Part shown: in pieces, positions 1 through 34,009 of the stretch
Numbering within the stretch: position 1 is the stretch's first letter
How the letters are laid out: each line of letters opens with the position of its first letter
Source of the DNA: Gallionellaceae bacterium
Lineage (GTDB): Bacteria > Pseudomonadota > Gammaproteobacteria > Burkholderiales > Gallionellaceae
Direction of reading: 5' to 3'
Assembly (NCBI GenBank): GCA_004297065.1
Contig: SCUU01000011.1
Coordinates: forward strand, 1-34,009
DNA length: 34,009 nucleotides
The notes under the pieces: model-generated
Told to the model about the DNA's origin: nothing
Databases searched by the model: none
The model's input: the letters and a program-made list of their open reading frames with translations, nothing else
Program-made: the position numbers and the translations under genes

Positions 1-118
1 TCACTCGACATTGGATTACATCAGTCCGATGCAGTTCGAGAAAAACTGGTTTGCGGCACGGTTGAAGAAGGCCGCATAATGAACTTGTTAAGATGTACGG
101 ATTACAGGGGCAAGGTCA
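1..118 (+). mobile_element. Right end of an IS3-family insertion sequence
   Basis: The window opens inside an insertion sequence. A transposase reading frame ends at 79, and about 40 bp later the sequence ggggcaaggtca ends at 118. Its reverse complement begins TGACCTTGCCCC, which matches the terminal inverted repeats typical of the IS3 family (they begin TGACCT-CCCC). The element boundary is therefore placed at 118. The left end and the other target-site copy lie outside the window; IS3 elements usually duplicate 3-4 bp, which here would start at 119 (tag or taga). Confidence 0.8.
2..79 (+). CDS. IS3-family transposase OrfB, C-terminal fragment (partial at window edge)
   Basis: The frame starting at base 2 reads 25 residues, including LDYISPMQFEKNW and RLKKAA, followed by TAA at 77-79. 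The block 'Y-x-SP-x-x-FE' close to the C-terminus is characteristic of the DDE integrase-type OrfB of IS3-family elements, where it follows the catalytic rve domain. Only the tail is present, so the catalytic residues and the upstream OrfA/frameshift region cannot be assessed. The inverted repeat some 20-40 bp beyond the stop supports the assignment. Confidence 0.8.
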   Translation, partial: HSTLDYISPMQFEKNWFAARLKKAA

Positions 119-460
119 TAGATGAGGAGAAGGACTAACGAACCCAGGAAAAAACACTTCATAATATCTTGGCAGGCTACCCGGATATTCTTCTTCCTTT
201 TCTTGCCCAATACCTGCTACTGATGCTGTTTCATTGCAAGCCTTATTGTCGCACTGCAAAAAAGCACTGAATCGAAGTTCGAGATCACGTCCCCTGTCTT
301 CAGGGTCTTCGCTTAGTCGTGCATAACCCGCCCCAGAAGGAAGAAAAGAAAAAGAATTGGGTTTAAGCACCAAATGCCCTTGACTGCATCGAGGACACAG
401 CCAGCGAGGTGCTTGGACGCGGTAGAGAGGAGAATTCCAAAGTGCGCGATTAACGGTCAT
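116..460 (-). pseudogene. Zinc-ribbon hypothetical protein, truncated by the IS3 element
   Basis: The 114-residue frame starts at ATG 460 and has two Cys pairs, CPRC (about residues 22-25) and CDNKAC (about 70-75), suggesting a zinc ribbon. The pattern NRALWNSP...W-x-CP-x-C...C-x4-C...RYYE-x-FFP resembles, from memory, the N-terminal part of DUF4145-type hypothetical proteins. In such proteins 'P-x-PH-L' leads into a longer C-terminal domain. Here the frame runs into the IS boundary: the last native codon is 119-121, and the stop TGA (118-116) consists of the terminal bases of the IS inverted repeat. The C-terminal domain is therefore lost. No convincing Shine-Dalgarno lies upstream of 460. 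Function is unknown; truncation is directly visible, family assignment is tentative. Confidence 0.6.
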
Positions 461-573
461 GTGCGGAATGGCTCATATAGATAGCGCAATGTACCGGAGT
501 CGAATTGTTTTGACTATGGCGGGCAACTTGTTGCCCACCATACGGTTTTGATTTTCGCTTTTCTCTCCCCTCA

Positions 574-695
574 TCCGCCACCGGGTAGCGGAGACTGGTC
601 AGGGGTAGTCGGCGAGGACTGTTTGAGCGCGTAGCGCGAGTTCCGCAGCCGCCTGACCAGTCGAGCAACGCAGGGAACCTCGAAGAGGTGGCGGA
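574..695. repeat. Nested inverted repeat
   Basis: Outer arms tccgccacc (574-582) and ggtggcgga (687-695) enclose inner arms gactggtcagg (593-603) and cctgaccagtc (652-662). All are perfect complements. The arrangement would fold into a long cruciform or RNA hairpin with a GC-rich apical loop. It resembles intergenic repeats scattered through betaproteobacterial genomes rather than a coding or regulatory site of the flanking gene. Confidence 0.6.
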
Positions 696-718
696 TTGGG
701 GTCGCCTTTTCTTGGGTT

Positions 719-772
719 ACTTTCTTTTTGGCGAAGCAAAAGAAAGTGACTAGCTGTCGGGCTACCCCCGAC
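719..772. repeat. Two adjacent hairpins of a dispersed intergenic repeat
   Basis: Arms actttctttt (719-728) and aaaagaaagt (738-747) form a 10-bp stem over ttggcgaag-like loop sequence. Immediately after comes gtcggg/cccgac (756-761, 767-772). The block 'ttacttt...ggcgaagcaaaagaaagt' is, to my recollection, common between genes in beta- and gammaproteobacteria. Confidence 0.55.
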
Positions 773-790
773 GGTTTTGGTTTGAATGAA

Positions 791-843
791 GAGGGAATGC
801 AACGAGCGTTCCCTCTCCCTAGCCCTCTCCCAGTGGGAGAGGG
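791..843. repeat. GA/CT-rich palindromic repeat
   Basis: Two successive stems are visible: gagggaa (791-797) with ttccctc (809-815), and ccctctccc (823-831) with gggagaggg (835-843) over a three-base loop. The 'ccctctccc...gggagaggg' unit is a familiar intergenic repeat in proteobacteria. It is related in composition, though not identical, to the homopurine palindrome found inside murB at 13825-13894. Confidence 0.55.
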
Positions 844-871
844 GACAAAACCCAGCGGGCTTCTCCCATCC

Positions 872-904
872 TTCGATACGGCTACGCTTACTCAGGACGA
901 ACGG
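872..904. repeat. Dispersed repeat (ttcgatacgg...aggacgaacgg type)
   Basis: The segment begins ttcgatacggctacg and ends ctcaggacgaacgg. I recognise it as the common 'CCGTTCGTCCTGAGTA...GTATCGAA' repeat of many betaproteobacterial genomes. It sits just downstream of the DUF815 ATPase stop codon (reading leftward), where it could act as a 3' RNA structure. Confidence 0.5.
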
Positions 905-909
905 TAAGG

Positions 910-1764
910 CTACATTCTCCCACACCAATCCTTGGCAAACTGCCCCGCCACTCTCCCGCTGCGCGAACCCCGCATCAACGACCACTGCAACGCCGCCGTG
1001 CGCACTTCATCCGTCATGCCCTGCTGCCAGCCGTGATGCGCCAGCCAGTGCCCCGCCACCGCCAGATATTCATCCTGCGTGAACGGATAAAACGAAATCC
1101 ACAAGCCGAAGCGCTCCGACAGCGACACTTTCTCCTCCACGCTCTCCGCCGGATGCACTTCGTCGCCGACGTATTTTGTGGCGAGGTTGTCCTGCATGTA
1201 GTCCGGCATCAGGTGGCGGCGATTCGATGTCGCGTAGATGAGCAGGTTGTCGGAGAACGTCACCAGGTCGCCGTCCAGCGCGGCTTTGAGCGCTTGGTAG
1301 CCGGGCTCGGCATCGTTAAAAGAAAGGTCGTCGCAATACAGGATAAAGCGCTCACTGCGCCCCTGCACGAGACCGACGATATGCGACAGGTCGATCAAGC
1401 CCTGCTTGTCTATCTGGATCACGCGCAAGCCTTGGTTGGCATATTCGTTCAGCAACGCTTTAACCAGCGACGATTTGCCCGTGCCGCGTGCGCCGGACAG
1501 CAGCACATTATTGGCTGTGCCGCCGTTCACGAATTGCTGCGTGTTCTGCTGGATGCGTTGTTTTTGATCGTCCACGCCGAGCAGGTCGGCAAGTGCGATG
1601 CGTTGAAAATTGGGGACGGGATGCAAGCTGCGTTGCTGGTGATCCCAGCGAAATGCGGCGGCGGCATGCCAATCGGGAGGCTGCGGCTGCGCGCCGGGCA
1701 ATACGTTTTCTAGGCGGGCAAGTAAGCCCTCAGCGCGAGTGAGGAAGTGGTCGAGTTTGTCCAT
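910..1764 (-). CDS. DUF815-family P-loop ATPase
   Basis: This 284-residue protein has a Walker A motif GARGTGKSS at about 91-99 and a Walker B-like LYCDDLSF at about 142-149, followed by a sensor-like YATSNRRHL segment. These are hallmarks of the DUF815 family (AAA-type ATPases, cytoplasmic, cellular role unclear). An open frame extends upstream to 1818, but the extra residues are translated from the repeat in the intergenic gap. The ATG at 1764 begins the conserved MDKLDHFL N-terminus. It is the last gene of the leftward secA-cNMP-argJ run, although a 146-bp gap with an inverted repeat separates it from argJ. Family assignment is firm; no substrate or partner can be inferred. Confidence 0.85.
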   Translation of the reverse strand: MDKLDHFLTRAEGLLARLENVLPGAQPQPPDWHAAAAFRWDHQQRSLHPVPNFQRIALADLLGVDDQKQRIQQNTQQFVNGGTANNVLLSGARGTGKSSLVKALLNEYANQGLRVIQIDKQGLIDLSHIVGLVQGRSERFILYCDDLSFNDAEPGYQALKAALDGDLVTFSDNLLIYATSNRRHLMPDYMQDNLATKYVGDEVHPAESVEEKVSLSERFGLWISFYPFTQDEYLAVAGHWLAHHGWQQGMTDEVRTAALQWSLMRGSRSGRVAGQFAKDWCGRM

Positions 1765-1781
1765 AACGCAAAACCTTTTTA

Positions 1782-1902
1782 TCCGCAGATTACACAGATT
1801 AACGCCGATTAAAACCAAAAAACTAATGGGCGACAGAACAACTCTTAAACTTCCGCATACCCTGCATGCACTTAATCTGCGTCAATCTGTGTAATCTGCG
1901 GA
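1782..1902. repeat. Inverted repeat in the argJ-ATPase gap
   Basis: The arms tccgcagattacacagatt (1782-1800) and its exact complement (1884-1902) are 19 bp each, and the similarity continues imperfectly inward (aacgccgatta against its counterpart near 1873-1883). The unit 'CGCAGATTACACAGATT' recurs as an intergenic repeat in many unrelated bacteria. It fills most of the 146-bp gap. No T-run follows the stem, so it is not a canonical terminator. Confidence 0.8.
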
Positions 1903-1910
1903 CAAGGGTT

Positions 1911-3128
1911 TTAGCTTCGATAACTCGCGTTGATCTTCACATAGTCGTAAGAGAAATCGCAGGTCCACAGCGTGGCGTTCGCCGCGCCGCGATTCAGTAT
2001 CACGCGGATGGTGATGTCGCTTTGCTGCATCACGCGCGCACCGTCTTCTTCCCGATAACTCTTTGCACGCCCGCCGCTTTCGGCTACCAGCACATCATCG
2101 AGATACAGCTTCAATGTCTCGACGTCGAGATCGCCCACTCCGGCATAACCGATGGCGGCGAGGATACGACCGAGGTTGGGATCGGATGCGAAGAACGCGG
2201 TTTTGACCAAGGGGGAATGCGCGATGGCGTAGCCGATTTTTTTGCACTCGGCTTCGTCTTTGCCGCCTTCGACCTGGATGGTGATGAACTTGGTCGCGCC
2301 TTCACCGTCGCGCACGATGGCTTGCGCCAGAATGGTGGCGACTTCGGTAATGACGGCTTGCAACGCGGCGCGGTTCGCCGCATCTATCGCCACGCCGCTC
2401 TTGCCGGTGGCGATGAGCATCAGCGCGTCGTTGGTGGAGGTGTCGCCATCCACGGTGATGCAGTTGAACGAACGGTTCGCGGCCTCGCTCACCATCTGCT
2501 GCAACAGCGGTTGCGCGATGGCGGCATCGGTGGCGATGTAGCCCAGCATGGTCGCCATGTTGGGATGGATCATGCCGGAGCCTTTGGACATGCCGGTGAC
2601 GGTGACAGTCTTGCCGTTGATCTGCACTTGCTTCGACACGGCCTTGGCGACGATGTCGGTGGTCATGATGGCTTGCGCCGCATCGAACCAGTTGTCGGCT
2701 TTCAGGTTTGCGATGGCCTGAGGCATGCCCGCGACGATCTTCTCGACGGGCAACGGCTCCATGATGACGCCGGTGGAATACGGCAGCACCTGCTCGGACG
2801 CACAGCCCAGCAGCTTGGCCAGTTCTGCGCAGGTAGTGCGCGCAGCAGCCATACCCTGCTCGCCGGTTCCGGCGTTGGCGTTGCCGGTGTTGACCAGCAG
2901 CGCGCGTATGCCTTTATTGGCGGCCAGATGCTCTTTCGCAACAGTCACCGGCGCGGCGCAGAAGCGGTTGGTGGTGAACACGCCCGCGACGGTAGCACCG
3001 TCATCCAGCTTGATGGCCAATACGTCTTTGCGGTTGGCGCGCTTGATGCCCGCTTCCGCCGTACCCAAAAAAACGCCCGCAACGGGCAAGAGTTGTGCCG
3101 CGACGGGCGCAGATAAATTCACCGGCAT
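1911..3128 (-). CDS. argJ: Bifunctional ornithine acetyltransferase/N-acetylglutamate synthase
   Basis: ArgJ moves the acetyl group from N-acetylornithine to glutamate in the cyclic arginine pathway and, in bifunctional forms, also acetylates glutamate with acetyl-CoA. The 405-residue length is normal. The self-cleavage site is visible as [11 protein letters not shown], with Thr119 as the expected N-terminal nucleophile of the beta chain. The oxyanion region [12 protein letters not shown] precedes it, and [14 protein letters not shown] follows. Start ATG 3128 is preceded by gaggaa. It lies 15 bases after the cNMP-like gene. Whether it is mono- or bifunctional cannot be read from the sequence; no other arginine gene is in the window. 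Confidence 0.95.
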
Positions 3129-3143
3129 GGAATTTTTCCTCGA

Positions 3144-3641
3144 TTAATAACGACCGTGGACACGATGGATGTAGTTGGTCATCTCGACGGATTGCGTGTT
3201 CATGCGGCGCACGATGCCGTGCACATGGCGCACGATGCCGCGCATCACGTAATACACGATGGCGGGTTGGGAGTTCAGCAGGGACTCGAAGCGCGAGCGT
3301 TCCAGCACCAGCACTTTGCTGTCGGTCTTGGCGATGGTGGTGGCGCTGATTTGCATGACATTGCCGCCGACGAAACCGATGATCCCGGCCAGATCGCCGG
3401 TCTGGAGCATGTGCAGGGTCATTTGTTCGCCGCCGGTATTGGCGGTCGCTTCCACGTCGCCGCTGCCCAGGATCAGCAAAGAGTCTTTCAGTTCGGTTTC
3501 GCCCGGCTTGAGGATGTATTCCCCAGCCTTGTATTCGCGCACCGTAATCAGGCTTGCCAGCAGCTCGATCTCGGAATCGCGCAACTCCTCCGACAAAGTG
3601 GAACAGCGCAATGCATTCAATACCAACTCATTCGTTACCAT
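3144..3641 (-). CDS. Small cyclic-nucleotide-binding-domain-like protein
   Basis: The 165 residues fit a Crp/Fnr-type beta-barrel (for example YKAGEYILKPGE, LLILGSGDVEA, HMLQTGDLAGIIGFVGG) plus the long helix after it (VYYVMRGIVRHVHGIVRRM). The protein then stops, so the helix-turn-helix DNA-binding domain of Crp/Fnr regulators is absent. In the phosphate-binding cassette, the Glu and Arg that hold cAMP in CRP are not evident: the segment reads GDLAGIIGFVGGNVMQISATTIA. Binding of a cyclic nucleotide is therefore doubtful. Start ATG 3641 has gggagag upstream. It is embedded between secA (30 bp away) and argJ (15 bp away), apparently co-transcribed. A single-domain sensor or adaptor role is inference. 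Confidence 0.8.
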   Translation of the reverse strand: MVTNELVLNALRCSTLSEELRDSEIELLASLITVREYKAGEYILKPGETELKDSLLILGSGDVEATANTGGEQMTLHMLQTGDLAGIIGFVGGNVMQISATTIAKTDSKVLVLERSRFESLLNSQPAIVYYVMRGIVRHVHGIVRRMNTQSVEMTNYIHRVHGRY

Positions 3642-3671
3642 TCGTTCTCTCCCCGTAGTCGTTAGGCAATA

Positions 3672-6395
3672 TCAACTCAATTTTCCGTGGCACTGCTTGT
3701 ATTTTTTCCCCGATCCGCACGGGCAGGGTTCGTTGCGCCCGACCTTCTCGCCGGATCGCACAAAGGGCTTGTGTTCGGCATCTTCCTGCTCCGCGTGGCT
3801 ATCCTGCGCCAGCGCCTCTTCATAAGCGGCGTGATGATACTGCACATTTTCGGGCGCGTGGGGGGCTTCAACAGCTTCAACTTCTTCGCTGCTGCGTATC
3901 TGCACATTCATCAATGTTTGCGTCACGTCGCGCTTGATGCTTTCCAGCATGTTGGCGAATAGCTCGAACGCTTCGCGCTTGTATTCCTGCTTGGGGTTTT
4001 TCTGCGCATAGCCGCGCAGGTGGATCCCCTGACGCAGGTGATCCAACGCGGCCAGATGCTCGCGCCAATGCTGATCCAGGCTGCCCAGCATCACGATGCG
4101 CTCGTAGCCGTGCATAATTTCGCCGCCGACGCTATCGACCTTGGCCTGGTATTGCTGCCGCCCGGCTTCTGCCACGCGCTCGCGCAGGCCGTCCGCATCA
4201 AGCTGCTTGTCCTGCTCCAGCCATTGCGCCACAGGCAGATGCAATTGGAACTCGGACACCAGCGCCTTCTCCAGCCCCGCCGCATCCCACTGCTCTTCCA
4301 TGCTGCCGTGCGGGAAATATTCGGCCACGGTGTCGGACAGCACCCCCTCGCGCATCGCGCTGATTGTTTCGGAAATATCGTCGCTTTCCAGCAACTCGTT
4401 GCGCTGCTGGTAGATCACCTTGCGCTGGTCGTTCGCCACGTCGTCGTATTCGAGTATCTGCTTGCGCATGTCGAAGTTGCGCGCCTCGACCTTGCGCTGC
4501 GCGTTCTCGATGGCACGGGTCACCCACACATGCTCGATGGCTTCGCCTTCCGGCAGCTTGAATTTATTCATGATCGCGGCAACGCGATCCGATGCGAAGA
4601 TGCGCAACAGCGGATCCTGTAGCGACAGGTAGAAACGGCTGGAGCCGGGATCGCCCTGGCGTCCCGCACGACCGCGCAACTGGTTGTCCACGCGCCGCGA
4701 TTCGTGACGCTCGGTACCGATGATATGCAGGCCGCCGCTGGCGACGACCCGCTCGTGCACCGGCTGCCACTCGGCGCGCAATTGCGCCACGCGTTGTTCG
4801 CGCGTAGCCACATCCAGACTCTCGTCCATGCGCACCAGTTCGATAGGTTTCTCGACGTTGCCGCCCAGCACGATGTCGGTGCCACGCCCCGCCATGTTGG
4901 TGGCGATGGTGATTGCCTTCGGACGTCCCGCCTGAGCGATGATCTCGGCTTCGCGCGCATGCTGCTTGGCGTTCAGCACCAGGTGCGGCAGCTTTTCTTT
5001 TTCCAGCAGCTTCGACAGCAGCTCGGAAGTCTCGATCGACGTCGTGCCCACTAATACCGGTTGGCCGCGCTCAAAGCAATCGCGCACATCGGCGATCACC
5101 GCCGCATATTTCTCGCCGGTTGACAGATACACCTTGTCCATCAAATCCTTGCGCACGGTCGGTCGGTGCGGCGGAATGATGACTGTTTCCAGGTTGTAGA
5201 TGGACTGGAACTCGAAGGCCTCGGTATCCGCCGTTCCGGTCATACCGGACAGCTTGTTGTACATGCGGAAATAATTCTGGAAGGTGATGGAAGCCAGCGT
5301 CTGGTTTTCTTTCTGGATCGCCACGCCCTCTTTGGCTTCGACCGCCTGATGCAGCCCGTCCGACCAGCGGCGACCGGACATCAAGCGCCCGGTGAATTCG
5401 TCCACGATGACCACTTCGCCGTTTTGCACGACATAGTGCTGGTCGAGGTGGTACAGGGAGCGCGCGCGCAAGGCGGCATACAGGTGGTGGATCAGCGTGA
5501 TATTGGCAGGGTCGTACAGGCTGCCGCCCGCAGGCAACAATCCGGCCTGCGCCAGCAATTGTTCGGCACGCTCATGCCCGGCTTCACTCAACAATATCTG
5601 GTGATTCTTTTCGTCCACACTGAAATCGCCTTCGGACTCTTCGGTCTCTTGGCGCACCAGATGCGGCACGATTTTGTTCATCTGCGTATACACATCCAGA
5701 TTGTCTTCGGCTTGGCCGGAAATAATCAGCGGCGTGCGCGCCTCGTCGATCAGGATGGAGTCCACCTCGTCGACCACGGCGAAATTCAGGCCGCGCTGGA
5801 AACGCTCGTCCGCTTGCGCCGCCATGTTGTCGCGCAGGTAGTCGAAACCGAATTCGTTGTTGGTGCCGTAAGTAATGTCGGCGGCATAGGCGGTCTGTTT
5901 ATCGCCGTGATCCATGTTCGACAAAATGACGCCGACCGACAAACCGAGGAAGCGGTACAAACGCCCCATCCATTCCGCATCGCGCGAGGCGAGGTAATCG
6001 TTCACCGTCACCACATGCACGCCCCTGCCGGACAGCGCGTTCAAATATGCGGGCAGTGTCGCCATCAGGGTTTTGCCTTCGCCGGTGCGCATCTCGGCGA
6101 TCTTGCCGTAATGCAGCACCATGCCGCCGATCATCTGCACATCGAAGTGACGCATCTGCAAAGCGCGCTTGCCGCCTTCACGCACCACGGCAAAAGCTTC
6201 CGGCAACAAGGCATCCAGCGTCTCGCCCTGCTGCACGCGCCGCTTGAACTGCACGGTCTTGCCGCGCAACTCATCGTCGCTCAACGCGGCGAGACCCGAT
6301 TCCAGTGCATTGATGGCATCTATGTTGCGGCGATATTGTTTGAGCAGGCGGTCGTTGCGGCTACCGAAGACGCTTTTCAGCAATTTGGAAATCAT
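3672..6395 (-). CDS. secA: Preprotein translocase motor ATPase SecA
   Basis: SecA drives unfolded preproteins through SecYEG by ATP hydrolysis at the inner membrane. The protein is 907 residues, close to the usual proteobacterial length. Walker A MRTGEGKT is at 102-109, and the [15 protein letters not shown] helicase motif is near 210. The arginine-finger region [12 protein letters not shown] follows, and the C-terminal zinc and SecB-binding motif [13 protein letters not shown] sits just before the end. Start ATG 6395 gives the standard [15 protein letters not shown]-terminus; its Shine-Dalgarno is weak. A terminator lies 36 bp upstream, so secA probably has its own promoter in or across that terminator. 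Unlike enterobacteria, no secM precedes it. Confidence 0.98.
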
Positions 6396-6430
6396 GTTTT
6401 TGTTTTACTCTGTCACTACCACGAATAAAT

Positions 6431-6460
6431 AAAAAAGGGTGAGGCACCACCCTCACCCTT
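6431..6460 (-). terminator. Rho-independent terminator after the M23 peptidase gene
   Basis: Read on the minus strand, the stem AAGGGTGAGG, loop GTGGTG and stem CCTCACCCTT are followed by a T-rich run (TTTTTTATTTATT, from 6436 downward). The 10-bp perfect GC-containing stem and U-tract are canonical. It lies 19 bp after the peptidase stop codon and 36 bp before the secA start, separating the two transcription units. Confidence 0.9.
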
Positions 6461-6478
6461 GTTACAAAGCTGGCGCGA

Positions 6479-7402
6479 TCAACTTGCGGCTCTTTGCAGG
6501 AAACGCACCGGGTTTTGGGCGAGGCCTTTATATCTCACTTCAAAATGCAGATGGGGCCCGGTGGAACGCCCCGTGCTACCGGAAAGGGCGATTTCCTGCC
6601 TACGCCGCACCATCTGCCCGACCTTGACCAACAGCTTGGAAGCATGGGCATAACGCGTGACTATATCGTTGCCGTGATCGATCTCGACCATATTACCATA
6701 TTGCGGATGGTAATCCGCATACACCACCACGCCGCCTGCGGAAGCATAGATCGGCGTCCCTTCCTGCACCATGTAGTCCACGCCCTCATGCATGGCGTTT
6801 TTCCCGGTGAACGGATCGATACGCCAACCGAAATTGGAGGAATACCAGCCCTCGGTGATCGGCGCTACCGAAGGCAGCAAACGCTTGTTCAAACTGTCCT
6901 GCATCAACAGCGTCTCCAGCGCAACCAGTTTGTCGCTGCGGTCGCCCAACAAAGTCGAGAGACTGGCCAATTGCTGGTTCATGTTACCCAAGGAAACGTC
7001 CGCTTGCCGCGTGACCGGCAGATAAGGGCCGCCTTGCGCGGGCAGTTGCTCGAAAGAAAACTCCTGCGGTTTCATGCCGGTCATCTTGGCCAGACGCGCA
7101 CCCAAAGTGTCCAGGCGCAGCAACCGCGCTTGCATCTGCCCCAGCCGCTTCGCCATCGTGTCCAAGCTCTCGCGCAAATAAGACTGCTGCTTTTGCTGCT
7201 CGTCCTGCTGCGCGCTGGCGAGCCAGTTGCGCAATTCATTGCTGATACTGCCGGGCTGCAAACGCACGATCGCGTATTGCGCCATCAGCACGGCACCGAC
7301 GAAAAGCAGCAATGCCGACATCGCCATCGCTATCAGGTGTGTGCGTGTGAGCGTAATGCTACGTACTTTTGCATACCGACTGGAAACTAGAATAATATTC
7401 AT
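6479..7402 (-). CDS. M23-family (LytM-type) cell-wall metallopeptidase
   Basis: The 307-residue protein has an N-terminal transmembrane segment (about 23-42), a coiled-coil stretch (about 60-110) and a C-terminal LytM domain. Zinc ligands and catalytic residues are intact: H205-EGV-D209 (HxxxD), H253 in RYAHAS, and H284-L-H286 in GPHLHFEVR. Intact ligands indicate an active DD- or endopeptidase on periplasmic peptidoglycan rather than an EnvC/NlpD-type activator. Start ATG 7402 follows a strong ggggga/ggagg signal. It is divergent from dciA with only 35 bp between the starts, so the two promoters must overlap the genes. Members of the family sit in this position, between lpxC and secA, in many betaproteobacteria. 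Confidence 0.92.
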   Translation of the reverse strand: MNIILVSSRYAKVRSITLTRTHLIAMAMSALLLFVGAVLMAQYAIVRLQPGSISNELRNWLASAQQDEQQKQQSYLRESLDTMAKRLGQMQARLLRLDTLGARLAKMTGMKPQEFSFEQLPAQGGPYLPVTRQADVSLGNMNQQLASLSTLLGDRSDKLVALETLLMQDSLNKRLLPSVAPITEGWYSSNFGWRIDPFTGKNAMHEGVDYMVQEGTPIYASAGGVVVYADYHPQYGNMVEIDHGNDIVTRYAHASKLLVKVGQMVRRRQEIALSGSTGRSTGPHLHFEVRYKGLAQNPVRFLQRAAS

Positions 7403-7437
7403 GCCTCCCCCTTCCTTGAGTTCAATCCCGCCTAACC

Positions 7438-7857
7438 GTGCCGCACCGCCTGAATGACTTCCTAACTTCCAGCCGCGAACTGCGCCAGCTTGCGCACAAA
7501 GCGCAGCAACTCATAGCGCTGCAACGGCAGTTTGAGCACGTCGTCCCCCCCTCTTTAAAACGGGGCTGCCGCGTGATGCAACTCGACAGGCAGACACTGA
7601 CTCTGGCTGCGGATAACGGCGCAATCGCCGCAAAACTACGTCAAATGACTACAGAATTAGCGAGCAAACTCCGAGAGCGGGGCTGCGAGGTTACTGTAAT
7701 TCAGGTACAGGTGCAAGTTGGCAACCTCCCATATGCGCCGCCGCCCAAAGCACATCCGCTTAGCGCAACCGGCAAACACCAACTGGCCGAATTCGCCGAA
7801 AAATTGGCCGATTCGCCGTTAAAAGAAGCGCTGAGCCGCCTCGCAAAACGCAATTAA
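7438..7857 (+). CDS. dciA: DciA-like (DUF721) protein
   Basis: The 139-residue protein (RLNDFLTSSRELRQLAHKAQQL..., then VMQLDRQTLTLAADNGAIAAKLRQM...) fits the DUF721 fold. In bacteria lacking DnaC/DnaI this family, DciA, acts as loader or predecessor of the replicative helicase DnaB. A GTG at 7438 gives the expected N-terminus; no clear Shine-Dalgarno precedes it. It is the only plus-strand gene between 910 and 30959. It is divergent from the M23 gene, and its stop overlaps the stop of the facing small membrane-protein gene by four bases. Assignment is by length, pattern and the conserved lpxC-dciA-secA neighbourhood; sequence conservation of the family is modest. Confidence 0.75.
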   Translation: MPHRLNDFLTSSRELRQLAHKAQQLIALQRQFEHVVPPSLKRGCRVMQLDRQTLTLAADNGAIAAKLRQMTTELASKLRERGCEVTVIQVQVQVGNLPYAPPPKAHPLSATGKHQLAEFAEKLADSPLKEALSRLAKRN

Positions 7858-8054
7858 AGCAGTACCCGCCAAGCAATCAACACGTAGCGCTCCAGCAAAA
7901 ACAGCACACCGAACGCCAGCAGCATGACGATCACGAAGCGCGCCACTTGCCAGGCAAAACGCAAATAGCTCTGCTTGCGGGTAAACACATAGGCACCGCC
8001 GGACAGGACAATGATTAGCGCGGACAGCACCAGTAACAAACGCAATACCAGCAT
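7854..8054 (-). CDS. Small two-TM membrane protein of unknown function
   Basis: The 66-residue protein has two hydrophobic stretches (about residues 2-24 and 41-60) separated by a basic loop (FTRKQSYLRFAWQVAR). It is predicted to be an inner-membrane hairpin. ATG 8054 is preceded by ggagg at good distance, which argues strongly that it is translated. It lies 12 bp after lpxC, so it is probably the last gene of the dcw transcript. Its last four bases overlap those of the convergent dciA. I do not recognise a named family. Confidence 0.75.
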   Translation of the reverse strand: MLVLRLLLVLSALIIVLSGGAYVFTRKQSYLRFAWQVARFVIVMLLAFGVLFLLERYVLIAWRVLL

Positions 8055-8066
8055 GTGGCCTCCGTG

Positions 8067-8978
8067 CTAAACGGCTTGCAGTTGCAGACGCGAAAAATCC
8101 GGAGCTTCTTCAGGCGTATCGAAGGTAACGAATTCCCAGGCGGATTCGTCGGCCAGCAAAGCGCGACATAAGGCATTATTCAGCGCATGGCCGGATTTGT
8201 AGCCGGTGAACGCGCCGATCAGCGGATGCCCCAGCAGGTACAAATCGCCGATAGCATCCAGCACCTTGTGTTTGACGAACTCATCCCCGAAACGCAGCCC
8301 GTCGGGATTGATGACACGGTACTCGTCCATCACGATGGCGTTGTCCAGATTACCGCCCAGCGCCAGGCCCTGCGAGCGCATGTATTCGACTTCCTGCATA
8401 AAACCGAAAGTGCGCGCGCGGCTCACTTCCCGTATATAAGAATGTTCGCCCAGATCTACCGTCACGTTCTGCTTGGTATTGGCAAATACCGGGTGGGCAA
8501 AATTGATGGTGAAACTCAGTTTATAACCGTTGAACGGATCGAAACGCACCCACTTGTCCCCGTCCTTCACCTCCATCGTTTTTTTGATGCGGATGAATTT
8601 TCTGGCCGCGGATTGCCCGACGATGCCGGCCGATTGCAGCAGGAAAACAAAGGTGCCCGCGCTGCCATCCATGATAGGCAGCTCGGAGCTGCTCAATTCC
8701 ACGATAACGTTATCTATGCCTAATCCGGCGAGCGCCGACATCAGGTGTTCAACCGTCGCCACGCGCGCACCGCCGGCCTCCAGACAAGTTGACAGCCGCG
8801 TGTCATGCACCGCATGCGCTTCGGCGCGGATATCCACGGGGCGGGGCAAATCGATGCGGCGGAATACGATACCGCTATTAGCGGGCGCGGGACGCAAGGT
8901 CAGATAGACCTTTTCGCCCGTATGCAAACCGACGCCTGTCGCCTGTACCGTCGTTCTTAACGTGCGCTGCTGGACCAT
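8067..8978 (-). CDS. lpxC: UDP-3-O-acyl-N-acetylglucosamine deacetylase
   Basis: LpxC catalyses the committed, zinc-dependent deacetylation step of lipid A synthesis in the cytoplasm. Length is 303 residues, against about 305 in E. coli. The zinc ligands are visible as H78 in TVEHLMSAL and H237/D241 in [12 protein letters not shown], and the catalytic region [18 protein letters not shown] follows. Start ATG 8978 gives the canonical [21 protein letters not shown]-terminus; the upstream gagaga is a weak ribosome site. It closes the dcw cluster 82 bp after ftsZ, as in most gamma- and betaproteobacteria. In the gap I see only weak -10-like sequences, so a private promoter is possible but unproven. 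Confidence 0.97.
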
Positions 8979-9060
8979 ATTCTCTCTTCAACAAAACCCG
9001 ACAAACCGGCGCGCAGTTTAGCATAGCCGGAACGCACCCCCGGCCTGTACGCCGGATTGC

Positions 9061-10221
9061 CTAGTCCGCCTGCCTGCGCAAGAACGATGGGATATCCAGG
9101 GTATCGACGCCGGATTGCCTCATCGCTTCCACCGTGGCTTCGCGATGGCGATTGGTGCGCATCACGGCCGGCATGTCGAGTTCGCGGTAGTCTACCGACG
9201 GAACGTCGTGCGTGCCGGTACGCAATTGCATTTGCGGAACCAGCATGGGCTTGGGTTGCTTTTTGGAAGCGATTGCCCCCAGGCCGGTAGCCACGATAGT
9301 CACACGCAACTCGTCGCCCATGGATTCATCGAACACCGAGCCCACAATCACGGTCGCCTCCGATGCCGCAAACTGGAAGCAGTTCATCACTGCATGCAAT
9401 TCTTCCAGGGTCAGCGTGCTGCTGGAGGTGATGTTCACCAGCACGCCGCGCGCGCCGGACAGATCGACATCTTCCAGCAGCGGGCTGGCGATGGCCTGCT
9501 CTGCCGCTTTTTTGGCGCGATTTTCGCCGGTTGCCGTAGCGGCACCCATCATCGCCATGCCGTTCTCGGACATCAGCGTGCATACGTCGGCGAAGTCCAC
9601 GTTGACCATCCCGGGCACGTTGATGACTTCGGCGATACCCGCCACCGCGCCTTGCAGCACGCCGTTCGCGGCCTTGAATGCGGCGTGCAGAGTGGTCTTG
9701 CCGCCGAGCACTTCCATGAGCTTGGCGTTCGGCACGATGATGAGCGAATCGACATAGCTCGCCAGTTCTTCGATACCGTTTTGCGCCAGCGTCATGCGCT
9801 TGCCTTCGAACACGAACGGCTTCGTCACCACAGCCACGGTGAGGATGCCCATTTCCTTGGCCACTTGCGCCACTACCGGTGCCGCCCCGGTACCCGTACC
9901 GCCGCCCATACCCGCAGTAATGAACACCATGTTCGCACCCCGGATGATTTCGCCGATGCGCTCGCGATCTTCCTCGGCCGCAGCTTGCCCGACTTCAGGT
10001 TTGGCACCCGCGCCCAAACCTCTGGTCAACGCGGAACCGATCTGCAACTGCATGCGCGCCTTGCTGCGCTTGAGCGCCTGCGCATCGGTATTGATGGCGA
10101 TGAACTCGACCCCCTGCACGCCCTGTTCGATCATGTGGTCGACCGCATTGCCGCCGCAGCCGCCCACGCCGATCACCTTGATAACCGCCCCTTGTGGTTG
10201 TGCATCCATTAGTTCAAACAT
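9061..10221 (-). CDS. ftsZ: Cell division GTPase FtsZ
   Basis: FtsZ polymerises into the Z ring that organises division. At 386 residues it is a normal length. The tubulin signature GGGTGTG lies at 106-112, the N-terminal nucleotide loop [10 protein letters not shown] at 18-27, and the catalytic T7-loop region NVDFADV near 207-213. The C-terminal conserved peptide DIPSFLRRQ, which binds FtsA and ZipA, is present after a short variable linker. ATG 10221 is preceded by aaggag at ideal spacing, consistent with the high expression FtsZ needs. It is preceded by ftsA (63-bp gap, nothing notable in it) and followed by lpxC. Confidence 0.98.
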
Positions 10222-10284
10222 CGTTTTCTCCTTATCAAATTAAACCTGATACCCTGAACTGCAATACCCAAAAACAAACCCCGA

Positions 10285-11520
10285 TCAAAAATTCCCCTGG
10301 AACCATTCCTTCATGCGCGCCATCACATCCTTGAACGAACTCGATTGCATCCGTGCCACCTCATGCTTTTGCTGCTGCTCCAAGCCGTACAGCAACAGCC
10401 CCACACCCGTCGCAAAACGCGGCGTCTTCACCACATCCGACAAACCGCCGACATAACGCGGCAACCCCAAGCGCACCGGCATGTGGAATATCTCCTCGCC
10501 CAGTTCCACCATGCCGTGCATGGCGCTGCTGCCGCCGGTCAACACGATGCCGGACGACAGCAGGTCTTCGAAACCGCTGCGGCGCAACTCGGCCTGCACC
10601 AGCGAGTACAACTCCTCCACGCGCGGCTCGATCACCTCCGCCAGCGTCTGGCGCGACAAGGTGCGCGCGCCGCGATCACCCACACCCGGCACTTCGATGG
10701 GCGCGTCGTCGGCCAGTTGGCGCAAGGCGCAGCCGTATTTGATCTTGATGTCTTCCGCATCCTTGGTCGGTGTGCGCAACGCCATCGCGATATCGTTGGT
10801 GATCTGGTCGCCCGCGATGGGGATCACCGCGGTGTGGCGTATCGCGCCGCCGGTGAAGATCGCCACATCGGTGGTGCCGCCGCCGATATCCACCAGACAT
10901 ACGCCGAGGTCTTTCTCGTCGTCGGCCAGTACGGCACGGCTCGATGCCAGCGGCTGCAATATCATCTGATTCATTTCCAGACCGCAGCGATGTACGCACT
11001 TGAGGATGTTCTGCACCGCCGCCACCGCGCCGGTGACGATGTGCACCTCGACCTCCAGGCGCATGCCGCTCATGCCCAGCGGCTTCTTGATGCCCTCCTG
11101 CCCGTCGATGCTGAACTCCTGCTCGAGGATGTGCAGCATCTGCTGGTCGCCCGGCAGGCTGATAGAGCTGGCCGTCTCCACCACGCGGTCGATGTCGGCC
11201 TGGATCACTTCCTTGTCTTTGATCTTGACCATACCGTTGGCGTTCGAGCTGCGGATGTGGCCGCCCGCGATGCCGGTGTAGACCTCGCGTATCTTGCAGT
11301 CCGCCATCAGCTCGGCATCGCCCAGCGAGCGCTGTATCGCCGCCACGGTCGCGTCGATATTCACCACCATGCCCTTCTTCATGCCGGATGATTCGTGCAT
11401 GCCGACGCCGATCACCTCCAGCGTACCTTCGGGTTTCATTTCGGCGACGATGGTGACGATCTTCGATGTCCCGATATCCAGACCAACGATCAAGTTTTTG
11501 GCTTCCCTGTTTTTGCTCAT
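10285..11520 (-). CDS. ftsA: Cell division protein FtsA
   Basis: FtsA is the actin-like ATPase that tethers FtsZ to the membrane and recruits late divisome proteins. The 411-residue protein begins with the phosphate-1 motif VGLDIGTSKI (12-21). It has the phosphate-2 region LVDIGGGTTDVAIF and the adenosine motif VLTGGSSAM. The C-terminal MARMKEWFQGNF is the expected amphipathic membrane-targeting helix. ATG 11520 follows agaggg. It stands between ftsQ, from which a 164-bp repeat-bearing gap separates it, and ftsZ. Confidence 0.98.
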   Translation of the reverse strand: MSKNREAKNLIVGLDIGTSKIVTIVAEMKPEGTLEVIGVGMHESSGMKKGMVVNIDATVAAIQRSLGDAELMADCKIREVYTGIAGGHIRSSNANGMVKIKDKEVIQADIDRVVETASSISLPGDQQMLHILEQEFSIDGQEGIKKPLGMSGMRLEVEVHIVTGAVAAVQNILKCVHRCGLEMNQMILQPLASSRAVLADDEKDLGVCLVDIGGGTTDVAIFTGGAIRHTAVIPIAGDQITNDIAMALRTPTKDAEDIKIKYGCALRQLADDAPIEVPGVGDRGARTLSRQTLAEVIEPRVEELYSLVQAELRRSGFEDLLSSGIVLTGGSSAMHGMVELGEEIFHMPVRLGLPRYVGGLSDVVKTPRFATGVGLLLYGLEQQQKHEVARMQSSSFKDVMARMKEWFQGNF

Positions 11521-11534
11521 CGTATTTACCCTCT

Positions 11535-11585
11535 AACGGGCATGGCAAGTTGCCACCCCTGATTCTAAAACTTGCCACGCCCGTT
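11535..11585. repeat. Inverted repeat in the ftsQ-ftsA gap
   Basis: The arms aacgggcatggcaagtt (11535-11551) and aacttgccacgcccgtt (11569-11585) are complementary at 16 of 17 positions over a 17-base loop. In the leftward transcript this forms a hairpin just ahead of the ftsA ribosome-binding site. The rest of the 164-bp gap is C-rich with a small cccgcc/ggcggg palindrome near 11626-11640. No T-run follows the main stem, so termination is not indicated. Confidence 0.75.
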
Positions 11586-11684
11586 TCCCCCTATCCAACT
11601 TTCCCCCGCACACCCCACCCGCCGTTGGCGGGCAGAGTGCAAGAGCGGGAGCAAGGGCAAACGAATCGCTGCGCGAGTTTTACG

Positions 11685-12422
11685 TTACACTTTGTTCCCT
11701 GAAGCCTGCTTACCCTGCGCCCGCGCACCGTTCGGCAAATACGCCGCAAAACCGTTGCGATAGCGCAAGTCCACATGCATCGCCGCACCCGGCAGCGTGG
11801 CCAAGCTGTACGGGTAGACATCGACGAACCTTGCCATACGTTGCTGCATCTGCTCGCGCCCCAACTCCAATACCATGCCGTTGCTCAGGCGTACCTGCCA
11901 GGCAAAACGTGGCGACAGACTGATCTGCGCAATCTGCTGTCGCAGCGGCGGCAATGTTTTGCCGAGCTCGCCGTACATTTCCGTTATCTGCGCCGCCGTA
12001 TTCGCCCGCCCGATAAACACAGGCAGTTCCCGCTCCGTTATTGCCGCAAACACCTCGCCATGCGTATTCACCAGCGCCGTTCCGTTCCAACGCGCCAGGG
12101 CAACGTGTTCTTCCACTTCCACTTCCAACATCCATGGAAATTTTCTGCGCACGCTCACTTTGCGCACCCAGGGCAATTGTTCGAAAGCCAGCCGCGTGCG
12201 ATTCAAGTCCACGGTAAAAAAGTTGCCTCGCACTTGCTCGCGCACCACACGCCCGATCAACTCCACCGGCACCTGCTGCGGCGCCGCGCTTAATTGCACC
12301 GCATTGAGTTGGAACGCCGGCAAGCGCAACACGTAACGCGCCGTGCCGTACAACACCAGCACGAGACTGATGCCGAACAACAGATTCGCCGTCGTGCGCA
12401 ATTGCTGCGCGTTATCCCACAT
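11685..12422 (-). CDS. ftsQ: Cell division protein FtsQ
   Basis: FtsQ is a bitopic inner-membrane protein that links early and late divisome parts through FtsB/FtsL. From ATG 12422 it is 245 residues: a short cytoplasmic tail, one transmembrane helix (about 13-29), the periplasmic POTRA domain (about 37-105, from FQLNAVQLSA), and the beta domain with ARWNGTALVNTHGEVF. The open frame continues upstream to 12710, but those residues are out-of-frame translation of ddl and of the repeat between the genes. ATG 12422 has ggggag seven bases upstream and begins the typical MWDN N-terminus. Confidence 0.95.
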   Translation of the reverse strand: MWDNAQQLRTTANLLFGISLVLVLYGTARYVLRLPAFQLNAVQLSAAPQQVPVELIGRVVREQVRGNFFTVDLNRTRLAFEQLPWVRKVSVRRKFPWMLEVEVEEHVALARWNGTALVNTHGEVFAAITERELPVFIGRANTAAQITEMYGELGKTLPPLRQQIAQISLSPRFAWQVRLSNGMVLELGREQMQQRMARFVDVYPYSLATLPGAAMHVDLRYRNGFAAYLPNGARAQGKQASGNKV

Positions 12423-12429
12423 AACCCGC

Positions 12430-12515
12430 TCCCCAACCCTCTCCGTGCGGAAGGGTGGCGGCGCAGCCGCCGGGCACCCATCGGCCTCCCCCTTGCGGGG
12501 ACGGGAGATGAGGCG
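12430..12515. repeat. GC-rich palindromic repeat between ddl and ftsQ
   Basis: The 104-bp gap is almost entirely GC-rich palindromic sequence: ggcggc/gccgcc (12457-12462, 12466-12471) flanked by gggt/accc, and cccc/gggg over ttgc (12489-12500). It resembles the 'CCCTCTCC..GGAGAGGG' class of intergenic repeats. Its ftsQ-proximal edge supplies the ggagaggg/ggggag sequence serving as the ftsQ ribosome-binding site. Confidence 0.55.
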
Positions 12516-12526
12516 AACGTAAAAGA

Positions 12527-13438
12527 CTATTTTCCAATTCCTGCGCCCTCCAGAATCTGCAATACGAGCTGCTCGAAACTGATCCCCGCCTGGCGCGCGC
12601 CCATAGGCACCAGACTGTGGTCGGTCATGCCGGGCAATGTGTTCATTTCGAGGAAATACGGCTGACCGCTCTTGTCGATGATGAGATCGACCCGCGCCCA
12701 GCCGCTGCAACCCAGCACATGGAACGAACGCATAACAATGTCGGCCAATTGCTTTTCTGCTTCCGGCGGGAGGCCGGGACAGGTATAGCGCGTGTCGTCG
12801 GCCAGATATTTGGCCTCGTAGTCATAGAACTCGTGCGGCGTTTCGATACGTATCGACGGCAACACGCGGTCACCCACGATGGGGAACTGCACCTCGTGCC
12901 CGTCGATAAATCGCTCCGCCAGCACCAGGCGGTCATAGCGCGCGGCCAATTCGTATGCCGCCTTCAGCTCTTCAATCTTTTTTACTTTGCTGATGCCGAC
13001 ACTCGACCCTTCGTTGGCGGGTTTCACGAATAGCGGCAAACCCAAACGCCGGACCACACCTTCCCAGTCGCTGTCTGCCGTCAGCAATTCATAATCCGCG
13101 ATAGGCAATCCGGCGGCTTTCCACACGAGCTTGGTGCGCCACTTATCCATCGCCAGCGCCGAGGCCATCACGCCGCTACCGGTGTAGGGGATGCCCATCA
13201 ACTCCAGCGCGCCCTGCACCGTGCCGTCCTCACCGTAGCGTCCGTGCAGGATATTGAACACGCGCTCGAACTTCTCTTTTTTGAGATCGGACAGATCGCG
13301 CTCAGCCGGATCGAAGGCATGCGCATCGACGCCGCTGCGTTGCAACGCCGCCAATACCGCCGCGCCGCTCTTCAACGACACCTCGCGCTCCGCCGAGCGC
13401 CCGCCGAACAACACCGCCACTTTTCCGAACTTACTCAA
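12527..13438 (-). CDS. ddl: D-alanine--D-alanine ligase (DdlB type)
   Basis: The ligase makes the D-Ala-D-Ala dipeptide added by MurF. The conserved protein begins [21 protein letters not shown], giving 303 residues when started at TTG 13438. AGGAG lies eight bases upstream, and no ATG or GTG is placed correctly. The TTG overlaps the murB stop as TTGA. ATP-grasp features are visible: [23 protein letters not shown] in the N-terminal domain, [19 protein letters not shown], and the metal-binding end [18 protein letters not shown]. The longer frame upstream (to 13780) is murB read out of frame. Confidence 0.93.
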
Positions 13439-14454
13439 ATCCGTTCTCCTACGATTCTCACCTCCGGGTGCAACTGCACTCCGGTCTTGCGCTCTACTGT
13501 CGCACGCACTTCCTCGATCAGGCTCTCGATATCTGCCGCCGTCGCATCGCCCGCGTTGACGATGAAGTTGGCATGTTTCTCCGACACCTGCGCGCCGCCG
13601 ATGTGCTTGCCTTTCAACCCGCAACCCTCGATCAATCTCGCCGCATGATCGCCCGGCGGATTGCGGAACACCGAACCCGCATTCGGTTGCCGCAAAGGCT
13701 GGCTGGCACTGCGCTTCTCCATCAGCGCCTTGATGTCCTGGCGCGCTTTTTCCACATCGCCCGTTTCCAGACTCAGCCATGCACCGACGAAAAACTCTTC
13801 TTGGGGAAGGAATTCTTCAAAAATGGGGGGGGGAGAAGGGGGAAGAGAGGCTTCGCGCTCCGTGGCCTTGCCCTTCCCTCTTCCCTCTCCCCCCTTCAAC
13901 GCCACATGGCGATAGCCGATCTCATACTCCTGCGGCACGCGCTCCAGCAGTTCGCCGCTGCGCGTCAGCACCTGCACGCGCTGCACCTGCTGCCAGGTCT
14001 CGCTGCCGTAGCAGCCCGCATTCATCGCCAACATGCCCCCCAATGTGCCCGGGATGCCGGCAAAAAATTCCGCGCCGCAAAAATTGTTCGCCGCGGCAAA
14101 GCGCGCCAGCTTGGCACCCGCCACACCCGCCTGGACATAGAGCAAATCACCGCCCATACGCAGATCGTTCAGCGCGCCGTGCATCAGCAACACCGTGCCG
14201 CGAAAACCGCCGTCGCGCACCAACAGGTTGCTGCCCAGCCCCACGGCAAGCAGCGGCTCGTCCGCGGGCAGTTGGCGCAAAAACGCTTGCAGATCGGCGA
14301 GGTCGGCAGGGCGATACAAACGCTGCGCGCTGCCACCGGCACGCCAACTCGTGTGGCGCGACATGGGTTCGTCGTGAAGCATCTCTCCGCGCAAACTCAG
14401 TACCGAGTGCTGAGTACTGAGTGCCGAGTGCGAAGTTTTTGGATTTGCGCACAT
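13435..14454 (-). CDS. murB: UDP-N-acetylenolpyruvoylglucosamine reductase
   Basis: MurB is the FAD/NADPH enzyme that reduces UDP-GlcNAc-enolpyruvate to UDP-MurNAc. FAD motifs [18 protein letters not shown] and [18 protein letters not shown] are present, as are the catalytic Ser in [12 protein letters not shown] and the late Glu in VRIVGERI. The conserved protein starts at [21 protein letters not shown] (14394-14382). Between the murC stop and that point lies an in-frame palindromic repeat. ATG 14454 has ggggtg at good spacing and lies two bases after the murC stop, so I chose it. TTG 14394 or ATG 14382 are alternatives with poorer ribosome sites. A second repeat insertion, with a run of nine G, interrupts the sequence after YRHVALK. 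The gene is intact. Confidence 0.9.
13825..13894. repeat. Homopurine/homopyrimidine palindrome inside murB, with a G9 tract
   Basis: Plus-strand bases 13825-13850 are almost pure purine, starting with nine consecutive G (13825-13833). Bases 13871-13894 are the near-complementary pyrimidine arm (cccttccctcttccctctcc...). The block adds roughly 20-25 residues (GEGRGKGKA...LPPSPPP) between YRHVALK and EEFFVGAW and keeps the frame open. It belongs to the CT/GA-rich intergenic repeat class also seen at 791-843. Confidence 0.7.
14395..14432. repeat. Palindromic repeat at the murC-murB junction
   Basis: The arms actcagtac (14395-14403) and gtactgagt (14414-14422) are perfect complements, and the hexamer cgagtg is repeated at 14404 and 14425. 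The block is built from variants of 'actgagt/gctgagt' and falls between the murC stop and the conserved start of MurB. It is translated in frame if murB starts at 14454. Confidence 0.65.
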
Positions 14455-14456
14455 GC

Positions 14457-15956
14457 TCAGCACCCCGCACCCCGCACCAGTTCTCCCGGTACGCCGCCGA
14501 TGGAACCCGCCCCCATGGTCAGCACCACATCGCCATTTTTCGCCATTTGCAAAATAGTCCGCGGCATGTCGGCGATGTTCTCGACGAACACCGCCTCGTT
14601 CTGCCCCGACAAACGCAGCGCGTGCATCAAGGCGCGCCCGTCAGCCGCCACGATGGGCGCTTCGCCTGCCGCATAGACCTCAGCCAAGGCCAGCACATCC
14701 ACCGAGGACATCACTTTCACAAAGTCCTCGAACAGGTCGCGTGTGCGCGTGTAGCGGTGCGGCTGGAAAGCCAGCAACAAACGTTTGTCCGGGAAAGCGC
14801 CGCGCACCGCTGCAAGCGTGGCTTTCATTTCCACGGGGTGATGCCCATAGTCGTCGATCAGAGTAAATGAGCCTCCGTCTGGAAGCGCAATTTCTCCATA
14901 ACGCTGCATGCGCCGCCCCACGCCCTCGAACTCGACCAGCGCCGCGACGATGGCGGAGGGCGCAACACCCACTTCCAGTCCGACCGCAATGGCGGCCAGC
15001 GCATTCAGCACGTTGTGCAGGCCGGCCAGATTGAGCGTGACCTCCATATCCAGCGGCGTGTCGCCCCGACTCGGCGCGGTGGAACCGTCTGGTGCGGGAG
15101 GGGCGACTGTGCGGTTGCTCCCGCAGTCGGCTGGCTCCGCCAGTAACGTGTCGCAACCGCTGTTATGGCGGCACAGCGCCGTAAAGCACATCTTGCCGCC
15201 CTCGTGCCGTACGCTCACGGCGCGTATCTGCGCCTCTTCGCCGAAGCCGTAAGTGGTCACCGGTTTGCTGATGCGCGGCAGAATCTCGCGCACATTGGCA
15301 TCGTCCACGCACAGCATGGCGCGCCCGTAGAACGGCAGGCGCTCGACGAAATCGACGAAAGCCTGCTTCAGCTTGTTGAAGTCGTGCCCGTAAGTCTCCA
15401 TGTGGTCGGCGTCGATATTGGTGACCACCGCAAGAATCGGCGTGAGATACAGGAAGGACGCATCCGATTCATCCGCTTCGGCCACGATGAACTCGCCGGT
15501 GCCGAGCCGCGCATTTGCGCCGCTGCTGTTGAGCCGTCCGCCGATCACAAAAGTCGGGTCGTAGCCGCCCTTGGCCAGCACGCTGGTCACCAGCGAAGTC
15601 GTCGTCGTCTTGCCGTGCGTGCCCGCCACCGCGATACCTTGGCGCAACCTCATCAACTCCGCCAGCATCACCGCGCGGGGAACAATCGGGATGCGCCTTT
15701 CGCGCGCCGCCACGACTTCCGGGTTGTCCGCCTTGACGGCCGTCGAGGTCACCACCGCATCGGCATCTTGCAGGTTCCTGCTGTCGTGCCCGTAATGGAT
15801 GGCCGCACCCAGCGCCTGCAAGCGTTGCGTGACCGCACTTTCCGCCAAGTCGGAACCGCTCACCTGGAACCCCAGATTGAGCAACACCTCGGCGATCCCG
15901 TTCATGCCGGAACCGCCGATGCCGACGAAGTGGATATGTTTGATTTTGTGCTTCAC
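14457..15956 (-). CDS. murC: UDP-N-acetylmuramate--L-alanine ligase
   Basis: MurC adds L-Ala to UDP-MurNAc, the first amino acid of the stem peptide. The N-terminal [20 protein letters not shown] and the P-loop [10 protein letters not shown] (111-120) are typical, as are [14 protein letters not shown], the [15 protein letters not shown] domain-3 linker and [16 protein letters not shown]. The start is GTG 15956 with gagggg six bases upstream; an overlapping ATG at 15958 is out of frame. At 499 residues it is about 35 longer than usual because of an extra stretch at about 264-301 (low-complexity, Cys- and Pro-containing, encoded by 15054-15167). Catalytic motifs on both sides are intact, so the enzyme is probably functional. 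Confidence 0.96.
15054..15167. repeat. Probable palindromic repeat inserted in frame in murC
   Basis: This stretch encodes residues about 264-301 of MurC, which have no counterpart in the family pattern: normally a short variable turn joins FTVxR to the VTLNLxGxHN block. It holds several short inverted repeats, for example tgcgggag (15093-15100) with ctcccgca (15118-15125) and ctggc/gccag around 15131-15143. Its low-complexity product (Asn, Cys, Pro, Ser, Asp rich) fits a translated intergenic-type repeat. The exact borders are estimates. Confidence 0.5.
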
Positions 15957-15971
15957 ATCAACCCCTCATTT

Positions 15972-16043
15972 GTCCACGAAAAACACGAAAGGCACAAACA
16001 CGACCATCCATCCTTTTTCGTGAGTTTCGTGTCTTTCGTGGAC
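15972..16043. repeat. Inverted repeat between murG and murC (GTCCACGAAA family)
   Basis: Arm gtccacgaaaaacacgaaa (15972-15990) is complementary at 18 of 19 positions to 16025-16043. The same unit recurs at 17140-17229, on the other side of murG. The repeat fills the 104-bp gap; no T-run follows it. Confidence 0.85.
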
Positions 16044-16060
16044 GATTTGCTTTTCACTTC

Positions 16061-17122
16061 TCATCCCGCTAACTCCATGCAGACTTTTGCCACTTGCGCG
16101 GTCGCATCCGGCTTCGCCAGGCTGCGCGCGGCTTGTGCCATCGCCAGCAGTTTCTCGCGATTAAACCCTCGCAACAGTTGCGCCAGTTTTTCCGCATTCA
16201 ATTCTTTTTGCGGCAGCAATATCGCCGCACCTTGCTCGCTCAAAAAGCGCGCGTTATGCGTCTGGTGATCGTCCACCGCGAACGGGAACGGGACCAGCAC
16301 GCTGGCCACACCCGCCGCCGCGAGTTCGGCGATGGTCAACGCGCCCGCGCGGCAAATCACCAAGTCGGCACGGGCATACTGTTGCGCCATGTCGTCGAGA
16401 AACGGCCTGGCGTCGGCGCTCATGCCCGCTTTCGCATACAGTTGCTGCACCGTCTCGAAATGTTTCTTGCCGGTCTGGTGCAAGACGTTGGGCCGCTCCT
16501 GCTCGCTCAATAACGCCAGCGCCTGCGGCAATGCCTCGTTGAGCGCCCGCGCGCCCAAGCTGCCTCCCACCACCAATACATTCAATTTGCCGCCACGGTC
16601 CGCAAAACGTGTTTGCGGCGTTGCGACGGCGGCGATATCGGCGCGCACCGGATTGCCGCACCATGTCGTTTTGTTCAGCACGTTCGGAAAGCCGCTCAAC
16701 ACGCGCGTCGATATTTTTGCCAACACCTTATTGCTCAAGCCCGCGATGGAATTCTGTTCGTGTATGACCAGCGGACGGCGCAGCAACGCCGCCATCAATC
16801 CGCCCGGCAGGGTGATGTATCCGCCCATACCCAGCACCACGTCTGGACGGTGACGGAAGATCGCGACAGCGCTCTGTCCCAATGCGCGCAGCAACGTGAA
16901 CGGCAACGCCAATAAACGCAATAACCCTTTGCCGCGCACGCCGGAGAAGTTCACCCAAGCCACGGGATAACCATGCTTCGGCACCAGTTCCGCTTCCATG
17001 CTATGCGGCGCACCCAGCCACACCACGTTCCAGCCCTGCGCATGCAAAGCATCCGCGACCGCCAGCCCGGGATAAATATGCCCGCCGGTACCGCCTGCCA
17101 TGATGAGGATGGTGCGGCTCAT
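16061..17122 (-). CDS. murG: UDP-GlcNAc:undecaprenyl-PP-MurNAc-pentapeptide transferase (lipid II synthase)
   Basis: MurG converts lipid I to lipid II at the cytoplasmic face of the membrane. From ATG 17122 (ggggtga upstream) it is 353 residues, the usual length. The N-terminal glycine loop [16 protein letters not shown] lies at 8-23. The second loop [13 protein letters not shown] and the UDP-GlcNAc site region [25 protein letters not shown] are present. The frame is open further upstream to 17287 only because it crosses the repeat in the gap. It is flanked on both sides by copies of the GTCCACGAAA inverted repeat. Confidence 0.97.
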
Positions 17123-17139
17123 AACTTCACCCCAAAACC

Positions 17140-17229
17140 ATTTGTCCACGAAAGACACGAAATGCACGAAATGAAACAACCTGTAGCAGCGGGGGTGTTC
17201 GTGTTCTTTCGTGTCTTTCGTGGACAAAT
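17140..17229. repeat. Inverted repeat between ftsW and murG (GTCCACGAAA family)
   Basis: Arm 17140-17162 (starting atttgtccacgaaagacac) is a perfect 23-bp complement of 17207-17229. The internal sequence adds further acgaaa/ttcgt units. It is a second copy of the family seen at 15972-16043. It lies in the 121-bp ftsW-murG gap, ahead of the murG ribosome-binding site. Confidence 0.9.
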
Positions 17230-17243
17230 TTGTTTGTGATTTT

Positions 17244-18407
17244 TCATATCGGCAACCCCCGCGCCACGCGCCGGTTCTCGTAGTCAATGCGCAACAGCAC
17301 CGCCACCGCCACGCAGTTCACCACCACGCCGCTGCCGCCGAAACTCAGGAACGGCAGGGTCAATCCCTTGGTCGGCAGCACGCCCATGTTCACACCGATG
17401 TTGATCATCGCCTGCACGCCCAGCCATACGGCGATACCCTGCGCCACCAGCGCGGCGAACAATCTGCCCTCCATCGCCGCCTGACGGCCGATGGCAAAGG
17501 CGCGCACGATCAGCCAGCCGAACAGGGCAATCACGGCGCACACGCCAAAGAAACCCAGTTCTTCGGCAATCACCGCCAACAGAAAATCGGTATGCGCTTC
17601 CGGCAGGTAAAACAGTTTTTCCACGCTGGCACCCAGTCCCACGCCGAACCACTCGCCGCGCCCGAACGCAATGAGCGCATGGCTCAGTTGATAACCTTTG
17701 CCATAAGGGTCTGACCACGGGTCCATGAAACCGATGACGCGCTGCATGCGGTAGGGCGACGACAGGATCAGCGCCGCGAATGCGACAGGCAACGCGATAA
17801 CCAGGCCGCCGAATATCTTGAGATTGAAACCGCCCAGCCACAACGTACACATGGCGATAGCAAGGATGACCACGAATGCGCCCATATCCGGTTCCAGTAG
17901 CAACAACATGCCCACCAGCGCCATCACGCCAAACATCGGGAAAAATGCCTTGCTCAGACTGTCTTTCACCGCGCCCTTGCGCACGGTGTAATCGGCCGCA
18001 TACAGCACGGCAAACAGCTTCATCAACTCGGATGGTTGCAGATTAATGACGGACAACGACAGCCAACGCCGGCTGCCGTTCACCGCGCGCCCCACGCCGG
18101 GTAACAACACCAGAATCAGCAGCACCACGCCGAACAGGAACAAGTAGGGCGCCAAGTTTTGCCAGGTTTGCGTAGGCACCTGAAACACTACGATCCCGGC
18201 CAGCAGGCCGACCATGATAAAAATCGCATGGCGCATCAGGTAGTAGGCGGGTTGATAGCCGGTGAACTTGCCCGCCTCGGCTGTCGCAATAGAAGCGGAG
18301 TACACCATCACCAGGCCGATAGCCAGCAGCGCCGCGACGATCCAGGTCAGCACGGTGTCGTAGTCCGCCATGACGCGGCGCGGATAGCCCGGACTGGCAC
18401 CCGTCAT
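17244..18407 (-). CDS. ftsW: Divisome SEDS glycosyltransferase FtsW
   Basis: FtsW is the polytopic SEDS-family peptidoglycan polymerase that works with FtsI at the septum. From ATG 18407 it is 387 residues with about ten hydrophobic segments. It carries signature blocks [35 protein letters not shown], the [31 protein letters not shown] loop and the C-terminal [24 protein letters not shown]. The start overlaps the murD stop as ATGA and follows a purine-rich gaggcggggg. An ATG at 18371 (MADYDTVL) is a shorter alternative. Confidence 0.96.
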
Positions 18408-19789
18408 GTCGCCCCCGCCTCCAGTGCGCGCACCGCCGCAACAAATACCTCCGCGCGATGCTGGTAATCCCTGAACATATCGAAGCTGGCGCAGGCGGGA
18501 GACATCAACACCGCATCGCCCGGTTGCGCTTCGGCGGCGCTGATGCGTACCGCCTCGTTCATGTCGCGCGCCGTCATGAGCGGTGCGCCGCATTCTTGCA
18601 GCGCTTCGGCAATCTTTGGTGCATCGCGCCCGATCAGCACCGCCACGCGCACATGCTCCGTCACCGCGTTTTGCAGCGGTGTGAAATCCTGTCCCTTGCC
18701 GTCGCCGCCGAGAATAATCACCGTCGGACGCCCCAGGCCTTTAAGCGCGGCCACGGTTGCGCCGACATTGGTGCCTTTGGAATCGTCGTAATAAGTCACC
18801 CCGTTGATCTCGGCCACTTTCTCGACCCGATGCGGCAAGCCCTTGAAGGCGCGCAGGGCATGCAGCAACGGCGCCATCGGCAACCCTACCGCACGGCATA
18901 AGGCAAGGGCGGCGAGCGCATTGGACACGTTGTGCAGCCCGGCCACTTGCAATTCGGCGGCATTCATCAGGCGGCGCGAACCTTCCACCAGCCATATCTC
19001 ATCGGCTTCGCGGGCGATGCCCAGATCGTTGCCGGCCAGCGGCGGCGTTTCCACACCGAAGGTCTGGATCAGGCGTTCGCGCAACCCCATCGCCATACTT
19101 TCCGCATCGTCGCGGTTCAGCACCTGCACGCTGCTGCGCCCGTCGCAACGGAAGATGCGCGCCTTGGCCGCGATGTAATCGGCCATGTCGCTATAACGGT
19201 CCAGGTGATCTTCGCTGATGTTGAGCACACTGGCGGCGTCCGCGCTCAGGGTATAGGTCGTTTCCAACTGGAAGCTGGACAGCTCCAGCACCCACACATC
19301 GGGATGTTTGCCCTGACGCCGGATCAACACATCCAGCACGGCAGGCGAGATATTCCCCGCCACTTCGGTGTCCAGTCCGGCGGCACGGCACATCGCCCCC
19401 ACCATGCTGGTAACGGTCGTCTTGCCGTTGGCTCCGGTAATCGCGATGACTTTGGGCGGATTCTCTTTGGGGAGCGATTGCGCGAACAATTCGATGTCGC
19501 CGACGACCGCAATACCGCGCGCCAGCGCCTTTTGCACAAGAGGCTCGGACAAGGAAAGACCGGGACTGATCGCGATAAGCTCGATGCCGTCCAGCAATTC
19601 GCCGCGGAATATCCCGCAACGCGCCTCGACCTGCGGATGATGGGCCTGCAAAACGGCAAGGGCGGGCGGCGCATCGCGGCTATCGGCAACGCGCACTTTC
19701 GCGCCATGCACCAGCAACCAGCGCACGAGCGACAGCCCGGTCTCCCCGAGACCGAGAACCAGCACCGATTTGTCAGCCAAACTGTTCAT
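18404..19789 (-). CDS. murD: UDP-N-acetylmuramoyl-L-alanine--D-glutamate ligase
   Basis: MurD adds D-Glu to the growing stem peptide. It is 461 residues with N-terminal [18 protein letters not shown]-loop TGANGKTT (118-125), [14 protein letters not shown], the [10 protein letters not shown] motif and the C-terminal domain with [16 protein letters not shown] and [21 protein letters not shown], all typical. ATG 19789 has a strong aggagg five bases upstream. It follows mraY after a 107-bp repeat-bearing gap and overlaps ftsW by ATGA. Confidence 0.97.
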
Positions 19790-19805
19790 TGCGCCTCCTA
19801 AAATC

Positions 19806-19891
19806 AGTCGTTAGTCGCTAGACGTCAGTTAAAGCGAAGCCCGCGCAGCGGACAACGCCAACTAATAACTAACGTCTAGCGACTAACGACT
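19806..19891. repeat. Long inverted repeat in the mraY-murD gap
   Basis: The arms agtcgttagtcgctagacgt (19806-19825) and 19872-19891 are 20-bp perfect complements. With one mismatch the pairing extends to 25 bp (19806-19830, 19867-19891). The arms consist of repeated gttagtcgctag-like units. The 36-41 base loop is GC-rich. The repeat fills the 107-bp gap and is not followed by a T-run. Confidence 0.85.
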
Positions 19892-19896
19892 CCGTT

Positions 19897-21000
19897 TTAT
19901 CTCAACTTCAATGTCGCCAATCCCAATAACACCAACAACATAGTGATGATCCAAAATCTCACCACGACTTGAGTCTCTTTCCAGCCCTTCTGCTCGAAAT
20001 GGTGATGTAGCGGCGCCATCAGGAAGATGCGCTTGCCCACACCGGATTTTTTCTTGGTGTATTTGAAATACGATACCTGCAACATCACCGATACCGCTTC
20101 CAGCACGAACACGCCGCCCATGATGAACAGCACGATTTCCTGGCGCACGATCACCGCCACCACCCCCAGCGCGGCCCCCAGCGCCAATGCGCCCACATCG
20201 CCCATGAAGACTTCCGCCGGATAGGCGTTGAACCACAGGAAGGCCAAGCCCGCTCCCGCAATCGCCGCGCAAAACACGGCCAGCTCGCCGGCACCGGGGA
20301 TGTGCGGCACACCCAGATATTTGGCGAACACCACGTGTCCGGCGACATAGGCGAAAATCGCCAGCGCACCCGCCACCATCACCGTCGGCATGATGGCCAA
20401 GCCGTCCAAACCGTCCGTGAGATTCACCGCATTGCTGCTGCCGACGATCACCAGATATACCAGCACGATGAACGCCGATGCACCCAACGGGAATACGGCA
20501 TATTTGAAGAACGGTACGATCAGTTCGGTATGCGCGGGCAGGCTCGCATGTGTCCACAGGTAGACGCCCACTGTCAGCGCGATGAGCGACTGCCAGAACA
20601 TTTTGGCTTTGGCCGAAAGCCCGTCCGAATTGCGGTGCACCACCTTGCGGTAATCGTCCACCCAGCCAATGGCGCCGACGCCCAACGTCGTGAGCAGCAC
20701 CACCCAGATGTAGGGGTTGCTCAAATCGCCCCACAACAAAGTGGTGATGGCGACCGAGGTCAGAATCAGCGCGCCGCCCATGGTCGGCGTACCGGCTTTG
20801 ACCAGATGCGTCTGCGGACCGTCGCTGCGCACGGCCTGGCCGATTTTCATTGCAGCCAGCTTGCGGATCATCGCCGGGCCGACCAGGAACGAAATAAACA
20901 AGGCCGTCATCGCGGCCAGCACGGCGCGCAGCGTGATGTAGTTGAACACGCTGAATGTCCTGACGTCTTGTGCAAACCACTGGGCGAGTGCCAATAACAT
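19897..21000 (-). CDS. mraY: Phospho-MurNAc-pentapeptide translocase (lipid I synthase)
   Basis: MraY transfers phospho-MurNAc-pentapeptide to undecaprenyl phosphate to make lipid I in the inner membrane. At 367 residues with about ten transmembrane segments it matches the family. Conserved cytoplasmic motifs are [10 protein letters not shown] (71-80), the Asp pair in VDDYRK (115-116), NLTDGLDG (193-200), FMGDVG with Asp268, and the late [15 protein letters not shown] 21000 is preceded by aggag, eight bases after the murF stop. Confidence 0.97.
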
Positions 21001-21008
21001 ACGTTCTC

Positions 21009-22382
21009 CTATTGCAAGGCGGTGCAGTGCTGCACCACCCGCTCCATCTTCATGAACCGCGAACCCTTCACCAGCACCGTGCTGTCGGCATCGAGGTACT
21101 GCTCCAGGCAGGCGAACAAATCCTCGATGCGTTTGAAGTGCGTCGCGCCCGCGCCGAACTCATCCACGGCATAAGCGCTCAGGTCGCCCAATGCCAGCAA
21201 TTTCTGTATCCCCAGGTTGCGCGCCTCCGCACCGATCTCGGCATGCAAGCGCGGCGCATCCGCGCCCAACTCGCCCATATCGCCCAACACCAGAATTTTC
21301 TTGCCCGGCGCTTGCGCCAACACTTTCAATGCCGCCAGCAGGGAAGCCGGATTGGCGTTGTAGGTGTCGTCGATCAATGCCGCGCCGTGCAATGCCGCCT
21401 TGCGCTGCAAACGCCCCGCCACCCCGCCGAAATTTTTCAGCCCGGCGGCAATCGCGGGCAACGGTATGCTCACCGCAATGGCGGCTGCCGTGGCGGCCAG
21501 CGCGTTGCGCACGTTATGTGCGCCCGGCACCTGCAACCCGACCGCGAACGCGCCCTGCGGCGTGATCGCGTCGATGTACGCGCCAAAACCTTGCGCATGC
21601 CAACTGGCATGCACGCCGGCTTGCGCCCCCAAACCGAAATCGATAACACGATGCCCGCCCGCCTCCGCGCGCCACAGCGGCGCGAATTCGTCGTCGGCAT
21701 TGATGACGGCAACACCCTGCGCTGCCAACCCGGCAAATATCTCGCCTTTGGCGCGCGCTACCGACTCGACCGTCCCCAGCCCGGCCAAATGCGCGCTGGC
21801 GGCGTTATTCACCAAGGCCACATCGGGACAGGCGAGCCGCGTCAGATAGCCGATTTCTCCCGGATGATTCATGCCCATCTCGATCACCGCGTAACGGTGC
21901 GTTGCGCGCAGCTTGAGCAAAGTCAGCGGCATGCCGATGTCGTTGTTCAGGTTGCCTTGGGTCGCCAGCACGGCATCCGCATCGCCCGTATGTGCGCGCA
22001 GGATGGCGGCCAGCATTTCTTTCACCGTGGTTTTGCCGTTGCTGCCGGTAATGCCGAGCAAGGGAATGGCGAACTGTTTGCGCCAGTACGCGGCCAATTG
22101 ACCGAGGGCCAGCCGCGTATCTTCCACGGCAAGAATCGGGGAATTCGCAGCCAGCAGCGCCGCGCTCTTTTTATAGCTGTCGGCATTGACCAATGCCGCA
22201 GCCGCGCCATCTTCGATCGCCTTCGCAACGAATTCGCAGCCGTCGAAACGCTCGCCTTGCAGCGCCACAAACAAATCGCCCGGCGCGATGGTGCGGCTGT
22301 CCGTGGAGACCGCGTCGAACTTCACGTCCGGCCCGATGAGCGTGCCACCCAATATTTTTGCGGCTTGCGAGAGCTGCATCAT
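21009..22382 (-). CDS. murF: UDP-MurNAc-tripeptide--D-alanyl-D-alanine ligase
   Basis: MurF adds the D-Ala-D-Ala dipeptide made by Ddl. From ATG 22382 it is 457 residues, starting [13 protein letters not shown], with P-loop TGSNGKTT (112-119), [34 protein letters not shown] and [17 protein letters not shown]. The start overlaps the murE stop as ATGA with gggg six bases upstream; the adjacent ATG at 22379 would only remove one Met. The open frame beyond 22382 is murE sequence read in another phase. Confidence 0.97.
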
Positions 22383-23896
22383 GTTGTGCCCCATTCCCGC
22401 GTCGGGTCGACCGGCGCCCATACGCTCAAGGCGCGCCGCACCACTTCGCTGTCGCTGAACGGATATTTCACCCCGTTGATTTCCTGATAATCCTCGTGCC
22501 CTTTGCCCGCAACCAACACGGTATCCGCAGCGCGCGCAGCGGCGATCGCATGGCCGATAGCACGGGCCCTGTCCTCGATGACCTGGTACGCATCGCCCTC
22601 GACCCCGAACAGGATCGCGTCGATGATGGCCTTGGGACTCTCGCTGCGCGGGTTATCGCTGGTGACAATGCACACATCGGCAAAGCGCGACGCGACGGTG
22701 CCCATCATCGGACGTTTGCCGCGATCGCGATCTCCGCCGCAACCGAACACGCAAATGATTTTTCCGCCGCCGGGTGCGGTGACTTCGCGCAGGGCTTGCA
22801 ATACCTTTTCCAGCGCATCCGGCGTGTGCGCGTAATCGACCACGACGGTCGGTTTATCTTTGCCGCCCAGCGTCTGCATACGTCCGGGCACCGCTTTTTG
22901 CTGCGCGAGTTCGTTCACCGCAGCGTGCAGCTCGATGCCGCTCACCAGCAGCACCGCCAGCGTGCCCAGCAAATTGGCCGCATTGAAACGCCCGACCAGA
23001 CGGCTGTGCAACTCCGCTCCGCCCCAACTGGAATGGATGCGCATATCCATACCCTGCGCGTTCATGCGCAGTTCCCGTCCGAACACCATGCGGATACCGA
23101 GACGCTCGGCCAATTGCAACGCACTCTCGCTCAAACCATAGCCCACCACTTCGACCCCGGCATCGCGCAATGCGTCGGCCAGTTCGGCACCGAACGCATC
23201 GTCCAGGTTCAGCACGGCGCATTTGAGATGCGCCCAGTCGAACAAGCGACGTTTGGCGGCGGCGTAGCTATGCATATCGCCGTGATAATCGAGATGGTCG
23301 CGGCTCAGGTTGGTGAGCAAGGCCACATCGTAGTGCACGCTGTTGACCCGCCCCTGCGCCAGCGCGTGCGAAGAGACTTCCATTGCAGCCGCCCGCGCCC
23401 CTTGCCGGACATAATCGGCCAGCAAACCATGTACGGTAATCGCTTCCGGCGTGGTGTTCGGCGTGGGCTGCAACGCGGCGGGGAAGCCGTTGCCCAGCGT
23501 TCCCAGCAGGGCGCTCTTGCGCCCCTGCGCATCCAGTGCGCGCGCGATCCAGTGACTGCAGGTAGTCTTGCCGTTGGTACCGGTCACCCCCACCATCCAC
23601 AGATTCCGGGAAGGTGCGCCGTAAACATGGTCGGCCAGCGCCCCCGCCTGCTGGCGCAGTTCCGCAAGCGCCAGGTGCGGCACTTGCCACGACTCGTCCC
23701 AAACGAAATTTTTCGCTTCCCATATCACGGCATTGGCACCGCCGGCAATCGCCTGCGCGATGAACTGCCTGCCGTCCACCTGCGCGCCCGGATAAGCCAC
23801 AAAGGTGTCGCCCCGCCCGACCAGACGACTGTCGGTCACCAGACGGGTGATTTTCACTCCCAGCGCATCCAGCAATCCGGGATGGAAGTGGCTCAT
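22379..23896 (-). CDS. murE: UDP-MurNAc-L-Ala-D-Glu--meso-diaminopimelate ligase
   Basis: MurE adds the third stem-peptide residue. The motif DNPR at 414-417 is the known determinant for meso-diaminopimelate rather than lysine, so the cell wall is predicted to be DAP type. P-loop TGTNGKTT lies at 105-112, LTNLSRDHLDYHG near 195-205 and the expected carbamylated Lys at 215 in YAAAKRRLFD. Length of 505 is normal. ATG 23896 overlaps the ftsI stop as ATGA; murF overlaps the murE end the same way. Confidence 0.97.
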   Translation of the reverse strand: MSHFHPGLLDALGVKITRLVTDSRLVGRGDTFVAYPGAQVDGRQFIAQAIAGGANAVIWEAKNFVWDESWQVPHLALAELRQQAGALADHVYGAPSRNLWMVGVTGTNGKTTCSHWIARALDAQGRKSALLGTLGNGFPAALQPTPNTTPEAITVHGLLADYVRQGARAAAMEVSSHALAQGRVNSVHYDVALLTNLSRDHLDYHGDMHSYAAAKRRLFDWAHLKCAVLNLDDAFGAELADALRDAGVEVVGYGLSESALQLAERLGIRMVFGRELRMNAQGMDMRIHSSWGGAELHSRLVGRFNAANLLGTLAVLLVSGIELHAAVNELAQQKAVPGRMQTLGGKDKPTVVVDYAHTPDALEKVLQALREVTAPGGGKIICVFGCGGDRDRGKRPMMGTVASRFADVCIVTSDNPRSESPKAIIDAILFGVEGDAYQVIEDRARAIGHAIAAARAADTVLVAGKGHEDYQEINGVKYPFSDSEVVRRALSVWAPVDPTREWGTT

Positions 23897-25626
23897 ACTT
23901 CCTCCGCAACAAAATCGGCGGGGCCTGGCTGCATCACGTTGTCGAGCGGTGCGTCGTTCGGCACATTGAGCAAGCGCAGTGCCGCCCCCATCACGTTGCC
24001 GAATGCGGGCGCGGCGACTTGCCCGCCATAGTATGCGGCTCCGCCGGGCTCGTTAATCATCACGGCCACGATCAGGCGCGGGTTGGATGCCGGTGCCATC
24101 CCCACGAACGAGGCGATATACTTGTTCACGTAATGGCCGCCCTCGAGCTTGTGCGCCGTACCGGTTTTACCCGCAACGCGGTAGCCGGTGATCTGCGCTT
24201 GCGGCGCAGTCCCTCCCGGCTTGACCACCATTTCCAACATGTCGCGCACAGCATGTGCCGTCACGGGCGAATAAACCTGCGTACCCACAGGCGGCACATC
24301 CCGCTTGAGCAATGTCACCGGCTTCAGTTCGCCATCGTTGGCAAATACGGTATAGGCCCGCGCCAATTGCAGCAGGTTCACGGAAATGCCGTTGCCATAC
24401 GACATGGTGGCCTGTTCGATAGGCTTCCATTTGGCGAAATCGCGCAGCTTGCCCGCGGCCTCGCCGGGAAACTCGCAACCTGTCTGCGCGCCGAAACCGT
24501 TCTCGTTCAGGCTATGCCAGAATTGCTCCGGCCTCATCGACAGCGCGATCTTGGAAGCGCCCACGTTGCTGGATTTTTGTATCACCTGCGCCACGGTGAG
24601 CGATGCTTCGGGATGGGTGTCGTGTATCTTGCGACCGCCCACGGTGTACACGCCATGCTCGGTATTGATAACGGAATTGGGGGTGAATTTGCCCAACTCC
24701 AAGGCCGCCGCCACCGTGAACGGCTTCATGGTCGAGCCGGGCTCGAACAGGTCGGTCACCACGCGGTTGCGCAACAGGCTGGCGCTCGGTTTCTCGCGGT
24801 TGTTGGGGTTGTAGGAGGGCCAGTTGGCCAGCGCCAGTACCTCGCCGCTCTTGGCGTCCAGCACCACAACGGAACCGGCCTTGGCTTTGTGCTGTTCCAC
24901 CGCCTGTTTGATTTCGCGGAACGCCAGAAACTGGAGCTTGTTATCCAGGCTCAGCGCAATATCGGTGCCTTCCTTGGGCGCGCGCAAACTGGCCACATCC
25001 TCGACGATGTGCCCGCGCCGGTCTTTGATGACGCGCTGGCTCCCGGCCTTGCCGCCCAGTTGCGCCTGCAATGCCAGTTCGATGCCTTCCTGCCCGTTAT
25101 CGTCCACGTCGGTGAAGCCCAGCAAATGCGAGGTCACCTCGCCGCCGGGATAGTAGCGGCGGTATTCGCGCTTCAACGACACGCCCGCTATCCCCAGCCG
25201 CACCACCTTCTCGGCCTGCTCCGGCGGTATTTGCCGTTTCAGGTAGATGAAATCGTGCGACGAATCGAACAAACGCCCCCTCAATTCGTTCGCATTCATC
25301 CCGAGAATCATCGCCAGTTGCATAACCTGTTCCGGTGCCGCCTCGACGTCCTGCGGGCTGGCCCATATCGACTCGACCGGCGTACTGATTGCCAGCGGCT
25401 CGCCATTACGGTCGCCGATCAAGCCGCGGTGGGCGTTAATGTCGATTACCCTGCCGTAACGCGCATCGCCTTTTTGCTGGAGGAAGTCGTTGTGTATCCC
25501 CTGCAAATAAATGCCGCGCACCAGCAGGCCGCCCAGTCCCCCGAGCAGCAAGACGAACAGCAGACGCGAACGCCATGGCGGCAGCGCCATTTGCCCGCTC
25601 GTCCGCATGTTGTTGGCGCGATGCAT
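23893..25626 (-). CDS. ftsI: Septal peptidoglycan transpeptidase FtsI (PBP3)
   Basis: FtsI cross-links septal peptidoglycan, partnered with FtsW. From ATG 25626 it has 577 residues: a cytoplasmic tail, one membrane anchor (about 20-40), the PBP dimer domain (AHRGLIGDRNGEPLA), and the transpeptidase domain. The active-site triad is intact: STMK at 298-301, SSN in IQKSSNVGAS, and KTGT in VAGKTGTAHK. The start is fixed by TGATG overlap with the ftsL stop. The frame extends upstream to 25770, but that part is ftsL read out of frame. The second in-frame ATG (MRTSGQ) is less well placed. Confidence 0.96.
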   Translation of the reverse strand: MHRANNMRTSGQMALPPWRSRLLFVLLLGGLGGLLVRGIYLQGIHNDFLQQKGDARYGRVIDINAHRGLIGDRNGEPLAISTPVESIWASPQDVEAAPEQVMQLAMILGMNANELRGRLFDSSHDFIYLKRQIPPEQAEKVVRLGIAGVSLKREYRRYYPGGEVTSHLLGFTDVDDNGQEGIELALQAQLGGKAGSQRVIKDRRGHIVEDVASLRAPKEGTDIALSLDNKLQFLAFREIKQAVEQHKAKAGSVVVLDAKSGEVLALANWPSYNPNNREKPSASLLRNRVVTDLFEPGSTMKPFTVAAALELGKFTPNSVINTEHGVYTVGGRKIHDTHPEASLTVAQVIQKSSNVGASKIALSMRPEQFWHSLNENGFGAQTGCEFPGEAAGKLRDFAKWKPIEQATMSYGNGISVNLLQLARAYTVFANDGELKPVTLLKRDVPPVGTQVYSPVTAHAVRDMLEMVVKPGGTAPQAQITGYRVAGKTGTAHKLEGGHYVNKYIASFVGMAPASNPRLIVAVMINEPGGAAYYGGQVAAPAFGNVMGAALRLLNVPNDAPLDNVMQPGPADFVAEEV

Positions 25627-25907
25627 CACGGCGTCACCCCGTTGGCATCGATGCGCACAAATTGGATCTGTTCGCCTTGCGGCATCTGCATCTGCAACTG
25701 ATGGCTGGCAATCTTCTCTACGCGAGCGGGCAGCGCCAGGGTGCTTTGCTCCAATTGCAACTGCCCCCACTCCACTTCCATTTGCCGCGCCTTATCCTTT
25801 TCTGCCTGCAACTCGATAAAATGCTTGCGCGCCTTGTGTTGTGAAGTCACCACAGCCAAGGCGCACACTATCGCCAGACACAACAGAAACAGGTTCAGCC
25901 TAAGCAT
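25626..25907 (-). CDS. ftsL: Cell division protein FtsL
   Basis: FtsL is a small bitopic divisome protein that forms a coiled-coil complex with FtsB and FtsQ and activates FtsWI. The 93 residues comprise a short N-terminus, one membrane helix (about 4-21) and a periplasmic coiled coil (about 25-60, rich in Lys, Glu and Gln), followed by [13 protein letters not shown], the usual end of the family. Sequence conservation in FtsL is low, so position between rsmH and ftsI is the main evidence. Its start overlaps the end of rsmH by eight bases. Confidence 0.93.
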
Positions 25908-26841
25908 GCGACCCTCCCGTGTACTCGGCTACGCGCAACACGGCACTGCGCGCGCGCGGATTGAGCTCCAACTCTTGCCCCGAAGCATGGATCGCCTTGC
26001 CGACGAGCCTGATCTTTCCCGGCGGGATTTCGGCGGCGCGGATCGGCAGGTTGCGCGGCAACTTGTCGCCCTGCGCCATATCGCGCATGAAGCGTTTTAC
26101 GAGACGATCTTCTAGGGAATGAAAACTGATCACGGCCATTCTTCCGCCGACCTTCAGGCTATCCGCACACTGCGGTAACACATTCTCGAGCTCTTCGAGT
26201 TCGCGGTTGATATAAATCCGTATAGCCTGAAAGGTGCGTGTCGCCGGATTTTTCCCGGGCTCGCGGGAGCGCACGTTTTGCGCGACGATCTCGCTGAGTT
26301 GCCGCGTGGTGAGGATGGGCGTTTCTTTGCGCGAAGCAACAAGCGCTCTTGCAATCTTCCTAGCAAACCGTTCTTCGCCGTAGCCACCAATCACCTCCGC
26401 CAATAAGCCTTCATCCACCGTCGCCAACCACTGCGCCGCCGTCTCGCCACGACTCGTGTCCATGCGCATATCCAGCGGCGCATCGAAACGAAAACTGAAT
26501 CCGCGTTGCGCATCGTCCAGTTGCGGCGAGGACACCCCCAAGTCCAACAACACGCCATCCACCTTCCCGGCACCCAGTTCACGCAACACTTCGCTCAGGT
26601 GCTCGAAGCCGCTATGCACGATCTGAAAGCGCGCATCGCTGATCGCCTGTGCCGACTTGATCGCCAGCGGGTCTTTGTCCAGCGCGATCAGGCGGCCTTG
26701 CGCATCCAGTTTTTCCAATATCAGGCGACTGTGGCCACCGCGCCCGAACGTACAATCCACATACACACCATCCGGCTTGACCTGTAATGCTTCGACTGCT
26801 TCATCCAGCAAGACGGTCGCGTGAACCAGCCCATCGCTCAC
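25900..26841 (-). CDS. rsmH: 16S rRNA (cytosine-1402-N4)-methyltransferase RsmH
   Basis: RsmH (formerly MraW) methylates N4 of C1402 in the ribosomal P site. The 313-residue protein begins [13 protein letters not shown] and has the SAM-binding motif [11 protein letters not shown] (28-38), [26 protein letters not shown] and the late [15 protein letters not shown], all diagnostic. The start is GTG at 26841, forming a GTGA overlap with the mraZ stop; no ATG fits. Confidence 0.97.
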
Positions 26842-27284
26842 AGCGTAAAACCAGCCAGTTCAGGCGGCAGGTTGTCCGCAGTAAAACCGGTCATCTTCTC
26901 GTTCTGCGCCTGCCAGCGCGCCTCGTCCCACAACTCGAATTTATTGCCCTGCCCCACCAGCATTACGCGCTTGTCCAGCACGGCATAACTGCGCAAGGTC
27001 GGCGAGACCAGCACGCGTCCTGCGGCATCCATCACCGCATCTTCCGCATGACCAACCAGGAATCTTTGCAACGTGCGAATGCGCGGGTCGAAAGCGGAGA
27101 GCTTCATCAACTTCTCGCGAATGGGCTGCCACTCGGGTTGCGGATACACCAAGAGGCAACCATCCGCATCGGCAGTCAACACCAGCTGACCGGCGCAGTG
27201 TGCAAACAACATGTCGCGATGCCGGGTCGGTATCGCGAGTCGCCCCTTGCCATCCAGATTGAGTTGTGTCGCCCCCTGAAACAT
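26838..27284 (-). CDS. mraZ: Transcriptional regulator MraZ
   Basis: MraZ is a double SpoVT/AbrB-fold DNA-binding protein that represses its own dcw operon in E. coli. It has 148 residues with the two repeated domains marked by DGKGRLAIP (11-19) and [10 protein letters not shown] (86-95). It is the first gene of the cluster. Candidate binding sites lie 24-37 bp before its start. Translation is coupled to rsmH by a GTGA overlap. The ribosome-binding site (caggg) is weak. Confidence 0.97.
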
Positions 27285-27307
27285 CCATCACGCCCTGATT
27301 TGATTCA

Positions 27308-27321
27308 CCCACAAAAACCCA
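27308..27321 (-). promoter_or_regulatory. MraZ boxes (two TGGG repeats)
   Basis: On the minus strand two TGGGT pentamers occur exactly ten bases apart (TGGG at 27321-27318 and 27311-27308). MraZ is known to bind direct TGGG(N) repeats with about one helical turn spacing upstream of mraZ. They lie between the promoter's predicted start site and the mraZ start codon, consistent with autoregulation. A third perfect repeat is not evident. Confidence 0.7.
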
Positions 27322-27340
27322 CTTTTCACTACTCTACACC

Positions 27341-27369
27341 ACTATATTGAAAAAAATAGGCAGGGTCAA
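27341..27369 (-). promoter_or_regulatory. Sigma70-type promoter of the dcw operon
   Basis: Minus-strand -35 TTGACC (27369-27364), a 17-base spacer and -10 TATAGT (27346-27341) match the consensus at five of six bases in each hexamer. An A/T-rich stretch (aaaaaacctgtttttt, about 27389-27373) lies just upstream and could act as an UP element. Transcription would begin near 27334, just before the MraZ boxes. Confidence 0.75.
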
Positions 27370-27594
27370 GCCAAAAAACAGGTTTTTTCGTTACGGGACA
27401 ATGAGTTAGCAAAAACCGTTAATGCAAAATAAATTTGCTTATAAAGCAATGGATTGCGCAAACAATCTAAAGTTGTTTGTTATGGATGATCTAGATATTC
27501 GGGCAATTCGACAAAACAACGGAGGGATTGGGGAGCTTAGAGCTTGTCCGTAAATAATTCAGCTTAAGCGCTTTGGCATGCAGTGAAAAAGGCA
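27370..27594. other. AT-rich spacer between rnpB and the dcw promoter
   Basis: No gene is visible. The spacer is distinctly AT-rich compared with its surroundings. It holds small hairpins such as ttgctt/aagcaa (27435-27449) and gattg/caatc (27452-27467). On the minus strand a T5 run (27590-27586) follows the rnpB 3' end, but no separate GC-rich terminator stem precedes it. Confidence 0.5.
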
Positions 27595-27948
27595 AGGTGA
27601 AGCCAGCCGGTAAGCCGGGTTCTGTCGTGGACAGTCATTCCTCTAGGCGTTTCGTTACCTGACGCTCAAGCAACCTACCCGCAGGCGACGCGAGCCACGT
27701 CATGGCCTGCTTATTTGGTCTTGCTCCGGATGGGGTTTACCCTGCCGCTGATGTTGCCACCAGCGCGGTGAGCTCTTACCTCGCCATTTCAACCTTACCT
27801 GATCTGCTTGCGCAGCCATCGGCGGTGTGTTTTCTGTGGCACTTTCCATCGCCTCACGGCGTCCGGTCGTTAACCGGCATCCTGCTCTGTGGAGCCCGGA
27901 CTTTCCTCCCCGTGCGACAAGGCACGCGGCGACTGTCTAGCCAGCTTC
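27595..27948 (-). ncRNA. rnpB: RNase P RNA (bacterial type A)
   Basis: This is the catalytic RNA that matures the 5' ends of tRNAs. On the minus strand it begins GAAGCTGGCTAGACAGTCGCC, as in E. coli M1 RNA (one or two base differences). It contains the invariant GGGGAGGAAAGTCCGGGC core segment followed by CTCCACAGAGCAGG. It ends with GACAGAACCCGGCTTACCGG and CTGGCTTCACC, whose last part pairs with the 5' end as helix P1. The total is about 354 nucleotides. Placement immediately upstream of mraZ is a betaproteobacterial arrangement. Ends are set by comparison with E. coli and may be off by a few bases. Confidence 0.95.
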
Positions 27949-27955
27949 GGCGCGG

Positions 27956-27961
27956 AGTTTA
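27956..27961 (-). promoter_or_regulatory. Candidate -10 element of rnpB
   Basis: TAAACT lies seven bases before the expected rnpB 5' end, which is the right distance for a -10 box. No good -35 hexamer is present 16-18 bases further up. A small cccag/ctggg hairpin (27963-27981) between ppx and this point could mark the end of the ppx transcript. Confidence 0.4.
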
Positions 27962-28008
27962 ACCCAGATTACAGAACTGGGAGACAGTGAATGTCGGCTG
28001 GAAGGCAA

Positions 28009-29499
28009 CTAACCCTCAACGACTTGCAAGGTCACTCCCCACTCGCGCCATTGCTTTGCTTCTTCTTGCAGCGCCGTGTCGGTAAGGGGGTTTTGCGCGC
28101 GCCAACCAGCCTGCAACGCGAGATGAAACTTGGTACCGCTAAAACGACCCTGCATCGCAGGCAAGGGCGCGTCGCTACGGTTGCGATAGAACACCGTGGA
28201 CAGGCGTAGCGCCATTACTAAAGAAATATCTTCTGTGGTGAACGTGGTGAAAAGTTGCCCGCGTATTTTTTCCAAATTACCGCGTTGCGCAAGCGCCAGA
28301 ATGCTCAGGCGGTCTTGTTCTTTCTTGGAAAAACCGGGCATGTCGGCATTTTTCAATATGTAGGCGGTATGTTTATGGAAGCCGCTGTGTGCAACGCTAA
28401 TACCGATTTCATGCAGGCGCGATGCCCATTCCAGCAGGCGCAACACCTCCTCATTGGGATGGCCTTCGAGAAATTGCTGCGCCAAGACACCGGACAGCCG
28501 CGCAACCCGTTCGGCCTGGCGCACATCCACATGGTAACGGCGCATGAACTGCTGCACGGTCACGTCGCGCATGTCGTGATTATGGAAGCGGCCGAACAGG
28601 TCATACAACACGCCTTCGCGCAACGCGCCCAGCGCCGGCACCATCTGCTCAATGCCCAATTCGTTCAGCGCAGCATACATAATGGCAAAACCGCCCGGCA
28701 ACACCGGGACACGGTCCGATTTCAAGCCCTGCAATTCCAGGCGGCGTATATCGCCGACCCGTATCAATTCAGTGCGCAATTGCTCCAGCCCGTCGCGGGT
28801 GATGCCCGCCTCGCTATAGCCGTTTTGCTCAAGAATGTCGCACAACACACGGGCGCTGCCTGAAGAGCCCAGCGCGATACCCCAGCCCGTTTGCCGATAA
28901 TCGCCCACGATAGTCTGCAATTCGTTGCGCGCGGCAATCTCGGCTTGCTTAAGGTTGCTTTTAGTGGTCTTCCCATCGGGGAAATAGCGCAAGCTGTAAC
29001 TCACACACCCCATATACAAACTTTCCAGCTTGATCGGCTCAAGCCCGCTGCCGATGATGAATTCCGTCGAGCCGCCGCCGATATCCATGACCAGACGCTT
29101 CCCGGCAGATTGCGGCAAACCGTGCGCGACACCGAGATAGATAAGGCGGGCTTCTTCGCGTCCCGCGATGACTTCAATAGGGAAGCCCAGCGCCGCTTCG
29201 GCCTGGGGCAAGAATTCAGGCGCATTTTTGGCCACGCGCAATGAATTTGTCCCCACTGCGCGCACCGCCTCGCGCGGCAGGCCGCGCAAGCGCTCGCCGA
29301 AACGTTGCAGGCAAGCCAAGGCACGCTGCTGGGATTCTTTATCGAGGAGTTTGTTTTCGGTCAGGCCGGCGGCGAGACGCACCGGTTCGCGCAGACCATC
29401 CAACAGGTAAATCTGCTCGTTATCCACCCGAGCGACTTGCAAACGAAAGCTGTTTGAACCGAGGTCGACCGCTGCGAGTATGGGCTGCTGCTGCGGCAC
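28009..29499 (-). CDS. ppx: Exopolyphosphatase / guanosine pentaphosphatase family protein
   Basis: Ppx/GppA enzymes remove terminal phosphates from inorganic polyphosphate or pppGpp. The ASKHA-fold motifs are clear: AAVDLGSNSFRLQVAR at the N-terminus and VMDIGGGSTEFIIG in the middle, plus a C-terminal HD-like region (RLHEIGISVAHSGFHKHTAYIL). Length is 496 residues. GTG 29499 is chosen because AAAGGGG lies five bases upstream; a GTG two codons earlier (29505) is too close to that site. It lies a few bases after phoU, so the two are co-transcribed. Sequence alone does not separate Ppx from GppA; the phoU linkage favours polyphosphate metabolism. Confidence 0.88.
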   Translation of the reverse strand: MPQQQPILAAVDLGSNSFRLQVARVDNEQIYLLDGLREPVRLAAGLTENKLLDKESQQRALACLQRFGERLRGLPREAVRAVGTNSLRVAKNAPEFLPQAEAALGFPIEVIAGREEARLIYLGVAHGLPQSAGKRLVMDIGGGSTEFIIGSGLEPIKLESLYMGCVSYSLRYFPDGKTTKSNLKQAEIAARNELQTIVGDYRQTGWGIALGSSGSARVLCDILEQNGYSEAGITRDGLEQLRTELIRVGDIRRLELQGLKSDRVPVLPGGFAIMYAALNELGIEQMVPALGALREGVLYDLFGRFHNHDMRDVTVQQFMRRYHVDVRQAERVARLSGVLAQQFLEGHPNEEVLRLLEWASRLHEIGISVAHSGFHKHTAYILKNADMPGFSKKEQDRLSILALAQRGNLEKIRGQLFTTFTTEDISLVMALRLSTVFYRNRSDAPLPAMQGRFSGTKFHLALQAGWRAQNPLTDTALQEEAKQWREWGVTLQVVEG

Positions 29500-29509
29500 G
29501 GACACCCCT

Positions 29510-30217
29510 TTATTCGCGCACTTCGCGCTCGAACTCTTCCACGCTCACGTGACGCACATCGCGTCCCTTGACCATGTAGACGACATATTCGCACATGTTT
29601 TTGGCATGGTCGCCGATACGCTCGATAGCCTTGGCCACGAACAATATCTCCAGCGAAGTGGAGATCGTGCGCGGATCTTCCATCATGAAAGTAATGAGGT
29701 AGCGCATGATGGAACGGAATTCTTCGTCCACCTGCTCGTCCTGGCGCACAACCTGTGCCGCAGAGCCCAAGTCCAGGCGCGCAAAGGCGTCCAGCGACTT
29801 GCGCAACATATCGAGCGCAATATCGGAAGCGTGTTTGATCTGGTGGTAACGCGGGTGGCGCAGGCGTTCTTTTTGCGACAACAGCTTGGCCATGCGCGCA
29901 ATTTTCTCCGCTTCATCGCCGATGCGTTCAAGGTCGGTGATGGTCTTGATGACCGTCATAATCATGCGCAAATCACCCGCCGCAGGCTGGCGCCTCACGA
30001 GGATATGGTTGCAGCTTTCGTCGATCTCGACCTCCATGGCGTTGACGCGATGATCGTCGTCAATGACCCTATTCATGAGCTCCACATCGCCGGAAATAAG
30101 CGACTCGATCGCCAGGCGAATCTGACTTTCTACCAACCCCCCCATCTGTAGCACGCGAGCACGCACCGCTTCAAGTTCGGCATCAAACTGCTTGGAGGTA
30201 TGTTCGCTATTCGCCAT
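29510..30217 (-). CDS. phoU: Phosphate-signalling protein PhoU
   Basis: PhoU is a cytoplasmic negative regulator linking the Pst phosphate transporter to the PhoR/PhoB two-component system. The 235-residue protein shows the two three-helix repeats with metal-binding signatures DLERIGDEAEKIA (95-107) and AIERIGDHAKNM (197-208). ATG 30217 is the start, with aagga upstream. It is not with pstSCAB here but heads a phoU-ppx pair, joining phosphate signalling to polyphosphate breakdown. A Pho-box-like sequence lies 51-68 bp upstream. Confidence 0.96.
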   Translation of the reverse strand: MANSEHTSKQFDAELEAVRARVLQMGGLVESQIRLAIESLISGDVELMNRVIDDDHRVNAMEVEIDESCNHILVRRQPAAGDLRMIMTVIKTITDLERIGDEAEKIARMAKLLSQKERLRHPRYHQIKHASDIALDMLRKSLDAFARLDLGSAAQVVRQDEQVDEEFRSIMRYLITFMMEDPRTISTSLEILFVAKAIERIGDHAKNMCEYVVYMVKGRDVRHVSVEEFEREVRE

Positions 30218-30251
30218 GGCTGTTCCTTATTGAAATTTTTACAATCGGGTC

Positions 30252-30285
30252 ATGCTACCGACGCGCCATGAATTTTTTATGACAA
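30252..30285 (-). promoter_or_regulatory. Candidate Pho box and -10 upstream of phoU
   Basis: Minus strand 30285-30268 reads TTGTCATAAAAAATTCAT. Against the PhoB box CTGTCATA(A/T)A(A/T)CTGTCA(T/C) it agrees at 14 of 18 positions, with the first half-site nearly perfect and the second degenerate. Ten bases downstream is TAGCAT (30257-30252), four of six matches to a -10, at the spacing seen in PhoB-activated promoters. This is inference from pattern only. Confidence 0.45.
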
Positions 30286-30293
30286 CAGTGAAA

Positions 30294-30959
30294 TCACAAT
30301 GTAATTGTCTGCACCCCATCGCGGGTTCCCAACAACAGCACATCCGCGCCGCGGCGCGCAAACAATCCGTTCGTCACAACTCCGGGCAAATGATTCAGCG
30401 CCGTTTCCAACTCGACCGGATTCAGGATTTGCAGACCATGCACATCCAAGATGATATTGCCGTTATCCGTGGTGCAGCCTTCGCGCAGTTTGGGATGACC
30501 GCCCAGCTTGACCACCTCGCGCGCGATATAGCTGCGCGCCATGGGGATCACTTCGATCGGCAGCGGGAACTTGCCCAGCACATCCACCAGCTTGCTGGCA
30601 TCGCACACGCACACGAATTTTTTGCTGGCCGCCGCGACAATTTTTTCGCGCGTCAGCGCGCCGCCCCCGCCTTTAACCATGTGCAAATGGCGCGTGATTT
30701 CGTCCGCACCATCCACATACACCGGCAACTCACCCGCGTCGTTCAGGGAAACCACTTCGATGCCATGGCCTTGCAAACGCTTGGCGGAAGCCTCGGAACT
30801 CGCCACTGCACCGCGCAATTTATGCTTGATCCTGGCCAACTCGTCAATAAAAAAATTAGCCGTCGAGCCCGTCCCCACACCGACAATGCAATCCGCCGGC
30901 ACATACGCAATCGCCGCCTGGGCCACCGCGCGTTTTAAATCGTCTTGTGTCATCGCCAT
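30294..30959 (-). CDS. rpiA: Ribose-5-phosphate isomerase A
   Basis: RpiA interconverts ribose 5-phosphate and ribulose 5-phosphate in the pentose phosphate pathway. Motifs are complete: [15 protein letters not shown] (27-41), YVDGADEI (81-88) and [11 protein letters not shown] (96-106) with the catalytic Glu. Start ATG 30959 gives 221 residues with gggg eight bases upstream; ATG 30953 is nearly equivalent. The open frame extends to 30983 without support. It is followed by phoU 76 bp downstream and is divergent from the binding-protein gene at 31119. Confidence 0.96.
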
Positions 30960-31118
30960 CTTAAAACCCCAATAATCATTCATACCGTTTACGCGCTCCG
31001 ATTATTGCAGGAATTTATTAATTAAGAAACCTCGCCCGCAAAACCTTATGCTTGAAGTTGCGGGAGAGGCGGGAGTAGCATGACGCCACAATGCATAAAA
31101 CGCAGGCGGGGGAACGCA

Positions 31119-32012
31119 ATGAAACGATGGGGCTTGTTATTGGCGATAGTGCTGCTGAGCGCTTGCGGCAAACAGGAGGAAAGCTACCGGCCCGGTTTCA
31201 GCGAACAGGCCGCCAACGGCACCAAAGAATACGTGGTCGGTATCCATCCGCTGCACAACCCCAAGCGCCTGTTCGAAATATATGGGCCTATCGTGGCCTA
31301 TGTCGAAGCCAACATTCCGGGAGCGCATTTCAGGCTGGAAGCTTCGCGCAACTATGAAGAATTCGAGAAAAAGCTGTATAGCGGCCATTTCGATTTCGCC
31401 ATGCCCAACCCGTACCAGACGGTGCGCTCGCTCAAGCATGGCTACCGCATTTTCGGCAAGATGGGCAACGACGAGGATTTCCGCGGCATCATTCTGGTAC
31501 GCAAAGACAGCGGCATCCGCACAGTCTCCGACCTCAAGGGCAAGAAGGTCGCTTACCCTGCCGCCACCGCGCTGGCAGCCACCATGATGCCGCAATATTA
31601 CCTGCATACGCACGGCCTCGATGTGAACCGCGACATCGAGAACCTGTATGTCGGCTCGCAAGAATCCTCCATCATGAACGTGCTGCGCGGCCATGTCGCG
31701 GCAGGCGCCACCTGGCCGCTGCCATGGAAGACCTTCGTCCGGGAGAACCCTGCCCTGGCGGGCCAGCTCGAAGTGAAGTGGCAGACCGGGACACTGCCCA
31801 ACAACGGCTGGGTGGTACGCAAGAATGTGCCGCCGGAACTGGCGGCCCGGTTTGCCGCGCTGCTGTTCGGTTTAGAGGTAAGCGCGCGCGGGAAAGATAT
31901 GCTCGCGCATCTGCCCATCTCCAGGTTCGAAGTTGCGACGGAGACAACTTATGAGCCGGTGCGGGAATTTCTGAAAATTTTCTCTGCAACAGTGCGGCCT
32001 ATCGAATACTGA
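31119..32012 (+). CDS. PhnD-like substrate-binding lipoprotein
   Basis: From ATG 31119 (gggggа-type purine run seven bases upstream) the 297-residue protein has a basic start, a hydrophobic stretch and the lipobox LSAC with Cys16. Gly at +2 suggests export and outer-membrane sorting. The body (VVGIHPLHNPKRLFEIYGPIV, FDFAMPNPYQTV, DLKGKKVAYPAATALAAT, GHVAAGATWPLPWKTF) fits the PhnD/periplasmic-binding type 2 family used for phosphate, phosphite or phosphonate. No ABC permease or ATPase gene is nearby. Instead a diguanylate cyclase gene follows after four bases, suggesting a sensing rather than uptake role (inference). The frame open from 31080 lacks a ribosome site. The ligand cannot be told from sequence. 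Confidence 0.88.
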   Translation: MKRWGLLLAIVLLSACGKQEESYRPGFSEQAANGTKEYVVGIHPLHNPKRLFEIYGPIVAYVEANIPGAHFRLEASRNYEEFEKKLYSGHFDFAMPNPYQTVRSLKHGYRIFGKMGNDEDFRGIILVRKDSGIRTVSDLKGKKVAYPAATALAATMMPQYYLHTHGLDVNRDIENLYVGSQESSIMNVLRGHVAAGATWPLPWKTFVRENPALAGQLEVKWQTGTLPNNGWVVRKNVPPELAARFAALLFGLEVSARGKDMLAHLPISRFEVATETTYEPVREFLKIFSATVRPIEY

Positions 32013-32016
32013 ACCC

Positions 32017-33714
32017 ATGAATCTCCGCTCAAAAATTTTCGGTTTCTGGCACCGCTCAATCCGCGGGCAATTGATTGCCGGGTTCAGTCTCGCCGCGCTT
32101 GTTCTGCTGGTTGGATTCGGCTATTTGCTGCTCAAACAGCAACGCGATTTTTTGCATCATTTCGGCGAAGAGCGCACCGAATCTTTGGCGCATGCACTTT
32201 CCATCGGCGGCACCTCCTGGGTGTTGGCCAACGATCTGGTCGGCTTGCAGGAAGTCGTGCAGGGATTTGCGACAACGCCCGATCTGCAACGCGCCTATTT
32301 CCTGAACACGCGCGGCGAAGTGCTGGCCTCGACCAAACCGGAGGAAATCGGGTTTTTCGTAACCGATCCGGTTAGCCGCGACATGCTGGCCTCGACTTCC
32401 AGAGAGGCAATTACGCTGACGAATCAGCACATGATCGTCGTGTCTCATCCCGTCATTGCAGGCGGGCGTCATCTGGGCTGGCTGCGTATCGAAATGACGC
32501 GCCACTCGGCGAATACGAATATGGGCGCACTGACCAAGACGTGGCTCGAATTCATGATTTTCGCCGTCCTGTCCGTATCGCTCATGGCGCTCATGCTGGC
32601 ACACCGGCTGACGCGCGGCCTGAATCACTTGATGCATGTTGCCGCCGAAGTGGAGCACGGGCGGGATGCGCTGCGCGCGGACATCGGGCGCGAGGACGAG
32701 ATCGGCGTGCTGGCGCGCCACCTGAACCGGATGCTGGATGCTATCGAAAAGCAGCGGCGGCTGGTCTATGCGAGCGAGGCAAAATACCGTTTTCTCGCCG
32801 ATCACATTTCGGACGTGATCTGGATCATGAATATCGCGACAAACCGCTGGGAATACATGAGCCCGTCGGTCAAGAACCTGCTCGGCTACACTGCCGATGA
32901 AGCCATGTCGTTGCCGCTGGAAAAAACGCTGACAGCCAAATCGCATGCCGACATCCAGAACTGGATAGCGGAACGCGGCAAATTATTTCTCGGCGATCCG
33001 AGTAGCGAGCATGTCTATATGGACGAACTGGAACAACGCTGCCGCGACGGCTCCACGGTGTGGACCGAGGTAACTGCCCATCTCGCCCGCAACGATTCCG
33101 GCGAACTAATCTTGCTGGGCGTCACGCGCAATATTTCGGAACGCAAAAAAACCGAGGAAAAAATCCGCAATCTGGCTTTTTACGATACCTTGACCAAGCT
33201 CCCCAACCGGCGCCTGCTGTTTGATCGCCTGGGGCTGGCCAGGTCGGCCAGCAAACGCAGCGGGCGTTATGCCGCGCTGATGTTCATCGATCTGGATAAC
33301 TTCAAACCGCTCAACGACAAACACGGCCACGATATCGGCGACCTGCTGCTGATAGAGGTGGCGCGCCGCATCGGCGGTTGCGTGCGCGAGGGAGATACCG
33401 TGGCGCGTTTCGGTGGCGACGAGTTCATCGTGATACTGGGCGAACTGACCGGCGACAGGGATGCGTCCATACTCCAAGCCGGCGGCGTGGCCGAGAAAAT
33501 ACGCTCGATTTTGGCCGAACCCTATGTGTTGAGCATATCAAAAGAGGGCGACGCCGAACTGCGCACGATAGAGCACCATTGCACCTCAAGCATCGGCGTC
33601 GTATTGTTCCTCAACAACGAAGGCAGCCCGGACGACATCATCAAATGTGCGGACACTGCGATGTATCGGGCGAAAGAGGCCGGCCGCAATCAAATTTGTT
33701 TTTCCAACTCCTGA
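32017..33714 (+). CDS. Membrane diguanylate cyclase with HAMP, PAS and GGDEF domains
   Basis: The 565-residue protein has TM1 (about 19-40), a periplasmic sensor region (about 41-175), TM2 (about 176-198), HAMP (about 197-247), PAS (about 252-375, with RNISERKKTEE as the closing linker) and GGDEF (about 383-560). The catalytic GGDEF is intact at 466-470, and the metal-binding Asp is in FIDLDNFK (421-428). An RxxD inhibitory I-site (R457-EG-D460) lies five residues before GGDEF. An active, feedback-inhibited c-di-GMP synthase is predicted. It starts four bases after the binding-protein stop with no recognisable Shine-Dalgarno, so translation is probably coupled. The periplasmic domain could contact the upstream lipoprotein (inference). 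Confidence 0.92.
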   Translation: MNLRSKIFGFWHRSIRGQLIAGFSLAALVLLVGFGYLLLKQQRDFLHHFGEERTESLAHALSIGGTSWVLANDLVGLQEVVQGFATTPDLQRAYFLNTRGEVLASTKPEEIGFFVTDPVSRDMLASTSREAITLTNQHMIVVSHPVIAGGRHLGWLRIEMTRHSANTNMGALTKTWLEFMIFAVLSVSLMALMLAHRLTRGLNHLMHVAAEVEHGRDALRADIGREDEIGVLARHLNRMLDAIEKQRRLVYASEAKYRFLADHISDVIWIMNIATNRWEYMSPSVKNLLGYTADEAMSLPLEKTLTAKSHADIQNWIAERGKLFLGDPSSEHVYMDELEQRCRDGSTVWTEVTAHLARNDSGELILLGVTRNISERKKTEEKIRNLAFYDTLTKLPNRRLLFDRLGLARSASKRSGRYAALMFIDLDNFKPLNDKHGHDIGDLLLIEVARRIGGCVREGDTVARFGGDEFIVILGELTGDRDASILQAGGVAEKIRSILAEPYVLSISKEGDAELRTIEHHCTSSIGVVLFLNNEGSPDDIIKCADTAMYRAKEAGRNQICFSNS

Positions 33715-33762
33715 TGCCGGTCACCGGCTCTACCACAGGGCGCTTCTAAAAATGCAGATTTC

Positions 33763-33890
33763 GCCCAAATGCAAGGCGCGGAAAAAATTTGCGGGCATCT
33801 GCTGCGCAGATTGCCTGCTTGCCCCACTTCGCAGCGCCGCATACGGATGATATGTAAGCAAGAAACTTTTTCCGTAACGCAGCAGTTGGG
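33763..33890. repeat. Imperfect inverted repeat downstream of the diguanylate cyclase
   Basis: The gene-free interval 33715-33905 holds a loose long palindrome: cccaa (33764-33768) and ggaaaaa (33780-33786) pair with ttggg (33886-33890) and tttttcc (33867-33873). A small internal hairpin atctgc/gcagat is at 33797-33811. It may serve as a 3' structure or be a dispersed repeat. No classical terminator was found here. Confidence 0.4.
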
Positions 33891-33905
33891 TGTCGCGAGC
33901 TTTTG

Positions 33906-34009
33906 ATCTGTCCGGTTTTGTAGCGCGCAATCTGTCCGGTTGTCATATTGCCCGAGGAGGGCGATATGAAGCCGACACAAGTGCTACAGGAGATACGGAA
34001 GATGAGATT
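33906..34009 (+). mobile_element. Left end of a second insertion sequence (partial)
   Basis: The 12-mer atctgtccggtt occurs at 33906-33917 and again at 33930-33941, a 24-base period typical of transposase-binding sites in an IS end. A transposase-like start codon with a strong ribosome-binding site follows at 33966. The outer border is not certain and may lie a few bases before 33906. The rest is outside the window. Confidence 0.6.
33966..34009 (+). CDS. Transposase, N-terminal fragment (partial at window edge)
   Basis: ATG 33966 follows gaggaggg at ideal spacing and opens MKPTQVLQEIRKMR before the window ends. From memory this N-terminus matches DDE transposases with an N-terminal helix-turn-helix annotated as ISNCY or IS481-like. 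Fourteen residues are too few for certainty. It is clearly different from the IS3 element at the left edge. Confidence 0.6.
   Translation, partial: MKPTQVLQEIRKMR

Follow-up and report, generated by a model that had tools for sequence, protein, structure and literature searches.

A PhnD-fold lipoprotein gene beside a Cache receptor gene: a putative bipartite sensor for c-di-GMP signalling in Gallionellaceae and other bacteria

The last two genes of a 34,009-base contig from a Gallionellaceae bacterium (the window, i.e. the whole stretch of DNA analysed here) encode a PhnD-family lipoprotein and a membrane-bound diguanylate cyclase. The two genes probably specify a single bipartite transmembrane sensor (estimated probability about 0.83), in which the lipoprotein binds a ligand, docks on the Cache domain of the receptor and changes c-di-GMP. 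Bipartite sensors of this kind are known, and the pair belongs to a genuine, discrete clade among them. In the proposed mechanism, the PhnD-fold lipoprotein would bind a small molecule in the periplasm and, in one of its two states, dock on the single Cache domain of the adjoining receptor. The signal would then pass via the second transmembrane helix (TM2), the HAMP and the PAS domain, alter how active the GGDEF domain is and thereby shift the c-di-GMP level. In relatives, the same front end would drive GGDEF-EAL enzymes or histidine kinases, some of the latter beside a REC-HD-GYP response regulator. Physical contact between the two proteins, the direction in which control runs and the class of the ligand are the parts of this proposal that we infer.

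The gene pair and its domains

A preliminary description of this DNA had recognised a PhnD-like lipoprotein, followed four bases later by a HAMP-PAS-GGDEF cyclase with a periplasmic domain, an intact GGDEF motif and an I-site, and all of these features were recovered (Table 1). The lipoprotein scores 183 bits against the Pfam profile Phosphonate-bd (PF12974; cut-off 27) and its AlphaFold model (pLDDT 89, 80 rows) has a type II binding-protein fold, which together place it in this family. The solved folds closest to the model are PtxB (Z 30.1, rmsd 2.1, 255 aligned), PhnD1 (29.2), ArrX (27.4), AioX (26.7) and XAC2383 (24.8). The protein misses the cut-offs of the NCBIfam PhnD equivalog (69 versus 261 bits) and of the subfamily TIGR01098 (102.5 versus 112). 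Its lipobox, LSAC with Cys16, was read from the sequence, and an alternative in-frame ATG upstream, at 31080, would yield a protein of 310 aa. A simple lipobox pattern is unmatched in 20 of 78 related loci, many of them from Methylobacter, although the pattern overlooks a lipobox in some of these cases and one gene is truncated at the 5' end; a lipid anchor is thus not general in the clade.

According to Pfam and the AlphaFold model, the cyclase has a Cache domain flanked by two TM helices, followed by HAMP, PAS and GGDEF domains. For the window cyclase alone, the sCache_3_2 profile stays below its cut-off (22.7 versus 28.4), but 75 of 76 aligned receptor sequences, including that of the window, match it at E ≤ 0.01, and the model (pLDDT 82) matches the Cache domains of WalK, CitA and others. 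The aligned set and the fold matches thereby identify the periplasmic region as a single Cache domain. Seven of its residues (D73, G76, E79, D117, G154, W155 and R157) are invariant in the 76 sequences. This domain is the likely docking site of the lipoprotein; it may also bind a ligand of its own, which is a point against the sensor proposal. The intact active-site motif makes the receptor a member of the diguanylate cyclases, and an RxxD motif five residues ahead of GGDEF has the usual spacing of an I-site.

Upstream of the pair lie rpiA, phoU and ppx, and ABC genes are not among these neighbours, in agreement with the preliminary description. The contig ends 295 bases past the cyclase gene, so that the neighbourhood is seen on the upstream side only. 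Scans of the pair region returned one promoter, compared with 1.7 in shuffled sequences, and five terminators, compared with 3.4 (sd 1.6); these predictions were set aside.

Table 1. Positions of the gene pair, its domains and selected codons in the window
Feature	Coordinates	Strand	Basis or remark
Periplasmic binding lipoprotein of the PhnD family (PF12974), putative ligand-binding co-receptor	31119..32012	+	297 aa; Pfam, lipobox, AlphaFold, fold matches
Codons of A151-L152-A153, place of the PtxB STS oxyanion motif	31569..31577	+	alignment
Codon of Q181, place of the PtxB phosphite-binding His	31659..31661	+	alignment
Codon of W199, place of PhnD N175 / AioX D210	31713..31715	+	counted by hand
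Membrane receptor with diguanylate cyclase output	32017..33714	+	565 aa; Pfam
Periplasmic single Cache domain, about residues 41-175	32137..32541	+	sCache_3_2 in relatives, model matches
HAMP domain, residues 194-244	32596..32748	+	PF00672, 39 bits
PAS domain, about residues 256-375	32782..33141	+	PF13426 / PF00989
GGDEF diguanylate cyclase domain, residues 387-559	33175..33693	+	PF00990, 142.6 bits
I-site RxxD, residues 457-460	33385-33396	+	five residues ahead of GGDEF
GGDEF motif, residues 466-470	33412-33426	+	intact, motif search

Conservation, tree agreement and outputs of the pair

A survey of genomes for the same gene pair, as the preliminary description had suggested, showed that the pair is kept. 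Species genomes were scanned with the lipoprotein as query and the best 80 of 88 loci were taken (the named loci), while an order-wide search of 399 genomes gave matches at E ≤ 1e-15 in 106 genomes and at E ≤ 1e-50 in 31, counted from the table and including that of the window. After correction of receptor frames drawn with a start too far upstream, a receptor with the same periplasmic domain was found behind the lipoprotein in all 78 named loci that extend far enough and in all 30 order-sample loci fetched, the window included. Combined, the two genes adjoin on the same strand in 108 of 108 loci, two of the 110 being too short to tell, and a class-wide sample of 369 genomes added 10 of 10 further core loci; the genome samples and the named loci may share organisms, so that full independence cannot be assumed for the loci in these two counts. 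Since adjacency holds in every locus where it is visible, the pairing is more than chance. The genes overlap by 4 bases in 44 of the 108 loci; in one locus (L040) a gap of 488 bases with another reading frame inside separates them.

In the class-wide sample, 11 genomes, including that of the window, score above 300 bits and the next best 146 or below, a gap that marks the clade as discrete. Its distribution is patchy: in the order sample, the family of the window is represented by 12 additional genomes, 6 of which carry the pair at E ≤ 1e-50. No plasmid copies were found at E ≤ 1e-20. The class sample also contains 19 loci that are more distant; a downstream receptor match of some kind is present in 16 of them, covering the periplasmic part in seven and mainly TM2-HAMP in the rest. 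At four distant loci (L120, L122, L124 and L132) no receptor match adjoins the binding-protein gene, and at another (L116) the binding protein is absent from the frames listed.

The flanks of the 80 named loci (best 80 of 88; up to 5 kb, 772 kb in all) were compared by tblastn (E ≤ 1e-8) with Ppx, PhoU and RpiA of the window and with PhnE of the same genome. None of the four had a match in the fetched flanks; PhnE was the only PhnCE-type component among the queries, and the downstream side of the window is cut by the contig end. A PtxB query matched the lipoproteins themselves and, in addition, picked up one more copy in L059 and another PhnD-like stretch that follows the pair in L066. The conserved pair, with PhnE found in none of the fetched flanks, supports the comparison made in the preliminary description with NspS/MbaA, i.e. 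a binding protein serving as co-receptor for a c-di-GMP enzyme. The lipoprotein could instead be the binding component of an ABC importer encoded elsewhere and lie next to the cyclase incidentally, as its family name and the PhnE-type permease in the genome would allow. This reading is strongly disfavoured and must be considered highly improbable, given the adjacency in 108 of 108 loci, the lack of a PhnE match in the fetched flanks of the 80 loci and the fact that the PhnE-type gene of the genome adjoins a PtxB-type gene of its own.

The trees of the two parts of the putative sensor also agree. For 66 pairs, leaving out L011 and L104 (the latter apparently the same locus as L015), the trees of the binding protein and of the Cache domain correlate with r 0.90, compared with a maximum of 0.24 in 1000 shuffles; this congruence is partly due to shared inheritance, which alone would raise r and is expected for any neighbouring genes inherited together. 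Changes of output type number four on the binding-protein tree and three on the Cache tree. Three metagenome-assembled genomes contain two copies with different output types (L051/L062, L057/L085 and L066/L103), and their binding proteins group by output type and not with the genome-mate. In a fourth genome (L064/L071), both copies have one output type and group together. Mean column identity is 68% for the lipoprotein versus 45% for the first 255 residues of the receptor.

Pfam analysis of ten chosen receptors found sCache_3_2 in nine and HAMP in nine, with one GGDEF, one GGDEF-EAL and six histidine kinase outputs (in part hybrid); the remaining two lack an output domain, one of them being cut by the locus end. 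Labels assigned with our own phmmer thresholds left 27 of the 108 receptors without a label, mostly because of truncation at the locus end. The 70 complete receptors comprised 27 histidine kinases, 20 GGDEF-EAL and 18 GGDEF proteins and five unlabelled ones by threshold. After re-labelling of L090 as a kinase on its Pfam result, and of L092 and L011 by resemblance to L090, the final numbers are 18 GGDEF, 20 GGDEF-EAL, 30 histidine kinases and two without label. The latter are L109, with a split frame, and L101, which has no match to known output domains. Both the GGDEF motif and the I-site occur in 18 of 18 complete GGDEF-only receptors, that of the window among them. For the 78 named loci, the corresponding numbers are 30 histidine kinase, 21 GGDEF-EAL, 19 GGDEF and 8 unlabelled.

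HD-GYP proteins are c-di-GMP phosphodiesterases. A search of the 78 named loci with one HD-GYP query (E ≤ 1e-5) detected such a neighbour in 11 of 30 kinase loci versus 0 of 48 others, eight directly behind the receptor and three upstream, and the four scanned with Pfam are REC + HD_5 proteins. Neighbours with GGDEF or EAL domains occur in 7 of 30 kinase, 0 of 21 GGDEF-EAL, 4 of 19 GGDEF and 3 of 8 unlabelled loci. Exceptions among the neighbours are a REC-SpoIIE protein (L102) and another kinase (L062). A c-di-GMP enzyme is thus present in or beside the module in 51 of 78 named loci (19 GGDEF, 21 GGDEF-EAL and 11 kinases with HD-GYP), and most versions of the module therefore seem to end at c-di-GMP. 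Conserved neighbours were rejected as a clue to the ligand: the largest flanking-gene cluster (42 loci), judged as a whole, appears to consist of mixed signalling proteins, and the remaining clusters are each confined to one output type or lineage. The exception is a flanking cluster present at 10 loci, just one of them kinase-type.

The binding pocket and the nature of the ligand

Six residues of PtxB, namely Tyr55, Tyr100, Ser130, Thr131, Ser132 and His160, are described as holding the oxygens of phosphite (PMC5700983). According to a HMMER alignment and a MAFFT alignment with the PtxB-type protein of the same genome, the equivalent residues of the window lipoprotein are Tyr79, Phe121, Ala151, Leu152, Ala153 and Gln181. 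Ala151 and Ala153 are present in 66 of 66 core proteins and Leu152 in 65, with Val in one. Gln181, Trp199, Trp203, Trp221 and Asn229 are equally invariant in this set; Trp199 was matched to PhnD N175 / AioX D210 by a hand count along the alignments, combined with the AioX-PhnD equivalence given in PMC5908839. The S-T-S and His oxyanion site of PtxB and PhnD is thus absent from the 66 core proteins, whereas S-T-S is kept in the PtxB-type protein of the same genome. Ser161, Ser163 and His192 of AioX are reported to be kept in its ArrX and ArxX relatives (PMC5908839), and the pocket of these sensors is marked by S-x-S, His and Cys. The first two elements are likewise absent from the core proteins, with A-L-A and Gln at those places.

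The 29 other order-sample proteins have Ala151 and Ala153 throughout and Gln181 and Trp199 in 23 each. The distant relative L132, which lacks an adjoining receptor match and is the nearest to a control, has S-T-S, as do the transport proteins. L120, L122 and L124, likewise without an adjoining receptor match, carry Ala at 151 and Ala or Gly at 153, indicating that the pocket signature does not strictly track pairing.

The preliminary description had proposed a phosphorus oxyanion, or another small molecule, as ligand, and favoured a phosphorus link in part because of the position near phoU and ppx. A sensor that binds phosphate, phosphite or phosphonate and reports it to c-di-GMP signalling would agree with the fold, with a family of phosphite and phosphonate binders, with phoU and ppx upstream in the window, with the PtxB contact Tyr55 being kept as Tyr79, and with Phe121, which is also found in Prochlorococcus PhnD1. 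In addition, XAC2383 reportedly prefers phosphate-containing ligands. Such a ligand is nevertheless unlikely, because S-T-S and His are replaced by the hydroxyl-free Ala-Leu-Ala and by Gln, invariantly or nearly so, because phoU, ppx, rpiA and phnE were not found in the fetched flanks of the 80 loci, and because a canonical PtxB-type protein and a PhnE-type permease are encoded by adjoining genes elsewhere in the genome. The latter two are carried together with a D-2-hydroxyacid dehydrogenase family protein, which we take to be phosphite dehydrogenase-like. As judged from the alignments, the ligand of the clade is probably not phosphate, phosphite or phosphonate bound in the manner of PtxB or PhnD. 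That the clade has given up this mode of oxyanion binding is not certain, since an anion could still be bound by main-chain groups where the helix begins.

The loss of the oxyanion residues could also mean that the lipoprotein has lost its ligand and instead regulates the Cache domain in a purely structural way or according to the state of the envelope. YfiR acts on YfiN in such a manner, and CHASE8 is a domain linked to YfiN; CHASE8 is also matched at E ≤ 0.01 by 23 of the 76 aligned periplasmic regions. This possibility is quite unlikely, as Gln181, Trp199, Trp203, Trp221 and Asn229 never vary in the 66 proteins and several of them lie at or near ligand-contact places, which points to a kept ligand.

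A bipartite sensor with a ligand of another class leads to a wider proposal, which we regard as evenly poised between right and wrong: a PhnD-fold clade that has moved off oxyanions, with a rebuilt, hydroxyl-free pocket, a fixed Cache partner and swapped outputs, would couple one molecule to c-di-GMP. If so, one environmental molecule would drive c-di-GMP signalling in iron-oxidisers, methanotrophs and methylotrophs, the pocket would be formed by Ala, Leu, Ala and Gln with the conserved Trp and Asn residues, and the clade would be a plug-in ligand module whose receptors have switched among cyclase, cyclase-phosphodiesterase and kinase outputs, with HD-GYP regulators next to some of the kinases. 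The earlier guess of phosphorus sensing is thereby turned into a testable statement, namely that the pocket of the clade is not of the phosphate type, which calls for wider ligand screens. With an invariant pocket and many relatives, the ligand question is answerable with one purified protein. The module also keeps one periplasmic front end while its intracellular output has been swapped, mostly within c-di-GMP signalling, and the bacteria concerned are environmentally important iron- and methane-oxidisers.

Relation to known sensing systems

The pair had been considered an undescribed system, a view that does not hold for its general type. XAC2383-XAC2382 of Xanthomonas citri, a PhnD-fold periplasmic protein with a cyclase, is already in print (Teixeira et al. 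2018, J Biol Chem). In the case of AioX, a protein of the PhnD fold is used for sensing together with a kinase (PMC5908839). From the preliminary interpretation, the co-receptor for a c-di-GMP enzyme is therefore retained, while the phosphorus link and the novelty of the system are not. The titles and abstract beginnings that were surveyed do not mention the pair of this particular clade, an absence that says little.

XAC2383-XAC2382 shares with the window pair the combination of a PhnD-fold periplasmic protein and a membrane diguanylate cyclase, and the XAC2383 structures (PDB 5ub3 and 5ub7) are among the fold matches of the window lipoprotein. The periplasmic Cache domain of XAC2382 is said to bind XAC2383, which reportedly inhibits the cyclase; the genes are said to be co-transcribed and homologues to have other outputs. 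XAC2383 does not appear to be the nearest solved relative: the profile search places it 14th, with E 7e-6 across positions 117-259, behind PtxB, PhnD, HtxB and ArrX and ahead of AioX, and its fold score is below those of PtxB, PhnD, ArrX and AioX. Its reported ligands are phosphate compounds; the oxyanion site of the window lipoprotein is replaced.

AioX, ArxX and ArrX with their AioS-type kinases resemble the pair in using the PhnD fold for sensing instead of transport and in clustering with the receptor gene, but their output is a kinase and the pocket, as described in PMC5908839, keeps S-x-S and His and binds arsenic oxyanions. PtxB and PhnD have the same fold and Pfam family, but serve transport and possess the intact STS-H site (PMC5700983) that is replaced in the clade. 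In BstB, a sterol-binding protein of Methylococcus, PF12974 is combined with a non-oxyanion ligand, showing that the family can change its ligand class; BstB differs in serving sterol transport, and the excerpted text of PMC10942540 mentions no signalling receptor. The structure 7t1m, titled as a bacterial sterol transporter, is a weaker fold match (Z 20.5), if it is BstB. In NspS-MbaA of Vibrio cholerae, a binding protein likewise controls a c-di-GMP enzyme from the periplasm; the differences are that NspS is from another binding-protein family, that the ligand is a polyamine and that MbaA is a GGDEF-EAL enzyme.

PMC9602780 gives an overview of receptors, including cyclases, that are controlled by binding proteins. 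The review PMC8846402 states that, of the binding-protein clan, only SBP_bac_3 has been studied in c-di-GMP networks, which we read as referring to domains within the c-di-GMP proteins themselves. To this known kind of sensor the clade contributes a rebuilt pocket and a position of its own within the PhnD-fold sensors.

Genes adjoining kinase-type modules

Among the 30 named loci (output-labelled loci from the scan of species genomes) in which the receptor of the module is a histidine kinase, 11 have an HD-GYP neighbour, and in eight of these a REC-HD-GYP gene lies immediately 3′ of the module (see table). In a Nitrospirae genome, the gene 3′ of the module (L102, 7619-9349; L-numbers denote fetched loci with their own coordinates) encodes a REC-SpoIIE protein that also contains a kinase-like ATPase domain and represents an output other than c-di-GMP.

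Variation in gene arrangement

Tandem PhnD-family genes are located 5′ of a single receptor gene in L126 (2796-4796) and L059 (about 1028-2823). Two more distant versions of the module contain a PhnD-family gene on either side of the receptor gene, which encodes a GGDEF-EAL protein in L119 (4119-7947; the second version is L125, 3530-7542). An additional PhnD-like stretch is present in L066 (9954-10667), approx. 1.2 kb 3′ of the receptor gene and reaching almost to the locus end. In L040, lipoprotein and receptor genes are separated by a 128-residue frame (5947-6333), which resembles GxxExxY proteins. The window's contig stops just 3′ of the cyclase gene, and its last stretch (33746-34009), judged by eye, appears to comprise a repeat and the start of a mobile-element gene.

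PhnD-family proteins away from the module

No receptor match adjoins the PhnD-family gene in L122 or L124; both loci carry a putative chemoreceptor gene, assigned by resemblance, within 3 kb of it.

Features of loci related to the module
Locus	Feature	Position	Remark
L105	REC-HD-GYP gene directly behind module	8490-9515	kinase-type
L072	REC-HD-GYP gene directly behind module	8523-9566	kinase-type
L078, L082, L088, L093, L106, L108	REC-HD-GYP gene directly behind module		kinase-type
L122	Distant PhnD-family protein	4353-5243	Ala-type pocket
L124	Distant PhnD-family protein	4882-5901	Ala-type pocket
L135 (contig C307)	PtxB-type binding protein	within 178-3785	canonical, GDKASTSSHLIP
L135 (contig C307)	Permease	within 178-3785	PhnE-type
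L135 (contig C307)	D-2-hydroxyacid dehydrogenase	within 178-3785	
L135 (contig C307)	Putative LysR-type regulator	within 178-3785	frame, by resemblance

The L135 gene set, on a 3.9 kb contig of the window's own genome, is likely an operon for phosphite use, and its dehydrogenase resembles phosphite dehydrogenase.
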